NCBI RefSeq assembly: GCF_023051145.1
Contig: NZ_JALKFS010000005.1
Span: forward strand, 2,745,733-2,809,732
Source: Williamsia sp. DF01-3
Lineage (GTDB): Bacteria; Actinomycetota; Actinomycetes; Mycobacteriales; Mycobacteriaceae
Reading direction: 5' to 3'
Length of the DNA stretch: 64,000 nucleotides
Within the stretch, counting starts at the first letter, position 1; the number at the start of each line of letters is the position of its first letter. The position numbers and the translations under genes were made by a program. The notes under the pieces were generated by a model. The model made no database searches and was not told where the DNA came from. It worked only from the letters and a program-made list of their open reading frames with translations. This document shows positions 1-64,000 of this stretch, one piece after another.

Positions 1-1429
1 TCACCTGACGAACACCTGGGCTCGGTGCGTAGTCGCCCTCGGAGATGATCGTCTTGAAGATCTGCCGCACCCGGTCCACATAGACGTCCACCGAAGCCCG
101 GGCCTGTGCGGTGTGAGGGAACAACAGGCTCATGGATGTCTCATCGGTGAATCGATTGACCCACGTGTACACCTCGTCCGATGTACCGCGGTTACCGTAG
201 AACCTTGCGTTGATGGACTCGAACTCGGAGACGCCCGGTAGTCGACGTGCGTCCATGATCGAGACCATCGGCACCGACCATCCGGGTTCGGTCCTGATGC
301 CGAGGTCGGGTTCATCGGAGACGAGTTCGAGCACTCGGTGGAACGAGACGTCGGACAGTTTGCGTCCGGCCAGGTAGGCAACCTGTGCTTGGCGAACCAG
401 AGTTGTGAACGTCGACGATTCATCGATGTCGATCGGCACGGGAATCAGACTGGTGAACCAACCGACCGCGCTGAACTCCGCGGGAGTCGTCCGTGTGCTC
501 TTGGGCGTGATCGCCAGATATCGACGGTCGCCTGTGAATTCGTGCGCAGCGAGGCCGGCGACGGTGAGTACCGCCGCGATGAACCCTGCGCGACTGTCCC
601 GGCAGATCCGGACCAGTGTCTTCGCGTCCTGTTCGTCGAACAATGTGACCGTCAGGTGTGCGCTCCGCGCGTTCTCTGTACTTTCCTGGCCGAGGTCCAG
701 CGGAAAGGTCGGGAGGTGGCCACCATTGGCCTGGACGAGTTCGATCCATCGCTGCACAGGCGGGGAGTCCAGTGACAGCTGAGCCGATGCTGTTCGTTCC
801 CGATGGCAGTAATCGATGTAGCTGCCGGGCGGAGCGAGATCGTTGTCGCGGCCGTGGCGCGCATTGTCATAGAGCGCAATGGCGTCCACAAGTGAGATCG
901 CCTGTGAAATCGGGTCGGAGTGCAGGTGGTCGATGGCGGCATACATGGTGAACCCGCAGTCGTGTTCGATGGTGCCGAATGTGAAGCAATCCCACTCGAA
1001 TGGGCCTGGCGTCTCACGTTGTACCAGTTCCCTTATCTCGTCAGGATCCCCGATGACATCGTGGTGATGCGGAATGAAATCGATTGTCGCGGGATCGATG
1101 ACCCGACGGGCGACGGAGTCATCGGGTTCGATGGAGAACCAACTGAGGTGAGTATCGTGCCGCCGGAGAAAAGCGTTGACGGCCGCGGTCATGGCGGCGT
1201 GATCAAGCGCGTGATCTTGATCGAAGGTGCCGACATACAGCCGCGACGACCTGATCTGCGAGTTCTGCCGACATGCTGCAGTCCGCAGATACTCTTCCTG
1301 CTGGTGTGAGGGTGGCGTGGGGTGGATGGGCGCCTGCTGTGCCTGTGTGATCGATGCCAGTGACGCCGACCAAATGGTCACTCTGCCAGCGGGTGGCTTC
1401 CAATCATCGATGAGACCGAAATTGACCAT
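1..1429 (-). CDS. PapA-family acyltransferase (condensation-domain fold), 3' end outside window
   Basis: At least 476 codons read without a stop from an ATG at 1429 to the window edge, so the last residues are missing. By homology it is a CoA- or thioester-dependent acyltransferase of the polyketide-associated PapA group, which esterifies trehalose or related cell-wall lipids. The N-terminus has the typical DW...PPAGRVTIW start, followed by a QAP...PPSHQQEEYLR stretch and LRRHDTHLSWF. The catalytic HxxxD motif is HLHSD at about residues 168-172, and a GWFTSLIPV segment lies further on. The start is supported by AGGAG just upstream. I align it from memory with mycobacterial PapA1/PapA2/PapA3. 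The acceptor lipid cannot be told from sequence, and any PKS or MmpL partner would lie beyond the left edge. Confidence 0.85.
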   Translation of the reverse strand, partial: MVNFGLIDDWKPPAGRVTIWSASLASITQAQQAPIHPTPPSHQQEEYLRTAACRQNSQIRSSRLYVGTFDQDHALDHAAMTAAVNAFLRRHDTHLSWFSIEPDDSVARRVIDPATIDFIPHHHDVIGDPDEIRELVQRETPGPFEWDCFTFGTIEHDCGFTMYAAIDHLHSDPISQAISLVDAIALYDNARHGRDNDLAPPGSYIDYCHRERTASAQLSLDSPPVQRWIELVQANGGHLPTFPLDLGQESTENARSAHLTVTLFDEQDAKTLVRICRDSRAGFIAAVLTVAGLAAHEFTGDRRYLAITPKSTRTTPAEFSAVGWFTSLIPVPIDIDESSTFTTLVRQAQVAYLAGRKLSDVSFHRVLELVSDEPDLGIRTEPGWSVPMVSIMDARRLPGVSEFESINARFYGNRGTSDEVYTWVNRFTDETSMSLLFPHTAQARASVDVYVDRVRQIFKTIISEGDYAPSPGVRQV

Positions 1430-1891
1430 GTCATCTCCTGGACGTCCTGGGCCGAAAACGCGGAGGCAATCAAAAGGCGCCGACAAATCTTGCCGACTGT
1501 AGTGCTGCGTTTTTGGCTCGAGACGTCGTATTGTCCGTAATGTCTACGCCCCCGAAGACAATTCGATGTCATTGTGCTCTGAGTGCCGAACAACGATGCG
1601 GCTCTCGTCGATGACGGTACAGATTCCCTGGTGGTCGGGCAACCGGAATGCTCAGAAACTATTGGGTGTGAACGATCCTTTTCATGCGAATGCATTTTCC
1701 AAAAGTGCCGATCTGTTCGCAATTGAACCCGTTGGGAATGTCGGGTCCGCTGCCATTCGGTCGGTATTCACGATGCGAAATTGCCTATTCCATTCACGGG
1801 TTAGTGCACAGTGTGTGGGTTGTCCACAGGCCGGTGGTGGTCGGTGTGTTCTGCGGTCTGTGGAGATGTGTCGGTTTGGGATGTTCTCGGT
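1430..1891. other. Intergenic spacer between divergent papA-like gene and yraN
   Basis: No credible gene: reading frames here lack actinobacterial codon bias and any recognisable protein. The stretch around 1540-1800 is visibly richer in A and T than the flanks, as expected for a divergent promoter region or acquired DNA. TTGTCCACA at 1820-1828 matches the actinobacterial DnaA-box sequence, but it is a single site. No confident -35/-10 pair was found for either gene. Confidence 0.5.
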
Positions 1892-2272
1892 ATGGATCAG
1901 TCAGGTGGGGGTGTGCGTCGTTCGCGGCGTGAGGTGGGTCAGTTGGGGGAGGACGCCGCGGCGGAGTATCTGGTGGGTTTGGGGTGGGCCGTGGTGCAGC
2001 GGAATTGGCGGTGCCGTTATGGGGAGTTGGATGTGATCGCGGTTGATGGTGATGCGTTGGTGGTGGTGGAGGTCAAGACGCGGACCGGGTCGTTGTACGG
2101 CGATGTGGCGGAGGCGGTGACGGTGGCCAAGTATCAGCGGATGCGCCGGTTGGCCGGGGTGTGGCTGCGTGAGCAGGGGCGGCGTTGGCCGGTGGTGCGT
2201 TTTGATGTGGTTGCCGTGCAAATTGATTCGAAGGACTCGGTGTCGATTTCGCATTTGCGTGGGGTGTTCTGA
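1892..2272 (+). CDS. yraN: YraN/UPF0102 family nuclease-fold protein
   Basis: A 126-residue protein of the UPF0102 family (Rv2898c-like). These proteins have a restriction-endonuclease-like PD-(D/E)XK core. Here the core shows as GELDVIA followed by VVVEVKTRTG, supplying the acidic residues and the ExK element. An N-terminal GEDAAAEYL helix precedes it. The cellular role is not established; linkage to comM and dprA suggests DNA processing. It starts a run yraN-comM-dprA, with comM beginning one base after its stop. Third codon positions are dominated by G and T, unlike most of the window. The ATG at 1892 was chosen because the conserved domain begins about 15 residues later. Confidence 0.85.
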   Translation: MDQSGGGVRRSRREVGQLGEDAAAEYLVGLGWAVVQRNWRCRYGELDVIAVDGDALVVVEVKTRTGSLYGDVAEAVTVAKYQRMRRLAGVWLREQGRRWPVVRFDVVAVQIDSKDSVSISHLRGVF

Positions 2273-2273
2273 G

Positions 2274-3827
2274 GTGAAGTTGGGGCGGGTGCGGTCGGTG
2301 GCGATCAATGGTGTCGAGGGTGTGGTGGTGGAGATCGAGGCGTCGATCGGTCAGGGTCTGCCGGGGGTGCATCTGGTGGGTCTGGGTGATGCGGCGTTGA
2401 AGGAGGCGAAAGATCGTGTGCGTGCGGCGATCACCAACACTGCTGCGGCGAGTAAGGGTGCTGACGGGGGCGAGGGCGCTGTTGCGAAGTGGCCGGAGGG
2501 TCGTATCACGTTGGCGTTGTCGCCTGCGACGTTGCCCAAGTCGGGGTCGATGTACGACTTGGCGTTGGCGTTGGCGGTGCTGGCTGCGGGAAATGATTAT
2601 GCGCCTGCGTATTTGGAGAAGTCTGTGTTCTTGGGTGAGTTGGCGCTCGACGGGCGGGTTCGGCCGGTGCGTGGGGTGTTGCCTGCGGTGGTGGCGGCCC
2701 GGCAGGCGGGTTTCACTCATGCGGTGGTGCCGTTGGGCAATGTTGCCGAGGCGGGGTTGGTGTCGGGGATCGAGGTGGGTGGGGCGAGTCATCTGCGGGA
2801 GGTGCTTGCCTGGCTCAAGGGGATGTTTGTGCTGGACACGGTGGGTCCGCGGCAGCCGGCCCGGTCGGTGGTGGCGGGGCCGGATCTGTGTGATGTGGTG
2901 GGTCAGGACGAGGCGCGGTATGCGATGGAGGTTGCTGCTGCAGGGGCGCATCATCTGTTGTTGACGGGGCCGCCGGGGATCGGGAAGACGATGCTGGCGC
3001 GGCGGCTGCCGGGGATCCTGCCGCCGTTGAACGAGGCCGAGGCGTTGGAGGTCACGGCGATTCACTCGATTGCCGGTGGGTTGCCGTCTGATCACCCGTT
3101 GATTCGTGATGCGCCGTTCATCGCTCCGCATCACTCGACAACGGTGACTGCGATGATCGGTGGTGGTACGGGGATGGCCAAACCCGGCGCGGTGTCGCGG
3201 GCGCACCGCGGCGTTCTGTTCCTCGACGAGTGCGCGGAGCTTGGTGTCAAGGTGCTCGAGACACTGCGAACTCCGTTGGAGGACGGTGAGGTTCGAGTGG
3301 CGCGCCGAGACGGGGTCGCTCGATTCCCTGCCCGCTTCCAGCTGATACTGGCAGCCAACCCGTGCCCGTGCGCCCCGGCGAACGACGTGGACTGTGTGTG
3401 TTCGCCCACTGCACGTCGTCGTTATCTCGGCAAGCTGTCGGGGCCGCTCATGGATCGGGTGGACATCAGGGTTCGGATGGATCCTCCTGGGACAGCGGCG
3501 CTGGCGGGCGGGCCCGCGGAATCGAGTGCTGTTGTCCGCGAGCGTGTGATGGCGGCACGCGCCGCTGCTCGCGAGCGCTGGCTCACCCACGGGTGGCAGA
3601 CGAATGCGGAGGTGCCGGGTGCGGTACTGCGGCGGGGCGATTTTCGCTTGCCGGGTTCGGTGGTCAGGCCGATCGAACTGTTCCTGCGAGACGGGCGGGT
3701 GACGGCACGCGGAGCGGACCGGGCACTTCGCCTGGCGTGGACGCTTGCCGATCTCTCCGGAGACGACCAGCCGACCGAAAACCATGTGGCGCAAGCATTG
3801 ATGTTTCGCGACCGCGGATACAACTGA
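2274..3827 (+). CDS. comM: ComM/YifB family AAA+ ATPase (Mg-chelatase-like)
   Basis: A 517-residue homologue of ComM, a hexameric helicase that promotes branch migration during natural transformation and recombination. The order is an N-terminal Lon-like domain (from KLGRVRSVAINGVEG, with GQGLPGVHLVGL), a Walker A GPPGIGKTML, a Walker B GVLFLDECAEL, and a Mg-chelatase C-terminal domain with LAANPCPC and CVCSPTARRRYLGKLSGPLMD. The GTG at 2274 is preferred because the conserved N-terminus begins there, although the frame is open further upstream into yraN. Codon choice changes inside the gene: before roughly 3170 third positions are G/T-rich, afterwards they are the usual C/G mix. Transformation has not been shown for this organism. 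Confidence 0.92.
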   Translation: MKLGRVRSVAINGVEGVVVEIEASIGQGLPGVHLVGLGDAALKEAKDRVRAAITNTAAASKGADGGEGAVAKWPEGRITLALSPATLPKSGSMYDLALALAVLAAGNDYAPAYLEKSVFLGELALDGRVRPVRGVLPAVVAARQAGFTHAVVPLGNVAEAGLVSGIEVGGASHLREVLAWLKGMFVLDTVGPRQPARSVVAGPDLCDVVGQDEARYAMEVAAAGAHHLLLTGPPGIGKTMLARRLPGILPPLNEAEALEVTAIHSIAGGLPSDHPLIRDAPFIAPHHSTTVTAMIGGGTGMAKPGAVSRAHRGVLFLDECAELGVKVLETLRTPLEDGEVRVARRDGVARFPARFQLILAANPCPCAPANDVDCVCSPTARRRYLGKLSGPLMDRVDIRVRMDPPGTAALAGGPAESSAVVRERVMAARAAARERWLTHGWQTNAEVPGAVLRRGDFRLPGSVVRPIELFLRDGRVTARGADRALRLAWTLADLSGDDQPTENHVAQALMFRDRGYN

Positions 3828-3836
3828 GGGGACGAC

Positions 3837-4976
3837 ATGCTCGACGACAACACACGACTCGACTGGGCATACCTCGCCGGTGTGGCCGAGCCGCCGAACG
3901 CCGCTCTGCACAAGCTGATTGCGGAGGTGGGCGCGACCGAGGCGGCGCGCGCGGTGTCACGGCAGTCGGTGCCGCCCGGCCACGAAGAGGTACTGCGGGC
4001 GACGGCGGCTCGCCACCAGGTCAACACCGCCGAGGAAGACCTGTCCGCGATCGCCCGACTCGGTGGCAGGCTGGTGACGCCCGCAGACGACGAATGGCCC
4101 GGCTGGCAGCTTCTCGCCCTGGGCCGGGCGGACACTGCGGCCAAAGGCGGTGAGCCCGTGGCGCTGTGGGCCCGCGGCCCGGCAAGGCTCGACGGCGCCG
4201 TCGACCGCTCGGTGGCGTTGGTCGGATCCCGGGCGGCGTCAGGCTATGGCGAGCACGTCACGTCGTCGCTCACCGGCGGTCTCGTCGGCGAAGGGTGGTC
4301 GGTGATCTCCGGAGGTGCCTACGGCATCGATGGCGTGGCGCACCGATGTGCGTTGGCCGCGGACGGAACCACGGTGGCCGTACTCGCATGCGGACTGGAT
4401 CGTGACTACCCGGCCGGTCACGCAAGGTTGATCGCCGAGATCGCTCGCACCGGAGTGGTGGTCAGCGAATACCGCCCGGGCACATCGGCAGCCAAGCATC
4501 GCTTCTTGACCCGGAACCGTCTGGTGGCGGCACTGTCGCGGGCGGTCGTCGTGGTGGAGGCAGGCGGGCGCAGCGGCGCGGCCAACACAGCCGCGTGGAC
4601 TCGGAAGCTGGGGCTGCCTCTGGGTGCGGTGCCAGGACCGGTCACGTCGGCGACTTCCATCGGATGCCACCGGATGATTGCCGACGGTGTGGCGCAACTG
4701 GTGACCAGTTCAGACGACATCATCAGGCTGGCCGAGCCCGACGGTGTGACGGGTTCGGAAGCCCGCACGTCATCGATGCGCCCGACCGACGGCCTCGACG
4801 AGACCCAGCAACGAACCTACGACGCGGTGCCGGCGCGTGGATCACTGACCATCGGCGAGATTGCTTTCGCCAGTGGACTCGCCGTCCGCGAGGTGCGCTC
4901 TGCGCTGGCCGTCCTGGAAACGCGAGGTTTGCTGAGCACCAATGGATCCGGGTGGAGACTGGCCGGGTCGCGGTGA
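3837..4976 (+). CDS. dprA: DNA-processing protein DprA (Smf)
   Basis: A 379-residue DprA protein, which binds single-stranded DNA and loads RecA during uptake or recombination. The Rossmann-like core is clear: VALVGSRAASGYGEHV, SGGAYGIDGVAHR, LDRDYPAGHARL, and SEYRPGTSAAKHRFLTRNR. A C-terminal winged-helix domain follows (LDETQQRTYDAVPARG). The ATG sits about 8 bases after AGGGG. It lies 9 bases after comM, so the two are probably co-transcribed. It converges with the dehydrogenase gene, leaving only five bases between the stops. Base composition is normal, in contrast to yraN and the first half of comM. Confidence 0.93.
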   Translation: MLDDNTRLDWAYLAGVAEPPNAALHKLIAEVGATEAARAVSRQSVPPGHEEVLRATAARHQVNTAEEDLSAIARLGGRLVTPADDEWPGWQLLALGRADTAAKGGEPVALWARGPARLDGAVDRSVALVGSRAASGYGEHVTSSLTGGLVGEGWSVISGGAYGIDGVAHRCALAADGTTVAVLACGLDRDYPAGHARLIAEIARTGVVVSEYRPGTSAAKHRFLTRNRLVAALSRAVVVVEAGGRSGAANTAAWTRKLGLPLGAVPGPVTSATSIGCHRMIADGVAQLVTSSDDIIRLAEPDGVTGSEARTSSMRPTDGLDETQQRTYDAVPARGSLTIGEIAFASGLAVREVRSALAVLETRGLLSTNGSGWRLAGSR

Positions 4977-4981
4977 TTACC

Positions 4982-5821
4982 TCAGGGCCGCCGGGGAACG
5001 CCGATGACGGTTCGTAGGAGCAGATCGGCGACCGCGGTCGGTAGAGCGCCCACCATTGTCGCCTGAACTTTGTTCGCGGCACCGACGACGTAACGGGCCC
5101 GCGGCCGCCGCGCCGTCAAGGCGGATTCTATGGTGGCGGCAACAGTGTCTGCAGGAACCGCCACCTTCTGCGAGAGGGGGATCGACTTGCGGTATCCGGC
5201 AATGTGTTTGGCGTAGAGAGCGCGGTGTTCGCGCGACATGTCACTCACCAGGTCTTCGAGGGTGGATTCGGCGTCGCGCCAGATGTCGGTGTCGGTTTGG
5301 CCTGGTTCGATCAGCACGACGGGGATCTTCCAGGGCCGCACTTCCATTCGCAGCGCGTCCGCCATGCCTTCGAGAGCGAACTTCGACGCGTTGTAGGCGC
5401 CCGTCATCGGGGTGGCGATCCGGCCGCTGACCGACGACACGAACAGCACTCGTCCGCGGGAGGCCCGGAGCCGGGGCAACAACGCGCGGGTGACGGCATG
5501 CTGACCGATGACGTTGACATCGAGTTGGTGTCGAAGCTGTTCGGGTGAGACGGCTTCCACCGGACCGCCGACGACGATGCCGGCATTGTTGACAACCGCG
5601 TCCAGCTCGGCAGGCAACACGCGGTCCAGGTCTGCCACGTGGTCGGCGTCGGTGATGTCGAGGACGACGGGTGTGATCAGTCCGGGGGCCAGTGCGCGTA
5701 ACTCGGCGCCGGCGGCGTCGTCACGCACTCCCGCGAATACGTTCCAGCCCGCATTCGCGAGGCGCTGCGTGGTCGCGCGTCCGATACCGCGGGAGGCGCC
5801 GGTGATCAATATGGTGGGCAT
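4982..5821 (-). CDS. Short-chain dehydrogenase/reductase
   Basis: A classical SDR oxidoreductase of 279 residues when started at the ATG at 5821. The NAD(P)-binding glycine motif TGASRGIG is at the N-terminus, NNAG in the middle, and the catalytic YNASK tetrad element follows FVSSVSGRIATPMTGA. The substrate cannot be predicted. A GTG at 5860 would add 13 residues and has a GGAAAGG sequence upstream, but the conserved fold begins at MPTILITG, and the longer form would place its start inside an iron-box-like site. It is transcribed away from the siderophore-interacting protein gene. Confidence 0.85.
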   Translation of the reverse strand: MPTILITGASRGIGRATTQRLANAGWNVFAGVRDDAAGAELRALAPGLITPVVLDITDADHVADLDRVLPAELDAVVNNAGIVVGGPVEAVSPEQLRHQLDVNVIGQHAVTRALLPRLRASRGRVLFVSSVSGRIATPMTGAYNASKFALEGMADALRMEVRPWKIPVVLIEPGQTDTDIWRDAESTLEDLVSDMSREHRALYAKHIAGYRKSIPLSQKVAVPADTVAATIESALTARRPRARYVVGAANKVQATMVGALPTAVADLLLRTVIGVPRRP

Positions 5822-5850
5822 GGCAGCGACGGTATATCGGATCGCCGAAC

Positions 5851-5869
5851 TTAGGGTCACCTACCTTTC
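5851..5869. promoter_or_regulatory. IdeR/DtxR iron-box-like operator
   Basis: TTAGGGTCACCTACCTTTC matches 12 of 19 positions of the IdeR/DtxR consensus TTAGGTTAGSCTAACCTAA, with the left half best conserved. It lies 40 bases before the start of the siderophore-interacting protein gene, in the divergent region with the SDR. Iron-responsive repression of the flavoprotein gene is an inference from match and position. Confidence 0.5.
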
Positions 5870-5908
5870 CGGTACCGTGGGTTCGAATGCGATGAGAGGA
5901 ACCAACGC

Positions 5909-6757
5909 GTGGCCAAGAAGCTCAACACCATGACGGTGCAACGGACCGAACAACTCACCCCTCACATGGTGAGGGTGTATCTCGGTGGTCCCGGGTTCGA
6001 AGAGTTCACACCGGTGGACGACACCGACATGTACGTCAAGATCCTGTTCCCGCCCGAGGGCGTTCGGTATCCCGAGCCGTTCGACCTTGAGCGGATCCGG
6101 AAGGAGTTCGAGCCAGGTCAACAACCGGTCCTGCGGACGTACACGGTGCGAAGGGTCGACACGGTGGCCCGCGAAGTGGCGATCGATTTCGTGGTACACG
6201 GCACCGAGGGACTCGCGGGGCCATGGGCGGCATCCACACAACCAGGCGAAGTGGTGCGATTCTTGGGCCCTGGCAGTGGATACCGCCCCAGATCCGACGT
6301 CGACTGGCATCTGCTCGCTTCCGATGAAGCAGGATTGCCCGCGCTCGCCGCAGCCCTGGAATCGATGCCCGATGGCGCGGTCGTGAAGGCCTTCATCGAG
6401 GTAGCCGGGCCGGACGATCACGTCGACATCGCAGCCCCTGACACCGCCGAGATCACCTGGTTGCACCGGGGTGGCTCGTCGGATGAGGTGGGGGACGACA
6501 AAGCCGGCGCCAACGCTCCCATCGTCGCGGCCGTCAGGCAGGCAGACTGGCTGCCGGGCACGGTTCAGGTGTTCATCCACGGCGAGGCAGAGGCGGTCAT
6601 GCACAATCTGCGCGCCTATGTCAGGAAAGAGCGCGGCGTTCCGGCATCGCACGCTTCCATCTCGGGGTACTGGCGTCGTGGCCGGACAGAAGAAGGGTTC
6701 CGGCAATGGAAAGCGGAACTCAAGAAGAAGGAAGAGGCCGCCGGCAGCGCAGTCTGA
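5909..6757 (+). CDS. Siderophore-interacting FAD protein (ViuB-like ferric reductase)
   Basis: A 282-residue SIP-family protein that uses FAD and NAD(P)H to reduce ferric siderophores in the cytosol and release iron. The FAD-binding motif RTYTVRR is at about residue 77, after a beta-barrel region with HMVRVYLGGPGFEEF. The C-terminal NAD(P)H-binding half ends with the family signature HASISGYWRRGRTEEGF. The start is a GTG preceded by AGAGGAA at a suitable distance. It corresponds to M. tuberculosis viuB (Rv2895c) in position. The iron-box-like site at 5851-5869 suggests iron control. No siderophore synthesis genes are in the window. Confidence 0.9.
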   Translation: MAKKLNTMTVQRTEQLTPHMVRVYLGGPGFEEFTPVDDTDMYVKILFPPEGVRYPEPFDLERIRKEFEPGQQPVLRTYTVRRVDTVAREVAIDFVVHGTEGLAGPWAASTQPGEVVRFLGPGSGYRPRSDVDWHLLASDEAGLPALAAALESMPDGAVVKAFIEVAGPDDHVDIAAPDTAEITWLHRGGSSDEVGDDKAGANAPIVAAVRQADWLPGTVQVFIHGEAEAVMHNLRAYVRKERGVPASHASISGYWRRGRTEEGFRQWKAELKKKEEAAGSAV

Positions 6758-6855
6758 CCTGTTGATCCCCGCGAACGGGTGCGATCGGGACACAAAAGCC
6801 GCACGGTCGGGTGTGGCGTCTTGCAGTAGAGGTCCGAGATCGCTTGGCTGAATCG

Positions 6856-7779
6856 GTGAGTGCCGCGATCATCGACGAGTACGAGAGCTATCTGCGCCTC
6901 GAATGTGGGCACAGCGACCACACCGTGCGCGCCTACCTCGGTGACATCCGGTCGCTGATCAGTTTCGCGGGTGCCCGCGGCGTCGCACCGACGGCAATCG
7001 ACCTGGGTCAGCTGCGTGCCTGGCTCGCGGCACACAGCAAGGCGGGAGCAGCCCGCACCACCATCGCGCGACAGGCTTCGTCGGCAAAACGCTTCACGGC
7101 CTGGGCAACCCGCGAGGGCATCCTCGCCGTGGATCCGGGCACCCGACTGCAGGCACCCCGGGCTCATCGCACCCTTCCGGGGGTGTTGAGCACAGAGCAG
7201 GCGCAAGCGGCCATGCAACCGGCGCCTGCCGACGGTTCACAGAACCAGTCCGACCCAGCTGACCCGGCTGACCCCATCGGCCAGCGGAACCGACTGATCG
7301 TCGAATTGTTGTACGCCACGGGCATTCGGGTGGGGGAGTTGTGCGGCCTCGATATCGGGGACGTCGACACGGGACGCAACGTCGTCAGGGTCATCGGTAA
7401 AGGCGACAAGGAACGGACGGTGCCGTTCGGCGCCCCCGCAGCCGCCGCGTTGGAGACGTGGCTGAGGACTGGGCGGCCGGCGCTGGCGCAACCCAAGGCG
7501 GGCAACGCGTTGCTTGTCGGGGCCAAGGGCGGACGACTCGATCAGCGGATGGCCCGCACGGTGGTCCACCAGATACTCAGGAGCCTGCCCGACACCCCTG
7601 ACCTCGGCCCTCACGGATTGCGCCACAGTGCGGCGACCCATCTCCTCGAAGGAGGCGCCGACCTTCGCGTGGTGCAGGAACTGCTGGGCCACGCGAGCCT
7701 TGCGACAACGCAGCTGTACACCCACGTCAGTGTCGAACGTCTTCGTAAGGTCCACGATCAGGCGCACCCCAGGGCTTGA
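6856..7779 (+). CDS. xerC: Tyrosine recombinase XerC
   Basis: A 307-residue site-specific recombinase which, with XerD, resolves chromosome dimers at dif. The N-terminal SAM-like domain begins [12 protein letters not shown]. In the catalytic domain the Arg of TGIRVGEL, Lys of [26 protein letters not shown] and the nucleophilic Tyr in LYTHV are all present. The start is uncertain. The GTG at 6856 best matches the mycobacterial N-terminus, a TTG at 6844 follows a GAGG sequence, and a GTG at 6811 keeps the frame open. A short Asp-Pro-Ala repeat (ADPADP) sits in the linker before the catalytic domain. Its position matches Rv2894c. Confidence 0.9.
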
Positions 7780-7791
7780 CGGCCGCCGGCC

Positions 7792-8346
7792 TCACGCGTC
7801 GCCTGTCTCGAGGGGCTTCAGACGCACCCGCACAACACCGAGCAAGGCCAGCGGATCGAGGTAGGTCGCCGACGCTCCGGCTCCGCGACGCGCGCCCCAA
7901 TGCAGACACGGGCGAGCGCAGCCCTCATGGCCTGGCTCGAGCACACCGATCGGCGAGCCGCGGGCCACCGGCGTACCGGCGCGCACTGAGGACTTCACCG
8001 GTTCATACGTGGTCAACAAACCGTCCGGGTGCCGAATCGACACCACCGGCTTTCCTGCGACGGGACCCGCGAAATGCACCACCCCGTCGCCTGCCGAATA
8101 GACGGTGGCGCCTGACGTCGCAGCAAGATCGACACCGCGGTGGCCGGGCAGCCAGCGCTGCGTGGGCGGCTCGAAGGTGCGTAGCACTTGTGGGGTCGGA
8201 GGCAGCGGCCAGGTGAACCCACGCGATGGCGCCGAGGCGGGTGCGGCGCGTGCTGTCGGCTGCGACTGCAGCGCGAGCAGCGGTACGGCGGCCACGATCA
8301 CGCCCAACAGCGCTGCCGCGCGGCACAGTGCCCACCAGAAAGCCAT
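7792..8346 (-). CDS. Secreted M23-family (LytM-like) peptidase-fold protein
   Basis: A 184-residue exported protein with an N-terminal signal or membrane segment (about residues 8-26) and one M23 domain, matching Rv2891 in position. The domain has HRGVDLA, carrying the zinc-ligand H and D. The usual HxH near the C-terminus is CLHWGAR, so the first His is replaced by Cys. That makes peptidase activity uncertain; it may bind or regulate peptidoglycan hydrolysis instead. The ATG at 8346 was chosen because the hydrophobic segment follows directly; upstream codons in frame do not look like protein. It converges with xerC. Confidence 0.82.
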   Translation of the reverse strand: MAFWWALCRAAALLGVIVAAVPLLALQSQPTARAAPASAPSRGFTWPLPPTPQVLRTFEPPTQRWLPGHRGVDLAATSGATVYSAGDGVVHFAGPVAGKPVVSIRHPDGLLTTYEPVKSSVRAGTPVARGSPIGVLEPGHEGCARPCLHWGARRGAGASATYLDPLALLGVVRVRLKPLETGDA

Positions 8347-8687
8347 GGATCCGAGCCTGCTGGATCTGTCAGCCGATCGCGCGATGACCTGCGAAGATGT
8401 GCATGAAAGATTCTTCTGTCCACAACGCTCGCCGAGGCCTTGACATCGGGCCCGCTTCGGCACGGGAAGCGATTTCGTGTCGGGCCCTCACGCGCGTAGA
8501 CTCATGTGGCGCTCTCGCTGCGGCGGGAGTGACTTCGCGCGTCTGCAGTCGGTCAGCGTCATGCCGGCCGAGACAGCGTGTGGGCAGTCCTCGTCGGTGA
8601 TCGTTCTCCACCGGGGGTTCCACACGTGCCAGGCGCCAGGGCCGACGACCAACCGGGCGCCGGCATGAACTGCAATGAAAGTGAATT
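8347..8687. other. Divergent intergenic region, rpsB leader
   Basis: No gene is supported here. It holds the upstream region of the M23 gene (minus) and a probable leader of about 180 bases for rpsB (plus). An excellent -35-like TTGACA at 8440-8445 has no AT-rich -10 at normal distance; a better -10 lies at 8497. GC-rich inverted segments near 8628-8665 could fold in the rpsB leader, but I cannot assign them to a known element. Confidence 0.45.
8474..8502 (+). promoter_or_regulatory. Candidate rpsB promoter
   Basis: A -10 hexamer TAGACT at 8497-8502 lies 17 bases after a weak -35 (TTCGTG, 8474-8479). It would start an mRNA with a long leader for rpsB-tsf. Confidence 0.4.
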
Positions 8688-9527
8688 ATGGCTGTCGTAA
8701 CCATGAAGCAGCTGCTGGACAGCGGCGCTCATTTCGGGCATCAGACCCGTCGTTGGAATCCGAAGATGAAGCGATTCATCTTCACCGATCGCAACGGCAT
8801 CTACATCATCGACCTGCAGCAGACGCTGACGTACATCGACAAGGCGTACGAGTTCGTCAAGGAGACGGTTGCCCACGGTGGCACCATCCTCTTCGTCGGA
8901 ACCAAGAAGCAGGCTCAGGAATCCATCGCCTCCGAATCGCTGCGCGTGGGCATGCCCTACGTGAACCAGCGCTGGCTCGGCGGCATGCTCACCAACTTCT
9001 CCACCGTGCACAAGCGTCTCCAGCGCCTCAAGGAACTCGAGGCCATGGAGCAGACCGGCGGTTTCGAAGGTCGCACCAAGAAGGAAATCCTCATGCTCAC
9101 GCGTGAGATGACCAAGCTGGATCGCACCCTCGGTGGTATCCGGGACATGTCGAAGGTCCCTTCGGCCATCTGGGTTGTCGACACCAACAAGGAGCACCTC
9201 GCGGTCTCCGAGGCTCGCAAGCTGAACATCCCGGTGATCGCCATCCTCGACACGAACTGCGATCCGGACCTCGTCGACTACCCGATCCCGGGTAACGATG
9301 ACGCCATCCGCAGCGCCGCACTCCTCACCCGCGTCGTCGCTTCGGCGGTTGCCGAGGGCCTGCAGGCTCGTGCCGGTCAGAGTGCCGATGCCGACGCCAA
9401 GCCCGAAGGTGGCGCCACCGAGCCGCTGGCCGAATGGGAGCAGGAACTGCTCACCCAGGCGACCACACCGGCCGCAGGCACCGAGGAAGCTGCCCCGGCG
9501 CAGGCCGAAACCCCCGCGCAGGCCTGA
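8688..9527 (+). CDS. rpsB: 30S ribosomal protein S2
   Basis: A 279-residue S2, a late-assembling protein of the small subunit. It begins [20 protein letters not shown] and carries the signatures [31 protein letters not shown] and the [14 protein letters not shown] segment. The C-terminus ends in an Ala/Pro/Glu-rich tail of about 40 residues, common in actinobacteria. It starts at ATG with only a weak GAAAG ribosome site. It is followed 54 bases later by tsf, the usual rpsB-tsf pair. Confidence 0.97.
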
Positions 9528-9581
9528 TCCCTCCGGCTTTCGCATCACCCCCGACACAATCGACAGGAGGCTCGCCCACCC

Positions 9582-10406
9582 ATGGCGAATTACACCGCCG
9601 CTGACGTCAAGCGGCTCCGTGACCTCACCGGCGCGGGCATGCTCGACTGCAAGAACGCGCTGGCCAACAACGACGGCGATTTCGACAAGGCCGTCGAAGA
9701 ACTGCGGATCAAGGGCGCCAAGGACGTCGGCAAGCGTGCCGAGCGGTCCACCGCCGAAGGTCTGATCGCCGCCAAAGACGGCGCGATGATCGAGATCAAC
9801 TCCGAGACGGACTTCGTGGCCAAGAACGACGAGTTCCAGGCGCTGGCCGCTCAGGTTCTCGACGCTGCGGTCGCCGCCAAGACGTCGGACGTGGAGGCCC
9901 TCAAGGCCACCAGCGTCGGCGACAAGACGGTCGACGAGCTGATCCAGGCGCTCTCCGCCAAGATCGGCGAGAAGCTGGTCTTGAACCGGGTCTCGTACCA
10001 CGAGGGCAATGTGGCGTCCTACCTGCACAAGCGGGCTTCGGATCTGCCGCCTGCCGTCGGCGTCCTGGTGGAGTACACCGGCGACACCCCCGAGGCTGCG
10101 GAAGCTGCTCGTGGAGCCGCAATGCAGGTTGCTGCGTTGCGCGCCAAGTACGCCTCGCGCGACGAGGTGCCCGAGGACGTGGTGGCTTCCGAGCGTCGCA
10201 TCGCCGAGCAGACCGCTCGCGAGGAGGGCAAGCCCGAACAGGCACTGCCCAAGATCGTCGAAGGTCGGCTCAACGGATTCTTCAAGGACGTCGTGCTGGT
10301 CGACCAGCCGTCGGTCCAGGAATCCAAGAAGACGGTCAAGGCCGTCCTCGACGAGGCAGGGGCGCAGGTTGTGTCCTTCACTCGTTTCGAGGTCGGACAG
10401 GCCTGA
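9582..10406 (+). CDS. tsf: Translation elongation factor Ts
   Basis: A 274-residue EF-Ts, the nucleotide exchange factor that regenerates EF-Tu-GTP. The N-terminal UBA-like module ([20 protein letters not shown], then LDCKNAL) and the EF-Tu contact ETDFVAKN are intact. The start has AGGAGG 12 bases upstream. The gene is co-transcribed with rpsB and closed by a strong hairpin terminator 12 bases after its stop. Confidence 0.97.
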
Positions 10407-10417
10407 GTTTTCATGAG

Positions 10418-10456
10418 AGAACCCCGTGCGAATCAATCGATTCGCCGGGGTTCTTT
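10418..10456 (+). terminator. Rho-independent terminator after tsf
   Basis: AGAACCCCG pairs with CGGGGTTCT, and inside it GCGAATC pairs with GATTCGC around an AATC loop. This gives 16 pairs with one bulged T, and TTTGTG follows. It lies directly after the tsf stop. Confidence 0.85.
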
Positions 10457-10553
10457 GTGCTCGTTTAGGATTGGCCCGGACCCGGGACGCATCCCGGAAC
10501 TGCCGGCACCAACAACCCGCCGCGCCCACAATCGCTCCATGGAGGAACGCCAC

Positions 10554-11285
10554 ATGACCGACGACGCCACAGCTCAACGCGCCGGGTTCAAACGGGTTGT
10601 CCTGAAGCTGGGCGGCGAGATGTTCGGCGGCGGCAAGGTCGGTCTCGACCCCGACGTCGTGTCCACCGTCGCCGACCAGATCGCCGAGGTGGTCGACACC
10701 GGTGTCCAGGTGGCCGTGGTGATCGGCGGCGGAAACTTCTTCCGCGGCGCCGAACTACAGCAGCGGGGCCTCGAGCGCGCCCGGTCCGACTACATGGGCA
10801 TGCTCGGCACCGTTATGAATTGCCTTGCGCTACAAGACTTCCTGGAGAAGCGCGGCGTCGTCACCCGAGTGCAGACAGCCATCACGATGGGGCAGGTCGC
10901 AGAACCGTACATTCCGCTGCGTGCCCAGCGGCACCTCGAGAAGGGCCGTGTCGTCATCTTCGGAGCCGGCATGGGAATGCCGTACTTCTCCACGGACACC
11001 ACCGCTGCGCAACGCGCCCTCGAGATCAAGGCCGAGGTGGTTCTCATGGCCAAGGGCGTCGAGGGCGTCTACTCCGCCGATCCCAGGATCGACCCGGACG
11101 CCACCCTGTACCGCGAGATCACCCACCGTGAGGTGCTCGAACAGGGCCTCAAGGTCGCCGACGCCACCGCATTCAGTCTCTGTATGGACAACCAGATGCC
11201 CATCCTGGTCTTCAACCTGCTCGAGCAGGGCAACATCGCCCGTGCGGTCGCAGGTGAGAAGATCGGAACACTGGTCAGCACCTGA
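10554..11285 (+). CDS. pyrH: Uridylate kinase (UMP kinase)
   Basis: A 243-residue amino-acid-kinase-fold enzyme that phosphorylates UMP to UDP in pyrimidine nucleotide synthesis. Motifs include [13 protein letters not shown] at the N-terminus, [11 protein letters not shown], and the [12 protein letters not shown] and [13 protein letters not shown] segments. The ATG at 10554 is preceded by GGAGG at correct spacing. It follows the tsf terminator, so it probably has its own promoter between 10457 and 10540. Order rpsB-tsf-pyrH-frr-cdsA is the usual bacterial cluster. Confidence 0.96.
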
Positions 11286-11300
11286 CCCGCGACTCGGCCC

Positions 11301-11322
11301 GCCCGTCGTCGCGGAGACGGGC
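11301..11322 (+). other. Intercistronic stem-loop between pyrH and frr
   Basis: GCCCGTC pairs perfectly with GACGGGC around an 8-base loop. No T-run follows, so it is more likely an mRNA processing or attenuation element than a full terminator. Confidence 0.4.
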
Positions 11323-11360
11323 CGCCGCGGCACCATCACCACACGACAACGGAGGACACC

Positions 11361-11918
11361 ATGATCGACGACGCGCTGCTCGACGCCGAGGAAAAAATGG
11401 AGAAGGCCGTCATTGTGGCCCGCGACGACATGGGTTCGGTCCGAACCGGTCGGGCGAACCCGGCGATGTTCAACCGCGTCACCATCGACTACTACGGTGC
11501 GCCCACCCCGATCACACAGGTGTCGTCCATCAACACCCCGGAGCCGCGCATGGTGGTGATCAAGCCGTACGAGCAGTCGTCACTGGGCCTGATCGAAACA
11601 GCGATCCGCAACTCCGACCTCGGTGTCAATCCGACCAACGACGGCAACATCATCCGGGTCGCCATACCCCAGCTCACCGAGGAACGACGCCGTGAACTGG
11701 TCAAACAGGTCAAATCCAAGGGTGAGGACGCCAAGGTGTCCATCCGCAACGTGCGCCGAAAAGCGGTCGATGAACTCAAACGCATCCAAAAAGACGGCGA
11801 AGCCGGTGAGGATGAGGTGACCCGGGCCGAAAAGGATCTGGACAAGACCACCTCGACGTACGTCGCGCAGGTCGACGAATTGGTCAAACACAAGGAAAGC
11901 GAACTGCTCGAGGTCTAG
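11361..11918 (+). CDS. frr: Ribosome recycling factor
   Basis: A 185-residue RRF, which with EF-G splits post-termination ribosomes. It has the family's typical length and features: [21 protein letters not shown], then the hinge region around [19 protein letters not shown], and a C-terminal helix ending [10 protein letters not shown]. The ATG follows CGGAGGACACC. It sits 75 bases after pyrH and 7 bases before cdsA. Confidence 0.97.
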
Positions 11919-11925
11919 TCATCCG

Positions 11926-12837
11926 ATGACGACTTCACGCAGTTCCAGGGGAGCAGGGCAGACGGTGACCGACACAGATCGGCCGCAGGACACACCAGGA
12001 CCGCAGCCCAAGGGCTCCACCTCGCGGGCCGGCCGGAACCTCCCGGCCGCCATCGGGGTCGGGGGCGCTCTGGGAGTGTCGCTGATCCTGATCCTCACCT
12101 TCGTCCCCGAGGTCTGGTTCCCGGTCGTGGCGGTGGCCATCGCGGTCGCCAGCTGGGAGGTCACCAAACGATTCCGAGACGCCGGTATCAAGGTGGCGCT
12201 GATCCCGATCCTCGTGGGAGGACAGGCGATCATCTGGGTGAGCTGGCCTTGGGGGATCACCGGATCAGTGGTGGCCTTTGCCGCGACGGTCCTGGTCTCG
12301 ATGATCTGGAAACTGCTCTCGCAGGGATTGCATGCGGCGCCTCAGAACTACCTCCAGGACCTCGCCGGCACCACGTTGGTGCTCGCCTGGCTACCGCTGA
12401 TGGGCGCCTTCGGCGCCTCGATGGTGCTCGAAGAGCACGGTGCGGCGAAGGTCTTCACACTGATGATCGTCGTCGCCTGTTCCGATATCGGCGGGTACGT
12501 CGCGGGAGTCACCTTCGGCCGGCACGCGATGGTTCCCGCGATCAGCCCGAAGAAGTCCTGGGAGGGCATGGCCGGATCCATGCTGTTCGGCATCGTCGGC
12601 GCCGTCCTCACCGTCACCTACCTCGTCGACTCCCACTGGTGGATCGGACTGATCCTCGGGCCGGTGCTGGTCGTGTGCGCCACACTCGGCGATCTCGTGG
12701 AGTCACAGGTCAAGCGTGATCTCGGTATCAAGGACATGGGCACGCTGCTGCCAGGCCACGGCGGGATCATGGACCGACTCGACTCGGTGCTGCCGTCGGC
12801 CTTCGTGGTGTGGGCCGTGCTGGGCGCGCTGCTCTGA
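11926..12837 (+). CDS. cdsA: Phosphatidate cytidylyltransferase
   Basis: A 303-residue integral membrane enzyme that makes CDP-diacylglycerol from phosphatidic acid and CTP, the branch point of phospholipid synthesis. About seven or eight hydrophobic segments follow a 40-residue polar N-terminus. The CDP-transferase signature is complete near the C-terminus: SQVKRDLGIKDMG, then LLPGHGGIMDRLDS. The start may be the ATG at 11926, or a GTG at 11965 with GGGGAG before it; the first 14 residues are not conserved. It probably shares an mRNA with frr and ends at an imperfect hairpin shared with the convergent gene. Confidence 0.94.
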   Translation: MTTSRSSRGAGQTVTDTDRPQDTPGPQPKGSTSRAGRNLPAAIGVGGALGVSLILILTFVPEVWFPVVAVAIAVASWEVTKRFRDAGIKVALIPILVGGQAIIWVSWPWGITGSVVAFAATVLVSMIWKLLSQGLHAAPQNYLQDLAGTTLVLAWLPLMGAFGASMVLEEHGAAKVFTLMIVVACSDIGGYVAGVTFGRHAMVPAISPKKSWEGMAGSMLFGIVGAVLTVTYLVDSHWWIGLILGPVLVVCATLGDLVESQVKRDLGIKDMGTLLPGHGGIMDRLDSVLPSAFVVWAVLGALL

Positions 12838-12841
12838 TCGC

Positions 12842-12873
12842 TCACCGACCGCGGTCTCAACCGCAATCGGTGA
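12842..12873. terminator. Imperfect hairpin between convergent cdsA and lapA-like gene
   Basis: TCACCGACCGCGGT pairs with ACCGCAATCGGTGA around CTCA, with two C-A mismatches. There is no T-run. Its position between two convergent stops suggests a bidirectional terminator or mRNA end. Confidence 0.5.
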
Positions 12874-12882
12874 ACGTCGGGT

Positions 12883-13278
12883 TCAGGGCCGGGCCTTCTT
12901 CACCGCCCGGCGAACCTGCAACATCCGAAGACTCCCGATGATCGCGGTGATGACGGCGCCGAGGATCGCCGCGACGAGCAGGCTCACGCCGAGCGGCAGG
13001 TTCACACTCCAGAAGAAGAGATCGACCTGCTGCTTGTCGAGGTTCTGCAGGATGAAGATGAGCAGCACGAGGGTCACCAGGACACCGATGATGAGCCCGA
13101 CCCAGGCTGCGCGAGTGCGGGTGTGCCTCACGTCGTCGAGCGCTTTGCGCCGCTCGTCCTCGCGGTGGTCGGCGGCGGGGACATCGCTGCCGGTGTAGTC
13201 CGGGGGAGGCGCGCTGCCGGGGGTGGCCGGGTCGTACGCGGGTTCCTGCGGGTAACCCTCGGGCTGTTGGTAAGTCAT
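12883..13278 (-). CDS. LapA-domain (DUF1049) membrane protein
   Basis: A 131-residue protein with a Pro/Tyr/Asp-rich cytosolic N-terminus (about 60 residues) and two membrane helices. The first helix is around AWVGLIIGVLVTLVLLIFIL, the second around LPLGVSLLVAAILGAVITAI. The segment between them, QNLDKQQVDLFFWSVNLPLG, is the LapA/DUF1049 hallmark. E. coli LapA works with LapB in envelope assembly; the role in mycolate bacteria is unknown. The ATG at 13278 is preferred over one at 13287 because GGAG lies just before it. Confidence 0.78.
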   Translation of the reverse strand: MTYQQPEGYPQEPAYDPATPGSAPPPDYTGSDVPAADHREDERRKALDDVRHTRTRAAWVGLIIGVLVTLVLLIFILQNLDKQQVDLFFWSVNLPLGVSLLVAAILGAVITAIIGSLRMLQVRRAVKKARP

Positions 13279-13386
13279 GTGCTCCATGGTGCGTCAGCGC
13301 GCACCGAACGACAATGACGGTGATCGAATTGGCATCATCACCGGGCCGAATTGGCTTCTGTGGCCCCAGTCCGTCACCCTTGTGTT

Positions 13387-14496
13387 ATGACAAGTCCGCT
13401 GCCGCTGGTGTTCGACGCGCCCAAACGGGGCAAGCCGCCGCAGCATCTGGCCGACCTCGACGCCGCCGGCCGGGTCGCCGCAGTGACAAAACTGGGCTTG
13501 CCCAAGTTCCGTGCGGATCAATTGGCCCGCCAGTACTACGCCCGCCTCAACGCCGACCCGGCCGAGATGACGGACTTGCCTGCGGCCACGCGTGAAACCG
13601 TCGGTCAGGCTCTGTTCCCACAGCTGATGACGGTGGTTCGCCATATCGCCTGTGACGACAACACCACGCGCAAGACCCTGTGGCGACTTCATGACGGCAC
13701 GCTTCTCGAGTCGGTGTTGATGCGGTATTCCGATCGCACCACTCTGTGCATCTCTAGTCAGGCCGGCTGTGGCATGGCCTGCCCGTTCTGCGCGACGGGT
13801 CAGGGCGGCCTCGACCGCAATCTCTCCACCGCAGAGATCGTCGACCAGGTGCGCGCCGCCGCCCGGTCCATGCGTGACGGGGAACTCGGCGACCCCGGGC
13901 GTCTCTCCAACGTCGTCTTCATGGGAATGGGCGAACCGCTCGCAAACTACAAGAGGGTCATCGACGCCGTCCGGCGCATCACGTCACCGGCTCCCGAAGG
14001 CCTCGGGATCTCGCAGCGGTCGGTCACGGTGTCGACCGTGGGTCTGGCGCCCGCCATCCGGCGGATGGCCGACGAAGGACTGACCGTGACCCTCGCGGTG
14101 TCGCTGCACACCCCGGACGACGAACTGCGCGACACCCTGGTTCCGGTGAACAACCGGTGGTCGGTGCGCGAGGTACTCGACGCCGCCCGCTACTACGCGG
14201 ACTCCACCGGTCGGCGGGTCTCAATCGAATACGCCCTCATCCGCGACATCAACGACCAGCCGTGGCGTGCCGACTTGCTCGGCGAGAAGCTGCGCAAGGC
14301 ACTCGGACCCCTGGTGCACGTGAATCTGATCCCCCTCAACCCGACGCCGGGCTCGAAGTGGGACGCGAGCCCCAAGCCTGTCGAGCGCGAGTTCGTGAGA
14401 CGCGTGATCGCGCAGGGTGTTTCGTGTACGGTTCGCGACACCCGTGGCCAGGAGATCGCCGCGGCCTGCGGGCAACTCGCTGCCGAAGAGCGCTGA
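13387..14496 (+). CDS. rlmN: 23S rRNA (adenine-C2)-methyltransferase RlmN
   Basis: A 369-residue radical-SAM enzyme that methylates A2503 of 23S rRNA and A37 of some tRNAs. The cluster-binding motif CGMACPFC gives Cys 128, 132 and 135. The SAM-binding [11 protein letters not shown] and the C-terminal catalytic Cys region ([20 protein letters not shown]) are present. The ATG at 13387 places the conserved region in the usual position; twelve further codons upstream are open but not conserved. It diverges from the LapA-like gene. Position matches Rv2880c. Confidence 0.95.
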
Positions 14497-14628
14497 GGCA
14501 CCTTCACCTGGCACGGCCCTCGGCTGATGCCACGCACCATGTGTGCGGCATTCGCAGGACAAGTGTCCCCCCGTACATCGATCAGATGCTGTACTCGTCA
14601 CACACGCCCGAACAGATGAGACGAGACC

Positions 14629-15699
14629 ATGACTTCCCAGGCGCCCATGACCACGGACCAATTCGCCGACCATGTGTTCGGTGCTCTACTCGGCGCCCAG
14701 CAGGTCCAGGCGCTGTATCTGGGTGACCGGCTCGGCTGGTACGAACTGCTCGCGAAGGAAGGCCCGCTGTCACCAGCGGAATTGGCGGAGCGATCCGGGA
14801 CAGCGGAACGCTATGCGCGGGAGTGGCTCGAGCATCAGGCGGTCTCGGGTTACGTGATCGCCGACATCGGGCCCGAGGTCACCCGATTCGCACTGCCGGC
14901 AGAGTATTCCGAGGTTCTGGTGAACGGTGACAGCCTGTCGTACCTCGCCCCGCTGGCACGGTTGTCGGTCGCCACGGGGAGTCAGATGTCGGAACTGCTG
15001 CAGGCCTATCGCAGCGGCGGCGGTGTGTCGTGGCAGCAACTCGGCGCCGATGCCCGCGAGGCGCAGTCGTACGCCAACCGGCCGATGTACATGGGGCAGC
15101 TGACTTCTGAGTTCCTACCGCAGATCCCTGATCTGCATGCGTTGTTGACGTCGGGTGCGCGTATCGCCGACCTGGGATGCGGTGAGGGATGGTCGTCGAT
15201 CGCTCTTGCTGTGGGATATCCGAACGTCACAGTCGACGGCTACGACATCGACACGGACTCGGTGGCCGCCGCGCAGCGGAACGCTGCCGAGTACGGTGTG
15301 TCGGACCGCGTCACGGTGACCGTGGCCGATGCTCAGTCAGAACTGGATTCCGACAGCCACGATGCGGTCTTCGCCTTCGAGTGCGTACACGACCTCTCGG
15401 ATCCGGTGTCGTTCCTCGCGACGATGCGTCGAATAGCGAAACCCGGCGCGCCGATCATCGTGATGGACGAACGGACAGCCGATTCCTTCACCCCTGATGC
15501 CGGGCCGGTGGAACAACTGTTGTACGGATTCTCGATCGGGTGTTGCCTGCCCGACAGCATGTCCGGCGGGGACAGTGCAGCCACCGGAACTGTCATGCGG
15601 ACGTCCACGCTTGATGCCTACGCCCGGTCGGCAGGACTGGACGGGGCCTCCGTGCTCGACATCGAGCATGACATCTTCCGGTTCTACCGGCTCCAATGA
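14629..15699 (+). CDS. Class I SAM-dependent methyltransferase with N-terminal winged helix
   Basis: A 356-residue protein resembling M. tuberculosis Rv2258c. The N-terminal 100 residues form a winged-helix-like module (LLAKEGPLSPAELAERSGTA, ending YAREWLEHQAVSGYV). The Rossmann methyltransferase domain begins at IADLGCGEGWSSIALAVG, with YDIDTDSV, VADAQSELD and FAFECVHDLSDPVSF. The substrate is unknown; similar proteins act on small hydroxylated or natural-product substrates. The 132-base spacer before it suggests its own promoter. It converges with the ankyrin-protein gene. Confidence 0.82.
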   Translation: MTSQAPMTTDQFADHVFGALLGAQQVQALYLGDRLGWYELLAKEGPLSPAELAERSGTAERYAREWLEHQAVSGYVIADIGPEVTRFALPAEYSEVLVNGDSLSYLAPLARLSVATGSQMSELLQAYRSGGGVSWQQLGADAREAQSYANRPMYMGQLTSEFLPQIPDLHALLTSGARIADLGCGEGWSSIALAVGYPNVTVDGYDIDTDSVAAAQRNAAEYGVSDRVTVTVADAQSELDSDSHDAVFAFECVHDLSDPVSFLATMRRIAKPGAPIIVMDERTADSFTPDAGPVEQLLYGFSIGCCLPDSMSGGDSAATGTVMRTSTLDAYARSAGLDGASVLDIEHDIFRFYRLQ

Positions 15700-15738
15700 C
15701 GGCAATCGGGTGATGCCGCGGGACCACGCCGGCCGCGG

Positions 15739-16461
15739 TCAACCACCCAGGAGCCGCACGATGTCGGTCTGACCGAGGTTGCGTGCATTGTCCAGGGCAG
15801 TTCGTCCTTGCGCGTCCCGGATATCGGGGTTGGCACCCGCCCTGAGCAGGCGCGCCACGATGTCCTGGTACGGCGCCGAACCATCCCCGTAGACAACGGC
15901 TTCGAGAAGTGCGGTCCAGCCGGAGTAATTGATGTGGTCCAGCGGAACCCCGGCGTCGATCAGCAACTGCACGGTTGTCGGGTGCCCCTTCTCCGCTGCC
16001 GGAATCAGGGCGGTGCCCCCGAATCGGTTGAGCGACCGCACATCTGCGCCGTGGTCGAGGGTGAGGACGAGTATCTCGTCGAGGCCTTCGGCGCCCGCGT
16101 ACAGATACGCCGAATCGTCGAGATGATCCTTGGCGTTGACATCGGCGCCGGCGAGGATCAGCCGTCGCGCGGTCTCGACATCACCAGCCTTGGTGGCCGC
16201 GATCAAGGGCGTGCGTCCGTCGGCATCGGTGACCTCGAGTGCGGGATCGGGGCTGGGTGTCGAACTCGGCGGTGCCGGCGGGGGCGTTGTGAAGATGACC
16301 GATGGACGAGCGGCCGACGGCTCGGTGCTGTTGGCGCGAGGGGGCTCGGACGTGGCGGTGCACGCAGCGCAAAGGAGGATCAGGCATCCCGCTGTGGCGG
16401 ACAGTGCCCGTCGCAGGCGGGAGGGCGAGGACGCGACCGCGCCTACTTCTTGATCGCCCAT
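15739..16461 (-). CDS. Ankyrin-repeat lipoprotein, probable
   Basis: A 240-residue exported protein. A signal sequence (about residues 17-33) ends at CAAC, a plausible though non-canonical lipobox. A Ser/Pro-rich spacer of about 40 residues follows, then about four ankyrin repeats: DGRTPLIAATKAGDVETARR, LILAGADVNAKD, FGGTALIPAAEKGHPTTVQL, and DAQGRTALDNARNLGQTDIV. Ankyrin repeats bind proteins; the partner is unknown. Its first 19 bases overlap the end of the upstream DUF2631 gene on the same strand, so the two are likely co-translated. No Shine-Dalgarno sequence is obvious. Confidence 0.75.
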   Translation of the reverse strand: MGDQEVGAVASSPSRLRRALSATAGCLILLCAACTATSEPPRANSTEPSAARPSVIFTTPPPAPPSSTPSPDPALEVTDADGRTPLIAATKAGDVETARRLILAGADVNAKDHLDDSAYLYAGAEGLDEILVLTLDHGADVRSLNRFGGTALIPAAEKGHPTTVQLLIDAGVPLDHINYSGWTALLEAVVYGDGSAPYQDIVARLLRAGANPDIRDAQGRTALDNARNLGQTDIVRLLGG

Positions 16462-16697
16462 TTTCTGCGGCTGAGGATCTCGCCGCGGATCAAGATGAAG
16501 GCGAGGAGCAAGGCGAAGCCGAGCAGGAAGAGGTCTTCGATGTGGCCTTCGTGATTTCCGATCATCATGACCAGCAGCGCCACGATCGAGACCACAGCGG
16601 CGATCTTGAAAGTCTTGAGACCTTCGCCGTGCCAGCCGAATCGGGCCGACGGCGCATCCGCGGGCTCGCGCTTGTACTCGACCTCAGTGCTGGCCAC
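16443..16697 (-). CDS. DUF2631 family membrane protein
   Basis: An 84-residue protein of the actinobacterial DUF2631 family. It has a polar N-terminus with APSARFGWHGEG, which is the family hallmark, followed by two hydrophobic helices (about residues 30-46 and 55-70) and a basic tail, SRRKWAIKK. Function is unknown. The start is a GTG with CAGGAG about 5 bases before it. It overlaps the ankyrin lipoprotein gene downstream. Confidence 0.78.
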   Translation of the reverse strand: MASTEVEYKREPADAPSARFGWHGEGLKTFKIAAVVSIVALLVMMIGNHEGHIEDLFLLGFALLLAFILIRGEILSRRKWAIKK

Positions 16698-16833
16698 GGC
16701 TACTCCTGATGGTTGGACCGACGATTCTTCCGCGTCAGCATATCGTGGGTGGCAGGCCCCCGGCCGACGTGGGGTTGGTCGAGCCGGGCGCCCCGCACCG
16801 TCTCCGCTGCGCCTTGGGTGACCCGGTGCCAGA

Positions 16834-17813
16834 ATGAACGCCGTGCCGCTGGAAAATCATGCAAGCGCCGACTACCCGCGTGATCTGGTCGGATACGGCC
16901 GGACCCCACCGCAACCGCAGTGGCCAGGTGAGGCCAACATCGCCGTGCAATTCGTCCTCAACTATGAGGAGGGTTCGGAGAACAACGTCCTCGAGGGCGA
17001 CCGCGGGAGTGAGACGTTCCTGTCGGAAATGGTTGGCGCAGAATCATTTCCCAACCGGCACATGAGCATGGAGTCGTTGTACGAGTACGGTTCGCGGGCG
17101 GCCTGTGGCGACTGCTCCGCGTCTTCGACCGCCGCGAACTGCCCCTGACCATCTTCGCCGTCGCACAAGCCATGGCGCGCAACCCCGAGGCCGTCGCTGC
17201 TTTTCTCGAACGGGGCGACGAGATCGCTTCGCACGGCTTGCGCTGGCTCAGCTATCAATTGGTCGACCCCGACATCGAACGTGCCCACATGGCCGAAGCC
17301 GTCGAGATCCTCACGGAACTGACCGGAAGCGCGCCGCTCGGCTGGTACACCGGCCGGGATTCGCCCAACACCCGTCGGCTGGTCGTCGAGCACGGCGGTT
17401 TCCTGTACGACTCCGACAGTTATGCCGATGACCTGCCGTACTGGGACAAGGTGACCGTCCCGGGTCGGGGACCCGGTACCTCAGACCGCACCGTTGATCA
17501 TCTTGTTGTGCCGTACACCCTCGACACCAATGACATGAAGTTCTCCTCACCGGCGGGCTTCCCCTCAGGCGACCAGTTCTTCGCCCACCTGCGCGATGCG
17601 TTCGACGTTCTCTACGCCGAGGGTGAGGCGGGGGCCCCGAAGATGTTGTCGATCGGGTTGCATTGCCGGTTGGCGGGCCGCCCCGCTCGTACTGCAGCCT
17701 TGGAGCGTTTTCTCGACCACGTGCAGTCGCATGACAAGGTGTGGATCGCCCGGCGGGTCGACATCGCTCGCCACTGGGCCGAGCGACATCCGGCGCCTGG
17801 GGCCGGCGGATGA
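16834..17813 (+). pseudogene. puuE: Allantoinase PuuE (polysaccharide-deacetylase fold), frameshifted
   Basis: The two halves of one allantoinase/PuuE protein lie in different frames. PuuE opens allantoin in urate catabolism. Frame 1 (from ATG 16834) gives YPRDLVGYGRTPP, IAVQFVLNYEEGSEN, SFPNRHMSMESLYEYGSRA, then garbles and stops at 17148. The next frame, entered at about 17100, reads LWRLLRVFDRRELPLTIFAV and continues to LGWYTGRDSPNTRRLV, YDSDSYADDLPYWDKV and the C-terminus at 17813. Adding one G in GCGGGCGGCC around 17098-17102 restores SRAGLWRLL and a protein of about 326 residues, the family's normal length. This is either a recent inactivating deletion or a sequencing error. All other conserved blocks are intact. 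Confidence 0.85.
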
Positions 17814-17872
17814 CAGGTCGCCGCCCGTCGAGGTGGTCGCGCGGGTAGTACGGGATCGATCACACTGGGTGG

Positions 17873-19039
17873 GTGACCACACGCGTTCTCATCCTCGGTA
17901 GCACCGGATCGATCGGTACCCAGGCGCTGGAGGTGATCTCAGCCAACCGTGACCGATTCGCCGTGGCCGGCCTCGGCGCCGGTGGCGGCAACGTCGACCT
18001 GCTCGCGAAGCAGATCAGTCAGTGGCAGCTCCCCGGCTCGGCGGTCGCCGTCGCCGATCCTGATGCTGCCGCACGCGTCGAGTCCGTCACCGGGACGAAC
18101 GGCGTCCTGTCGGGTCCAGATGCCATGAGCGACCTGGTCGAGGCGACCGGCGCAGACGTGGTGCTCAACGCCGTGGTCGGATCGCTCGGACTCAGGCCGA
18201 CGCTGACGGCGCTGCGATCCGGTGCCCGGTTGGCGCTGGCCAACAAGGAGTCGCTCGTCGCCGGGGGAGCGTTGGTGCTGGCCGCGGCCGGGCCGGATCA
18301 GATCGTGCCTGTGGACAGCGAACACTCTGCGATAGCGCAATGCCTACGTGCCGGTACGGCTGCCGAGGTCGACCGGCTGGTGCTCACCGCGTCCGGCGGG
18401 CCGTTCTTCGGCTGGGGTGCCGCAGCCCTGGAGGACGTGACCCCAGAGCAAGCCGGCAAACACCCGACCTGGTCGATGGGGCCGATGATCACCCTCAACT
18501 CGGCGACCCTGGTGAACAAGGCGCTGGAGGTGATCGAGGCCCATCTGCTGTTCGGGGTTCCATACGAACGCATCGACGTGACAGTTCACCGCCAGTCGAT
18601 CGTGCATTCCATGGTCACGTTCATCGACGGCGCCACGGTCGCCAAGGCGTCTCCTCCGTCGATGAGGCTGCCGATCGCCCTCGCCCTGGGCTGGCCGGAC
18701 CGCATTGCGGGGGCGTCGACGCCGTGCGACTTCTCGTCCGCGGCGACGTGGACGTTCGAACCGGTCGACAACGCGGTGTTCCCGGCCATCGATCTCGCCC
18801 GTCACGCCGGAATGCGTGGGGGATCGCTGACGGCGGTGTTCAACGCCGCCAATGAAGCAGCTGCCGACGGGTTCTTCGCAGGTGCCATCAGGTTCCCCCG
18901 GATAGTCGGGATCATCGAAGAGGTGCTTGCAGCTGCGGATCAGTGGACCGAGGACCCAGGTACGGTGGATGACGTCCTGGCGGCCGATGCCTGGGCGCGG
19001 GAACGCGCTCGTCTGCTCGTCGCCGGTGTGCACCGTTAG
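17873..19039 (+). CDS. dxr: 1-deoxy-D-xylulose 5-phosphate reductoisomerase
   Basis: A 388-residue enzyme of the MEP isoprenoid pathway, making 2-C-methyl-D-erythritol 4-phosphate with NADPH and divalent metal. The nucleotide-binding [15 protein letters not shown] is at the N-terminus. Further on are [24 protein letters not shown] (metal-binding E), the ASGGPFFGW loop and [17 protein letters not shown]. The start is a GTG six bases after CACACT, suggesting a leaderless mRNA. It begins the conserved dxr-rip1-ispG-GNAT-pbp series (Rv2870c to Rv2864c order). Confidence 0.96.
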
Positions 19040-19068
19040 CAGGTTTCCAGAAGGGTAAGTAGCGGCCG

Positions 19069-20286
19069 ATGATGTTTGCTCTGGGCGTGGTGCTCTTTGC
19101 ACTCGGGTTGCTGGCGTCGATCGCCTGGCACGAGTGCGGTCACATGTGGGCTGCACAGCGCACCGGAATGTATGTGCGGCGCTACTTCGTCGGTTTCGGC
19201 CCGACCCTCTGGTCGACACGACGGGGCGAGACCGAGTACGGGATCAAGGCGATCCCCCTCGGCGGCTTCTGCGACATCGCAGGCATGACCACCCACGACG
19301 AACTCGCACCCAAGGACGAACCCCGTGCGATGTACCGCCAGAAGTCGTGGAAACGGGTTGTGGTGCTGCTCGCCGGTCCGGTGCAGAACCTGATCCTGGG
19401 GTTCGTGCTGATCGTGATCATGGGGCTCGCCTGGGGGCTGCCCAACCTCGCCGAAAACGCGCCGGCCAAGGTCGGGGCTGTGACCTGCGTCAACGTGTTG
19501 CCGAATGGAGACGCCGGACCCTGCGAGGGCATGCCCGCGGGCCCCGCTCAGCAGGCCGGTCTGGAACCCGGCGACGTGATCGTGGCCGCCAACGGTGAGA
19601 AGATCACCGACTACTCCGACTTGAGCCTGATCCTGCAGAAGGCGGCCGAACCTGTCACGTTGATCGTGGATCGCGCGGGTCGCGAGGTCGAGATCGCTGT
19701 CACACCGCAGTCCGTTCAGGTCCCGGTGCCGGATGGAAACGGTGGAACCCGAACCGAAACCGTTGGCAGGGTCGGGATCACCTACGATCTCCCTCCCCGG
19801 TTCGAACACCCGTCGGTCGCGGGCGCCGTCCCGGCGTCGTTGGCGTTCACCGGTGAGCTGATGGAGAAGACCTGGCATTCGCTGCTATCGCTGCCCTCGA
19901 AGGTGGGTGCGCTGTGGACCTCGGTGACCGGAGGGGAGCGAGCCGCCGACACCCCCGTCAGCGTCTACGGCGCCTCGGTCATCGGCGGAGATGCGGCCGA
20001 TGAGGGTTACTGGTGGTTCTTCATCTTCTTGTTGGCAAGTATCAACTTCTTCTTGGCCCTGTTCAATTTGGTTCCGCTATTACCCTTGGATGGTGGGCAC
20101 ATCGCGATAGTGGGCTATGAGAAGGTGCGTGACTTGCTGCGCCGCTCTCGTGGACTCGCCGCCGGTGCGCCTGTGGACTACTTGAAACTCATGCCCGCAA
20201 CGTATGTGGTGCTGGTGATCATGGGCGGATACATGGCGCTCACCCTGACCGCCGACATCATCAATCCGATCAACGCTGGTTTCTAG
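19069..20286 (+). CDS. rip1: Site-2 intramembrane metalloprotease (Rip1/RseP)
   Basis: A 405-residue membrane zinc protease of the site-2 family. M. tuberculosis Rip1 (Rv2869c) cleaves anti-sigma factors and controls envelope lipid genes. The first transmembrane helix carries the active site HECGH (about residues 22-26). YFVGFGPTLW follows. A periplasmic PDZ domain spans roughly residues 125-230, with AGLEPGDVIVAANGEKI. The C-terminal helices contain NLVPLLPLDGGH, supplying the third zinc ligand. The ATG lies 29 bases after the dxr stop. Confidence 0.94.
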   Translation: MMFALGVVLFALGLLASIAWHECGHMWAAQRTGMYVRRYFVGFGPTLWSTRRGETEYGIKAIPLGGFCDIAGMTTHDELAPKDEPRAMYRQKSWKRVVVLLAGPVQNLILGFVLIVIMGLAWGLPNLAENAPAKVGAVTCVNVLPNGDAGPCEGMPAGPAQQAGLEPGDVIVAANGEKITDYSDLSLILQKAAEPVTLIVDRAGREVEIAVTPQSVQVPVPDGNGGTRTETVGRVGITYDLPPRFEHPSVAGAVPASLAFTGELMEKTWHSLLSLPSKVGALWTSVTGGERAADTPVSVYGASVIGGDAADEGYWWFFIFLLASINFFLALFNLVPLLPLDGGHIAIVGYEKVRDLLRRSRGLAAGAPVDYLKLMPATYVVLVIMGGYMALTLTADIINPINAGF

Positions 20287-20328
20287 TGCCGACTGGTTCC
20301 CCAACATGAAGATCAGGAAGTGACCCCG

Positions 20329-21504
20329 ATGAGTGCAGATGCAACCGCGATCGGTCTGGGAATGCCCGCCGCACCGCCGCCGGTTCTCGCACCGCGCCGC
20401 AAGACGCGGCAGCTACAGGTGGGCACGGTGCCCGTCGGCAGCGACCATCCCGTGTCGGTGCAGTCGATGACCACCACCAAAACCCACGACATCAACGCGA
20501 CTCTGCAGCAGATCGCCGAACTGACCGCGTCGGGGTGTGACATCGTTCGGGTGGCGTGCCCACGTCCCGAAGATGCCGAGGCGCTGCCGGCCATCGCCAG
20601 GAAGTCGCAGATCCCCGTGATCGCCGACATCCACTTCCAGCCCAAGTACATCTTCGCCGCAATCGACGCCGGCTGTGCTGCCGTCCGGGTCAACCCGGGC
20701 AACATCAAGGAGTTCGACGGCCGGGTCAAGGAGGTTGCGAAGGCTGCCGGTGATGCCGGGATCCCTATCCGTATCGGCGTCAACGCAGGATCACTCGACC
20801 CGCGGCTGCTCCAGAAGTACGGCAAGGCGACGCCGGAGGCGCTGGTGGAGTCAGCGCTGTGGGAGGCGAGTCTCTTCGAGGAGCACGGCTTCGGCGACAT
20901 CAAGATATCGGTCAAGCACAACGACCCGGTGATCATGGTCGAGGCCTACCGCCAGCTGGCCGCCGCATGTGATTACCCCCTCCATCTCGGTGTCACCGAG
21001 GCAGGACCGGCTTTCCAGGGCACGATCAAGTCGGCCGTGGCGTTCGGCGCCCTACTCGCCGAAGGGATCGGCGACACGATCCGGGTGTCGCTGTCGGCGC
21101 CACCGGTCGAGGAGATCAAGGTCGGCAACCAGATCCTGCAATCGCTCAACCTGCGCCCTCGTAAGCTCGAGATCGTCTCCTGCCCGTCCTGTGGCCGCGC
21201 GCAGGTCGACGTGTACAAGCTTGCCGACGAGGTGAGTGCCGGACTCGAAGGTATGGAGATCCCACTGCGGGTGGCCGTCATGGGCTGCGTGGTGAACGGG
21301 CCGGGAGAAGCACGCGAGGCCGATCTCGGCGTCGCCTCCGGAAACGGACGCGGTCAGATCTTCGTCAAGGGTGAGGTCATCAAGACCGTTCCCGAAGCTC
21401 AGATCGTGGAAACGCTCATCGAAGAAGCGATGCGAATCGCCGAGGCGGCAGGTGAATCCGGTGACGCGGCAGGGGCCGGCGCACCGATTGTCACGGTGAG
21501 CTGA
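20329..21504 (+). CDS. ispG: 4-hydroxy-3-methylbut-2-enyl diphosphate synthase (flavodoxin)
   Basis: A 391-residue [4Fe-4S] enzyme that reductively opens the MEcPP ring in the MEP pathway. The TIM barrel starts [19 protein letters not shown] and includes [10 protein letters not shown] and VRVNPGN. The cluster domain has [12 protein letters not shown] and [11 protein letters not shown]. The ATG at 20329 is chosen because AGGAAG lies about 10 bases ahead; a GTG at 20320 sits too close to it. Sharing a cluster with dxr joins two steps of the same pathway. Confidence 0.95.
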
Positions 21505-21575
21505 CCTGGCACCGAGCGGGCTGGCAGAATGGCGACGTACGCTCTCGTACGCCCGTTACTAACCTGGGAGCCGCG

Positions 21576-22412
21576 GTGCTGAAGCTGTTGGGTGACCGTC
21601 CGCTCGGCGAGCGGGACTTCGACGCGGTCAGCCAGGCTCTCGCCCTGGATCCGGTGTCGTCGTGCATGGTCGCGGCACGGGTGGAGGACCACGGAATCAA
21701 TCCGCGAGCGCTGGGCGGGGAGCTGTGGAGCAACGGACAGCCGGTCGACTCGCTGTGTTTCTCCGGCGCCAATCTCGTCCCGCTGCTCGGAACCGCTGAC
21801 GATGTGCGCACCTTCGCCGAGCGGGCCATCCGTAATCCGCGGGCCTGTTCGTCGATCGTCGGGCCGGCCGAGCTCGTGATGCCCTTCTGGGAACACACCC
21901 GTGAACACTGGGGCCCGGCCCGCGAAATCCGTTGCAGCCAGCCGCTTCTGGCTCTGGGCACCGAACCTGCGATCCGTGCAGACCCTTTCGTGCGACGGGT
22001 GCGACTGGACGAGATCGACGCATACCTGCCTGCCGCAGTCGAGATGTTCGTGGGGGAGGTGGGAATCGACCCCTGCGCGGGAGACGGTGGACGGTCCTAC
22101 CGCCGACGCATCGCAGGCCTGATCAACGCAGGTCGTGCATACGCGAAGTTCGAACGCGGCGAAGTGGTATTCAAGGCCGAGGTCGGTGCGATGTCGCGTC
22201 GGGTCGGACAGATCCAAGGTGTGTGGGTTGCCCCGCACCGTCGGGGCACTGGCCTCGGTTCTGCGGGTACTGCGGCCGTTGTCGAAGCCATCGTGGCTGC
22301 CGGCCGCACCGCCAGCTTGTACGTCAACTCGTTCAACACGCCTGCGCGCGAGGCATATCGGAGAGTCGGCATGCACGAGGTGGGTACGTTCGCGACCGTG
22401 TTGGTGGACTGA
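21576..22412 (+). CDS. GNAT-family N-acetyltransferase with DUF4081 domain
   Basis: A 278-residue protein equivalent to Rv2867c. The N-terminal half (about residues 1-130) fits DUF4081. The C-terminal GNAT domain (about 140-278) has the acetyl-CoA loop VWVAPHRRGTGLGSAGTAAV and ends SLYVNSFNTPAREAYRRVGM. The substrate is unknown; the conserved place between ispG and a penicillin-binding protein suggests envelope metabolism. The start is a GTG with GGGAG 6 bases before it. The 71-base spacer contains an inverted CGTACG pair at 21536-21551. Confidence 0.85.
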   Translation: MLKLLGDRPLGERDFDAVSQALALDPVSSCMVAARVEDHGINPRALGGELWSNGQPVDSLCFSGANLVPLLGTADDVRTFAERAIRNPRACSSIVGPAELVMPFWEHTREHWGPAREIRCSQPLLALGTEPAIRADPFVRRVRLDEIDAYLPAAVEMFVGEVGIDPCAGDGGRSYRRRIAGLINAGRAYAKFERGEVVFKAEVGAMSRRVGQIQGVWVAPHRRGTGLGSAGTAAVVEAIVAAGRTASLYVNSFNTPAREAYRRVGMHEVGTFATVLVD

Positions 22413-22493
22413 CCGACCGCAATCGGGTGGGATCGCTCCTGTCTCGCCTGCGTGGCAACCGGGTTGCAGTGCCGCGCGCAAATACGATGACCG

Positions 22494-24311
22494 GTGATGA
22501 CCCGATCAATACACCTGTGGCCCGTTCGACTCCTCGGGATCGCCCTCGTGGTGGTCATCGGGGTCGCGTCGGCAGGTTGTGCCGGTGATGACAACGGACC
22601 GGGCGCTGCAGCGCAACGATTCCTGAATGCTTTTGCCGATCACGACGGCAGCCGCGCCGGAGCCCTGACCGACGATCCCGTGTCTGCGACGTCTGCAATC
22701 GACGCGACCTGGAACGGCCTGTCCGCCACCGAGATGTCGGCCGACACAGGGCAGGTGAAGGTCACCGGGGACACGGCCACGGTCGCAACCGACTACACGT
22801 GGGAACTGCCGGGCGGGCGCACCTGGGAGTACCGGGCGACCGTGCAGATGTCCCGCGGTGACGCTGGCTGGCAGGTTCGCTGGGTGCCGTCGAACGTCCA
22901 TCCGAAACTCGGTGGGAATCAGACGATGCAACTGCGCACGCTCGAGGCCCAGCGTGCAGCGGTCCGCGAGAGCGACGGCACCAATGTGCTGGTTCCCGGC
23001 ACTGTCTACGACGTCCGGTTCGATGCCGCGGTGGCCGCCGATTCCGGCGCGGTCGTGTCCACCGCGACGGCACTGGCGACTGTTCTAGGTCGGTTTGCTC
23101 CGATGTCCGCGCAGGCCATCGCCGAGCAGGCGACCGGACTGGGTGGCGAGTATTCGGTGATCACGCTGGGTCAGCGTGATTTCGACCAGGTCCGCGACCA
23201 GCTCGCAGGTCTGCCCGGGGTGTCGACGGTCGACCAGGCAGATCTTGTCCCCTCTGATCCGAAGTTCGCTCCGGCGCTGCTCACCCAGGTGAAGAAAGAA
23301 GTGTCCAAGGATCTCGTGGGCAAAGCCGGCTGGCGCGTGGTGTCGGTCAACCCGAACGGACTCGATGCCGATGTGCTGGCCGAGACCGCCCCTGCCCCTG
23401 CTCCGTCGGTGCAGATCAGCTTGTCCCGCGAAGTGCAGGAAGCGGCGCAGCGCGCGGTGGACCAACGCACAGATTTCCAGGTGGCCATGGTCGCCATTCA
23501 GCCGTCCACCGGGCGCATTCTTGCGATCGCCCAGAATGAGCTGGCCGACCGGGACGGCCAGATCGCGACCATCGGCCTCTATCCGCCCGGCTCGACCTTC
23601 AAGGTGGTCACCTCCGCAGCTGCGATCAGCACCGGGCTGGCCCAGCCATCGACCATGGTCGGGTGCCCCAGTGAGGTCACCATCGGCGAACGCAGCGTCC
23701 CGAACTACAACGGTTTCGGTCTCGGCACGGTCCCGATGCAAACCGCTTTCGCCCGCTCGTGCAACACCACCTTTGCCAAACTGGCCAGTGAGATGGGTCC
23801 CTCTGATCTGACGCGGACGGCCGCATCTCTCGGTATCGGTCCCGAGTATCACGTGGTCGGCCTGCCGACGGAGAGCGGGTCGGTCCCGATCGCACCCGAA
23901 CTGGTGCAGCGCACGGAAGACGGGTTCGGCCAGGGCAAGGTGCTGACCAGCCCGTTCGGTCTGGCGATGGTGGCGGCCACGGTGGCACGCGGTTCGACGC
24001 CGATCCCGTCGCTCATCGTCGGTCGGGACACCACCATTTCCGGGCCTCACCCGGACATGGACCCGGCCGTGGTCACGAAGTTGCGCCCGATGATGCGCGA
24101 GGTGATCTCGTCCGGCACCGCGTTGCGCATGCAGGATCTCGGTGAGGTGTTCGGTAAGACCGGAGAAGCCGAGGTCGCGGCGGGTTCACACGCCTGGTTT
24201 GCCGGCTACCGCGGTGACCTGGCCTGGGCCACGTTGGTGGTGCTCGGCGGGAGTTCGGACAACGCGGTGGCCGTCACGCACGAGTTCTTGGCGGCACTCC
24301 AGCCACGGTGA
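22494..24311 (+). CDS. Penicillin-binding lipoprotein, transpeptidase (Rv2864c-like)
   Basis: A 605-residue class B-type PBP. The N-terminal signal ends in VASAGC, a good lipobox. Next come an NTF2-like MecA N-terminal domain (about residues 35-150), a dimerisation domain, and a transpeptidase domain. The three catalytic motifs are STFK (Ser 367), SCN (422-424) and KTG (555-557). It should cross-link peptidoglycan outside the membrane. The start is GTG 22494 or ATG 22497; TACGAT at 22483-22488 directly upstream suggests a leaderless mRNA. A strong terminator follows at 24429-24474. The end of the opposing hmuV frame overlaps its last 126 bases. Confidence 0.92.
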   Translation: MMTRSIHLWPVRLLGIALVVVIGVASAGCAGDDNGPGAAAQRFLNAFADHDGSRAGALTDDPVSATSAIDATWNGLSATEMSADTGQVKVTGDTATVATDYTWELPGGRTWEYRATVQMSRGDAGWQVRWVPSNVHPKLGGNQTMQLRTLEAQRAAVRESDGTNVLVPGTVYDVRFDAAVAADSGAVVSTATALATVLGRFAPMSAQAIAEQATGLGGEYSVITLGQRDFDQVRDQLAGLPGVSTVDQADLVPSDPKFAPALLTQVKKEVSKDLVGKAGWRVVSVNPNGLDADVLAETAPAPAPSVQISLSREVQEAAQRAVDQRTDFQVAMVAIQPSTGRILAIAQNELADRDGQIATIGLYPPGSTFKVVTSAAAISTGLAQPSTMVGCPSEVTIGERSVPNYNGFGLGTVPMQTAFARSCNTTFAKLASEMGPSDLTRTAASLGIGPEYHVVGLPTESGSVPIAPELVQRTEDGFGQGKVLTSPFGLAMVAATVARGSTPIPSLIVGRDTTISGPHPDMDPAVVTKLRPMMREVISSGTALRMQDLGEVFGKTGEAEVAAGSHAWFAGYRGDLAWATLVVLGGSSDNAVAVTHEFLAALQPR

Positions 24312-25286
24312 CCGGCTCAAGCTGGTCGGGGCGGTAGTGAGCTTTGTAAAAGACATCCTGCCAATATTTTTTGTCGATTCCGGCACGGGATGGAACCAAA
24401 CCTGAGAAGCTCTCGTCAGATTCCTAGTCGGATCGGCGGGGCACTGGAGGGGGTACCCCGCCGATCCGTTTGTTCGACCCGAGGTGGCCCGATCCGGGGC
24501 AGTTCGATCCGGGACCACGAGGAACTGGCCGGTGTCCGGGTGGGTCCATGTCAGCACCGGATGTTCGTACACCTCGCTGAGCAGCGCGGCCGTCATCACC
24601 TCGCGTGTCGGCCCGGCGGCCACCATCGTGCCGCCCTTCATCACCAGCACCCGGTCCGCATACGCCGCCGCGAGCGACAGATCGTGCACCACGATCAGGA
24701 CCGCGCCGCCGTCATGGCGCCGTTCGCTCAGAATCGTCAGCAGACGTTCCTGGTGATGGATGTCCAAGGCCGCGGTCGGTTCGTCGAGCATCAAGATCGG
24801 TGTCTGCTGAGCCAGTGCGCGAGCCAGCGCAACCCGGGCCTGCTGCCCACCGGACAGTTGGCTGAATGGGCGATTGCGCACCTGCAGCAGATCGCATTGC
24901 GTCAGTGCCGCTTCCACCACTGCTGCGGACTGCGCCGCCCGTTCGGTCCTGGACCAGGGAAAACGGCCCATCTCCACCACTTCGTGCACCAGGAATGGGT
25001 TGTCTTCACGGTGCGACTGCGTCACCAAGGCCCGCCGTCGCGCCAGCTCGACGGGGGACAGTGACCCGAGGTCAGCGCCCGCCACGGTGACCGACCCCGC
25101 GGCGAGGCGACGCAGACCCGCAAGACCCGACAACAGTGTCGACTTCCCACAGCCGTTCGGGCCCACCAATGCAACGATCTCGCCCGTGCCGAGTTCGAGG
25201 TCCACGTCGGTCACGATGGGACGGCCACCGATGGCGACGTGCACGTCGCGTGCGACGAGAGCCTGCCCGGGTGTCGACTCCGTCAC
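24186..25286 (-). CDS. hmuV: Haem ABC transporter ATP-binding protein, with odd C-terminal extension
   Basis: The ATPase of a haem/iron importer. From the GTG at 25286, Walker A is GPNGCGKSTL, signature LSGGQQARVALARAL, Walker B ILMLDEPTAALD, and the switch His lies in IVVHD. The family normally ends shortly after QFLVVPD, at about residue 265. Here no stop occurs; the frame runs on for roughly 100 residues through the 24429-24468 hairpin and 126 bases antisense into the PBP gene. All three minus-strand frames are open across the hairpin, so no single indel restores a normal end. The extension has no recognisable domain. The GTG overlaps the hmuU stop. Confidence 0.85.
   Translation of the reverse strand: MTESTPGQALVARDVHVAIGGRPIVTDVDLELGTGEIVALVGPNGCGKSTLLSGLAGLRRLAAGSVTVAGADLGSLSPVELARRRALVTQSHREDNPFLVHEVVEMGRFPWSRTERAAQSAAVVEAALTQCDLLQVRNRPFSQLSGGQQARVALARALAQQTPILMLDEPTAALDIHHQERLLTILSERRHDGGAVLIVVHDLSLAAAYADRVLVMKGGTMVAAGPTREVMTAALLSEVYEHPVLTWTHPDTGQFLVVPDRTAPDRATSGRTNGSAGYPLQCPADPTRNLTRASQVWFHPVPESTKNIGRMSFTKLTTAPTSLSRSPWLECRQELVRDGHRVVRTPAEHHQRGPGQVTAVAGKPGV
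24429..24474 (+). terminator. Strong hairpin terminator after the PBP gene
   Basis: CGGATCGGCGGGG pairs perfectly with CCCCGCCGATCCG (13 bp) around a 14-base loop, followed by TTTGTT on the plus strand. It ends the dxr-to-PBP series and also lies inside the extended hmuV frame. Confidence 0.85.
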
Positions 25287-26365
25287 CAGCCGACTCCGGT
25301 GTGACGGCTGCGACGCAGCAGCAGGAAGAACACAGGCCCACCGATCAGGGACGTGAGCATCCCCAGCGGAAGGTCGGCGCCGGTCATCAGTGTCCGGGCG
25401 CCCAGATCGGCGGCGCACACGACGATCGCCCCGCCGATGACGCTGGCGGGAAGCAGGATCACGTGCCGCGGCCCGACGATCAACCGCATCAGGTGGGGGA
25501 CAACCAATCCGACGAACATCACGATCCCGGTGAATGCGACGGCGGCAGCGGTGAGCACCGCGACCAGCAGAATGGCAATGCGCCGAACCGTTTCCACCCT
25601 GACGCCCAGGGCGGCGGCCTGAATCTCGCCCAGCGACAACAGATCCAGCCTGCGGACCAGCAGCAGGCTCACGGCGATGGCCGCAGTCGCCAGCGGCAGC
25701 ACCACCCACACCGAACGCCAGCCGACACCTTGGAGCGACCCCAGCTGCCAGAAGACGATCTGTTCGCGGTCGTTGGTGTCCGCGAGGAAGGTCAGGAAGG
25801 CAATGATGCCCGAGGCGAACGCGTTGACGGCAATGCCGATGAGTATCAACATGATCGGCGACGACGATCCATCTCGCATCGACAGGGTGTAGACCACGGC
25901 CACTGTGATCAGTGCGCTGATGAAGGCGGCGCCGGCCAGCCCCCACACACTCGCCCAGATCCCGCCCGACACGATGGCGAGGCAGGCGCCGACCGCGGCC
26001 CCGGCCGACACCCCGATGACACCGGGCTCGGCGAGTGGGTTGGCCAGGACGCCCTGGAGCAGACAGCCTGCGCAGGCAAGCGTCGCTCCGACGAGCAGAC
26101 CCATCACGATGCGGGGAAACCGCACGGTCCACAAGGTTTCTTCCCCATTGGGGGAACTCGGCATCGGCCCGATGTCCAGGCCCAGGTGATGCATCACCGA
26201 GCCGAACACCTCGGCAGGCGGGACATACACCTGGCCGCTGGCAGCCGACCACCCGACCAAGACGACAAGCAGCGCCAGCATGAGGGCGATCACGAGGGAA
26301 TTGCGGGAGAGGACAACCCGTTTGGCGCTGCCGACGGTCGGGATCTGCTCGCGAAGTGCCTTCAC
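25283..26365 (-). CDS. hmuU: Haem ABC transporter permease (FecCD family)
   Basis: A 360-residue BtuC/FecCD-type permease with about ten membrane helices. Family landmarks are RFPRIVMGLLVGATLACAG, GVLANPLAEPGVIGVSAGAA, LGSLQGVGW, LGVRVETVRR and GLVVPHLMRLIVGPRH. It forms the channel of an importer with hmuT and hmuV, the genes on either side. Overlaps of four bases with both neighbours (GTGA arrangement) indicate strict translational coupling. Substrate is called haem by resemblance of the neighbouring binding protein to HmuT. Confidence 0.9.
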   Translation of the reverse strand: MKALREQIPTVGSAKRVVLSRNSLVIALMLALLVVLVGWSAASGQVYVPPAEVFGSVMHHLGLDIGPMPSSPNGEETLWTVRFPRIVMGLLVGATLACAGCLLQGVLANPLAEPGVIGVSAGAAVGACLAIVSGGIWASVWGLAGAAFISALITVAVVYTLSMRDGSSSPIMLILIGIAVNAFASGIIAFLTFLADTNDREQIVFWQLGSLQGVGWRSVWVVLPLATAAIAVSLLLVRRLDLLSLGEIQAAALGVRVETVRRIAILLVAVLTAAAVAFTGIVMFVGLVVPHLMRLIVGPRHVILLPASVIGGAIVVCAADLGARTLMTGADLPLGMLTSLIGGPVFFLLLRRSRHTGVGW

Positions 26366-27411
26366 ACGTAGATCGCTTCGGCCAGTGCCGCGAGCACCCG
26401 CCCGGTGTCGGGGCCGAAGGTGAGGATCTCGGCCTGGTCCATCTGCACCACACGCCGATTGCGCCCCGCGTCGGTCTGGGCCAGGCCCGGCAACTGCAGC
26501 ACCTTGTCGATTCCGCCGACCGATTCCGCTCCCTGTGTCATCACCAGGATGACCGCGGGATCGGCGTTGATCATCGCCTCCGCGTCGACGGTGGTGAACG
26601 AGGAGGTCAACCCGGCCGCGGTTCCGGCATCGACACCTCCGATTGCCTCGATCATATCGTCGGCACCCGAGCCAGGTCCTGCCAGGAGCTTGAACCTCTC
26701 GCCACGCAGGTACAGAAACGCCATCTTCGACCCATACGCCTGCTCGGGCACCGATGCTCGTGCCGCCTCGATCTCCGCGTCGGTGCGGGCGGCGAGGGCG
26801 CGGCCCTGATCGGGCACGCCCAGCGCTCCGGCGACCGCAGTGATGAGCGGACCGGTCGAGGCGATGGTGCGGTCCTTGCCGAACACCACGACCGTGATCC
26901 CCGCAGCGCGCAGTTGATCGATGTTCCCCGGCGGATTCACCGACTCGTCGATGAGCACCACGCTGGGATCGGCGGCCAACACCGCTTCGATGTTGACCGA
27001 GTGCCCGCTGTCGGTGATCAGAGGAAGCTGCGCCGCTTCGGGGATGACGGTGGACCGGTCACGTGCGACCACTCGTTCGCCCAGCCCGAGGGAGAACACG
27101 ATGTTCGCCAGGGTGCCCGAGCGATCGATCGCGATGATGCGGCTCGCGTCGGCGACCGTCACCCGTCCGCCGCCCACCGAATCCACGGTCACCGGCAAGA
27201 CCGGGACGGCATTGTCTGCAATCGGCTGGACGTCCGGGCCCTCGAGCGCGGCGGTCTGCGGACCGGACCGCAAGATGTCGTCCTGCGCGGTCGAACTGTT
27301 CGCCGAGTCGGTGATCGGCGCGGTGGAACAAGCTCCCATCAGCACGCCGACGATCATGATCAGCGCGGCGACCGGCGCAGTTCTTCTACCGGAAGACCGG
27401 TTGTTGACCAT
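26362..27411 (-). CDS. hmuT: Haem ABC transporter substrate-binding lipoprotein
   Basis: A 349-residue periplasmic-binding-protein-fold lipoprotein. The signal ends in MGAC, a loose lipobox. The mature part carries IIAIDRSGTLANIVFSLGLG, VARDRSTVIPEA, HSVNIEAVLAADPSVVLID and a C-terminal QMDQAEILTFGPDTGRVL, which resemble corynebacterial HmuT. A siderophore as ligand is possible but less likely. The ATG at 27411 has GGAG seven bases upstream and is preferred to the one at 27432, which lies at the edge of the iron-box-like site. It leads the hmuT-hmuU-hmuV operon, which interrupts an otherwise M. tuberculosis-like order (PBP to map). Confidence 0.88.
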   Translation of the reverse strand: MVNNRSSGRRTAPVAALIMIVGVLMGACSTAPITDSANSSTAQDDILRSGPQTAALEGPDVQPIADNAVPVLPVTVDSVGGGRVTVADASRIIAIDRSGTLANIVFSLGLGERVVARDRSTVIPEAAQLPLITDSGHSVNIEAVLAADPSVVLIDESVNPPGNIDQLRAAGITVVVFGKDRTIASTGPLITAVAGALGVPDQGRALAARTDAEIEAARASVPEQAYGSKMAFLYLRGERFKLLAGPGSGADDMIEAIGGVDAGTAAGLTSSFTTVDAEAMINADPAVILVMTQGAESVGGIDKVLQLPGLAQTDAGRNRRVVQMDQAEILTFGPDTGRVLAALAEAIYV

Positions 27412-27431
27412 CGTCGCACTCCATCCCAGCA

Positions 27432-27450
27432 CAGTGTGAGCCTTACCTTA
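27432..27450. promoter_or_regulatory. IdeR/DtxR iron-box-like operator upstream of hmuT
   Basis: On the minus strand TAAGGTAAGGCTCACACTG matches 12 of 19 positions of the DtxR/IdeR consensus, 12 of them in the first 15. It is 20 bases before the hmuT start. Iron repression of hmuTUV is inferred. Confidence 0.6.
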
Positions 27451-27494
27451 CTTAGGGCGATACGGCTGTGATCGTGCGGGGGACAGCCGCGGGC

Positions 27495-27500
27495 TAGGCT
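27495..27500 (+). promoter_or_regulatory. -10 element, leaderless-type, for map
   Basis: TAGGCT lies six bases before the map ATG, so transcription would begin at or next to the start codon. No clear -35 is visible. Confidence 0.45.
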
Positions 27501-27506
27501 GGATAC

Positions 27507-28370
27507 ATGCCTGTTCGTGCTGCCCTGACCCCCGGCGAGATCTCGCCCACCCTGTCCGTGCCGTCGTTCATCCCGCGCCCCGAGTACGTGTGGAAGTCGA
27601 CGGTGAACGAAGGCCAGGAGCCGTGGGTTCAGACACCCGAGACCATCGAGAAGATGCGGGTCGCGAGCAAGATCGCGGCCAACGCTCTGGCCGAGGCGGG
27701 TAAGGCGGTGGCCCCCGGGGTCACAACGGATGAGCTGGACCGGATCGCCCACGCGTACATGATCGACCACGGCGCGTACCCTTCGACGCTGGGCTACAAG
27801 GGTTTTCCCAAGTCGTGCTGCACCTCGCTCAACGAGGTGATCTGTCACGGGATCCCGGACTCGACCGTCATCGAGGACGGTGACATCGTCAACATCGACG
27901 TCACGGCCTACATCGACGGGGTGCACGGCGACACCAATGCCACCTTCCTCGCCGGCGACGTCGCTCCAGATGTGGTCGATCTCGTCGACCGCACCCGCGA
28001 GGCGACGAACAGGGCGATCAAGGCAGTGCGTCCGGGCCGGGAACTGAACGTGATCGGGCGGGTCATCGAATCGTACGCAAATCGCTTCGGCTACAACGTG
28101 GTCCGCGACTTCACCGGCCACGGGATCGGGGAGACGTTCCACAACGGTCTGGTGATCCTGCATTACGACCAGCCCAACGTCGAGACGCTGATCGAACCGG
28201 GCATGGTGTTCACCATCGAGCCGATGATCAATCTCGGCACCCTCGAATACGAGATCTGGGACGACGGCTGGACCGTCGCCACGGCAGACCGCAAATGGAC
28301 CGCGCAGTTCGAGCACACCCTGGTGGTCACCGACACCGGGGCGGAGATCTTGACCCTGCCGGACGCCTGA
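27507..28370 (+). CDS. map: Type I methionine aminopeptidase
   Basis: A 287-residue type Ic enzyme that removes the initiator methionine; it corresponds to MapB (Rv2861c). A 40-residue N-terminal extension with [13 protein letters not shown] precedes the pita-bread domain. Metal ligands fall in [16 protein letters not shown] (two Asp), the FTGHGIG His, FTIEPMIN Glu and FEHTLVV Glu. Substrate-pocket residues [20 protein letters not shown] and VICHG are conserved. TAGGCT six bases before the ATG suggests a leaderless mRNA. It diverges from hmuT. Confidence 0.95.
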
Positions 28371-28396
28371 CCGGTGGCGCACCCGGACCTTCGTCG

Positions 28397-29914
28397 ATGA
28401 AAGGCGCCCTGCTGGTCGCGGGCACCAGTTCCGACGCCGGTAAGAGTCTGATCGTCGCCGGGCTGTGTCGTGCGCTTCATCGTTCGGGTGTGTCGGTGGC
28501 GCCGTTCAAGGCGCAGAACATGTCGAACAACTCGGTCGTCACGCTCGACGGGGGTGAGATCGGGCGAGCACAGGCAATGCAGGCCGCGGCCTGCGGGCTG
28601 GCGCCGTCGGTGCGTTTCAATCCGGTTCTGCTCAAGCCCGGTAGCGACCGGCGCTCGCAGGTTGTGGTCCGTGGACAGGCAGACGGGTTCGTCGGTGCGG
28701 TGGACTACCACAGTCGCAGAGCTGCTCTGGCCGGCGTCGTGGGGGACGAATTGCGTTCACTGCGCGACGATTTCGATGTCGTGATCTGTGAGGGTGCGGG
28801 GTCGCCCGCCGAAATCAATCTCCGTGCGTCCGACATCGCCAATATGGGTCTCGCCGAGATGGGCGATTTGCCGGTGATCGTGGTCGGCGACATCGATCGC
28901 GGTGGTGTGCTGGCTCATCTGCTCGGAACGCTGGCGTCGCTCGGGGCGGCCGACCAGGCGCGCATCGCAGGGTTTGTGGTCAACAAGTTCCGCGGCGACC
29001 GATCGATATTGGAGCCGGGTCTCGAGCAACTCCACGCCCTCACGGGGCGGCCGACCATCGGCGTGATCCCCTTCGCGGAGGGTTTGTGGCTCGACGCCGA
29101 GGACTCGCTTGCCAGCGTGGTCGGGCACCCCGTGGGGCGATCTGCTCCGGCTGTGGGCACGGACCGGTTGTCGGTGGCGGCGATACGCCTGCCCCGGATA
29201 TCCAACTCCACCGACGTCGAGGCGCTGGCGTGCGAGCCGGGAGTCGACGTGCGGTGGGTGGACGACCCGGCGAGCGTTGCCGTGGCCGATCTTGTGGTGA
29301 TCCCCGGAAGCAAGGCAACGGTGTCTGATCTGAAGTGGTTGCGTGCCAGGGGAATCGACTCGGTGTTGATCGCCCGCGCCAGAACCGGACGGCCCGTCCT
29401 GGGGATCTGCGGTGGCTATCAGATGCTGGGCAGATCGATCACCGACGACGTGGAAGGTCACGCGGGAGAAGTCGCCGGCCTGGGGATCCTCGCCCTCGAC
29501 GTTGTCTTCGGCGAGCACAAGGTGCTCCGGCAGGTGAAGGGCACGGCATGGGGAAATCCGGTGACCGGGTATGAGATACACCACGGACGGGTGGTCGCCT
29601 CCGGAGATGACGCACTGCTGATCGATGCGGAGGCGGGCGGCGAGGGAAGTGTGCGTGGAGCTGTTGTGGGAACCCACTGGCACGGGCTGCTGGCATCGGA
29701 CGATTTCCGTCGTGACTATCTCCGCCGAGTGGCCGACCACGTCGGACGTTCCGGGTTCGTGGCAGGGGAGGTGTCGTTCGAAGAGGCGAGGATGTCGCAG
29801 CTCGATCTGATCGCCGACCTGGTGGAAGCCGAACTCGACATGGAGTTCATTGCCGACGTGGTCACCAACGGGCCGAAGCCGGGGTTGCCGACGCTCACGG
29901 CCACGCTGAGTTGA
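28397..29914 (+). CDS. cobQ: Cobyric acid synthase
   Basis: A 505-residue glutamine-dependent amidase that amidates four side chains of adenosyl-cobyrinic a,c-diamide. The N-terminal dethiobiotin-synthetase-like ATPase domain has [20 protein letters not shown] and [11 protein letters not shown]. The C-terminal class I glutaminase domain has its Cys in [10 protein letters not shown] (about residue 338) and His in GTHWHGLL (about 427). The ATG at 28397 is 26 bases after map. It lies about 9 kb from cobO-cobB-cobA, so the corrinoid genes are split in two groups here. Confidence 0.95.
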
Positions 29915-29937
29915 CCCGATCGTCGTACCCGGACACG

Positions 29938-29943
29938 TAGGCT
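29938..29943 (+). promoter_or_regulatory. -10 element, leaderless-type, for the 29950 hydrolase
   Basis: TAGGCT ends six bases before the GTG start, the same arrangement as at map and ribF. TTGACC at 29911-29916 is 21 bases upstream, longer than a normal spacer. Confidence 0.4.
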
Positions 29944-29949
29944 GACCGG

Positions 29950-30771
29950 GTGAGTATCGAACACCGCACCCTCACCGTGGGCGACCTGCAGTTCGACGTC
30001 AGGATCGGTGGGCCGGACAAGGCGCCGTCAGTGCTGTTGCTGCACGGATTTCCCACCACCGGAGCCTGTTTCGACGGCGTCGTCGGACGGCTGCACGATT
30101 CGGGCCTGCGCACCATCGTCCCGGATCAGCGCGGCTACAGTCCCGGAGCCCGGCCCGACGACGTCGCAGCCTACGAACTGCGGCACCTGGCCGCCGATGC
30201 CATCGGCATCCTCGACGCTCTGGGCATCGGGTACACGATGGTGGTGGGGCACGACTTCGGGTCGCTCGTGGCGTGGCATCTGGCCGGACACCATCCGGAT
30301 CGGGTGACCGGACTCGTCGCGGTCAGCGTGGGTCACCCATCGGCGATCTCGACGTCGCTGGCCGCGAGCGATCAGCGCGAGCGGTCGTCGTACATCCTCG
30401 ACTTCGTCAAGCCCGACGCAGAGGACACCATGCTCGCCGACGGCGCGAGGATGCTGCGAGAGCTGGTTCCCGACGACAGCGTGCTGCCCCTGACCGAGCG
30501 TCCGGCACTGACAGCGGCGCTGAACTGGTACCGCGCGAACTTCACCGGCGACATCAAGGCGCACCTGTCGTGCCCGCCGATCGAAGCCCCCACGACGATG
30601 CTCTGGGGCGACCAGGATTTCGCGCTGGGGCGCGAGCAAGCAGAGGGGAGTGGACGATACGTCTACTCCGACTACCGATTCGCTGCCCTAGAGGGCGTCG
30701 ATCACTGGGTGCCGCAGAATGCGGCGGCCGCGCTCGCGAGCGAGGTCGCGTTGCGTTCAGCCGTATGGTGA
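29950..30771 (+). CDS. Alpha/beta hydrolase, epoxide-hydrolase-like
   Basis: A 273-residue alpha/beta hydrolase. The oxyanion-hole HGFPTTG is at about residues 32-38. The nucleophile elbow is GHDFGS with Asp 102 in place of Ser, which points to epoxide hydrolase or haloalkane dehalogenase chemistry. A WGDQD acid-region motif and DHW, containing the catalytic His, follow. The substrate is unknown. It starts at a GTG just after a TAGGCT hexamer. It converges with mtr, with 38 bases between the stops. Confidence 0.82.
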   Translation: MSIEHRTLTVGDLQFDVRIGGPDKAPSVLLLHGFPTTGACFDGVVGRLHDSGLRTIVPDQRGYSPGARPDDVAAYELRHLAADAIGILDALGIGYTMVVGHDFGSLVAWHLAGHHPDRVTGLVAVSVGHPSAISTSLAASDQRERSSYILDFVKPDAEDTMLADGARMLRELVPDDSVLPLTERPALTAALNWYRANFTGDIKAHLSCPPIEAPTTMLWGDQDFALGREQAEGSGRYVYSDYRFAALEGVDHWVPQNAAAALASEVALRSAVW

Positions 30772-30809
30772 TCTTCCCCGTCCGGTGACGCGGCTCAGGT
30801 CCGGTCTCC

Positions 30810-32234
30810 TCAGACCTCGAGGCCGAGGAGCGCGTTCTCGAGGACTTCCGGCATGGCGGGGTGGATCCAGTACTGACCGCGGGCCATGTTCTTGACGTCC
30901 AGACCGAACGACATGGCCTGGATGACGGGTTGGATGACCGACGGCGCCTGCGGGCCGATGATGTGTGCGCCCAGGATGCGCCCGGTGCCTTTCTCGGCGA
31001 TCACCTTGCACAGACCGGTGAGGTCCTCCATCGCCCAGCCGTACGCCACATCGCCGTAGTTCTGCACCTTGACGGTGATGTCGAGGCCGGTCTGCACTGC
31101 CTCGTCCTCGGTCAATCCGACCGACGCGATCTGCGGGTGGGTGAACACTGCAGCCGGTACGAACCGGTGGTCGAAGGATTCGAGTTCGGTGCCGTCCCAA
31201 TCGCGCAGGAGGTTGGCCTGCACCACCCGACCTTCGTGATTGGCCACGTGCTTGAGCTGGTACTTCGAGGTGACGTCGCCCACTGCCCACACGTTCCGGG
31301 CTGCGGTGCGCCCGTAGGCGTCTCGGCAGACGCGGCCCTCGGAGTCGATGTCGACGCCGATCGTGTCCAGCGCCAGCCTGTCGCCGTTGGGGATCCGGCC
31401 GACAGCGACCAAGAGGGCATCTCCGGTGATGACGGTGTCGTCGGCGAGCTGCACCCGGACGTCGCCGGAATCCTCCTGCTCGACACTGTGGATCGCGGAC
31501 TCGAAGTGCACATCCCATGCGGCCGACGCGATTTCGGTGAACCTGCGGGAGATGTCGGCGTCCTGCGCTCGCAGGAGAGCGTTGCTGCGGGCGATGATCG
31601 ACACCTTCGAACCCAATGCGCCGAACACGTGGGCGAACTCGGCCGCGATGTAGCCGCTGCCGATGATGATCAGATGCCTGGGGAGCTCGGGTAGACGCAT
31701 CACGTCTTCGTTGGTGTGGAAGTTGATGCCGCTCGCGGCGACCACGTCCGGGATGGCCGGCCTCGATCCGGCGGCCAGCACCACCTTGGTGGCGACGACC
31801 TGGTCTCCGGCAGCGGTACGCAGCCGATACCGGCCGTCGTCGGTGACCCCGTCGAACTCCACATGACTGGTGTAAACGGTGATGTTGGTGCAGTCCTCGA
31901 CGCGGTAGCGTTTACCGCCCGCCGAGATCGGATCGATCCGCCCGAAGACGCGGTCGACGATGCCCGGCCAGTCGACCTTCTCCACCGAGCCCGTGACGCC
32001 GAGACGTTCGCCCTCCCGAATGGTCTGGGCGATCTCCGCGGCGTACACGAACATCTTCGTGGGGATGCAGCCGACATTCAGGCAGGTTCCGCCGTAGATG
32101 CCCTCCTCGAACATGGCGATCTCCTGATCGGCGAACCTCTCGTCGGGGATCGAGTTGCCGGTTCCCGAACCGATGATCGCCAGGTCCACCTCGTGCACGT
32201 GTGGATGGCCGCTGGTCGTTGTCGATTCAGCCAT
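30810..32234 (-). CDS. mtr: Mycothione reductase
   Basis: A 474-residue flavoprotein disulfide reductase that uses NADPH to recycle mycothione to mycothiol, the main thiol of actinobacteria. The redox-active pair lies in [20 protein letters not shown] (Cys 51 and 56). The NADPH-binding [20 protein letters not shown] and the FAD-contacting [20 protein letters not shown] are intact, and the C-terminal WIHP base is present (His about 458). The ATG at 32234, with GAGG eight bases upstream, is preferred; a GTG at 32243 is also in frame. It overlaps the preceding hydrolase by eight bases. Its presence ties the window to a mycothiol producer. Confidence 0.95.
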
Positions 32235-33261
32235 GGATGACACCTCGTATCCGGTCGTTGTTGCTCGAAAGCCAGTGGTCGAGTTCGGAGTAGGCGGTGT
32301 CGCGCACCCCGGTGCGCGACAGGAAGACGTCGTGGCGTGCTCCTTCGACGGGGACGACGCTCACCCGGCCACCGAGGCAACCCGACCACTTGGCGATCTG
32401 ACGCACGTCGAGGACTCCGTCTGCCGAGTCGATGTCTGCGACACTGCCGTTGGCCCCGGGCCCGCTGAGGGTCGTCTCGGTCGAGTGCAGCACCAGCGAG
32501 GGAACGCCGATGTCGAGTCCGTGGTGCAATCTGGCCTGTCCCTGGCGTACTGCGCTGAGGAAGCCGAACGTGACCGGATAACCCTGTAGGGGTTTGTAAT
32601 TGAGGTCGTACTCCCACTCGCCGTGCACGCTGTGGTGCAGACTCTCGCCGTAGGCGCCGGAGATGTTACGGGGTATGGCGGCCAAGGGGCGTACCCGGGC
32701 GACGCCGTTGATCAGCGCGGTCCCGGCCGTGCGCAGGATCGGAGCGCCTTGCAGGTCGAACCAGGGCGAGTTCAACACCAGCCCGCGTGGGCGGGCCGAA
32801 ACCAGGGGATCAAGCTCCCGCGGCCTGTCGAGTGCTCGCAGCCGATCAAGCCACAGCGCGGTGATCAGGCCGCCGGTGGAGTGCGCGGCCACCAGGAGCG
32901 GAGCCCCGTCGGTGCCGGCGTTGATCTCCGCGACGGCGAGGTCGAGCTCGAAGTCGTAGGCGGCCAGGTCGGTGATGTGATGAGGGGTCTGCCCCGGTCG
33001 CTGCGAACGTCCGCACTTGCGCAGATCCAACGCGTAGAAGGCGTACCCGCGCTGAGCGAAGAACTCGGCGAGCGGTCGTTGGAAGAAGTAGTCGGTGAAG
33101 CCGTGGACGTACAGCACCGCACCGGTCACTGGACCGGGCGGCTCGTGGCGGACGAGGGTGGCGGTTATCTCACCTTCACCGTCGGGGTCGATGCCGAGGT
33201 CGAAGGTCGATGCCGAGAAGTCGGGGCCGAGTACATCGGGCTGCCAGCGGGAAGGGGCCAC
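32227..33261 (-). CDS. Alpha/beta hydrolase, lysophospholipase-like (Rv2854-like)
   Basis: A 344-residue serine hydrolase of the Hydrolase_4 / monoacylglycerol-lipase type. [20 protein letters not shown] carries the oxyanion region, the nucleophile is Ser 128 in AAHSTGG, and GARHDVFLS contains the probable catalytic His. No signal peptide is seen, so it is probably cytosolic or peripheral. It is the first gene of a two-gene unit with mtr (eight-base overlap), the same pairing as Rv2854-Rv2855. Substrate unknown. The start is a GTG. Confidence 0.85.
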
Positions 33262-33398
33262 AATCGTTCACTGTAGATGTGCGCGCGGCCACGGGGAGTG
33301 TGCCCGAGGCAACTGCCGACCGCGTTGCAATGACCGCACCCGCATGAGAGACAATGGAACACATCCGAAAGTTCGCCGAATCAGGAAGTTGAGCCGGA

Positions 33399-34952
33399 GT
33401 GTCTGAGTCAGCAAACCCGCGCGACGGCGGAGTCATCACAACCGACATCGTGCTGGTGGGCGCAGGAATCATGAGCGCCACGCTGGGCGCGTTGATCCAC
33501 CGGCTGCAGCCGGACTGGTCGATCAGTGTGTTCGAGCGCCTCGACGCGGCGGCCGCCGAGAGCAGCGATCCGTGGAACAACGCCGGTACCGGGCACTCCG
33601 CGCTCTGTGAATTGAATTACACGCCGCAGACAGCTGACGGCGACGTCGACATCACCAAGGCACTGCACATCAACGAGCAGTTCCAGGTCTCGCGCCAATT
33701 CTGGGCGAACTCGGTTGAAGCGGGTGTGCTGCGGCGCCCCGAGGAGTTCATCAACCCGATCCCGCACGTGAGCTTCGTGCACGGTGAATCGAACATCGAC
33801 TACCTGCGTAAGCGGTACGACAAGCTGGCGGGCGAGACCCTGTTCAAGGGGATGGAGTACATCACCGACCCCGTGGAGTTCACCAAGCGTCTGCCGCTGA
33901 TGTCGGCAGGTCGCGATTTCGCGGATCCGGTAGCCCTCAACTGGTTCGACGGCGGAACCGACGTCGACTTCGGCGCTCTCACCCAGCAGTTGCTCGGCTA
34001 CATCGGCCACGCCGGCACGGTGAACTTCGGGCACGCGGTCACCAACCTGAAGAAGCAATCCGACGGCACCTGGATCCTGAAGGTCAAGAACCTCCGGACC
34101 AAGGAAACCAGCACGGTCAAAGCAGGTTTCGTCTTCATCGGTGCGGGCGGCGGCGCCCTGCATCTGCTGCAGAAGTCGGGAATCAAGGAAGCCAAGGGAT
34201 TCGGCGGCTTCCCCGTGAGCGGCGCTTTCTTCCGCTGCACCAACCCCGATCTGATCGACGACCACGGCGCGAAGGTGTACGGCAAGGCAGCTGTCGGTGC
34301 GCCACCGATGTCGGTGCCCCACCTCGACACCCGCGTGATCAACGGCAAGGCAGGACTGCTCTTCGGACCGTATGCCGGGTGGTCGCCCAAGTTCCTCAAG
34401 GAGGGCAAGATCACCGATCTGCCCGCCTCGATCAAACCAGGCAACCTCCTGCCGATGATGTCGATCGCGCCGAAGGAGTTCGGCTTGCTGAAGTACCTGA
34501 TCAGCGAGCTCGCCGCCGGACCGGCGGATCGGGTCGAGACGTTGTCCGAGTTCGTGCCGAGGGCGCAGGGCGAAGACTGGGAACTCATCGTCGCCGGCCA
34601 GCGAGTGCAGGTCATCCGCAAGCAGGGTCGCGGCGGTGTGCTCGAGTTCGGGACCGCGGTCATCGCGGCCGAGGACGGCAGCATCGCAGGCTTGCTGGGC
34701 GCGTCGCCCGGTGCCTCCACCGCCGTCCCGGCGATGCTCGATGTCTTGCAGCGTTGCTTCCCGAAGCACTACGAGGCGTGGCAGCCGCAGCTGTCCGACA
34801 TGATCCCTTCGCTGGGCCACAAACTGAACGACAACCCCCGTCTCTTCGAGCAGATCTGGGACCACACGTCCAAGGTTCTCGGACTGCAGAACACGGTCGA
34901 GACGACGCCGAATGAGCGTGGCGCTCATCTGGCGACACCGAGCACCGTGTGA
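33399..34952 (+). CDS. mqo: Malate:quinone oxidoreductase
   Basis: A 517-residue FAD enzyme on the inner face of the membrane that oxidises malate to oxaloacetate and passes electrons to menaquinone. The FAD-binding [18 protein letters not shown] is at the N-terminus, followed by [17 protein letters not shown], which is diagnostic, and later [19 protein letters not shown] and [14 protein letters not shown]. The start is a GTG after AGGAAG and GGAG. It matches Rv2852c and heads the run toward the cobalamin genes. Confidence 0.96.
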
Positions 34953-34965
34953 TAGGCACTTGCAT

Positions 34966-35424
34966 ATGACCGCCACCGCGAGCCTGCACCGCAGTTGGGC
35001 CCAAGACATCGAGATGTCGACCCTCTACAAGATCCTGCAGCTGCGAGTGGAGGTGTTCGTCGTCGAGCAGTCGTGCCCGTATCTCGACCTCGACGGGCGT
35101 GACCTCGATCCGGACACGAGGCATCTGTGGCTCGAAGAAGACGGTGAGATCATCAGCACCTTGCGACTGCTCGAAGAGCACGAAGGCGGCAAGTCCTACC
35201 GGATCGGCCGCCTGTGCACCGACCGCGCGCACCGAGGTCAGGGCCACACAACCCGGCTGCTGCAGACGGCTCTGGCAGACGTCGGTTCGGATCTCTGCCG
35301 CATCCATGCGCAGACCTACCTCATCGACATGTACGCCAAGCACGGATTCGTCGTCGACGGCGAGGAGCATCTGCTCGACGGTGTCCCACATGTGCCGATG
35401 GTTCGTGGCGGCGGACATCGCTGA
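34966..35424 (+). CDS. ElaA-type GNAT acetyltransferase
   Basis: A 152-residue GNAT protein of the ElaA family, matching Rv2851c. [20 protein letters not shown] is the family start, with [20 protein letters not shown]. The acetyl-CoA loop is [20 protein letters not shown], and [20 protein letters not shown] ends the fold. The acceptor is unknown. The ATG at 34966 lies 13 bases after mqo and gives the conserved N-terminus; 18 upstream codons are open but overlap mqo. The next gene begins five bases after its stop. Confidence 0.87.
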
Positions 35425-35428
35425 CCGT

Positions 35429-37375
35429 GTGAAGGATCCGCTCTCCCGAGAGGCAGCCTCAGGCGGGGGCCCTGGGCACGACAGCAATGCCGGGCTGGAC
35501 CTCCCCTTTCCGTTCAGTGCTGTTGTCGGACAAGAACAGCTCAAGCTGGCGCTCATCCTCGCCGCCATCGCGCCGTCGATCGGCGGCGTGCTGATCCGGG
35601 GCGAAAAGGGCACGGCCAAGACCACCGTGGTGAGGGCGCTCGGTCCGCTGCTGCCTGCTCGCGACGACACCGGGGCATCGGTGGTGGAATTGCCGATCGG
35701 TGCCACCGAGGATCGGGTGGTCGGTTCACTCGACCTGCAGAAAATTCTGTCCGAGGGTGAAAAGGCTTTCACGCCAGGGCTGTTGGCGAACGCCGATGGG
35801 GGAGTGCTCTACATCGACGAGGTCAACCTGCTCGCCGACCACCTCGTCGACGTGCTGCTGGACGCAGCGGCGACGGGCCGGGTGGTCATCGAGCGTGACG
35901 GCGTCTCGCACACGCAAGCGGCCCGTTTTGTCCTCGTGGGGACGATGAACCCAGAAGAGGGTGAGCTCCGCCCGCAGCTGCTGGATCGATTCGGTCTGGC
36001 GGTGGATGTCGCCGCACCGCAGGAGGTCGCGACGCGCGTCCAGGTGATGGAACGCCGACTTGCGTATGAAGACGACCCGGCAGGTTTCGCGGCACAGTTC
36101 ACCGACCAGGACGCCGAGGTCGCCGCGGCCATCGCGCGGGCACGCTCGGTGCTCGGATCGGTACGGCTGCCGCCGGCCCAACTTCGGCGCATCGCGGCGA
36201 TCTGCATGGAGCTCCAGGTGGACGGTCTGCGCGGTGATCTCGTGGTCGCCCGTGCGGCCCGGGCGCACGCCGCATGGCGTGGATCCGACCTTGTCGAGGA
36301 CATCGACGTCCGGCGTGCGGTGGAACTCGCGTTGCCGCACCGACGTCGCCGCGACCCCTTTGATGAGCCCGGTCTCACCGAGGACCAACTCGACGACGCC
36401 CTGCAGAAGGCGGACGAGCAGTCACACGAGCCGGACAGTCAGAACTCGGAAGAGCAAGCGCCCGGACCAGAATCCGAGTCACCGCCTCCCGGCGATCCGG
36501 CGGGCACCGACCCTGACCCCGACGACCCCGGTCCGGACGGCCCGAAGGGTGGGGGAGCGACGCCGCCGAGTGGCGGATTCTCGCCGACCCGCGCGTCCGG
36601 CAAGGTCAAGCCGATCAGTGCTGTGGGTGTTGGCGCCGGGGAGCCGGGTCGACGTTCGCAATCGCTGAGCCTACGGGGGCAGGCAGTTCGAGCGGTCACC
36701 GAAGGCGGAAGTGGCGTGCACCTGATCGGCACGGTTCTGGCCGCTGCGGAAGGCCACCTCGAGCGGGGCACCACGCGATTGCAGGTACTACCGCAAGACG
36801 TCCGGGGTGCGCTGCGCCGCGGCAAAGAAGGCAACTTGGTGGTCTTTGTCCTCGACCTGTCGGGATCGATGGCGGCACGAAAGCGCCTGGACGCAGTGTC
36901 TGGCGCAGTGGTGTCCATGCTGCGCGATTCGTACCAGCGACGTGATCGTGTCGCCGTGGTGACGGTGCGTGGTGACGGCGCAGAGGTCGCGGTTCCACCG
37001 ACCCGGTCGGTGGACGCCGCGGTACGGAGGCTGACCGGTCTGCGCACGGGCGGACGAACGCCACTGGCCGAAGGCCTGCTCACGGCCCGCGAGGTGATCC
37101 GCCGGAACGCATTCAAAGAGCCCCATCGACGCCCACTGGTGGTGGTGCTGACCGATGGCCGGGCGACAGCCGGTGCGGGCGCCTTGCCCAGGGCCGCCGC
37201 GGCGGCCGACCGGCTCCGTCGCGACGGGACCACATCCATCGTGATCGACTGTGAACAAGGCATGATCCGTCTCGGGCTTGCGGCAACGCTCGCCCACGGC
37301 CTCGGTGGTCAGTGCGTGCAACTCGCCGACCTCACCGCCGGTGGTGTCGCCGGCGTCATCCGCGCGGCTGCTTGA
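35429..37375 (+). CDS. Mg/Co-chelatase-like AAA+ ATPase fused to VWA domain
   Basis: A 648-residue protein equivalent to Rv2850c, fusing a BchI-type AAA+ motor and a BchD-type von Willebrand A domain. The AAA+ half has [20 protein letters not shown], Walker [11 protein letters not shown] and Walker [12 protein letters not shown]. An acidic, Pro-rich linker spans about residues 330-395. The VWA half has the MIDAS motif DLSGSM and TDGRATAG. Such pairs power metal insertion into tetrapyrroles with a CobN/BchH-type subunit, which is not in the window. Position directly before cobO supports a corrinoid role. Start is GTG 35429; an ATG at 35390 overlaps the previous gene. Confidence 0.87.
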
Positions 37376-37433
37376 GCACGGATGTGTAGACGCCGAGACA
37401 CTCACAGACCACCACACCGAGAGAGGAAGAGCT

Positions 37434-38048
37434 GTGCCACAGGGAGTTCCATCGGTCATCCCCGACGACGGTCTGACCACCCGGGCGCGCCGTAACCTGC
37501 CGGTGCTGGCTGTTCACACCGGTGACGGCAAGGGCAAGTCCACGGCAGCATTCGGGATGGCCATGCGTGCCTGGAATGCCGGCCTCGACATCGGCGTGTT
37601 CCAGTTCGTCAAGAGTGCCAAGTGGAAAGTCGGCGAAGAGTCCGCACTGACCGCGCTCGGTGAACTCCACGCCCAGACAGGCCAGGGTGGTCCGGTGCAG
37701 TGGCACAAGATGGGCGAGGGCTGGTCGTGGATCCGCCACTCGGGCAAGGAATCAGACCACGCCGAGCAGGCTGCTCAGGGGTGGCTCGAGATCCGGCGCC
37801 GCATCCTCGAGAGGACCCACGAGTTCTATGTCCTCGACGAGTTCACCTATCCACTCAACTGGGGGTGGGTGGACGTCGACGACGTCATCGAGGTGCTGAG
37901 GTCCCGGGAAGGCAAGCAGCACGTGGTGATCACCGGTCGTCGCGCTCCGGCCGCGCTGGTCGACGCCGCCGACCTCGTCACGGAGATGGTCAAGACCCGA
38001 CACCCGATGGATGCCGGTCGCAAGGGTCAGAAGGGGATCGAATGGTGA
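37434..38048 (+). CDS. cobO: Corrinoid adenosyltransferase (CobO/BtuR)
   Basis: A 204-residue enzyme that transfers the adenosyl group of ATP to Co(I) of corrinoids. The P-loop is HTGDGKGKSTAAFGMAMRAW. GVFQFVKSAKWKVGEESAL and the DEFTYPLNWGW segment are family-specific, and VITGRRAP is the usual C-terminal motif. The GTG at 37434 follows GAGAGGAAGAG. Its stop overlaps the start of cobB (ATGGTGA). Confidence 0.95.
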   Translation: MPQGVPSVIPDDGLTTRARRNLPVLAVHTGDGKGKSTAAFGMAMRAWNAGLDIGVFQFVKSAKWKVGEESALTALGELHAQTGQGGPVQWHKMGEGWSWIRHSGKESDHAEQAAQGWLEIRRRILERTHEFYVLDEFTYPLNWGWVDVDDVIEVLRSREGKQHVVITGRRAPAALVDAADLVTEMVKTRHPMDAGRKGQKGIEW

Positions 38049-39451
38049 CGGCTCCACCGGCACTCGTCATCGCCGCTCCGGCATCCGGGAGTGGTAAGAC
38101 CACTGTCACAACGGGTTTGATCGGAGCTCTGGCCCGGGCCGGGCACCGGGTGGCGCCCTTCAAGGTCGGCCCCGACTACATCGACCCCGGCTACCACGGA
38201 CTGGCGGCGGGCCGGCCGGGCCGCAATCTCGACCCCGTGCTCGTCGGCGAGGACCGCATCGGTCCGCTGTATCGAGCCGGATCCGCCGGCTGCGACATCG
38301 CCGTCGTCGAAGGCGTCATGGGGTTGTTCGACGGCCGCATCACCGAAGACCACATGCCGGCGATCGCGCCCGGATCCACCGCTCAGGTCGCGTCTCTGCT
38401 CGGTGCGCCGGTGGTGCTGGTGATCGACGCATCGGGACACAGTCAGAGCCTCGCCGCGATCCTGCACGGGTTCGTCAGCTTCGATCCCGGCATCGACATC
38501 CGGGGTGTGATCCTCAACCGGGTGGGTTCCCCCCGTCACGAATTCGTGCTTCGCCAGGCCTGTGCCCGCGCCGGGCTCGAGGTGTTCGGCGCCGTTCCCC
38601 GCAACGCGAAGATGGCCGTGCCCTCGCGCCACCTGGGCTTGATACCCGCTGCCGAACGTGGGCCCGAAGCAGTCGCCGCGATCGACGCCATGACCGAACT
38701 GATCGGCGGCGCAGTTGATCTGGCCGCCCTGGTCGCCGCCGCCGACATCGGTGCGGGTGCCGTCGGCCCGATGTGGTCGCCGGAACTGGAGGTCGGGGTC
38801 GACGAATCTGTGGCGGCCGACAGCAGGCCGGTCATCGCGCTGGCGTCCGGTGCGGCCTTCACATTCGGGTACGCCGAACACTCCGAACTCCTCACCGCCG
38901 CCGGCGCCTCGGTGGTGCCGTTCGACCCCCTCACCGACCTGTTACCCGATGGGTGTTCCGGTGTGGTCATCGGTGGCGGATTCCCCGAGGAACATGCCGC
39001 CGCGCTTGCCGCCAACCGGCGGCTGCTGACCCAGCTCCGCACAGTCGCACATTCCGGCATTCCCATCCACGCCGAATGCGCGGGACTGCTGTACCTGGCC
39101 CAAAGCCTCGATGATCATGTGATGGCCGGAGTGCTCCCGTTGCGCGGAACCTTCGGTAAGACACTGACACTCGGCTACCGGGACGCCGTCGCCCTGACGG
39201 ATTCGGTGCTGTTCGATGCCGGTTCCCGGATGCGGGGGCACGAGTTCCACCGCACCACGATCACGGCTCTCGACGGCTCCAAGCCGAGCGCCTGGGGGTG
39301 GCGGCGCGATGGGGTGGCCCACATCGAGGGTTGGGTACAGGGCAATGTGCACGCGTCGTATCTGCACACTCATCCGGCAGGCCGGCCGGAGGTCGTCGCG
39401 CGCCTGGTGCGGGCGGCGAGAACCGCGTTCGACAGCGTTTCGCAGTACTGA
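38042..39451 (+). CDS. cobB: Cobyrinic acid a,c-diamide synthase
   Basis: A 469-residue glutamine- and ATP-dependent amidase acting on the a and c carboxylates of (hydrogeno)cobyrinic acid. The N-terminal domain has IAAPASGSGKTTVTTGLIGA, KVGPDYIDPGYH and VEGVMGLFDGR. The C-terminal glutaminase domain contains IPIHAECAGLLYLAQ with the catalytic Cys, and ASYLHTHPAG with the His. Start is ATG 38042, overlapping cobO by seven bases, so the two are translationally coupled. Confidence 0.95.
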   Translation: MVTAPPALVIAAPASGSGKTTVTTGLIGALARAGHRVAPFKVGPDYIDPGYHGLAAGRPGRNLDPVLVGEDRIGPLYRAGSAGCDIAVVEGVMGLFDGRITEDHMPAIAPGSTAQVASLLGAPVVLVIDASGHSQSLAAILHGFVSFDPGIDIRGVILNRVGSPRHEFVLRQACARAGLEVFGAVPRNAKMAVPSRHLGLIPAAERGPEAVAAIDAMTELIGGAVDLAALVAAADIGAGAVGPMWSPELEVGVDESVAADSRPVIALASGAAFTFGYAEHSELLTAAGASVVPFDPLTDLLPDGCSGVVIGGGFPEEHAAALAANRRLLTQLRTVAHSGIPIHAECAGLLYLAQSLDDHVMAGVLPLRGTFGKTLTLGYRDAVALTDSVLFDAGSRMRGHEFHRTTITALDGSKPSAWGWRRDGVAHIEGWVQGNVHASYLHTHPAGRPEVVARLVRAARTAFDSVSQY

Positions 39452-39498
39452 CGAGCCCGACGCCCTAGGTGCCGACCGTGCACACGAAGTGCGCTGGG

Positions 39499-39504
39499 TA
39501 CGGT
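39499..39504 (+). promoter_or_regulatory. -10 element, leaderless-type, for cobA
   Basis: TACGGT lies seven bases before the ATG at 39512. This suggests a separate leaderless promoter for cobA although it follows cobB closely. Confidence 0.4.
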
Positions 39505-39511
39505 TTATCGC

Positions 39512-40783
39512 ATGTCGGACAAGGAACTCGAAGGCCAGCAGGCCGATCACTACCTGGTGGGGCTCAGTTTGTCCGGACGTCGGGTGGTGATCATCGGTGC
39601 GGGTTCGGTGGTGCAGAGACGATTGGGCACCCTCGCCCACAGCGGTGCGGACATCCACGTCATCGCCCCCGAGGCGACCCCGACCGTCGAATCGTTCCCG
39701 GGCATCACGTTGTCGCTGAGGGAATACCGCGACGGCGATCTCGCAGATGCCTGGTACGCGCTCGCGTGCACCGACGATCCCGAGGTCAACGCCGCGGTGG
39801 TGGCCGAGGCCGAATCACGGCGCATCTTCTGTGTTCGCGCCGACGATGCGCGGCACGGTACCGCCGTGACCCCTGCATCGTTGCGGCACGACCACCTGAG
39901 CATCGGTGTGCTGGCCGGTGGAGACCATCGACGGTCTGCCGCGGTCCGGACCGCGATCGGTCAGGCGCTGGGCGGCGGCGAGTTGGGCGCTGCCGGTCTG
40001 GAGGCTGCTGCGCACGGTTCACAGCCACCCGGCGTCGCGCTCGTCGGAGGTGGTCCGGGTGACCCGGATCTGATCACGGTGCGTGGTCGGCGGTTGCTCG
40101 CCGCTGCCGATGTGGTCGTCGCCGATCGCCTCGCGCCGCCGGCGCTGCTCGCCGAGCTGGGCCCGCACGTGGAGATCATCGATGCCGCGAAGGTCCCCTA
40201 TGGACGGGCGATGAAGCAGGAGTCGATCAACGAGGTCCTCATCGACCGCGCCAAGGCGGGCAAGTTCGTGGTCCGCTTCAAGGGCGGGGATCCGTACGTC
40301 TACGGCCGGGGATTCGAAGAACTCGCGGCATGTGTGGCCGCGGGTGTGCCGGTGACGGTGGTCCCCGGGATCACCAGCGCCATCGCCGGTCCGTCGGCCG
40401 CCGGCATCCCGGTGACGCACCGGGGGATGACCCACGAGGTGGTGGTGGTCTCCGGGCACATCCCGCCCGATCATCCCGACTCCCTCGTCGAATGGCCTGC
40501 GCTGGCGAAGATGCGCGGCACCATCGTGCTGATGATGGCCGTCGAGCGACTCGACGTGTTCACCGCGGCGCTGCTGAAAGGTGGCCGGGATGAGGCGACG
40601 CCCGTCGCGATCATCGAGAACGCCACACTCAGCAGCCAGCGGGTCGTGCGCTCGACGCTTGCTGCGGCGGCCGCGGACGCACGCTCGCAGAACGTTCGCC
40701 CGCCCGCGATCGTGGTGATCGGTCCGGTCGCCGGGTTCGACGCGGAAACCGGCAGCACCGGGACTCCCGCGACCGGACCGTGA
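39512..40783 (+). CDS. cobA: Uroporphyrinogen-III C-methyltransferase with siroheme-synthase-like N-domain
   Basis: A 423-residue CysG-like protein (Rv2847c type). The N-terminal Met8-like domain binds NAD (VVIIGAGSVVQRRLGTLAHS) and has CTDDPEVNAAV, so it may oxidise precorrin-2 and chelate metal. The C-terminal SUMT domain starts VALVGGGPGDPDLITVRGRR and contains ADVVVADRLAPPALL, VVRFKGGDPYVYGRGFEE and PVTHRGMTHEVVVVSGH. It makes precorrin-2, the branch point to B12 and siroheme. It follows cobB by 60 bases. Confidence 0.94.
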   Translation: MSDKELEGQQADHYLVGLSLSGRRVVIIGAGSVVQRRLGTLAHSGADIHVIAPEATPTVESFPGITLSLREYRDGDLADAWYALACTDDPEVNAAVVAEAESRRIFCVRADDARHGTAVTPASLRHDHLSIGVLAGGDHRRSAAVRTAIGQALGGGELGAAGLEAAAHGSQPPGVALVGGGPGDPDLITVRGRRLLAAADVVVADRLAPPALLAELGPHVEIIDAAKVPYGRAMKQESINEVLIDRAKAGKFVVRFKGGDPYVYGRGFEELAACVAAGVPVTVVPGITSAIAGPSAAGIPVTHRGMTHEVVVVSGHIPPDHPDSLVEWPALAKMRGTIVLMMAVERLDVFTAALLKGGRDEATPVAIIENATLSSQRVVRSTLAAAAADARSQNVRPPAIVVIGPVAGFDAETGSTGTPATGP

Positions 40784-40825
40784 CAAGCTTGATTGTGAAA
40801 TGGCGACCAGGCGGCGGTACCGTCG

Positions 40826-42337
40826 ATGCCCATGACCTCATCGACACGCATGTCTGCTGACGTCGGACAGACCCGCGTGTGGGGTCCGCAGATCGTCGTG
40901 CTGGGCGGTATGCAGCTGCTCGTGGTGCTCGACGGCACGGTGGCCGCCCTGGCTCTGCCCCGCATACAGACAGCGTTGGAGCTCTCCGACAGCGCCGGAG
41001 CGTGGATCATCACCGCGTACGTGCTTGCGTTCGGCGGTCTGATGCTGCTCGGCGGAAGGCTCGGCGACACCTTCGGACGCAAGAGGATGTTCGTCGGGGG
41101 TGTGGCGGCCTTCACCGTCACCTCTCTGCTCTGTGGACTCGCCTGGGATCCGCTCAGCCTGATCATCGGGCGCGGGCTGCAAGGCGCTTCGGCGGCGGTG
41201 GCCGCGCCCACCGCAATGGCCCTGGTGGCAACCACATTCGCGCCGGGCAAGCCCCGCAACCAGGCATTTGCGGTCTACGCCGCGATGACCGGGATCGGTT
41301 CGGTTGCAGGTCTGATCGCTGGAGGCGTGCTCACCGAACTGTCCTGGCGACTGGTGTTCCTGATCAACGTCCCGATCGGTCTGCTGGTCGCGATCGGCGC
41401 CATCTTTGTCCTCAAGGAGTCACAGGGTGAGCGACTGCCGCTCGACGTCCGGGGTGCCGTACTCGGCACCGCCGGCTGTTCCCTAGTGGTGCTGGCGGTG
41501 AACGAAGGACCCGGGGGCTGGTTACGTCCGATCGTCGTGGTCCCGCTCATCGTGGGGATCTGTGCGCTGATCGCTTTTGTGATGGTCGAGCGCCATGCCG
41601 ACAACCCCATCCTCCCGTTCAGTCTGTTCGCCAACCACAGCCGCGTCGCAGCGCTGGTCGCGATCCTGCTGGCGGGCGCCATCATCATGTGCATGGCGGT
41701 CTTCATCTCGCTGTACCTGCAGGGCATTCTCAAGTACTCACCGATCCAGAGCGGCATGGCCGTGGTTCCGTTCGCGTTCGGTCTCGGGATCGCGGCGGCC
41801 GTCGCATCCAAACTGGCATTGCGTTTTCAGCCGCGATGGTTGGTGATCGCCGGCGGTTCGGTGGTGGTCGCGGGTTGCGCCTACGCTGCCGCGATCGCCC
41901 GCGATGCTCCCGCCTACATGCCGCACATCTTCATTCCGGTGGTCGTGATCGGCGCCGGCGTGGGCATGGCGGTGATCCCGCTGACGCTGTCTGTGGTCGC
42001 CGGAGTCGGGCCCACCGAGATCGGACCGCTGACCGCGCTCGCGCAGGTGGCCCAGAACCTCGGTGGAGCGATTGCCCTGGTTGCGGTCGGGGCGATGGTG
42101 ACCTCGCGGACATTGTCCGAGGGCGGGGTGACCGGGCCGGTGGAAGAGATGGACGCAGGCCAGCTCGATGCGCTCGCAAGCGGTTATGGCCTGGCGTTCG
42201 TCTGTTGCGCCGCGATCGCCGTCCTTGCCGGTGTGGTGGTGATGTTCATGCGTTTCACCCCCGAGGACGTCGCAGAGGGGCAAGCGGCTCAGGAGGCCGC
42301 TCACACCGACATCGACCCCAACGAACTGACTGCCTGA
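40826..42337 (+). CDS. efpA: MFS efflux transporter, DHA2 family (EfpA-like)
   Basis: A 503-residue transporter with about 14 membrane helices, matching EfpA (Rv2846c), a proton-driven drug and lipid exporter. Motif D1 is LLVVLDGTVAALALPRI, motif A is GGRLGDTFGRKRMF, and helix five contains AAMTGIGSVAGLIAGGVL. The C-terminal 25 residues are acidic and cytosolic. Possible starts are ATG 40826, 40832 and 40850; TACCGT at 40818-40823 would give a leaderless mRNA beginning near 40832. The gene converges with yaaA, 15 bases apart. What it exports is not shown by sequence. Confidence 0.92.
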   Translation: MPMTSSTRMSADVGQTRVWGPQIVVLGGMQLLVVLDGTVAALALPRIQTALELSDSAGAWIITAYVLAFGGLMLLGGRLGDTFGRKRMFVGGVAAFTVTSLLCGLAWDPLSLIIGRGLQGASAAVAAPTAMALVATTFAPGKPRNQAFAVYAAMTGIGSVAGLIAGGVLTELSWRLVFLINVPIGLLVAIGAIFVLKESQGERLPLDVRGAVLGTAGCSLVVLAVNEGPGGWLRPIVVVPLIVGICALIAFVMVERHADNPILPFSLFANHSRVAALVAILLAGAIIMCMAVFISLYLQGILKYSPIQSGMAVVPFAFGLGIAAAVASKLALRFQPRWLVIAGGSVVVAGCAYAAAIARDAPAYMPHIFIPVVVIGAGVGMAVIPLTLSVVAGVGPTEIGPLTALAQVAQNLGGAIALVAVGAMVTSRTLSEGGVTGPVEEMDAGQLDALASGYGLAFVCCAAIAVLAGVVVMFMRFTPEDVAEGQAAQEAAHTDIDPNELTA

Positions 42338-42352
42338 CCCTGTGCCCACCGC

Positions 42353-43105
42353 TCAGTCGGTGAAGACGATCAGCTCCCGTTCAGAGGCCACCTCGGCTCG
42401 CTGACCCCCGTCGGCGACGATTGCGGCCAGCGAGTTGATGTCGCGTACCTGTTTGCGAGACCGGATCAGCGAGCGGGCCACCACACCCTTGTGGTGTTTG
42501 TTGAAGTGGCTGACCACGGTGCGTGTGCCGTCAGTGCCCTCGGTCAGCACGGTCACCGTGATGGCGTCGGGGACCGGACCCAGTTGCTGGTAACCACCCG
42601 ACCGCAGGTCGATGACCACGTCCTCGCCCAGAGCTGCCAGTGCCTCGGGGAGCGCGGGTTTCCATTCGGCTGCCAGCGTTCTGAACCCGGGAATCTTCGA
42701 CCCCGCGGACAGTCGGTACGCCGGGATCAGGTCGCCCGCGCGCGCGACGCCGAACAGTGCCGAGCCGACAGCCAGACGGTCGATTGCCTTGTTCTTGCCT
42801 GCCCGGGTCAGCGACGGGTAGTCGAGTGCGTCGAACAACACACCGGTGTAACGCTCGATCGCCGGTCGTGTCGGACTCGTCCACAGCTGGGCGTTCCGCT
42901 CGATCTCGGGCGTTGCCGACGCCCCCAGGCCCAGAGCCTTCCGGCTCGCGTCGTGGTCGTCGGCGAGGGACACGATGGCCTCGGCCAGCTTGCGGCGGAT
43001 GGGCGTCAGGGTGGGCAACGACAACGCGTCCAGGTCCAGTGGAGCGCCGCGGCCGCCTCCGGCCTTGGTCTCCGAGGGGGTAAGACGATCAGCACAGTGC
43101 AACAC
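42353..43105 (-). CDS. yaaA: Peroxide stress protein YaaA (DUF328), apparent N-terminal frameshift
   Basis: A 250-residue YaaA protein; the E. coli homologue limits iron-driven oxidative damage. PSETKAGGGRGAPLDLDALS, FDALDYPSL, SALFGVARAGDLIPAYRLS and FNKHHKGVVARSLI are typical. The first strand looks wrong: the open frame gives VLHCADRLTPSETK, whereas the next frame from a GTG at 43095 reads VLIVLPP, the expected family start. Adding one C to the five-C run (plus-strand G at 43076-43080) joins that start to PSETK. So one base appears deleted. The remaining frame can still start at the GTG at 43105, but it would lose strand one. Confidence 0.8.
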   Translation of the reverse strand: MLHCADRLTPSETKAGGGRGAPLDLDALSLPTLTPIRRKLAEAIVSLADDHDASRKALGLGASATPEIERNAQLWTSPTRPAIERYTGVLFDALDYPSLTRAGKNKAIDRLAVGSALFGVARAGDLIPAYRLSAGSKIPGFRTLAAEWKPALPEALAALGEDVVIDLRSGGYQQLGPVPDAITVTVLTEGTDGTRTVVSHFNKHHKGVVARSLIRSRKQVRDINSLAAIVADGGQRAEVASERELIVFTD

Positions 43106-43163
43106 CGTATCGCCGACGGCTCAGCCGTGACCGGGCACCGCCGGGAAGGCGTCCAGACCCCGT

Positions 43164-43169
43164 TAAGGT
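43164..43169 (+). promoter_or_regulatory. -10 element, leaderless-type, for proS
   Basis: TAAGGT lies six bases before the GTG at 43176, matching the leaderless arrangement of several other genes here. Confidence 0.4.
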
Positions 43170-43175
43170 GACACC

Positions 43176-44915
43176 GTGATCACACGCATGTCGACCCTGT
43201 TCCTGCGCACGCTGCGCGACGACCCAGCCGACGCCGAGGTACCCAGCCACCGGCTGCTGGTCCGCGGCGGTTACGTCCGTCGGGTCGCCCCAGGCGTGTA
43301 CAGCTGGCTGCCCCTGGGCCTGAAGGTGTTGCGCAAGGTGGAGACCGTGGTGCGCGAAGAGATGGACAACATCGGAGGCCAGGAGATCTCTCTGCCCGCG
43401 CTGCTCCCGCGCGACCCGTATGAGGTCACCGGCCGCTGGACCGAATACGGCGATGCCCTCTTCCGGCTCAAGGATCGTAAGGGCGCCGACATGCTGCTCG
43501 GACCGACACACGAGGAGCTGTTCGCGCAGCTGGTGAAGGGGGAGTACTCGTCCTACAAAGACCTCCCGGTCACGCTGTACCAGATCCAGACCAAGTATCG
43601 CGACGAGGAACGCCCGCGTGCGGGCATCCTGCGCGGCCGCGAGTTCATCATGAAGGACTCGTATTCCTTCGACCTGGACACCGACGGATCGAAGGCGTCC
43701 TACGACGCCCACCGAGAGGCGTATCAGGCGATCTTCCGCAGGCTCCAGGTCAAGTACGTCATCGTGGCCGCCACCTCGGGCGCGATGGGGGGCAGCGCGT
43801 CCGAGGAGTTCCTCGCCGAGAGCGAGGTGGGCGAGGACACCTATGTCCGCAGCCCCGAATCCGGGTATGCGGCCAACGTCGAGGCGGTCATCACCCCGGC
43901 ACCGCCGGCGCGCGCCATCGAGGGCCTGCCCGAGGCGACCGTGCACGACACCGGCAACACCCCCACCATCGACACACTCGTGGCGTGGGCCCGGGAGACC
44001 TTCCCTGATCGCGGCTTCACTGCGGCGGACACGCTCAAGAACGTGGTCGTGAAGCTGCGCCGACCCGACGGCACGACCGAATTGCTCGCGGTGGGTGTGC
44101 CGGGGGATCGCGAAGTCGACATGAAGCGGCTCGAAGCAGCTGTGGAACCTGCTGTGCCCGAACTCATCACAGACGCCGACTTTGCGGCCAACCCGTTTCT
44201 GGTCCGCGGTTACATCGGCCCGAAGGCCTTGCAGGACAACGGTGTGCGCTACCTGGTCGACCCCAGGATCGTCGACGGCACCGCGTGGATCACCGGCGCG
44301 AACGAGCCGGGCAAGCATGTGGTGGACCTGGTGGTCGGGCGGGACTTCGTGCCCGATGGCACGATCGAAGCCGCCGAGGTGCGCGACGGGGATCCGTCGC
44401 CCGATGGCCTTGGCACGCTGGTGACCGCCCGGGGGATCGAGATCGGCCACATCTTCCAGCTGGGTACCAAGTACACCGACGCATTCGATGTGGACGTCCT
44501 CGGCGAGAACGGCAAGCCCGTCCGGCTCATCCAGGGTTCCTACGGGGTCGGCGTGTCCCGGATGGTCGCCGTGATCGCCGAGCAACACCACGACGAGAAG
44601 GGTCTACGGTGGCCGAAGTCCGTGGCGCCCTTCGACATCCACCTCGTGATCGCGAACAAGGACGAGCAGGCGTGGGCCGGGGCGCAGAGCCTGGCCGCCG
44701 ACCTCGACGCAGCCGGTATGTCCGTGTTGATCGACGACCGAAAGGCCTCACCCGGAGTGAAGTTCAAGGACGCCGAACTGCTGGGCATGCCCGTGGTGGT
44801 GGTGGTCGGCCGAGGTTGGGCGAACGGCACGGTGGAGATCCGGGATCGCTTCACCGGAGAGGCCACCGAGGTCGCTTCCGACGTGGCGGTCGAGACGTTG
44901 CTTGCGGGCCGCTGA
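43176..44915 (+). CDS. proS: Prolyl-tRNA synthetase (bacterial type with editing domain)
   Basis: A 579-residue class II synthetase. N-terminal catalytic segments include [48 protein letters not shown] and [20 protein letters not shown]. The insertion (editing) domain spans roughly residues 220-400. The third motif region is [20 protein letters not shown], followed by an anticodon-binding domain with [20 protein letters not shown]. The long form with an editing insert is usual for bacteria. The GTG start lies six bases after a TAAGGT hexamer. It converges with the DUF4439 gene, one base apart. Confidence 0.97.
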
Positions 44916-44916
44916 C

Positions 44917-45351
44917 TCAGATCGTGCTGCCGGGCAACGCGACGGTCGACGGCGAGATCCGCAGCGCCAGACGCCATGTCGCCGCCCGACGGGCGCTGTC
45001 GGTCAATCCGCCCAGCGCCAGGCCGCGTGCGGCGGCGTCCTCGGCGCGTTCCAGCAGGGCCCGGTAAGCGATCGTGCAGTCCTCTTCGGTGGACAGCGCG
45101 ACGGTGAGGGCAGAAACCGGGTCGGTGATCGGCTGCGGTAGATCGTAGCCGGGTGCTGCCTCCGGCACCTCGGCCGCGGCGGTGGTGAGAGCCGCGGTCA
45201 ACTCTTCTCGACGTGATCGATGTTCGGCGGTGAACTCGGCGATGGTCTGTGCGCGGGCCGTGGCCGCGTACGCCGCGACCACCCCGTAGGTGAAGATAGT
45301 CGCGTTCTCCGCATCAAGGGTCGCAGCGAGGGCGTCGGTGGTCACGGTCAC
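44917..45351 (-). CDS. DUF4439 ferritin-like-fold protein (Rv2844-like)
   Basis: A 144-residue, mostly helical protein of the actinobacterial DUF4439 family, which has a ferritin-like four-helix fold. The N-terminal helix is LAATLDAENATIFTYGVVAA; a later segment is VALSTEEDCTIAYRALLERA. I see no complete di-iron ligand set, so metal binding is unproven. The start GTG overlaps the end of the lipoprotein gene upstream by four bases (GTGA), so both are translationally coupled. The pair matches Rv2844-Rv2843 in place. Confidence 0.75.
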   Translation of the reverse strand: MTVTTDALAATLDAENATIFTYGVVAAYAATARAQTIAEFTAEHRSRREELTAALTTAAAEVPEAAPGYDLPQPITDPVSALTVALSTEEDCTIAYRALLERAEDAAARGLALGGLTDSARRAATWRLALRISPSTVALPGSTI

Positions 45352-45905
45352 GACAGTTGCACCGCCACAGCCGTTGTGGTGCCGGCGCTGATCGACCCGA
45401 GGAGCCCGGCGACATACCCCTGGGTCTGCACCGCCAGGTCACCGGCCGACCGGGCGGAGGCGGTGAGCTGTACACGCAACTGATCGATCGTCGGTGGGGC
45501 CGGTGGACTCGGACTCGGCGCCGCGGAACTCGATGCGCTGGCCGCGCGTCCGCTGTCGAGACGGGTGATCTCGTCGGTCAGCGCCCGTGCATGCGTGCTG
45601 CGCTCCTGAGCGATCACCGTCAGTGCGGCCGCCCGGTCGGGATTGGTCGCCACCGCTGCCGTCGCGGCAGTTGCATCGGCGTTCGCCGAGGCTACCTGGG
45701 GGAGTAGTTGGTCGGCGAGCTTTTGTTTCGCGGTGACCTCCGCGCTGTCACCGCACGCAGCCACCGTCGCGACCGCGGCCGCACCCGCCGACAACACAAG
45801 CGTCGATCGCAGGAAAATCCGTCGCGTAGGACTCCAGCTGGTGGAGTCCGAGGTTTCCACGGACCTCACCAGGTCCATCGAGTTTCGTACGTCACTGACC
45901 GTCAC
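45348..45905 (-). CDS. Tat-exported lipoprotein (Rv2843-like)
   Basis: A 185-residue protein whose N-terminal region has a twin-arginine motif, TRRIFLRS (about residues 27-34). A hydrophobic stretch LVLSAGAAAVATVAAC follows, ending in a good lipobox (VAAC). The mature part is Ala/Thr-rich and helical, with a Ser/Pro-rich break (SSSAAPSPSPPAPP) in the middle; it looks ferritin-like or coiled. No enzymatic motif is visible. It is the first gene of a two-gene unit with the DUF4439 protein, and the two halves may form a complex across or at the membrane. Confidence 0.75.
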   Translation of the reverse strand: MTVSDVRNSMDLVRSVETSDSTSWSPTRRIFLRSTLVLSAGAAAVATVAACGDSAEVTAKQKLADQLLPQVASANADATAATAAVATNPDRAAALTVIAQERSTHARALTDEITRLDSGRAASASSSAAPSPSPPAPPTIDQLRVQLTASARSAGDLAVQTQGYVAGLLGSISAGTTTAVAVQLS

Positions 45906-46116
45906 AGGTTCACATAGTGCCAGTCGCGCTCGGCAAGGGAAGACTCTGCCGGTTCGCGGTGGGTCGCGTGCCCTGCCGACCGAGCAGGTGGGCGAAACGG
46001 TGTCCGCGGGGCGTTAAGCTGATGGCCACACGCCGCATCGCCGATGCGAGGCATGCGGTCGACCATCGACCGCTCGACATGCTGGAAACCGACAACTGCA
46101 CATGGAGGAGACGCCG

Positions 46117-46713
46117 ATGCCCGGGGCAATCGACCAGGACCGGATCAGCGCACTGCTCGAGCCGATCGCCGCTCAGAACGGCTACGACGTCGAGGAACTG
46201 ACGGTGTCCGCCTCCGGTGCGGAGAACGTGGTCAAGGTGGTCGTCGACCGCGATGGTGGCGCCACACTCGACGAACTGGCCGCCCTGAGCAGATCCATCT
46301 CCGAAGTGCTCGACGCTCCGGTCGAATCCGGCGACTCCGTCGGCGACAGGACATCGGCCGACCCGGTTGCCGCATTCGACACCTATGTGTTGGAAGTGAC
46401 TTCACCGGGCGTGGACCGCCCGCTCACGGCAGCGCGTCATTGGCGACGCGCCGCCGGCCGCAAAGTTGTCGTCGACCTCGTCGGCGAGCCACCCGAGCGG
46501 GTCGCCGGGCGGGTGGGGCGACTGGCCGATGACGAGAACAGCGTGTCGGTGGTCATCAAGTCCGGCCGGGGACTGACCACCCGGGAGATCGAGCTGGCGG
46601 CGGTACGCAAGGCGTTCGTACAGGTGGACTTCGGTGAACCGTCCCCTGCGGAACTAGAGAAGTGCGGCCTCGATCCCGAACAGATCGAGGCAAGACGGAA
46701 AGGGAACAAATGA
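46117..46713 (+). CDS. rimP: Ribosome maturation factor RimP
   Basis: A 198-residue RimP, needed for 30S subunit assembly. The N-terminal domain has [13 protein letters not shown] and [10 protein letters not shown], and the signature [14 protein letters not shown] follows. About 18 residues ([19 protein letters not shown]) are inserted before this signature compared with the shorter E. coli protein. The ATG at 46117 is preceded by GGAGGAG; another ATG at 46102 lies before that Shine-Dalgarno sequence. Its stop overlaps the nusA start (ATGA). Confidence 0.93.
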
Positions 46714-47735
46714 ATATCGATATCGCAGCGTTGAGAATGATCGAGGCCGAGAAGGGCATCTCGATCGACACCGTCATCGAGACCATCCAGTCGGCTCTGC
46801 TGACCGCGTACCGCCACACCGACGGATTCGCGCCCCACGCGTACATCGACGTGGACCGCAAGTCGGGTCAGGTGCGGGTGATGGCGCAGGAACGTGACGA
46901 GGACGGCAACGTCATCTCCGAATGGGACGACACACCAGAGGGATTCGGGCGGATCGCGGCGACCACCGCACGGCAGGTCATCCTGCAGCGTCTCCGAGAT
47001 GCCGAGCACGACAAGAACTTCGGCGAGTTCTCCACCCACGAGGGCGAGATCGTCGGCGGCGTGGTCCAGCAGGACGCCCGGGCGAACGCACGCGGCATGG
47101 TGGTCGTGCGGATCGGCAGCGAGGCAACGGGACAAGAAGGTGTGCTGCCGCCGGCGGAACAGGTGCCGGGAGAGAAGTACGTGCACGGCGAGCGGATTAA
47201 GTGCTACGTGGTGGGCGTCACCCGCGGAGCGCGTGGACTCCAGATCACGCTGTCGCGAACCCATCCGAACCTGGTCCGCAAACTCTTCTCGCTCGAGGTC
47301 CCGGAGATCGAAGACGGGTCGGTGGAGATCGTCGCCGTGGCCCGCGAGGCCGGGCATCGATCGAAGATCGCAGTGCACACCGGGGTCGCCGGGCTCAACG
47401 CCAAGGGCGCCTGCATCGGGCCGATGGGGCAGCGGGTCCGCAACGTGATGAGTGAACTGGCCGGAGAGAAGATCGACATCATCGACTACGACACCGATCC
47501 CGCGGTGTTCGTCGGTAACGCGCTCTCGCCGTCGAAGGTCATCTCGGTCACGGTGGTCGATCTGGCTGCCAAGGCGGCGCGGGTCGTGGTTCCCGACTAC
47601 CAGTTGTCGCTGGCCATCGGCAAGGAAGGGCAGAATGCCCGGCTCGCGGCGAGGCTCACCGGGTGGCGTATCGACATCCGTAGTGACGCCCAGCCCGATC
47701 CCGACCATGTCGAGTCGGCGGCGGGTGCGAGCTGA
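46710..47735 (+). CDS. nusA: Transcription termination/antitermination factor NusA
   Basis: A 341-residue NusA of the short actinobacterial form, without the acidic C-terminal repeats of E. coli. It has the RNA-polymerase-binding N-domain (about 1-125), S1 (about 130-195, with [20 protein letters not shown]), KH1 ([20 protein letters not shown]) and KH2 ([19 protein letters not shown]). It modulates pausing, termination and rRNA antitermination. The start overlaps rimP by four bases. The intact KH GxxG loops suggest normal RNA binding. Confidence 0.96.
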
Positions 47736-47761
47736 CCGAAAACTCGCCGGAAAGGGTGGCA

Positions 47762-47792
47762 TTGGCATCTGCAGCGCCCAGGACGGTAGACT
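47762..47792 (+). promoter_or_regulatory. Candidate internal promoter before ylxR-infB
   Basis: TTGGCA at 47762-47767 and TAGACT at 47787-47792 are separated by 19 bases. The GTG at 47798 follows five bases later, so this may give a leaderless ylxR-infB mRNA separate from rimP-nusA. Confidence 0.5.
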
Positions 47793-47797
47793 TTGCG

Positions 47798-48136
47798 GTG
47801 GTCCACAGTGATCCTTCGCCCCACCGCGAGAAAACTCCGATGCGTACCTGCGTCGGATGTCGACAGTGTCGCCCGGCCACCGAACTCATTCGGCTGGTCG
47901 TCTGCACTGACGACGGTCTCCCGGCTGTTGTGATCGACCATCGAAAGACCATGCCAGGGCGAGGAGCCTGGCTGCATCCCGAACCGGCATGTCTGGTCAC
48001 GGCGGTGCAGCGCAGAGCCTTCGCAAGGGCATTTCGGCTCGGCGGGTTGACCGTCGACGTCGATCTACTGACCCGAGAGATCGAGTCGGTAGCCACACAG
48101 AGAGGCCGGCAGCAGTCGGCCACTAAGGACAGGTAG
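47798..48136 (+). CDS. ylxR: YlxR (DUF448) RNA-binding-type protein
   Basis: A protein of about 112 residues in the YlxR family found between nusA and infB in many bacteria. The signature [20 protein letters not shown] is followed by [20 protein letters not shown]. The family is proposed to bind RNA, and in some firmicutes YlxR affects transcription or RNase P; the role here is unknown. The start is uncertain: GTG 47798 sits just after a TAGACT hexamer, and GTG 47756 adds 14 residues that are not conserved. Confidence 0.85.
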
Positions 48137-48239
48137 CAGAAGACATGAGCACACCGTGAAGTTCTTGCGATGAGCACGTTTCGGACGTAGACCGAGGTCG
48201 TAGCGGGCAATGCCGCTCGACCTCCAAGTGAGGAGAGCA

Positions 48240-51164
48240 GTGGCAGGCAAGGCCCGCGTGCACGAATTGGCCAAAGAACTGGGCGTGACGAGTAAAGAAG
48301 TACTCGCCCGACTCAGCGAACAAGGCGAGTTCGTCAAATCAGCGTCGTCGACCGTAGAGGCCCCGGTGGCCCGGCGACTTCGCCAGTCCTTCCCCGGGAA
48401 GGACGCTCCCGCCGCCAACGGTGGAGCACCATCATCAAACGCCGGAGGCAGCGCCCCGGCAGCAAAACCATCAGCAGCCAAGCCGGGTGCCGCGCGCACC
48501 TCGGCTCCTTCGGCACCGCCACCCAGCGGTTCGGCTCCGGCCGCGCCGTCGACCGGCGCAAAGCCCGGCGCCCCGCGCCCGGCGGCTCCCGCAGCCAAGG
48601 CGACACCGGCAGCACCCCCGGCGCCCCCGGCAGCAACTCCGGCCCCGCAGAACCGGCCCGCTCCCCAGCGTCCGGCTCCGGCGGCTCCTCAGGCTCCCGC
48701 AGAATCGGCAGCCTCCGCGACCCCGCCTGCGGCTCCTTCCCGTCCGGCTCCGGCCGCACGTCCGGCCGCTCCGGGCCCCAAGCCCGGTCCGCGTGCGCCG
48801 CGGGTCGGTAACAACCCTTATTCGACGGCCGCTCCGGTCGAGCGTCCGGCACCACGTCCGGCACCCGGCGCGGGCGGTCCCCGCCCCGGCGGCGGCCAGC
48901 GCCCCGCACCCGGCGGCGCGACCGGCGGACGCCCGGCACCGGGTCAGGGCGGTCCCCGTCCCAGCCCCGGCAGCATGCCTCCCCGTCCCAATCCCGGTGC
49001 CATGCCGGCTCGTTCGGCCCGCCCAGGCGGTCCGGGCGGACCCGGTGGTGCGCGCGGCGGTCCCGGTGGCGCACGTGGCGGACCCGGTGGCGCCGGTGGT
49101 GCGCGCGGCGGTCCCGGTGGCGGCGGCGGTGGATACCGCGGCGGTCCCGGCGGCGGTGGCGGCGGAGCCCCGACAGGTGCTCCCGGTGGTCCTCCCGGTG
49201 GGTTCCGCGGACGCCCGGGTGGCGGCGGTCGTGGACGTGGTGGCGGCGCAGCCGGTGCCTTCGGTCGCCCCGGCGGTGCAGTCCGTCGTGGTCGCAAGTC
49301 GAAGCGGGCGAAACGCGCCGAGTACGAGAGCATGCAGGCTCCCGCAGTCGGCGGCGTGCGGTTGCCACGTGGCAACGGCGAGACCATTCGCCTTGCGCGC
49401 GGTGCATCGCTGTCCGACTTCGCCGACAAGATCGACGCGAACCCGGCAGCACTGGTGCAGGCGCTCTTCAATCTCGGTGAGATGGTCACGGCCACCGAAT
49501 CGGTGAACGACGAGACGCTCGAGCTGCTCGGCGGCGAGATGAACTACGTCGTGCAGGTCGTCAGTCCTGAAGACGAAGATCGCGAGCTGCTCGACTCCTT
49601 CGACCTCACCTACGGCGAAGATGCCGGTGGCGAGGAAGATCTCGAGCAACGTCCGCCGGTGGTGACCGTCATGGGTCACGTCGACCACGGTAAGACGCGA
49701 CTGCTCGACACGATCCGAAACGAGAAGGTCCGCGAAGGCGAGGCCGGCGGCATCACCCAGCACATCGGTGCCTACCAGGTCCTCACCGAACTGGACGGCA
49801 ACGAACGTCTGGTCACCTTCATCGACACCCCGGGTCACGAGGCGTTCACCGCCATGCGTGCCCGTGGTGCCAAGGCCACCGACATCGCGATCCTCGTGGT
49901 CGCGGCCGACGACGGTGTCATGCCGCAGACGGTCGAGGCGATCAACCACGCACAGGCGGCCGACGTGCCGATCGTCGTGGCGGTCAACAAGATCGACAAG
50001 GAAGGTGCTGATCCGCAGAAGATCCGCGCTCAGCTCACCGAATACGGTCTGGTCGCCGAGGACTTCGGCGGCGACACCATGTTCGTCGACATCTCCGCCA
50101 AGCAGGGCACCAACATCGACGCGCTGCTCGAAGCGGTTCTGTTGACCGCGGATGCCTCACTCGACCTGCGGGCGAACCCGGACATGGACGCGCAGGGTGT
50201 GGCCATCGAGGCCCACCTCGACCGTGGCCGCGGCCCGGTGGCAACCGTGCTCGTGCAGCGCGGAACGCTCAAGGTCGGCGACTCGATCGTCGCCGGAGAC
50301 GCCTACGGACGTGTCCGACGGATGGTCGACGAGCACGGCGCCGATGTCACGGCGGCGCTGCCGTCGCGCCCGGTCCAGGTCATCGGTTTCACCTCGGTGC
50401 CCGGTGCAGGCGACAACCTGCTGGTCGTCGACGAGGACCGCATCGCCCGCCAGATCGCCGATCGCCGCAATGCGCGCAAGCGCAATGCGCTGGCCGCACG
50501 CAGCCGCAAGCGGATCAGCCTCGAAGATCTCGATTCGGCTCTGAAGGAGACTTCGCAGCTGAACCTGATCCTCAAGGGCGACAACTCGGGAACCGTGGAA
50601 GCGCTCGAAGAAGCGCTGCTCGGTATCGAGATCGACGACGAGGTGCAGTTGCGGGTCATCGACCGCGGTGTCGGTGGCGTCACCGAGACCAACGTGAACC
50701 TGGCGTCGGCATCGAACGCGATCATCATCGGGTTCAACGTCCGTGCCGAGGGCAAGGCAACCGAACTCGCGAACCGCGAGGGTGTCGACATCCGGTACTA
50801 CTCGGTGATCTACCAGGCCATCGACGAGATCCAGAGCGCGCTCAAGGGCATGCTCAAGCCGATCTACGAAGAGGTCGAACTGGGTCGGGCCGACATCCGT
50901 GCGATCTTCCGTTCGTCGAAGGTCGGCAACATCGCGGGTTGTCTGGTCACATCGGGCATCATGCGCCGGAACGCCAAGGCCCGTCTGTTGCGCGACAACG
51001 TCGTGATCGCCGAGAACCTCACCATCTCCTCACTCAAGCGCGAGAAGGACGATGTCACCGAGGTCCGCGACGGCTACGAATGCGGTCTCACGATCACGTA
51101 CAACGACATCAAGGTCGACGACGTCATCGAAACGTACGAGTTGCGGGAGAAGGCACGCGAATGA
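48240..51164 (+). CDS. infB: Translation initiation factor IF-2
   Basis: A 974-residue IF-2, the GTPase that places fMet-tRNA on the 30S subunit and joins the 50S. The short N-terminal helical domain ([20 protein letters not shown]) is followed by a very long disordered Ala/Pro/Gly/Arg linker to about residue 360, as in other actinobacteria. The G domain has GHVDHGKT (from about residue 479), DTPGHEAF and NKID. Domains II, III and C2 end [19 protein letters not shown]. The start GTG follows AGGAG. The last 19 codons and stop are repeated directly downstream, and the TGA stop overlaps an ATG that begins the first extra copy. Confidence 0.97.
49021..49260 (+). repeat. Gly/Pro/Arg-rich coding repeats in the IF-2 linker
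   Basis: Irregular repeats of [12 protein letters not shown] and GGPGGGGGG units, written with CGGCGGTCCCGGTGG-type DNA. They lie in the disordered linker, so length variation between strains is likely. Confidence 0.8.
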
Positions 51165-51235
51165 CGTCGGCGACGGACATCAAGGTCGACGACGTCATCG
51201 AAACGTACGAGTTGCGGGAGAAGGCACGCGAATGA
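51161..51235 (+). CDS. 24-residue ORF duplicating the IF-2 C-terminus (copy 2)
   Basis: The ATG overlaps the infB TGA (ATGA). It encodes [20 protein letters not shown] followed by KARE. Residues 6-24 are identical to the last 19 of IF-2; the first five come from the linker. Ribosomes ending infB could restart here without a Shine-Dalgarno sequence. Whether a peptide is made is unknown; it could equally be a by-product of DNA duplication. Such a fragment holds only the last strand and helix of domain C2 and would not fold alone. Confidence 0.4.
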
Positions 51236-51306
51236 CGTCGGCGACGGACATCAAGGTCGCCGACGTCATCGAGACCTACGAGTTGCGGGAGAAGGCCCGG
51301 GAGTAA
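51232..51306 (+). CDS. 24-residue ORF duplicating the IF-2 C-terminus (copy 3, diverged)
   Basis: This starts at the ATG overlapping the stop of the previous mini-ORF (ATGA) and ends with TAA. It encodes the same peptide with Asp 10 changed to Ala. Its other differences from copies 1 and 2 are synonymous, which is the pattern of coding sequence that has diverged under selection rather than of random decay. It may be the original end of a different infB allele. The DUF503 gene starts 17 bases later. Confidence 0.4.
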   Translation: MTSATDIKVADVIETYELREKARE

Positions 51307-51323
51307 TCCCGGACCAGGACGTC

Positions 51324-51617
51324 ATGTTTGTCGGCTCCCTGGAGATCGACCTACTGCTCGGAGACGTCCGGTCCCTGAAGCAGAAGCGCTCAGTGGTGCG
51401 GCCCATCGTCGCATCACTGGCGCGTCTGCGGGTTTCGGTCGCCGAGGTCGACGACCACGATCTGCACCGCAGAGCGCGGATCGGGGTCGCGGCAGTCGCC
51501 ACCGATTCGCGGCACATCGGTGAAATACTCGATGCCAGTGAAGATCTGGTCATGCAACGGCCTGAGGTCGAAGTGTTGTCCGTCCGGCGCAGAATTCGCA
51601 GCAGCGACGACGACTGA
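51324..51617 (+). CDS. DUF503 family protein
   Basis: A 97-residue DUF503 protein, a small family commonly encoded between infB and rbfA. MFVGSLEIDLLLGDVRSLKQ followed by KRSVVRPIV is the signature, with AEVDDHDLHRRARIGVAAVA in the middle. Function is unknown; co-location with infB and rbfA suggests a link to ribosomes. The ATG is 17 bases after the last repeat ORF. No strong Shine-Dalgarno sequence is visible. Confidence 0.85.
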   Translation: MFVGSLEIDLLLGDVRSLKQKRSVVRPIVASLARLRVSVAEVDDHDLHRRARIGVAAVATDSRHIGEILDASEDLVMQRPEVEVLSVRRRIRSSDDD

Positions 51618-51690
51618 GCTCACTGCAGCACAATTACTCGAGAAGAATTCGGCTCACGGGCCGGTCTGAGAACAGAAGGAGTGAGGTCCC

Positions 51691-52179
51691 ATGGCAGACC
51701 CCGCACGGGCACAGCGGTTGGCGAAGCGGATCTCATCGATTGTCGCCACGGCCATCGCCAAGGAAATCAAGGATCCCCGCCTGGCCTACGTCACCGTCAC
51801 GGACGCGAAGGTGACCGGTGATCTACACGATGCAACGGTTTTCTACACGGTGATGGGTCCGTCGCTCGACGAAGAACCCGATTACGCGGCAGCCGCCGCG
51901 GGTCTGGCCAAGGCGACCGGCATCCTGCGGTCGAAGGTCGGAGCCGGAACCGGTGTCCGCTTCACCCCGACACTGAGCTTTGTGTTGGACAAGGTGCCCG
52001 ACACCGCACGTGATCTCGAAGAACTACTCGAGCGCGCCCGCCAGCAGGACGAGGAAGTCGCCCGTCTGGCCCGCGATGCCGCCCCGGCCGGCGACCCGGA
52101 CCCCTACAAGGAACCAGCCCGTGCCGATGGCGATCCCGGCGACGAAGGTGCGGGTACTGCGGGTGCTGACGAAAGGTGA
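51691..52179 (+). CDS. rbfA: Ribosome-binding factor A
   Basis: A 162-residue RbfA, a KH-like protein required for late 30S maturation and cold adaptation. [20 protein letters not shown] starts the fold; [19 protein letters not shown] and [16 protein letters not shown] are typical. The C-terminus has an acidic disordered tail of about 35 residues. The start has AAGGAGTGAGG upstream. Its stop overlaps the next start (GTGA). Confidence 0.95.
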
Positions 52180-53150
52180 ACACCACCGAAACGGCGGCCA
52201 CCTCCGCACTACGGTCGATCGTCGACGTGCTGGCAGCTGCCGAGCACGTCACCGTCCTCTGTCATACGCGGCCTGACGCCGACACCATCGGTAGCGGCCT
52301 TGCCATAGCCGGGGCACTGCGGCGCCGAGGCGCCGTGGTGGAGGTGAGCTTCCCCGATTCGACGACGCTACCTGCGGCGCTGGCCGAATTGCCCGGTGCC
52401 GACACGCTTGTCGAGCCGAGCGAGGTCGTCGGCCACCCCGTTGTGGTGACAGTCGACTGCGCCAGCATCCATCGTCTGGAATCGCTGGCCGCCGTCGTGG
52501 AGGCGGCGCAGTCATCGGTGGTCATCGACCACCACGCGTCCAACGACGGCTTCGGCACCATCAACTTCGTTGATCCCACCGCGGACTGCACGGCCGAACT
52601 CGTTCTCGAGATCATCGATGCGCTCGAGGTGCCGCTCGACGTCGAGGTCGCCACCTGTCTCTATGCCGGCGTGGTCACCGACACCGGATCATTCAAGTGG
52701 GCGAGCCCCCGATCACACAGGATCGCCGCTCGGTTGCTCGAACTGGGTGTGGACGGCCGGAGGTGGACTCGGCGACTTCTCGACACCCACCGGTTCGCCT
52801 GGCTGGCGATGGTTGCCGCCGCCCTCGACTCGGCGGAGCTGGTTCCCCACGCGTTTGCCGGACGCGGTCTGGTGTACGCCGTGGTCGATCACGAGTCCAC
52901 GGCAGCGCTCGGCTGGGAAGAGAGCGAGAGCGTGGTGGACATCGTGCGCACCACCTCCGAAGCCGAGGTCGCGGTTGTGTTCAAGGAGGCCTCGCCGGGT
53001 CAGTGGACGGTGTCGATGCGCGCCAAATCGGACGTCGACCTCGTCCCGCTGGCTCGGATACACGGCGGCGGTGGTCATCGGCTCGCTGCGGGATACGGCG
53101 CCACCGGAACGGCCACGGAGGTCGTCGGGCAGTTGTTGCGCTCGGTGTGA
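52176..53150 (+). CDS. nrnA: DHH/DHHA1 phosphoesterase, NrnA-like
   Basis: A 324-residue DHH-family phosphoesterase similar to Rv2837c, which degrades nano-RNA, pAp and cyclic di-AMP breakdown products. Metal-binding motifs are [19 protein letters not shown] and the name-giving VIDHHAS. The DHHA1 domain closes with [15 protein letters not shown]. The GTG start overlaps rbfA by four bases, and its own stop overlaps dinF, so rbfA-nrnA-dinF is a coupled unit. Which of the known substrates dominates cannot be told. Confidence 0.92.
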
Positions 53151-54580
53151 CCGAAGCGAGCGTCGGGGAGTTCACTCCCACCAACAGCCGAATCCTGCGG
53201 TTGTCGGCCTCGGCCCTGGTTGTTCTCGTGGCCGAGCCGCTGTACCTGATGCTCGATCTGGCCGTTGTCGGCAGGCTCGGCGGTCTCGACCTCGCAGCGC
53301 TCGGTGTCGGAGTGCTCGTCTTGTCTGTTGTCAGTACCCAGCTCACGTTCCTGTCGTACGGCACGACGGCTCGGGCTGCGCAGAAGTTCGGCGCAGGCGA
53401 TCGAGCCGGAGCGGTGGGCGAGGGGTTGCAGGCCACGTGGATCGCGCTGGCAGTGGGTGCGATCATCGTGGCGGTCATGCAAGTGGCCGCCCCCTGGATC
53501 CTCGACGTGCTCACCGGCGGCGGTGACGTGGCCACCGAGGCGGTCGACTGGCTGCGCATCGCGGTCTGTGGGGTGCCGTTGATCCTGCTGTCGATGGCCG
53601 GTAACGGCTGGATGCGCGGCGTGCAGGACACCCGACGTCCCATTCTGTACGTGGTTGCCGGACTGGGTCTTTCGGCAATTCTGTGCCCGATTCTGGTGCA
53701 CGGACTGCTCGGTGCGCCGCACCTGGGGCTTGTGGGCAGCGCAATCGCCAACGTCATCGGCCAGAGTCTGGCCGGGCTCCTGTTCGCGATCCGCGTACTC
53801 CGCGAGTTCAGTGCGGTCACCCGCCGGACGCCGGAGGGCGCCGGACCCGGTGATCTGTCGACGGTGTCCAGGCGTCCTCAATGGACGGTCATCGCAGCGC
53901 AGCTGACCCTTGGTCGCGACCTCATCATGCGCAGTCTCGCCTTTCAGGTGTGTTTCCTGTCCGCAGCCGCAGTGGCGAGCCGGTTCGGCGTCGCAGCGGT
54001 CGCGTCCCACCAGCTCGTCCTGCAGCTCTGGAACTTTGTCGCCCTCGTCCTCGACTCGTTTGCCATAGCGGCCCAGGCTCTGGTCGGTGCCGCCCTCGGG
54101 GCCGGTGCGGTCCCGGCAGCATGGAGAGTCGCCCGCCGCGTGATCGCCTGGTCGTTGGGTGTGTCGGTCCTTTTGGCCGCGATGTTCGCCGCGGGCAACG
54201 CCGTCTTCCCGCGAGTGTTCACCTCCGACGCCGCGGTACTGGACGAACTGTCGACGCCGTGGTGGTTCTTCGTCGCGATGCTCCCGATCGCGGGAATCGT
54301 TTTCGCCCTCGACGGCATCCTCCTCGGAAGCGCAGACGCGGCCTTCCTCCGCACCTCGACACTGCTGTCGGCAATCATCGGATTATTGCCGCTCATCTGG
54401 TTGTCCCTGGCGTTCGATTGGGGTCTGGCCGGTATCTGGACCGGCCTAGTCGTGTTCATGGTGCTGCGGCTGATCACCGGTGCATGGCGAGTGCGCGGTG
54501 GCCGTTGGACCGAGGTGGCATCCGGGCGACCCCAGCGCCCTGAACCGGGTCCACCCGAACCTTCGACTACCCTCGCGTGA
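53147..54580 (+). CDS. dinF: MATE-family efflux transporter (DinF-like)
   Basis: A 477-residue multidrug-and-toxin-extrusion protein with about 12 membrane helices, matching Rv2836c. The start region is LRLSASALVVLVAEPLYLML; GNGWMRGVQDTRRPILYVVA is the typical repeat-junction motif, followed by FGVAAVASHQLVLQLWNFVA in the second half. The substrate is unknown. The GTG at 53147 overlaps the nrnA stop. Although DinF was first named as damage-inducible in E. coli, no LexA box is seen here. Confidence 0.9.
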   Translation: MTEASVGEFTPTNSRILRLSASALVVLVAEPLYLMLDLAVVGRLGGLDLAALGVGVLVLSVVSTQLTFLSYGTTARAAQKFGAGDRAGAVGEGLQATWIALAVGAIIVAVMQVAAPWILDVLTGGGDVATEAVDWLRIAVCGVPLILLSMAGNGWMRGVQDTRRPILYVVAGLGLSAILCPILVHGLLGAPHLGLVGSAIANVIGQSLAGLLFAIRVLREFSAVTRRTPEGAGPGDLSTVSRRPQWTVIAAQLTLGRDLIMRSLAFQVCFLSAAAVASRFGVAAVASHQLVLQLWNFVALVLDSFAIAAQALVGAALGAGAVPAAWRVARRVIAWSLGVSVLLAAMFAAGNAVFPRVFTSDAAVLDELSTPWWFFVAMLPIAGIVFALDGILLGSADAAFLRTSTLLSAIIGLLPLIWLSLAFDWGLAGIWTGLVVFMVLRLITGAWRVRGGRWTEVASGRPQRPEPGPPEPSTTLA

Positions 54581-54633
54581 CGGGGCGGAAGACGAGACGG
54601 GCAGATCTGTGAACATCGGCGAAAGGACGCGAC

Positions 54634-55626
54634 ATGGCGACACTGTGGGCGATCAGTGACCTGCATGTCGCGCACCGCGGGAACGAATCGATCATCGACC
54701 GGATCCGGCCCGAGGACGACGGCGACTGGCTGATCGTCGCCGGTGACGTCAGCGAACGTACCGACGACATCTCCGACACCCTGCGCCGCCTCAAAGCGCG
54801 GTTCGAGACCGTGATCTGGACCCCGGGCAACCACGAGCTCTACACCACGGCCAAAGATCCCATGCAGATCTTCGGCGTCGCCCGCTACGACTACCTGGTG
54901 CAGATGTGCCGCGATCTGGGCGTGGTCACGCCCGAGGACATCTACCCGCTGTTCGACCCGCGTAACGGGACCGCGCCGGTTCGCGTGGTGCCGATGTTCC
55001 TGTTGTACGACTACACCTTTCGACCCAAGGGAACCGTCAACAAGTTGCAGGCCCTGGCTGTGGCCCGGGAGAACAACGTCGTGGCCACGGACGAGTTCCT
55101 GTTGTCCTCCGAGCCATTTCAGACGCGCGACGCCTGGAGTCGGGCCCGCATCGACCAGACCCGCCGCCGACTCGACCGACTCGATCCCGCCGAGCGCACA
55201 GTGCTGATCAACCACTGGCCGCTGCGACGAGAGCCCACCGACGCATTGATGTACCCCGAGTTCGCCCTGTGGTGCGGCAGTGAACTCACCGACGACTGGC
55301 ATCTGCGGTACAACGCGATGTGCAGCGTGTACGGACACCTGCACATTCCCCGCACCACCTGGTACGACGGGGTGCGGTTCGAAGAGGTGTCGGTCGGCTA
55401 CCCGCGCGAGTGGGGCCGCCGTGGCCTGCCGGATCCCTTGCTGCGCAAGATCGTTCCCGATGACGGTTTGCTGCCCGAGCACCTGCCTGAACATGGCGCC
55501 CGGTTCGAGCTGCCCCCGGACTACAAGGAACGCGCCGAGGAGTTCGCCCAGAAGCTGGCCAAGAAACGTGAGGACGTGAAGGTGCGCCGCGCCGAGCGTG
55601 AACAGAAGCGAGACGAGACACCATGA
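54634..55626 (+). CDS. Calcineurin-like metallophosphoesterase (Rv2795c-like)
   Basis: A 330-residue dimetal phosphoesterase with the five usual motifs: ISDLHVAHRGN, VAGDVSE, TPGNHELY, INHWPLR and VYGHLHIP. The C-terminal 40 residues are strongly charged (KLAKKREDVKVRRAEREQKR) and probably helical. The substrate is not known. The stop overlaps the pptT start by four bases (ATGA). In mycobacteria the same pair is conserved, and the phosphoesterase has been linked to PptT as an antagonist that removes phosphopantetheine (PptH); the conserved pairing supports the same role here. Confidence 0.88.
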   Translation: MATLWAISDLHVAHRGNESIIDRIRPEDDGDWLIVAGDVSERTDDISDTLRRLKARFETVIWTPGNHELYTTAKDPMQIFGVARYDYLVQMCRDLGVVTPEDIYPLFDPRNGTAPVRVVPMFLLYDYTFRPKGTVNKLQALAVARENNVVATDEFLLSSEPFQTRDAWSRARIDQTRRRLDRLDPAERTVLINHWPLRREPTDALMYPEFALWCGSELTDDWHLRYNAMCSVYGHLHIPRTTWYDGVRFEEVSVGYPREWGRRGLPDPLLRKIVPDDGLLPEHLPEHGARFELPPDYKERAEEFAQKLAKKREDVKVRRAEREQKRDETP

Positions 55627-56276
55627 TCGAGAAGCTGTTTCCCTCAGGGGTCGCAGTGGCAGAGTCGTTCGGCGAGATGGCCGACGCCGAACCGATGGCC
55701 GCCGAGGCCTCGTTGATCGCCCGTGCCGTGGACAAGCGTCGTCGCGAGTTCGTCACCACCCGCAACTGCGCACGAGAGGCGTTGAGCCGACTGGGTGTCG
55801 AGCCGGTGCCCATCCTGCGTGGCGACAACGGTGAACCGCTGTGGCCCCGCCAGATCGTGGGCAGCCTGACCCACTGCGACGGGTACCGGGCTGCGGTCGC
55901 GGGCTATGCGATGCAGGTCCGTTCGTTGGGCATCGATGCCGAACCGCACGAGCCCCTGCCCGAGGGAGTTCTCGAGCACGTCAGCATCGAGCCCGAGCGA
56001 GAAGTGTTGGCGGCCCGGGAGTCGGACGTCCACTGGGACCGACTGCTGTTCTGCGCAAAGGAAGCCACGTACAAGGCGTGGTTCCCGTTGGCCAAACGTT
56101 GGCTCGGTTTCGAGGATGCGCACATCACGTTCGAGCAGACCGCAGAGGGCACGGGCACCTTCCGTACCGAACTCCTCGTGGACGGTGCCACCGTGGACGG
56201 GGGCCGGCCCTTGCTCGGGTTCGATGGGCGCTGGTTGGTGCAGGACGGTCTCATCGTCACCGCGATCGTGCATTGA
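55623..56276 (+). CDS. pptT: 4'-phosphopantetheinyl transferase PptT (Sfp/EntD type)
   Basis: A 217-residue enzyme that transfers phosphopantetheine from CoA to carrier domains of type I FAS, polyketide synthases and NRPSs. FVTTRNCAREALSRLG, GSLTHCDGYRAAVAG, LGIDAEPHEPLP and LLFCAKEATYKAWFPL are the substrate- and magnesium-binding motifs. In mycobacteria PptT is essential for mycolic acids and siderophores. It is coupled to the upstream phosphoesterase. A PapA-type gene at the window start fits the presence of polyketide-derived lipids. Confidence 0.95.
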   Translation: MIEKLFPSGVAVAESFGEMADAEPMAAEASLIARAVDKRRREFVTTRNCAREALSRLGVEPVPILRGDNGEPLWPRQIVGSLTHCDGYRAAVAGYAMQVRSLGIDAEPHEPLPEGVLEHVSIEPEREVLAARESDVHWDRLLFCAKEATYKAWFPLAKRWLGFEDAHITFEQTAEGTGTFRTELLVDGATVDGGRPLLGFDGRWLVQDGLIVTAIVH

Positions 56277-56286
56277 GGAGTCGACC

Positions 56287-57210
56287 GTGAGTTCTCGACC
56301 ACCACGTTCAGGCCTTGACGGCGCGGGCCTGATGATCATCGACAAGGCCGCGGGCGTCACGAGCCATGACGTCGTCGCCTCGTGCCGCAAGCTACTCAAG
56401 ACACGGCGTGTCGGGCACGCCGGGACACTCGATCCCATGGCCACGGGGGTACTGGTCATCGGGGTGGAGCGGGCCACCAAGATGCTCGGCCTCCTGTCGC
56501 TGACCACCAAGGCGTACGACGCGACGATCCGGCTCGGGGCAACCACCGACACCGACGACGCCGAAGGCAGCGTTCTCACCCGCACCGACACGAGCGACCT
56601 CGACCACGCGCGCATTCACACCGAGGTCAAACCGCTGACGGGGGAGATCAGCCAGATCCCGGCCCGCGTCAGTGCCATCAAGGTCGACGGTCAGCGTGCG
56701 CATGCGCTGGCCCGCGAAGGCGCCGACTTCGAACTCAAGGCCCGGCAGGTGACGGTGTCGCGATTCGACGTCGTCGACATCGAGACCGTCCAGGACGGCG
56801 ACGCGGTCTACACCGACGTGCGTGTCCAGGTCGAGTGCTCGGCGGGGACCTATATCCGGTCGCTGGCACGGGACCTCGGGGCCGAACTCGGCGTGGGTGG
56901 CCACCTGACGGCACTGCGGCGCACGAGGGTCGGCCCGTTCGGGCTCGACGTGTCGCGCACGATCGCCGAATTGGCCGACGACCCGACGGTGTCGCTCGAC
57001 ATCGATGCAGCAGCGCAGTTCGCCTTTGCCCATCGCAACATCACCGCGGAGGAAGCCGAGTCGATCAGTCAGGGGCGCTGGCTCGAGCCGATCGGGATGG
57101 CGGGGGTCTACGCAGCCATCGACCCTGAGGGCCACACCATCGCGCTGCTGCAGGAAAAGGGCCGCAGGGCCAGCTCGGTGATGGTGGTCCGGCCGGCGAC
57201 GTTGCGCTGA
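56287..57210 (+). CDS. truB: tRNA pseudouridine(55) synthase TruB
   Basis: A 307-residue enzyme that makes pseudouridine 55 in the T-loop of tRNAs. GLMIIDKAAGVTSHDVVASC is the N-terminal motif, and the catalytic Asp lies in VGHAGTLDPMATGVLVIG. Later motifs are ATTDTDDAEG, YIRSLARDLG and GGHLTALRRTRVGPF, then a PUA-like C-terminal part. The start GTG follows GAGGAG and lies 10 bases after pptT. It converges with mntR. Confidence 0.95.
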   Translation: MSSRPPRSGLDGAGLMIIDKAAGVTSHDVVASCRKLLKTRRVGHAGTLDPMATGVLVIGVERATKMLGLLSLTTKAYDATIRLGATTDTDDAEGSVLTRTDTSDLDHARIHTEVKPLTGEISQIPARVSAIKVDGQRAHALAREGADFELKARQVTVSRFDVVDIETVQDGDAVYTDVRVQVECSAGTYIRSLARDLGAELGVGGHLTALRRTRVGPFGLDVSRTIAELADDPTVSLDIDAAAQFAFAHRNITAEEAESISQGRWLEPIGMAGVYAAIDPEGHTIALLQEKGRRASSVMVVRPATLR

Positions 57211-57243
57211 GAACCGTCCCGGCCGAGTTCAGTTCGGCTCACT

Positions 57244-57972
57244 TCAGTCGGCGAGCCAAATAGCCCGTGCGGCAATGTCTCCGAGATCGATCGGGGTTCC
57301 GCCGTCAATACAGATCTCGATGGTGCCGGCAAACGGGCGACGTTCTCGGACGGCGATGGTGCGGTCGAGCGCGATGCCCACCGAGTCGAAGTAGCGCAGC
57401 ATCTCAGGGTCGGTGTCGGCGATGCGGGCGATCCGTCCGGCGGTGCCCACGTCCACATCGGCCAGCATCCGGGCCGATGGCGACGGGACCGACCCGTCCA
57501 CCTGCGGTATCGGGTCGCCGTGGGGATCTCGGGTGGGGAAGTCGAGTTTCGCGTCCAGCCTCGACAGGAAGCGATCGGACACGGCGTGCTCGAGTACCTC
57601 GGCCTCGTCGTGCACCTCATCCCATCCGTAGCCGAGCTCGCGGACCAGGAATGTCTCCAGCAGACGGTGCCGCCGGACCATCAGCACCGCGGCCGTTCTG
57701 CCGGCCTCGGTGAGCGTGATCGATCCGTAGCGCTCGTGCACCACGAGATCCTGATCGGCGAGCTTGCGGATCGCCTCGGACGCGGTGGACGGTGACACGC
57801 CGAGACGTTCGGCCAACATCTTGGTGGTGATCTTCTCCGGACGCCATTCCTGGCCGGTCCAGATCACTTTCAGGTAGTCCTGCGTCACCGAGGACAGTTC
57901 GGACACGCCCCGCTGATCGGCGGAGTCGGTGAGATCCTTCCCTGTTTCTTCGGGAGCATCAGATGGAGGCAC
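57244..57972 (-). CDS. mntR: DtxR-family metalloregulator (MntR/SirR type)
   Basis: A 242-residue repressor resembling Rv2788 (SirR). The N-terminal 25 residues are variable. The winged-helix DNA-binding domain (about 28-90) has TTKMLAERLGVSPSTASEAI. The metal-binding dimerisation domain follows, with VMVRRHRLLETFLVRELGYG, DEVHDEAEVLEHAVSD and CIDGGTPIDLG in the C-terminal SH3-like FeoA domain. Manganese is the more likely co-repressor, since the closest named relatives are MntR-like, but IdeR-like iron sensing is not excluded. Its operator was not located. The start is a GTG at 57972. Confidence 0.85.
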   Translation of the reverse strand: MPPSDAPEETGKDLTDSADQRGVSELSSVTQDYLKVIWTGQEWRPEKITTKMLAERLGVSPSTASEAIRKLADQDLVVHERYGSITLTEAGRTAAVLMVRRHRLLETFLVRELGYGWDEVHDEAEVLEHAVSDRFLSRLDAKLDFPTRDPHGDPIPQVDGSVPSPSARMLADVDVGTAGRIARIADTDPEMLRYFDSVGIALDRTIAVRERRPFAGTIEICIDGGTPIDLGDIAARAIWLAD

Positions 57973-58052
57973 CTGTCGAGCTTAGGACGCGACACCACCA
58001 GACGTCAGATCGCCATGGGGAGTTCGGTGTCGCGGTCCCGCGGGCGGGGTCG

Positions 58053-58058
58053 TAGGCT
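58053..58058 (+). promoter_or_regulatory. -10 element, leaderless-type, for ribF
   Basis: TAGGCT lies six bases before the GTG at 58065, identical in sequence and spacing to the elements before map and the 29950 hydrolase. Confidence 0.45.
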
Positions 58059-58064
58059 TGTGCC

Positions 58065-59042
58065 GTGTTGCGCTGGCGAGGGCTTGAGGATATCCCCGCG
58101 GACTGGGGCAGATGTGTGGTCACGATCGGCGTCTTCGACGGCGTGCACCGAGGTCACGCGCAGTTGATCACGACCGCGACCAAGGCCGCCAAAGAACGTG
58201 GTGTGCCGGCGGTGCTGATGACTTTCGATCCCCATCCAGCCGAGGTGGTGCGCCCGGGAAGTCACCCTCCCCAGTTGTCCACACTCACCAGGCGTGCCGA
58301 GCTCGCCGAAGAGCTGGGCATAGACGTCTTCTGCGTCATGCCGTTCACCCCCGTCCTCGCTGCCCAGTCCCCGAAGGACTTCGCGCACGAGGTGCTGGTG
58401 GAGCGCCTGCACGCGCAAGAGGTCGTGGTCGGCGACAACTTCACGTTCGGGAAGAAGGCCGCGGGCAACGTCGAGGTACTCAGAACATTCGGCGAGAAGT
58501 TCGGGTTCGGTGTGCAAGCGGTGTCACTGCTGGGCGAGCATGCCGTGACGTTCTCGTCGACGTACATCCGTTCGTGTGTGGACGCCGGAGACGTCGCGGC
58601 GGCGGCCGAGGCCCTCGGCCGGCCCCATCGGGTGGAGGGCGTGGTCGTCCGTGGCGACGGACGTGGCCGCGAGCTCGGTTTCCCCACTGCCAACGTGGCA
58701 CCGCCGATGTACTCGGCCATTCCGGCCGACGGTGTGTATGCCGCCTGGTTCACCGTTCTGGGAGCGGGTCCGGTCGTCGGGCAGGTGGAACCGGGGGAGA
58801 GCTACCAGGCGGCCGTGTCGGTCGGGACCAACCCGACGTTCTCCGGACGTACGCGCACCGTCGAGGCGTTTGTTCTCGACACCAAGGCCGACCTCTACGG
58901 CCAGCACGTGGCAGTCGACTTCGTCGGACGTATCCGAGGGCAGGTCAAGTACGAGTCGGTGCAGTCGCTGATCGACCAGATCGCAGCCGATGTCGAAGAG
59001 ACCCGTGTGGTGCTGGCATCCGGGCCCAATCCACGGGACTGA
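58065..59042 (+). CDS. ribF: Bifunctional riboflavin kinase / FAD synthetase
   Basis: A 325-residue enzyme that phosphorylates riboflavin to FMN and adenylates FMN to FAD. The N-terminal nucleotidyltransferase domain has GVFDGVHRGHAQLI and MTFDPHPAEVV, then VVGDNFTFGKKAAG and STYIRSCVDAGDV. The C-terminal kinase domain begins GRPHRVEGVVVRGDGRGREL and contains GFPTAN and the GTNPTF motif. The start GTG follows a TAGGCT hexamer by six bases. No FMN riboswitch is visible in the 92-base spacer. Confidence 0.95.
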   Translation: MLRWRGLEDIPADWGRCVVTIGVFDGVHRGHAQLITTATKAAKERGVPAVLMTFDPHPAEVVRPGSHPPQLSTLTRRAELAEELGIDVFCVMPFTPVLAAQSPKDFAHEVLVERLHAQEVVVGDNFTFGKKAAGNVEVLRTFGEKFGFGVQAVSLLGEHAVTFSSTYIRSCVDAGDVAAAAEALGRPHRVEGVVVRGDGRGRELGFPTANVAPPMYSAIPADGVYAAWFTVLGAGPVVGQVEPGESYQAAVSVGTNPTFSGRTRTVEAFVLDTKADLYGQHVAVDFVGRIRGQVKYESVQSLIDQIAADVEETRVVLASGPNPRD

Positions 59043-59079
59043 CTCGCGCATCGGCCCACTCGAGGGTCCAGGCCTCGAT

Positions 59080-59109
59080 TTGGCCTGGTGACCGCCGCGC
59101 CGGTACAGT
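59080..59109 (+). promoter_or_regulatory. Candidate rpsO promoter
   Basis: TTGGCC at 59080-59085 and TACAGT at 59104-59109 are separated by 18 bases. Transcription would begin near 59116, giving a leader of about 110 bases that contains the hairpin at 59160-59181. Confidence 0.5.
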
Positions 59110-59159
59110 GGCCAGTCGGTGTGTGCTGCGGTTCGCGGTGGCTGCACCAAGATCTTCGA

Positions 59160-59181
59160 GGGTGGTGGGTCAAAACCACCC
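59160..59181 (+). promoter_or_regulatory. Stem-loop in the rpsO leader, possible S15 autoregulatory site
   Basis: GGGTGGT pairs perfectly with ACCACCC around GGGTCAAA. The hairpin is 45 bases before the rpsO start. S15 represses its own mRNA through leader structures in several phyla; that this one does so is an inference from place and shape. Confidence 0.45.
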
Positions 59182-59226
59182 GGAGTTCTCCCATCAACGC
59201 GCGGACGGCATTTTCAGGAGTTTTTT

Positions 59227-59496
59227 GTGGCTTTGACCGTTGAACAGAAGAAGACCATTCTCGCCGAGTACGGCTTGCACGAGACCGACACCGGTTCTCC
59301 CGAGGCTCAGGTCGCGATGCTGACCAAGCGCATCACCGACCTCACCGAGCACCTCAAAGAGCACAAGCACGACCACCACAGCCGTCGCGGACTCCTGCTG
59401 CTCGTCGGCCGTCGCCGTCGTCTGCTCAAGTACGTCGCCAAGGTCGATGTGCAGCGCTACCGCTCGCTCATCGAGCGTCTGGGCCTGCGCCGCTAG
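59227..59496 (+). CDS. rpsO: 30S ribosomal protein S15
   Basis: An 89-residue S15, an early 16S rRNA-binding protein that forms part of the B4 bridge to the 50S subunit. All four helices are recognisable: [60 protein letters not shown] and [20 protein letters not shown]. The start is a GTG with AGGAG separated by a run of six T. A long leader with its own promoter and hairpin lies upstream, and a 14-bp hairpin follows 70 bases after the stop. Confidence 0.97.
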
Positions 59497-59568
59497 TAAG
59501 GCCCCAACTGGCCTGCGCCGGAGGTGCCGAATGGCGCCCGGCAGGCCACTGCACCACCGAGAGTGCGA

Positions 59569-59607
59569 ACGCCGAGGATATCGAGTGATATCCTCGGCGT
59601 TGGCTTT
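59569..59607 (+). terminator. Hairpin terminator or processing site after rpsO
   Basis: ACGCCGAGGATATC pairs perfectly with GATATCCTCGGCGT around GAGT, and TGGCTTTG follows. The stem is strong but the T-run is weak, so partial read-through into pnp is plausible. Confidence 0.7.
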
Positions 59608-59703
59608 GTACCAAGAAGATCACGGCCGTTTGCGCGGCAGTACCCGGTCGGCATCTGCGGCCCGGACACACTGCAGTAGGTGAGCGGTCCTCGGTAGTGG
59701 CTC

Positions 59704-59723
59704 CCGGAGACACGATTCTCCGG
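59704..59723 (+). other. Stem-loop in pnp leader
   Basis: CCGGAGA pairs perfectly with TCTCCGG around CACGAT, 140 bases before the pnp start. It could be a cleavage or autoregulatory site for PNPase. Confidence 0.35.
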
Positions 59724-59862
59724 CGGCTTCGATCGATGGCCGTCACGCGACGTGCAATTGCCTCCTCTTGGTTCAGGGCCTACTCGCGTGTGTTCGCCCG
59801 CGAGTCGACCGACCGTAAGCAGGTCGTCATCTCTGACGCCTGACGAGAGGAACCACCAACAC

Positions 59863-62145
59863 ATGACTGACGTCACCACCACAGACACCGTCGATTACGA
59901 CGACGAGATCACCGAAGCCACCGCTGTCATCGACAACGGCACCTTCGGTACCCGCACCATCCGTTTCGAGACCGGCCGGCTCGCGCAGCAGGCCGCAGGC
60001 GCGGTTGTCGCCTACCTCGACGACGAGACGATGCTGCTGTCGGCCACCAGTGCCGGCAAGCACCCCAAGGACCATTTCGACTTCTTCCCGCTGACGGTCG
60101 ATGTCGAGGAGCGCATGTATGCGGCCGGCCGCATCCCCGGGTCGTTCTTCCGTCGCGAAGGCCGTCCGTCCACCGACGCGATCCTGACCTGCCGCCTGAT
60201 CGACCGGCCGCTGCGCCCGTCGTTCGTCGACGGTCTCCGTAACGAGATCCAGGTCGTCGTCACCATCCTGAGCCTTGATCCCAAGGACCTGTACGACGTG
60301 GTGGCCATCAACGCCGCCTCGGCGTCCACCCAGATCGCGGGTCTCCCGTTCTCCGGGCCGGTCGGTGGCGTGCGGGTTGCGCTCATCCCGACCGACGAGA
60401 ACAAGGCCGGCCAGTGGGTCGCCTTCCCGACCGTCGAGCAGCTCGAAGGCGCCGTCTTCGACATGGTCGTCGCAGGCCGAATCGTCTCCGGCGAGGGTGA
60501 CTCCGCCGATGTCGCGATCATGATGGTCGAGGCCGAGGCCACCGACAACGTGATCGAACTGATCGAGGGTGGCGCGCAGGCGCCCACCGAAGCCATCGTG
60601 GCCGAGGGACTCGAGGCCGCCAAGCCGTTCATCGCCCGTCTGTGTGAGGCACAGCAAAAGCTCGCCGCCGAGGCGGCCAAGCCCACCGGCGACTTTCCGC
60701 TGTTCCCGCCGTACGGGGACGACGTCTTCGCCGCTGTCGAGGCTGCCGGTTCGGCCAAGCTCTCCGAGATCCTGACCATCGCGGCCAAGGCCGAGCGCGA
60801 CGACAAGACCGATGAACTCAAGAGTGAGATCCTCGAGCAGCTCGCCGGACAGTTCGAAGGCCGCGAGAAGGAAATCGGCGGCGCATACCGGTCGCTGACC
60901 AAGAAGCTGGTACGCGGGCGCATCCTGACCGATCACTTCCGGATCGACGGTCGCGGTGTCACCGACATCCGCTCGCTGTCTGCCGAGGTTGCCATCATTC
61001 CTCGCGCACACGGCAGTGCCCTTTTCGAGCGTGGTGAAACCCAGATCATGGGCGTCACCACACTCGACATGGTGAAGATGGCGCAGCAGGTCGACTCCCT
61101 CGGGCCCGAGACCAGCAAGCGGTACATGCACCACTACAACTTCCCGCCGTACTCGACCGGTGAGACCGGCCGGGTGGGTTCACCCAAGCGTCGCGAGATC
61201 GGCCACGGCGCACTCGCCGAGCGCGCCCTGATGCCGGTACTGCCGAGCGTCGCCGAGTTCCCGTACGCGATCCGCCAGGTGTCCGAGGCCTTGAGCTCCA
61301 ACGGCTCTACGTCGATGGGCTCGGTGTGCGCCTCCACGATGTCGCTGCTCAACGCCGGCGTGCCCCTGCGGGCGCCGGTCGCCGGCATCGCGATGGGCCT
61401 GGTGTCGGACGAGATCGACGGCCAGACCCGCTACGTCGCCCTGACCGACATCCTCGGAGCCGAGGACGCCTTCGGCGACATGGACTTCAAGGTTGCAGGC
61501 ACCAAGGACTTCGTGACCGCACTGCAGCTCGACACCAAGCTCGACGGCATCCCGTCGAAGGTTCTGGCATCGGCGCTCGCCCAGGCCAAGGACGCTCGGA
61601 TCACCATCCTCGACGTGATGGCCGAGGCCATCGACGAGCCGGACGAGATGAGCCCGTACGCGCCTCGCGTGACCACCGTCAAGGTGCCGGTCGACAAGAT
61701 CGGTGAGGTCATCGGGCCCAAGGGCAAGATGATCAACTCGATCACCGAGCAGACCGGTGCGAACATCTCCATCGAGGACGACGGCACCGTGTTCGTCGGC
61801 GCCACCGATGGTCCGTCTGCGCAGGCCGCGATCGACATGATCAACGCCATCGCCAACCCGCAGCTGCCCAAGGTGGGCGAGCGGTTCCTCGGAACCGTGG
61901 TCAAGACCACCACCTTCGGTGCCTTCGTGTCGCTGCTCCCGGGCCGCGACGGTCTGGTGCACATCTCGAAGCTGGGCAAGGGCAAGCGCATCGGCAAGGT
62001 CGAGGACGTGGTCAACGTGGGCGAGAAGCTTCGCGTGGAGATCGCCGACATCGACGACCGCGGCAAGATCAGCCTCGTCCCCGTCGACGACGACGCGGCT
62101 TCGGCCCCGGCCGAGGCGGAGCCCGTCTCGGAGGCGAACGCCTGA
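59863..62145 (+). CDS. pnp: Polynucleotide phosphorylase (PNPase / GpsI)
   Basis: A 760-residue 3'-5' exoribonuclease that uses phosphate. The two RNase PH domains are visible: the first with [20 protein letters not shown], the second with [20 protein letters not shown] and [23 protein letters not shown] domain ([20 protein letters not shown]) and an S1 domain ([20 protein letters not shown]) follow, then a short acidic tail. The ATG at 59863 is preceded by GAGAGGAA. In M. tuberculosis the same gene is gpsI (Rv2783c). The M16 peptidase follows by 14 bases. Confidence 0.97.
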
Positions 62146-62159
62146 GCAACGCAACAGGT

Positions 62160-63482
62160 TTGACCTCGTCGCGGCCGAAGTCCGCGTCGACCGCAAGCCA
62201 CCGGGCAGTACGGAGATCCGTGCTGCCCGGCGGGCTGCGGGTGGTCACCGAACACATCCCGGGGGTCAGGTCCGCATCGGTCGGCCTCTGGGTGGCGGTC
62301 GGTTCGCGTGACGAGAAGCCGTCGGTTGCCGGCGCTGCACACTTTCTCGAGCATCTGCTGTTCAAGTCGACGCCCACGCGAACGGCAGCGAGTACGGCGC
62401 AGCAGATCGATGCCATCGGCGGTGAACTCAACGCCTTCACCGGCAAAGAGCACACCTGCTACTACGCGCATGTACTCGACGAGCACCTCGCCACGGCCAT
62501 CGACATCGTCGGTGACGTCGTCCTGCGCGGTCGTTGTCGCGCCGAAGACGTCGAGGTCGAGAGGACCGTTGTGCTCGAGGAGATCTCGATGCGCGACGAC
62601 GATCCCGAAGATCTGCTTGCGGATCTGTTCATGACGGCGATGTACGGGGACCATCCGATCGGACGGCCGGTGATCGGGTCGGCAGAATCGATCACCGACA
62701 TGACCCGAACGCAGATCAAGTCATTTCACGGTCGTCGGTACACACCCGACAAGATGGTGCTGTCGGTCGCCGGGAACGTCTCACACGCCGATGTTCTCGC
62801 AGCAGTTCGGTCCACCTTCGCCGGTCATCTCGGCGGCGACGCCGCGCCCGCCCCGATTCGTGTGGGAAGCAAGACGATCGGTGGCCTGCCATCGCTCGAG
62901 TTGTCCTATCGCGACACCGAACAGGTACACATCCTCCTCGGTGTTCGCGCGCCCGGCAGGGGCAATCCGGATCGTTGGGCACTGTCCGTGCTCAACACCG
63001 CGCTCGGGGGCGGACTGAGTTCTCGGCTCTTCCAGGAGATTCGGGAGTCGCGAGGTCTGGCGTACTCGGTTTACTCGTCGGTTGATTCATTTGCCGATAT
63101 CGGAGCGTTCTCCGTCTATGCCGGTTGTTCGCCCGACCATCTGGCCGAGGTCGTCACCGTCACCGGAGAGATCCTGTCCCAGGTTGCCCGCGAGGGCATC
63201 ACCGAGGAAGAACTGGTGCGCGCCAAGGGTTCGTTGATCGGCGGCATGGTGCTGGGGCTCGAGGACTCCCAGTCCCGGATGCATCGCAACGGACGCGGCG
63301 AGATCAACTACGGCAAACAGCTCTCCGTCGAACAAACGCTTCGCAAGATCGAACGGGTCACCGTGTCCGACACGAGCCGGGTGGCAGGCGAGTTGCTGAG
63401 CCGGCCCATGGGAGCCGCGGTGGTCGGCCCATACCGCTCCCGTCGGCAATTGCCGAAGTCACTGACCGGTCTGATCTGCTGA
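62160..63482 (+). CDS. M16-family zinc peptidase (PepR-like)
   Basis: A 440-residue processing-peptidase-like protein matching Rv2782c (PepR). The inverted zinc motif HFLEH is in AGAAHFLEHLLFKSTPTRTA, and the distal Glu lies in ERTVVLEEISMRDDDPEDLL. The second, inactive domain has ALGGGLSSRLFQEIRESRGL and YSVYSSV, which contacts substrate in the family. The start is a TTG at 62160, 14 bases after pnp. The substrate is unknown; linkage to pnp and rpsO is widely conserved. Confidence 0.9.
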   Translation: MTSSRPKSASTASHRAVRRSVLPGGLRVVTEHIPGVRSASVGLWVAVGSRDEKPSVAGAAHFLEHLLFKSTPTRTAASTAQQIDAIGGELNAFTGKEHTCYYAHVLDEHLATAIDIVGDVVLRGRCRAEDVEVERTVVLEEISMRDDDPEDLLADLFMTAMYGDHPIGRPVIGSAESITDMTRTQIKSFHGRRYTPDKMVLSVAGNVSHADVLAAVRSTFAGHLGGDAAPAPIRVGSKTIGGLPSLELSYRDTEQVHILLGVRAPGRGNPDRWALSVLNTALGGGLSSRLFQEIRESRGLAYSVYSSVDSFADIGAFSVYAGCSPDHLAEVVTVTGEILSQVAREGITEEELVRAKGSLIGGMVLGLEDSQSRMHRNGRGEINYGKQLSVEQTLRKIERVTVSDTSRVAGELLSRPMGAAVVGPYRSRRQLPKSLTGLIC

Positions 63483-63510
63483 TCGGGTCCCGGCCTGGCA
63501 CGATGAGTCA

Positions 63511-64000
63511 ATGGTCCAGATCGCGGAGTTCCTTGCCGCCTACCCGCCGTTCGACTCACTCGACGAGTCGGAGATCACACGGATCGCTGCGTCGTCCCGG
63601 CTCGAGCACCACGAGTCCGGTAGCCAGATCATGGACGGATTCAGCCGGCCGGTCGAGGAACTCGCCGTTGTCGTAGCCGGCCAGGTGGAACTGTGGAACT
63701 CGCCCGATCACAAACCCGATGGCCCGGACGAGATCCTCGGGCCGGGCGGGGTGTTCGGCTACTCGGCGATGTTGACCGGATCGTCGATCGGGCCACTCGC
63801 CATCGCGGCTGGTCCGGTTCAGGTCTGTCGCGTCCCCAATCATGCTGTGCGTGCGGTCTTCTCGTCCCTAGCGGGTGCTGAGTTCCTCGCCCGTAAGCTC
63901 ACCGTCGCGCAACGCACCGATTCGTTGTCGATCAACGACTACGGCACCGTGGACGAGTTGATCCGCACGGCCCCGGTGGTCGGCTCCGGATCGATGACCG
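63511..64000 (+). CDS. Cyclic-nucleotide-binding-domain protein, 3' end outside window
   Basis: The first 163 codons of a longer protein. The N-terminal 140 residues form a cNMP-binding-type beta-barrel: EFLAAYPPFDSLDESEITRI, VEELAVVVAGQVELW, ILGPGGVFGYSAMLTGSS and QVCRVPNHAVRAVF. At the edge, YGTVDELIRTAPVVGSGSMT looks like the start of a CBS domain. This order fits the cNMP-CBS-DUF294 nucleotidyltransferase family, but the C-terminal half is not visible, so that is inference. The usual phosphate-binding Arg of true cAMP sites is not evident. Confidence 0.7.
   Translation, partial: MVQIAEFLAAYPPFDSLDESEITRIAASSRLEHHESGSQIMDGFSRPVEELAVVVAGQVELWNSPDHKPDGPDEILGPGGVFGYSAMLTGSSIGPLAIAAGPVQVCRVPNHAVRAVFSSLAGAEFLARKLTVAQRTDSLSINDYGTVDELIRTAPVVGSGSMT

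Follow-up and report, generated by a model that had tools for sequence, protein, structure and literature searches.

The window, the 64,000-nt stretch of DNA analysed here, encodes on its forward strand an initiation factor IF-2 of 984 amino acids (infB), followed by a DUF503 gene and rbfA. The coordinates of the features are collected in Table 1. The last 19 codons of infB, together with the stop codon, are present three times head-to-tail with a period of 71 nt, as the original prediction had recognised. The three 71-nt units occupy positions 51105-51175, 51176-51246 and 51247-51317, and units 1 and 2 are without any difference over their 71 nt. Over the 57 coding bases copy 3 differs from copy 1 at six, of which five are synonymous and one replaces Asp5 by Ala, and it ends in TAA; base comparison bore out the earlier account of these differences and of the identity of copies 1 and 2. 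The ATG that had been described as overlapping the stop (ATGA) is likewise found, at 51161 and at 51232, and opens two frames of 24 codons. Residues 886-983 of IF-2 match PDB 1d1n_A, a solved IF-2 fragment deposited as INITIATION FACTOR 2, and the 19 repeated residues close this matching stretch.

With a score of 363, the array is the top of 12 TRF rows in the window, and a two-copy pattern has 2 matches in the window compared with 0 in 100 dinucleotide shuffles. Overlapping tandem repeats with periods of 12-51 also occur at 49026-49166, in the Gly-rich N-terminal part of IF-2. A terminator and promoter scan gave nothing above threshold. Literature searches on infB, Williamsia, Gordonia and tail duplication found no published description of an infB-end array.

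Table 1. Features at the 3' end of infB in the window
Feature	Position	Strand	Basis or remark
infB (IF-2, 984 aa)	48210..51164	+	Pfam IF-2, GTP_EFTU, IF2_N; last 19 codons and TGA are copy 1
Copy 1, functional infB end, TGA	51105..51164	+	Sequence repeat
Mini-ORF 1, 24 codons	51161..51235	+	-1 frame relative to infB, ATGA overlap; no Pfam match at E 0.1
Hairpin 1, left arm	51161..51174	+	Pairs with 51185-51198, one mismatch, 93%; starts with the ATG of mini-ORF 1
Linker 1, 11 nt	51165..51175	+	Repeats part of copy 2 in inverted form over its first 10 nt
Copy 2, same as copy 1, TGA	51176..51235	+	Sequence repeat
Hairpin 1, right arm, within copy 2	51185..51198	+	Inverted repeat
Mini-ORF 2, 24 codons	51232..51306	+	ATGA overlap; no Pfam match at E 0.1
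Hairpin 2, left arm	51232..51245	+	Pairs 100% with 51256-51269, loop of 10 nt
Linker 2, 11 nt, same as linker 1	51236..51246	+	Sequence
Copy 3, last copy, TAA	51247..51306	+	Likely descended from the native end of infB on the chromosome, judging by G005 and G008
Hairpin 2, right arm, within copy 3	51256..51269	+	Includes the Asp to Ala base
17-nt spacer preceding the DUF503 gene	51307..51323	+	Same in G003 and G006; one base off in G004
DUF503 gene, 3' of the array	51324..51617	+	Pfam PF04456
rbfA	51691..52179	+	Pfam PF02033

Inverted linkers between the copies

The linkers stand in an inverse relation to the copy that follows them, a feature missed in the original prediction. Read together, ATGA and bases 1-10 of the 11-nt linker reverse-complement positions 10-23 in the copy that follows: ATGACGTCGGCGAC, made up of ATGA at the stop and ten linker bases, pairs in this way with GTCGNCGACGTCAT, with GGACATCAAG as the loop. 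Because of the Asp to Ala base of copy 3, the pairing is perfect with this copy and has one mismatch with copy 2. To score the relation, the 24 nt preceding each extra copy were locally aligned with the inverted first 32 nt of that copy. By this measure all 15 linkers of the 11 genomes with an intact array reverse-complement sequence close by (scores 11-17; shuffle means 4.3-5.1), and 0 of 500 shuffles reach the observed values. The linker of the decayed array of Gordonia soli (G141) scores 7, which is reached by 12% of shuffles and is not above chance. The native sequence preceding copy 1 is already a weak quasipalindrome with a score of 5-11, so some inverse similarity is to be expected at this site.

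After the stop, the linkers measure 11 nt in the Williamsia muralis group, the W. soli group and G. rhizosphera, 14 in G. soli, 17 in W. sterculiae, 18 in W. herbipolensis and CHRR-6, and 21 in G219, where they form a perfect 17-bp pair. When eight representative linkers were paired with each lineage's copy in a cross-table, four (G023, G025, G097 and G387) scored highest with the copy of their own lineage, and three (the window's genome G000, G219 and G141) had no preference for it. The eighth, from G005, pairs best with a GTCGAT copy, as found in its single-copy sisters G002 and G007. The linker of the W. soli group, TGACGTCATCGAC, exactly inverts the GTCGATGACGTCA of the two sisters; the group's own copies now read GTCGAC, and the linker scores 13 with the GTCGAT copy and 11 with its own. 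We regard it as a fossil of the template and as a sign that the pairing is not strictly kept.

Arrays and relics among related genomes

Comparison of infB 3' ends and spacers among relatives, a check called for in the original prediction, shows that the array is not confined to the window. In the genus of the window (Williamsia, judging by the named records), six of the nine genomes, the window's own included, have two or three copies. Three copies are present in G000, G004 and G006, two in G003, G005 and G008, and one in G001, G002 and G007. The records of this genus named in genome_contigs are W. muralis, W. soli and Williamsia sp. 1138. A search of 401 genomes of the family, with a pattern gap that restricts periods to about 72 or less, found seven with the array, one of them (G387) from another genus. 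A scan of genome_contigs (84,980 species by its description), with a pattern that requires GACATC at both copies, returned ten stretches, from Gordonia or Williamsia except for one record labelled Kitasatospora; arrays whose copies begin differently, and those in other orders, are poorly covered. That record (NZ_JNYV01000001.1, titled Kitasatospora arboriphila NRRL B-24581) has an exact 3,167-nt stretch around infB in common with Williamsia G006, and it is probably a mislabelled genome.

Across the 88 readable infB ends, 11 arrays and 4 relics were identified. The 11 intact arrays and the relics in G355, G141 and G181 have repeat z values above 10. The relic in G324 was called by eye: its z of 4.8 is under those of the uncalled G109 (5.8) and G030 (5.1), and the call is based on the open frame, the same TGATG joints and the position of G324 as sister to G181. 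Intact arrays are present in six of nine Williamsia genomes (g1), two of the seven readable genomes of g18 (eight in the genus) and the single W. sterculiae genome (g16); the genus of G. rhizosphera (n=59) holds two intact and four decayed ones (G. soli G141, G355, G181 and, by eye, G324). No array was found in 12 genomes from other genera, and 24 genomes from other families had no second tail match, bar a weak one in G408 (E 6e-4, 38% identity). The 88 ends remain from 89 loci after G132 was dropped. Its contig C147 (contig end 9477) stops exactly at GACATC of the infB tail, as expected if a repeat broke the assembly; no infB body was found in this assembly, and G132 was set aside as an example of a large insert. 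Two further observations were made by eye: many single-copy Gordonia loci (among L079-L135) have a long GC-rich hairpin between infB and rbfA, some with a T run, which looks terminator- or attenuator-like, and at L043 (G021:C509) infB appears to be followed directly, where rbfA or DUF503 would be expected, by a frame similar to the presumably MATE-like transporter gene that the window has at 53.2-54.5 kb.

Short tandem repeats are prone to miscounting, and an assembly error had been raised earlier as one option. However, the same array, with lineage-specific bases, occurs in relatives that were sequenced separately, which rules out such an error for the presence of the array and makes it hardly credible as an explanation; the exact copy number in the window strain comes from one assembly. 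The relatives also indicate which copy is old. In the Williamsia soli pair, G005 and G008, the last copy ends CGG GAC TGA like the only copy of G002 and G007, and the first copy ends otherwise; the last copy of G005 runs into the spacer of G007, from which the spacer of G002 differs by one base and that of G008 by more. The last copy is therefore the old chromosomal end, and the upstream unit was added. The proposal that the array contains the end of a diverged infB allele thus stands insofar as the last copy is an old end; no foreign donor was found.

All intact arrays share one start base for the copy as well as the junction CGAC(C)GGACATC. Such sharing is not needed in independent events, so one old event followed by many losses fits as well. 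On a quick infB-body tree (990 columns; support is below 80% at 29 of 85 inner branches) the 15 genomes with arrays or relics require at least 11 changes, a figure that stays at 11 when G324 is omitted, and the 11 intact ones alone require 8. Losses leave no scar, and one old gain with many losses is therefore possible. The shared junction favours a single old gain; the lineage-matched linkers and the scattered distribution favour repeated gain.

Origin of the array

One way to account for the array is that the mini-ORFs have a role: ribosomes ending infB would restart at the overlapping NTGA, either producing peptides of the IF-2 tail or simply passing translation on to the next gene. A start overlapping the upstream stop is an arrangement for translational coupling, and PMC12548453 describes NTGA as by far the commonest spacing motif between neighbouring prokaryotic genes. 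The start codons of the array overlap the upstream stop in the same manner; the downstream frame, however, is a duplicate tail and not a gene. GGGAGAAGG lies 7 nt upstream of the ATG at 51161 (by eye), and the 15 intact extra copies have in-frame ATG (7), GTG (3) or TTG (1) in 11 cases. However, three copies have only CTG, the copy of W. herbipolensis has none of these four codons in frame, and that of G. soli is shortened to 11 residues, MTSPTDIKVDD, before a stop, so that neither start codon nor frame is conserved. With a start codon that varies across the 15 intact extra copies, a conserved peptide is unsupported. The best evidence for coupled ORFs is the excess of synonymous changes: summed over the extra copies, 29 differences from copy 1 are synonymous and 8 are replacements (the pairs depend on one another, and copy 1 is under constraint of its own), as against 20% synonymous for random single changes (35 of 171; 20 of 57 for transitions alone). 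This could mean that the extra copies are selected, but it could also come from turnover of the array, since any copy is able to become the functional end, with no peptide function involved. In addition, three Gordonia genomes (G355, G181 and G324) have a diverged ATG frame of 23, 24 and 21 codons, uninterrupted between the infB stop and the TGATG at which it joins rbfA; this frame is probably an old tail duplication and might possibly serve as a translation relay from infB to rbfA. Against a role, the extra copy is absent from close relatives, the 24 residues cover no more than part of the C-terminal domain and are unlikely to fold alone, and the ATG already follows from the inverted linker, as the inverse of GTCAT is ATGAC (CAT read backwards is ATG), without any selection. 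The peptides coupled to IF-2 termination that were originally proposed are thus weakly supported: we consider a role for them unlikely, though not negligible, and the mini-ORFs look like by-products.

Selection could instead act on an RNA hairpin at the infB stop with a job in pausing, coupling control or mRNA protection. Stems are found in all intact lineages, and 51150-51280 folds at -56.6 kcal/mol compared with -42.4 +/- 3.4 for shuffles (z -4.24; reached by 0 of 200). In a ten-row alignment, in which W. sterculiae is one base out of register and was counted mostly as unpaired, four stem pairs have changed on both sides, in G. rhizosphera, CHRR-6, W. herbipolensis and copy 3 of the window. 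The four pairs were reached by 4 of 500 shuffles, the covariation score by 8, the percentage paired by 17 and the further pair types by 162; with the partners slid by -1 there are also four pairs, with a covariation of 0.118 vs 0.105 and 47.6% vs 76.5% of cells paired. The number of further pair types is thus no more than chance. However, linker 1 reaches over copy 2 to pair with copy 3 in the lowest-energy fold, which lacks the two local hairpins, the W. soli-group mismatch is retained in both genomes, the structure is absent from close relatives, and the 3 Rfam matches are all under the gathering score. Moreover, according to PMC8794818, template switching can produce the stem of a hairpin in a single event and imitate compensatory changes without selection, the latter on evidence for maintenance that its authors call circumstantial. 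A selected hairpin is accordingly quite improbable.

The layout of the array also recalls the sites used by integrases, in which inverted arms surround a core of 8-10 nt and are followed by a block of identity to the gene end. A tyrosine-recombinase element could have entered the 3' end of infB, provided a new tail and later been lost, leaving attL and attR side by side, which would agree with the last copy being the native end in G005 and G008. Because of this likeness, phages, plasmids and viral contigs were searched, and in these collections none with the infB end as an attachment site was found. The phages gave 288 records, of which none covers 80% of the query and the 20 listed are weak and short, and the 20-residue tail was unmatched; no viral contig had either pattern. 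The plasmid collection gave 114 records, one covering 80%, and the best three of the 20 listed, from Nocardia, Nonomuraea and Streptomyces, each fall at the end of a long infB frame (940, 714 and at least 1020 aa). The stop and the arm are no more than 4 nt apart, and the linkers follow the host's own infB in four of eight representatives. We therefore hold an attachment-site remnant to be very improbable.

Tandem duplication by template switching of DNA polymerase, carried as a nearly neutral and fast-changing array, is in our judgement the probable origin, on the strength of sequence comparison. The succession of a direct copy, a short inverted copy and a direct copy is the footprint that two template switches would leave. 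In the event we envisage, the nascent strand would fold back once past the infB stop, and the stop TGA would pair with TCA in GACGTCATCGA about 40 nt upstream. Next, 11-17 nt of infB would be copied backwards, yielding CGTCGTCGAC and with it the linker, which is present as an inverted copy. The strand would then return to the right template at GACATCAAG, the start point that the arrays share, and the tail would be copied again. The direct copies could thereafter expand or contract by slippage or unequal crossing-over; two and three copies are found in very close genomes. The harm done by the array is small, because the first copy completes IF-2 and the last retains the native end and spacer. 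The ATGA mini-ORFs would come from the ATGAC inverse; re-initiation may translate them, and no peptide function is needed.

Template switching is made likely by the scattered arrays and relics, the 15 of 15 inverse linkers, the four representative linkers that fit their own lineage best, the four stem pairs changed on both sides, the fossil template of the W. soli group and the old end standing last in G005 and G008. Against it, the copy start at the same base and the common junction of every intact array fit one old event too, the synonymous excess could reflect selection on the extra copies, the G. soli stem is at chance, and four of eight representative linkers do not single out their own copy; moreover, the -1 register has as many doubly changed pairs, and native infB is already weakly palindromic at the site. 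The order direct, inverted, direct is that of the tandem inversion duplications of Salmonella; known cases of these are kilobases long, whereas the inverted part at infB is 11-17 nt. In E. coli quasipalindrome mutation, as outlined in PMC7202029, the nascent strand templates itself and imperfect inverted repeats become better ones. The array would resemble this process in having an inverted repeat perfected by nascent-strand copying and in the clustering at weak palindromes, but here the proposed switch goes together with the direct duplication of 60 nt from the end of a gene, in several species and at one base. With the template-switch hairpins treated in PMC8794818 it would have in common a stem from a single event and paired changes that are possible without selection; those hairpins are described there for RNA genes, whereas the infB hairpin joins coding copies of an essential gene.

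The array is thus real and unusual, and is best explained as a template-switch duplication, a new form of a known type of mutation, with a function of the small ORFs still a chance. Related species here offer template-switch duplications, some intact and some decayed, as a natural series at a single base of an essential gene. With this series one can ask how such events recur, how the match between inverted arms is kept and whether a start codon from an inverted copy can seed a coupled small ORF. A bolder reading, which we think rather unlikely, sees the tail of infB in Gordonia and Williamsia as a natural template-switch hotspot, at which direct-inverted-direct modules, each carrying a ribosome-binding site and a start codon, are built repeatedly; in G355, G181 and G324 such a module would have become a lasting small ORF relaying translation from infB to rbfA. 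If this were true, a small gene would have been born from the end of an essential gene.
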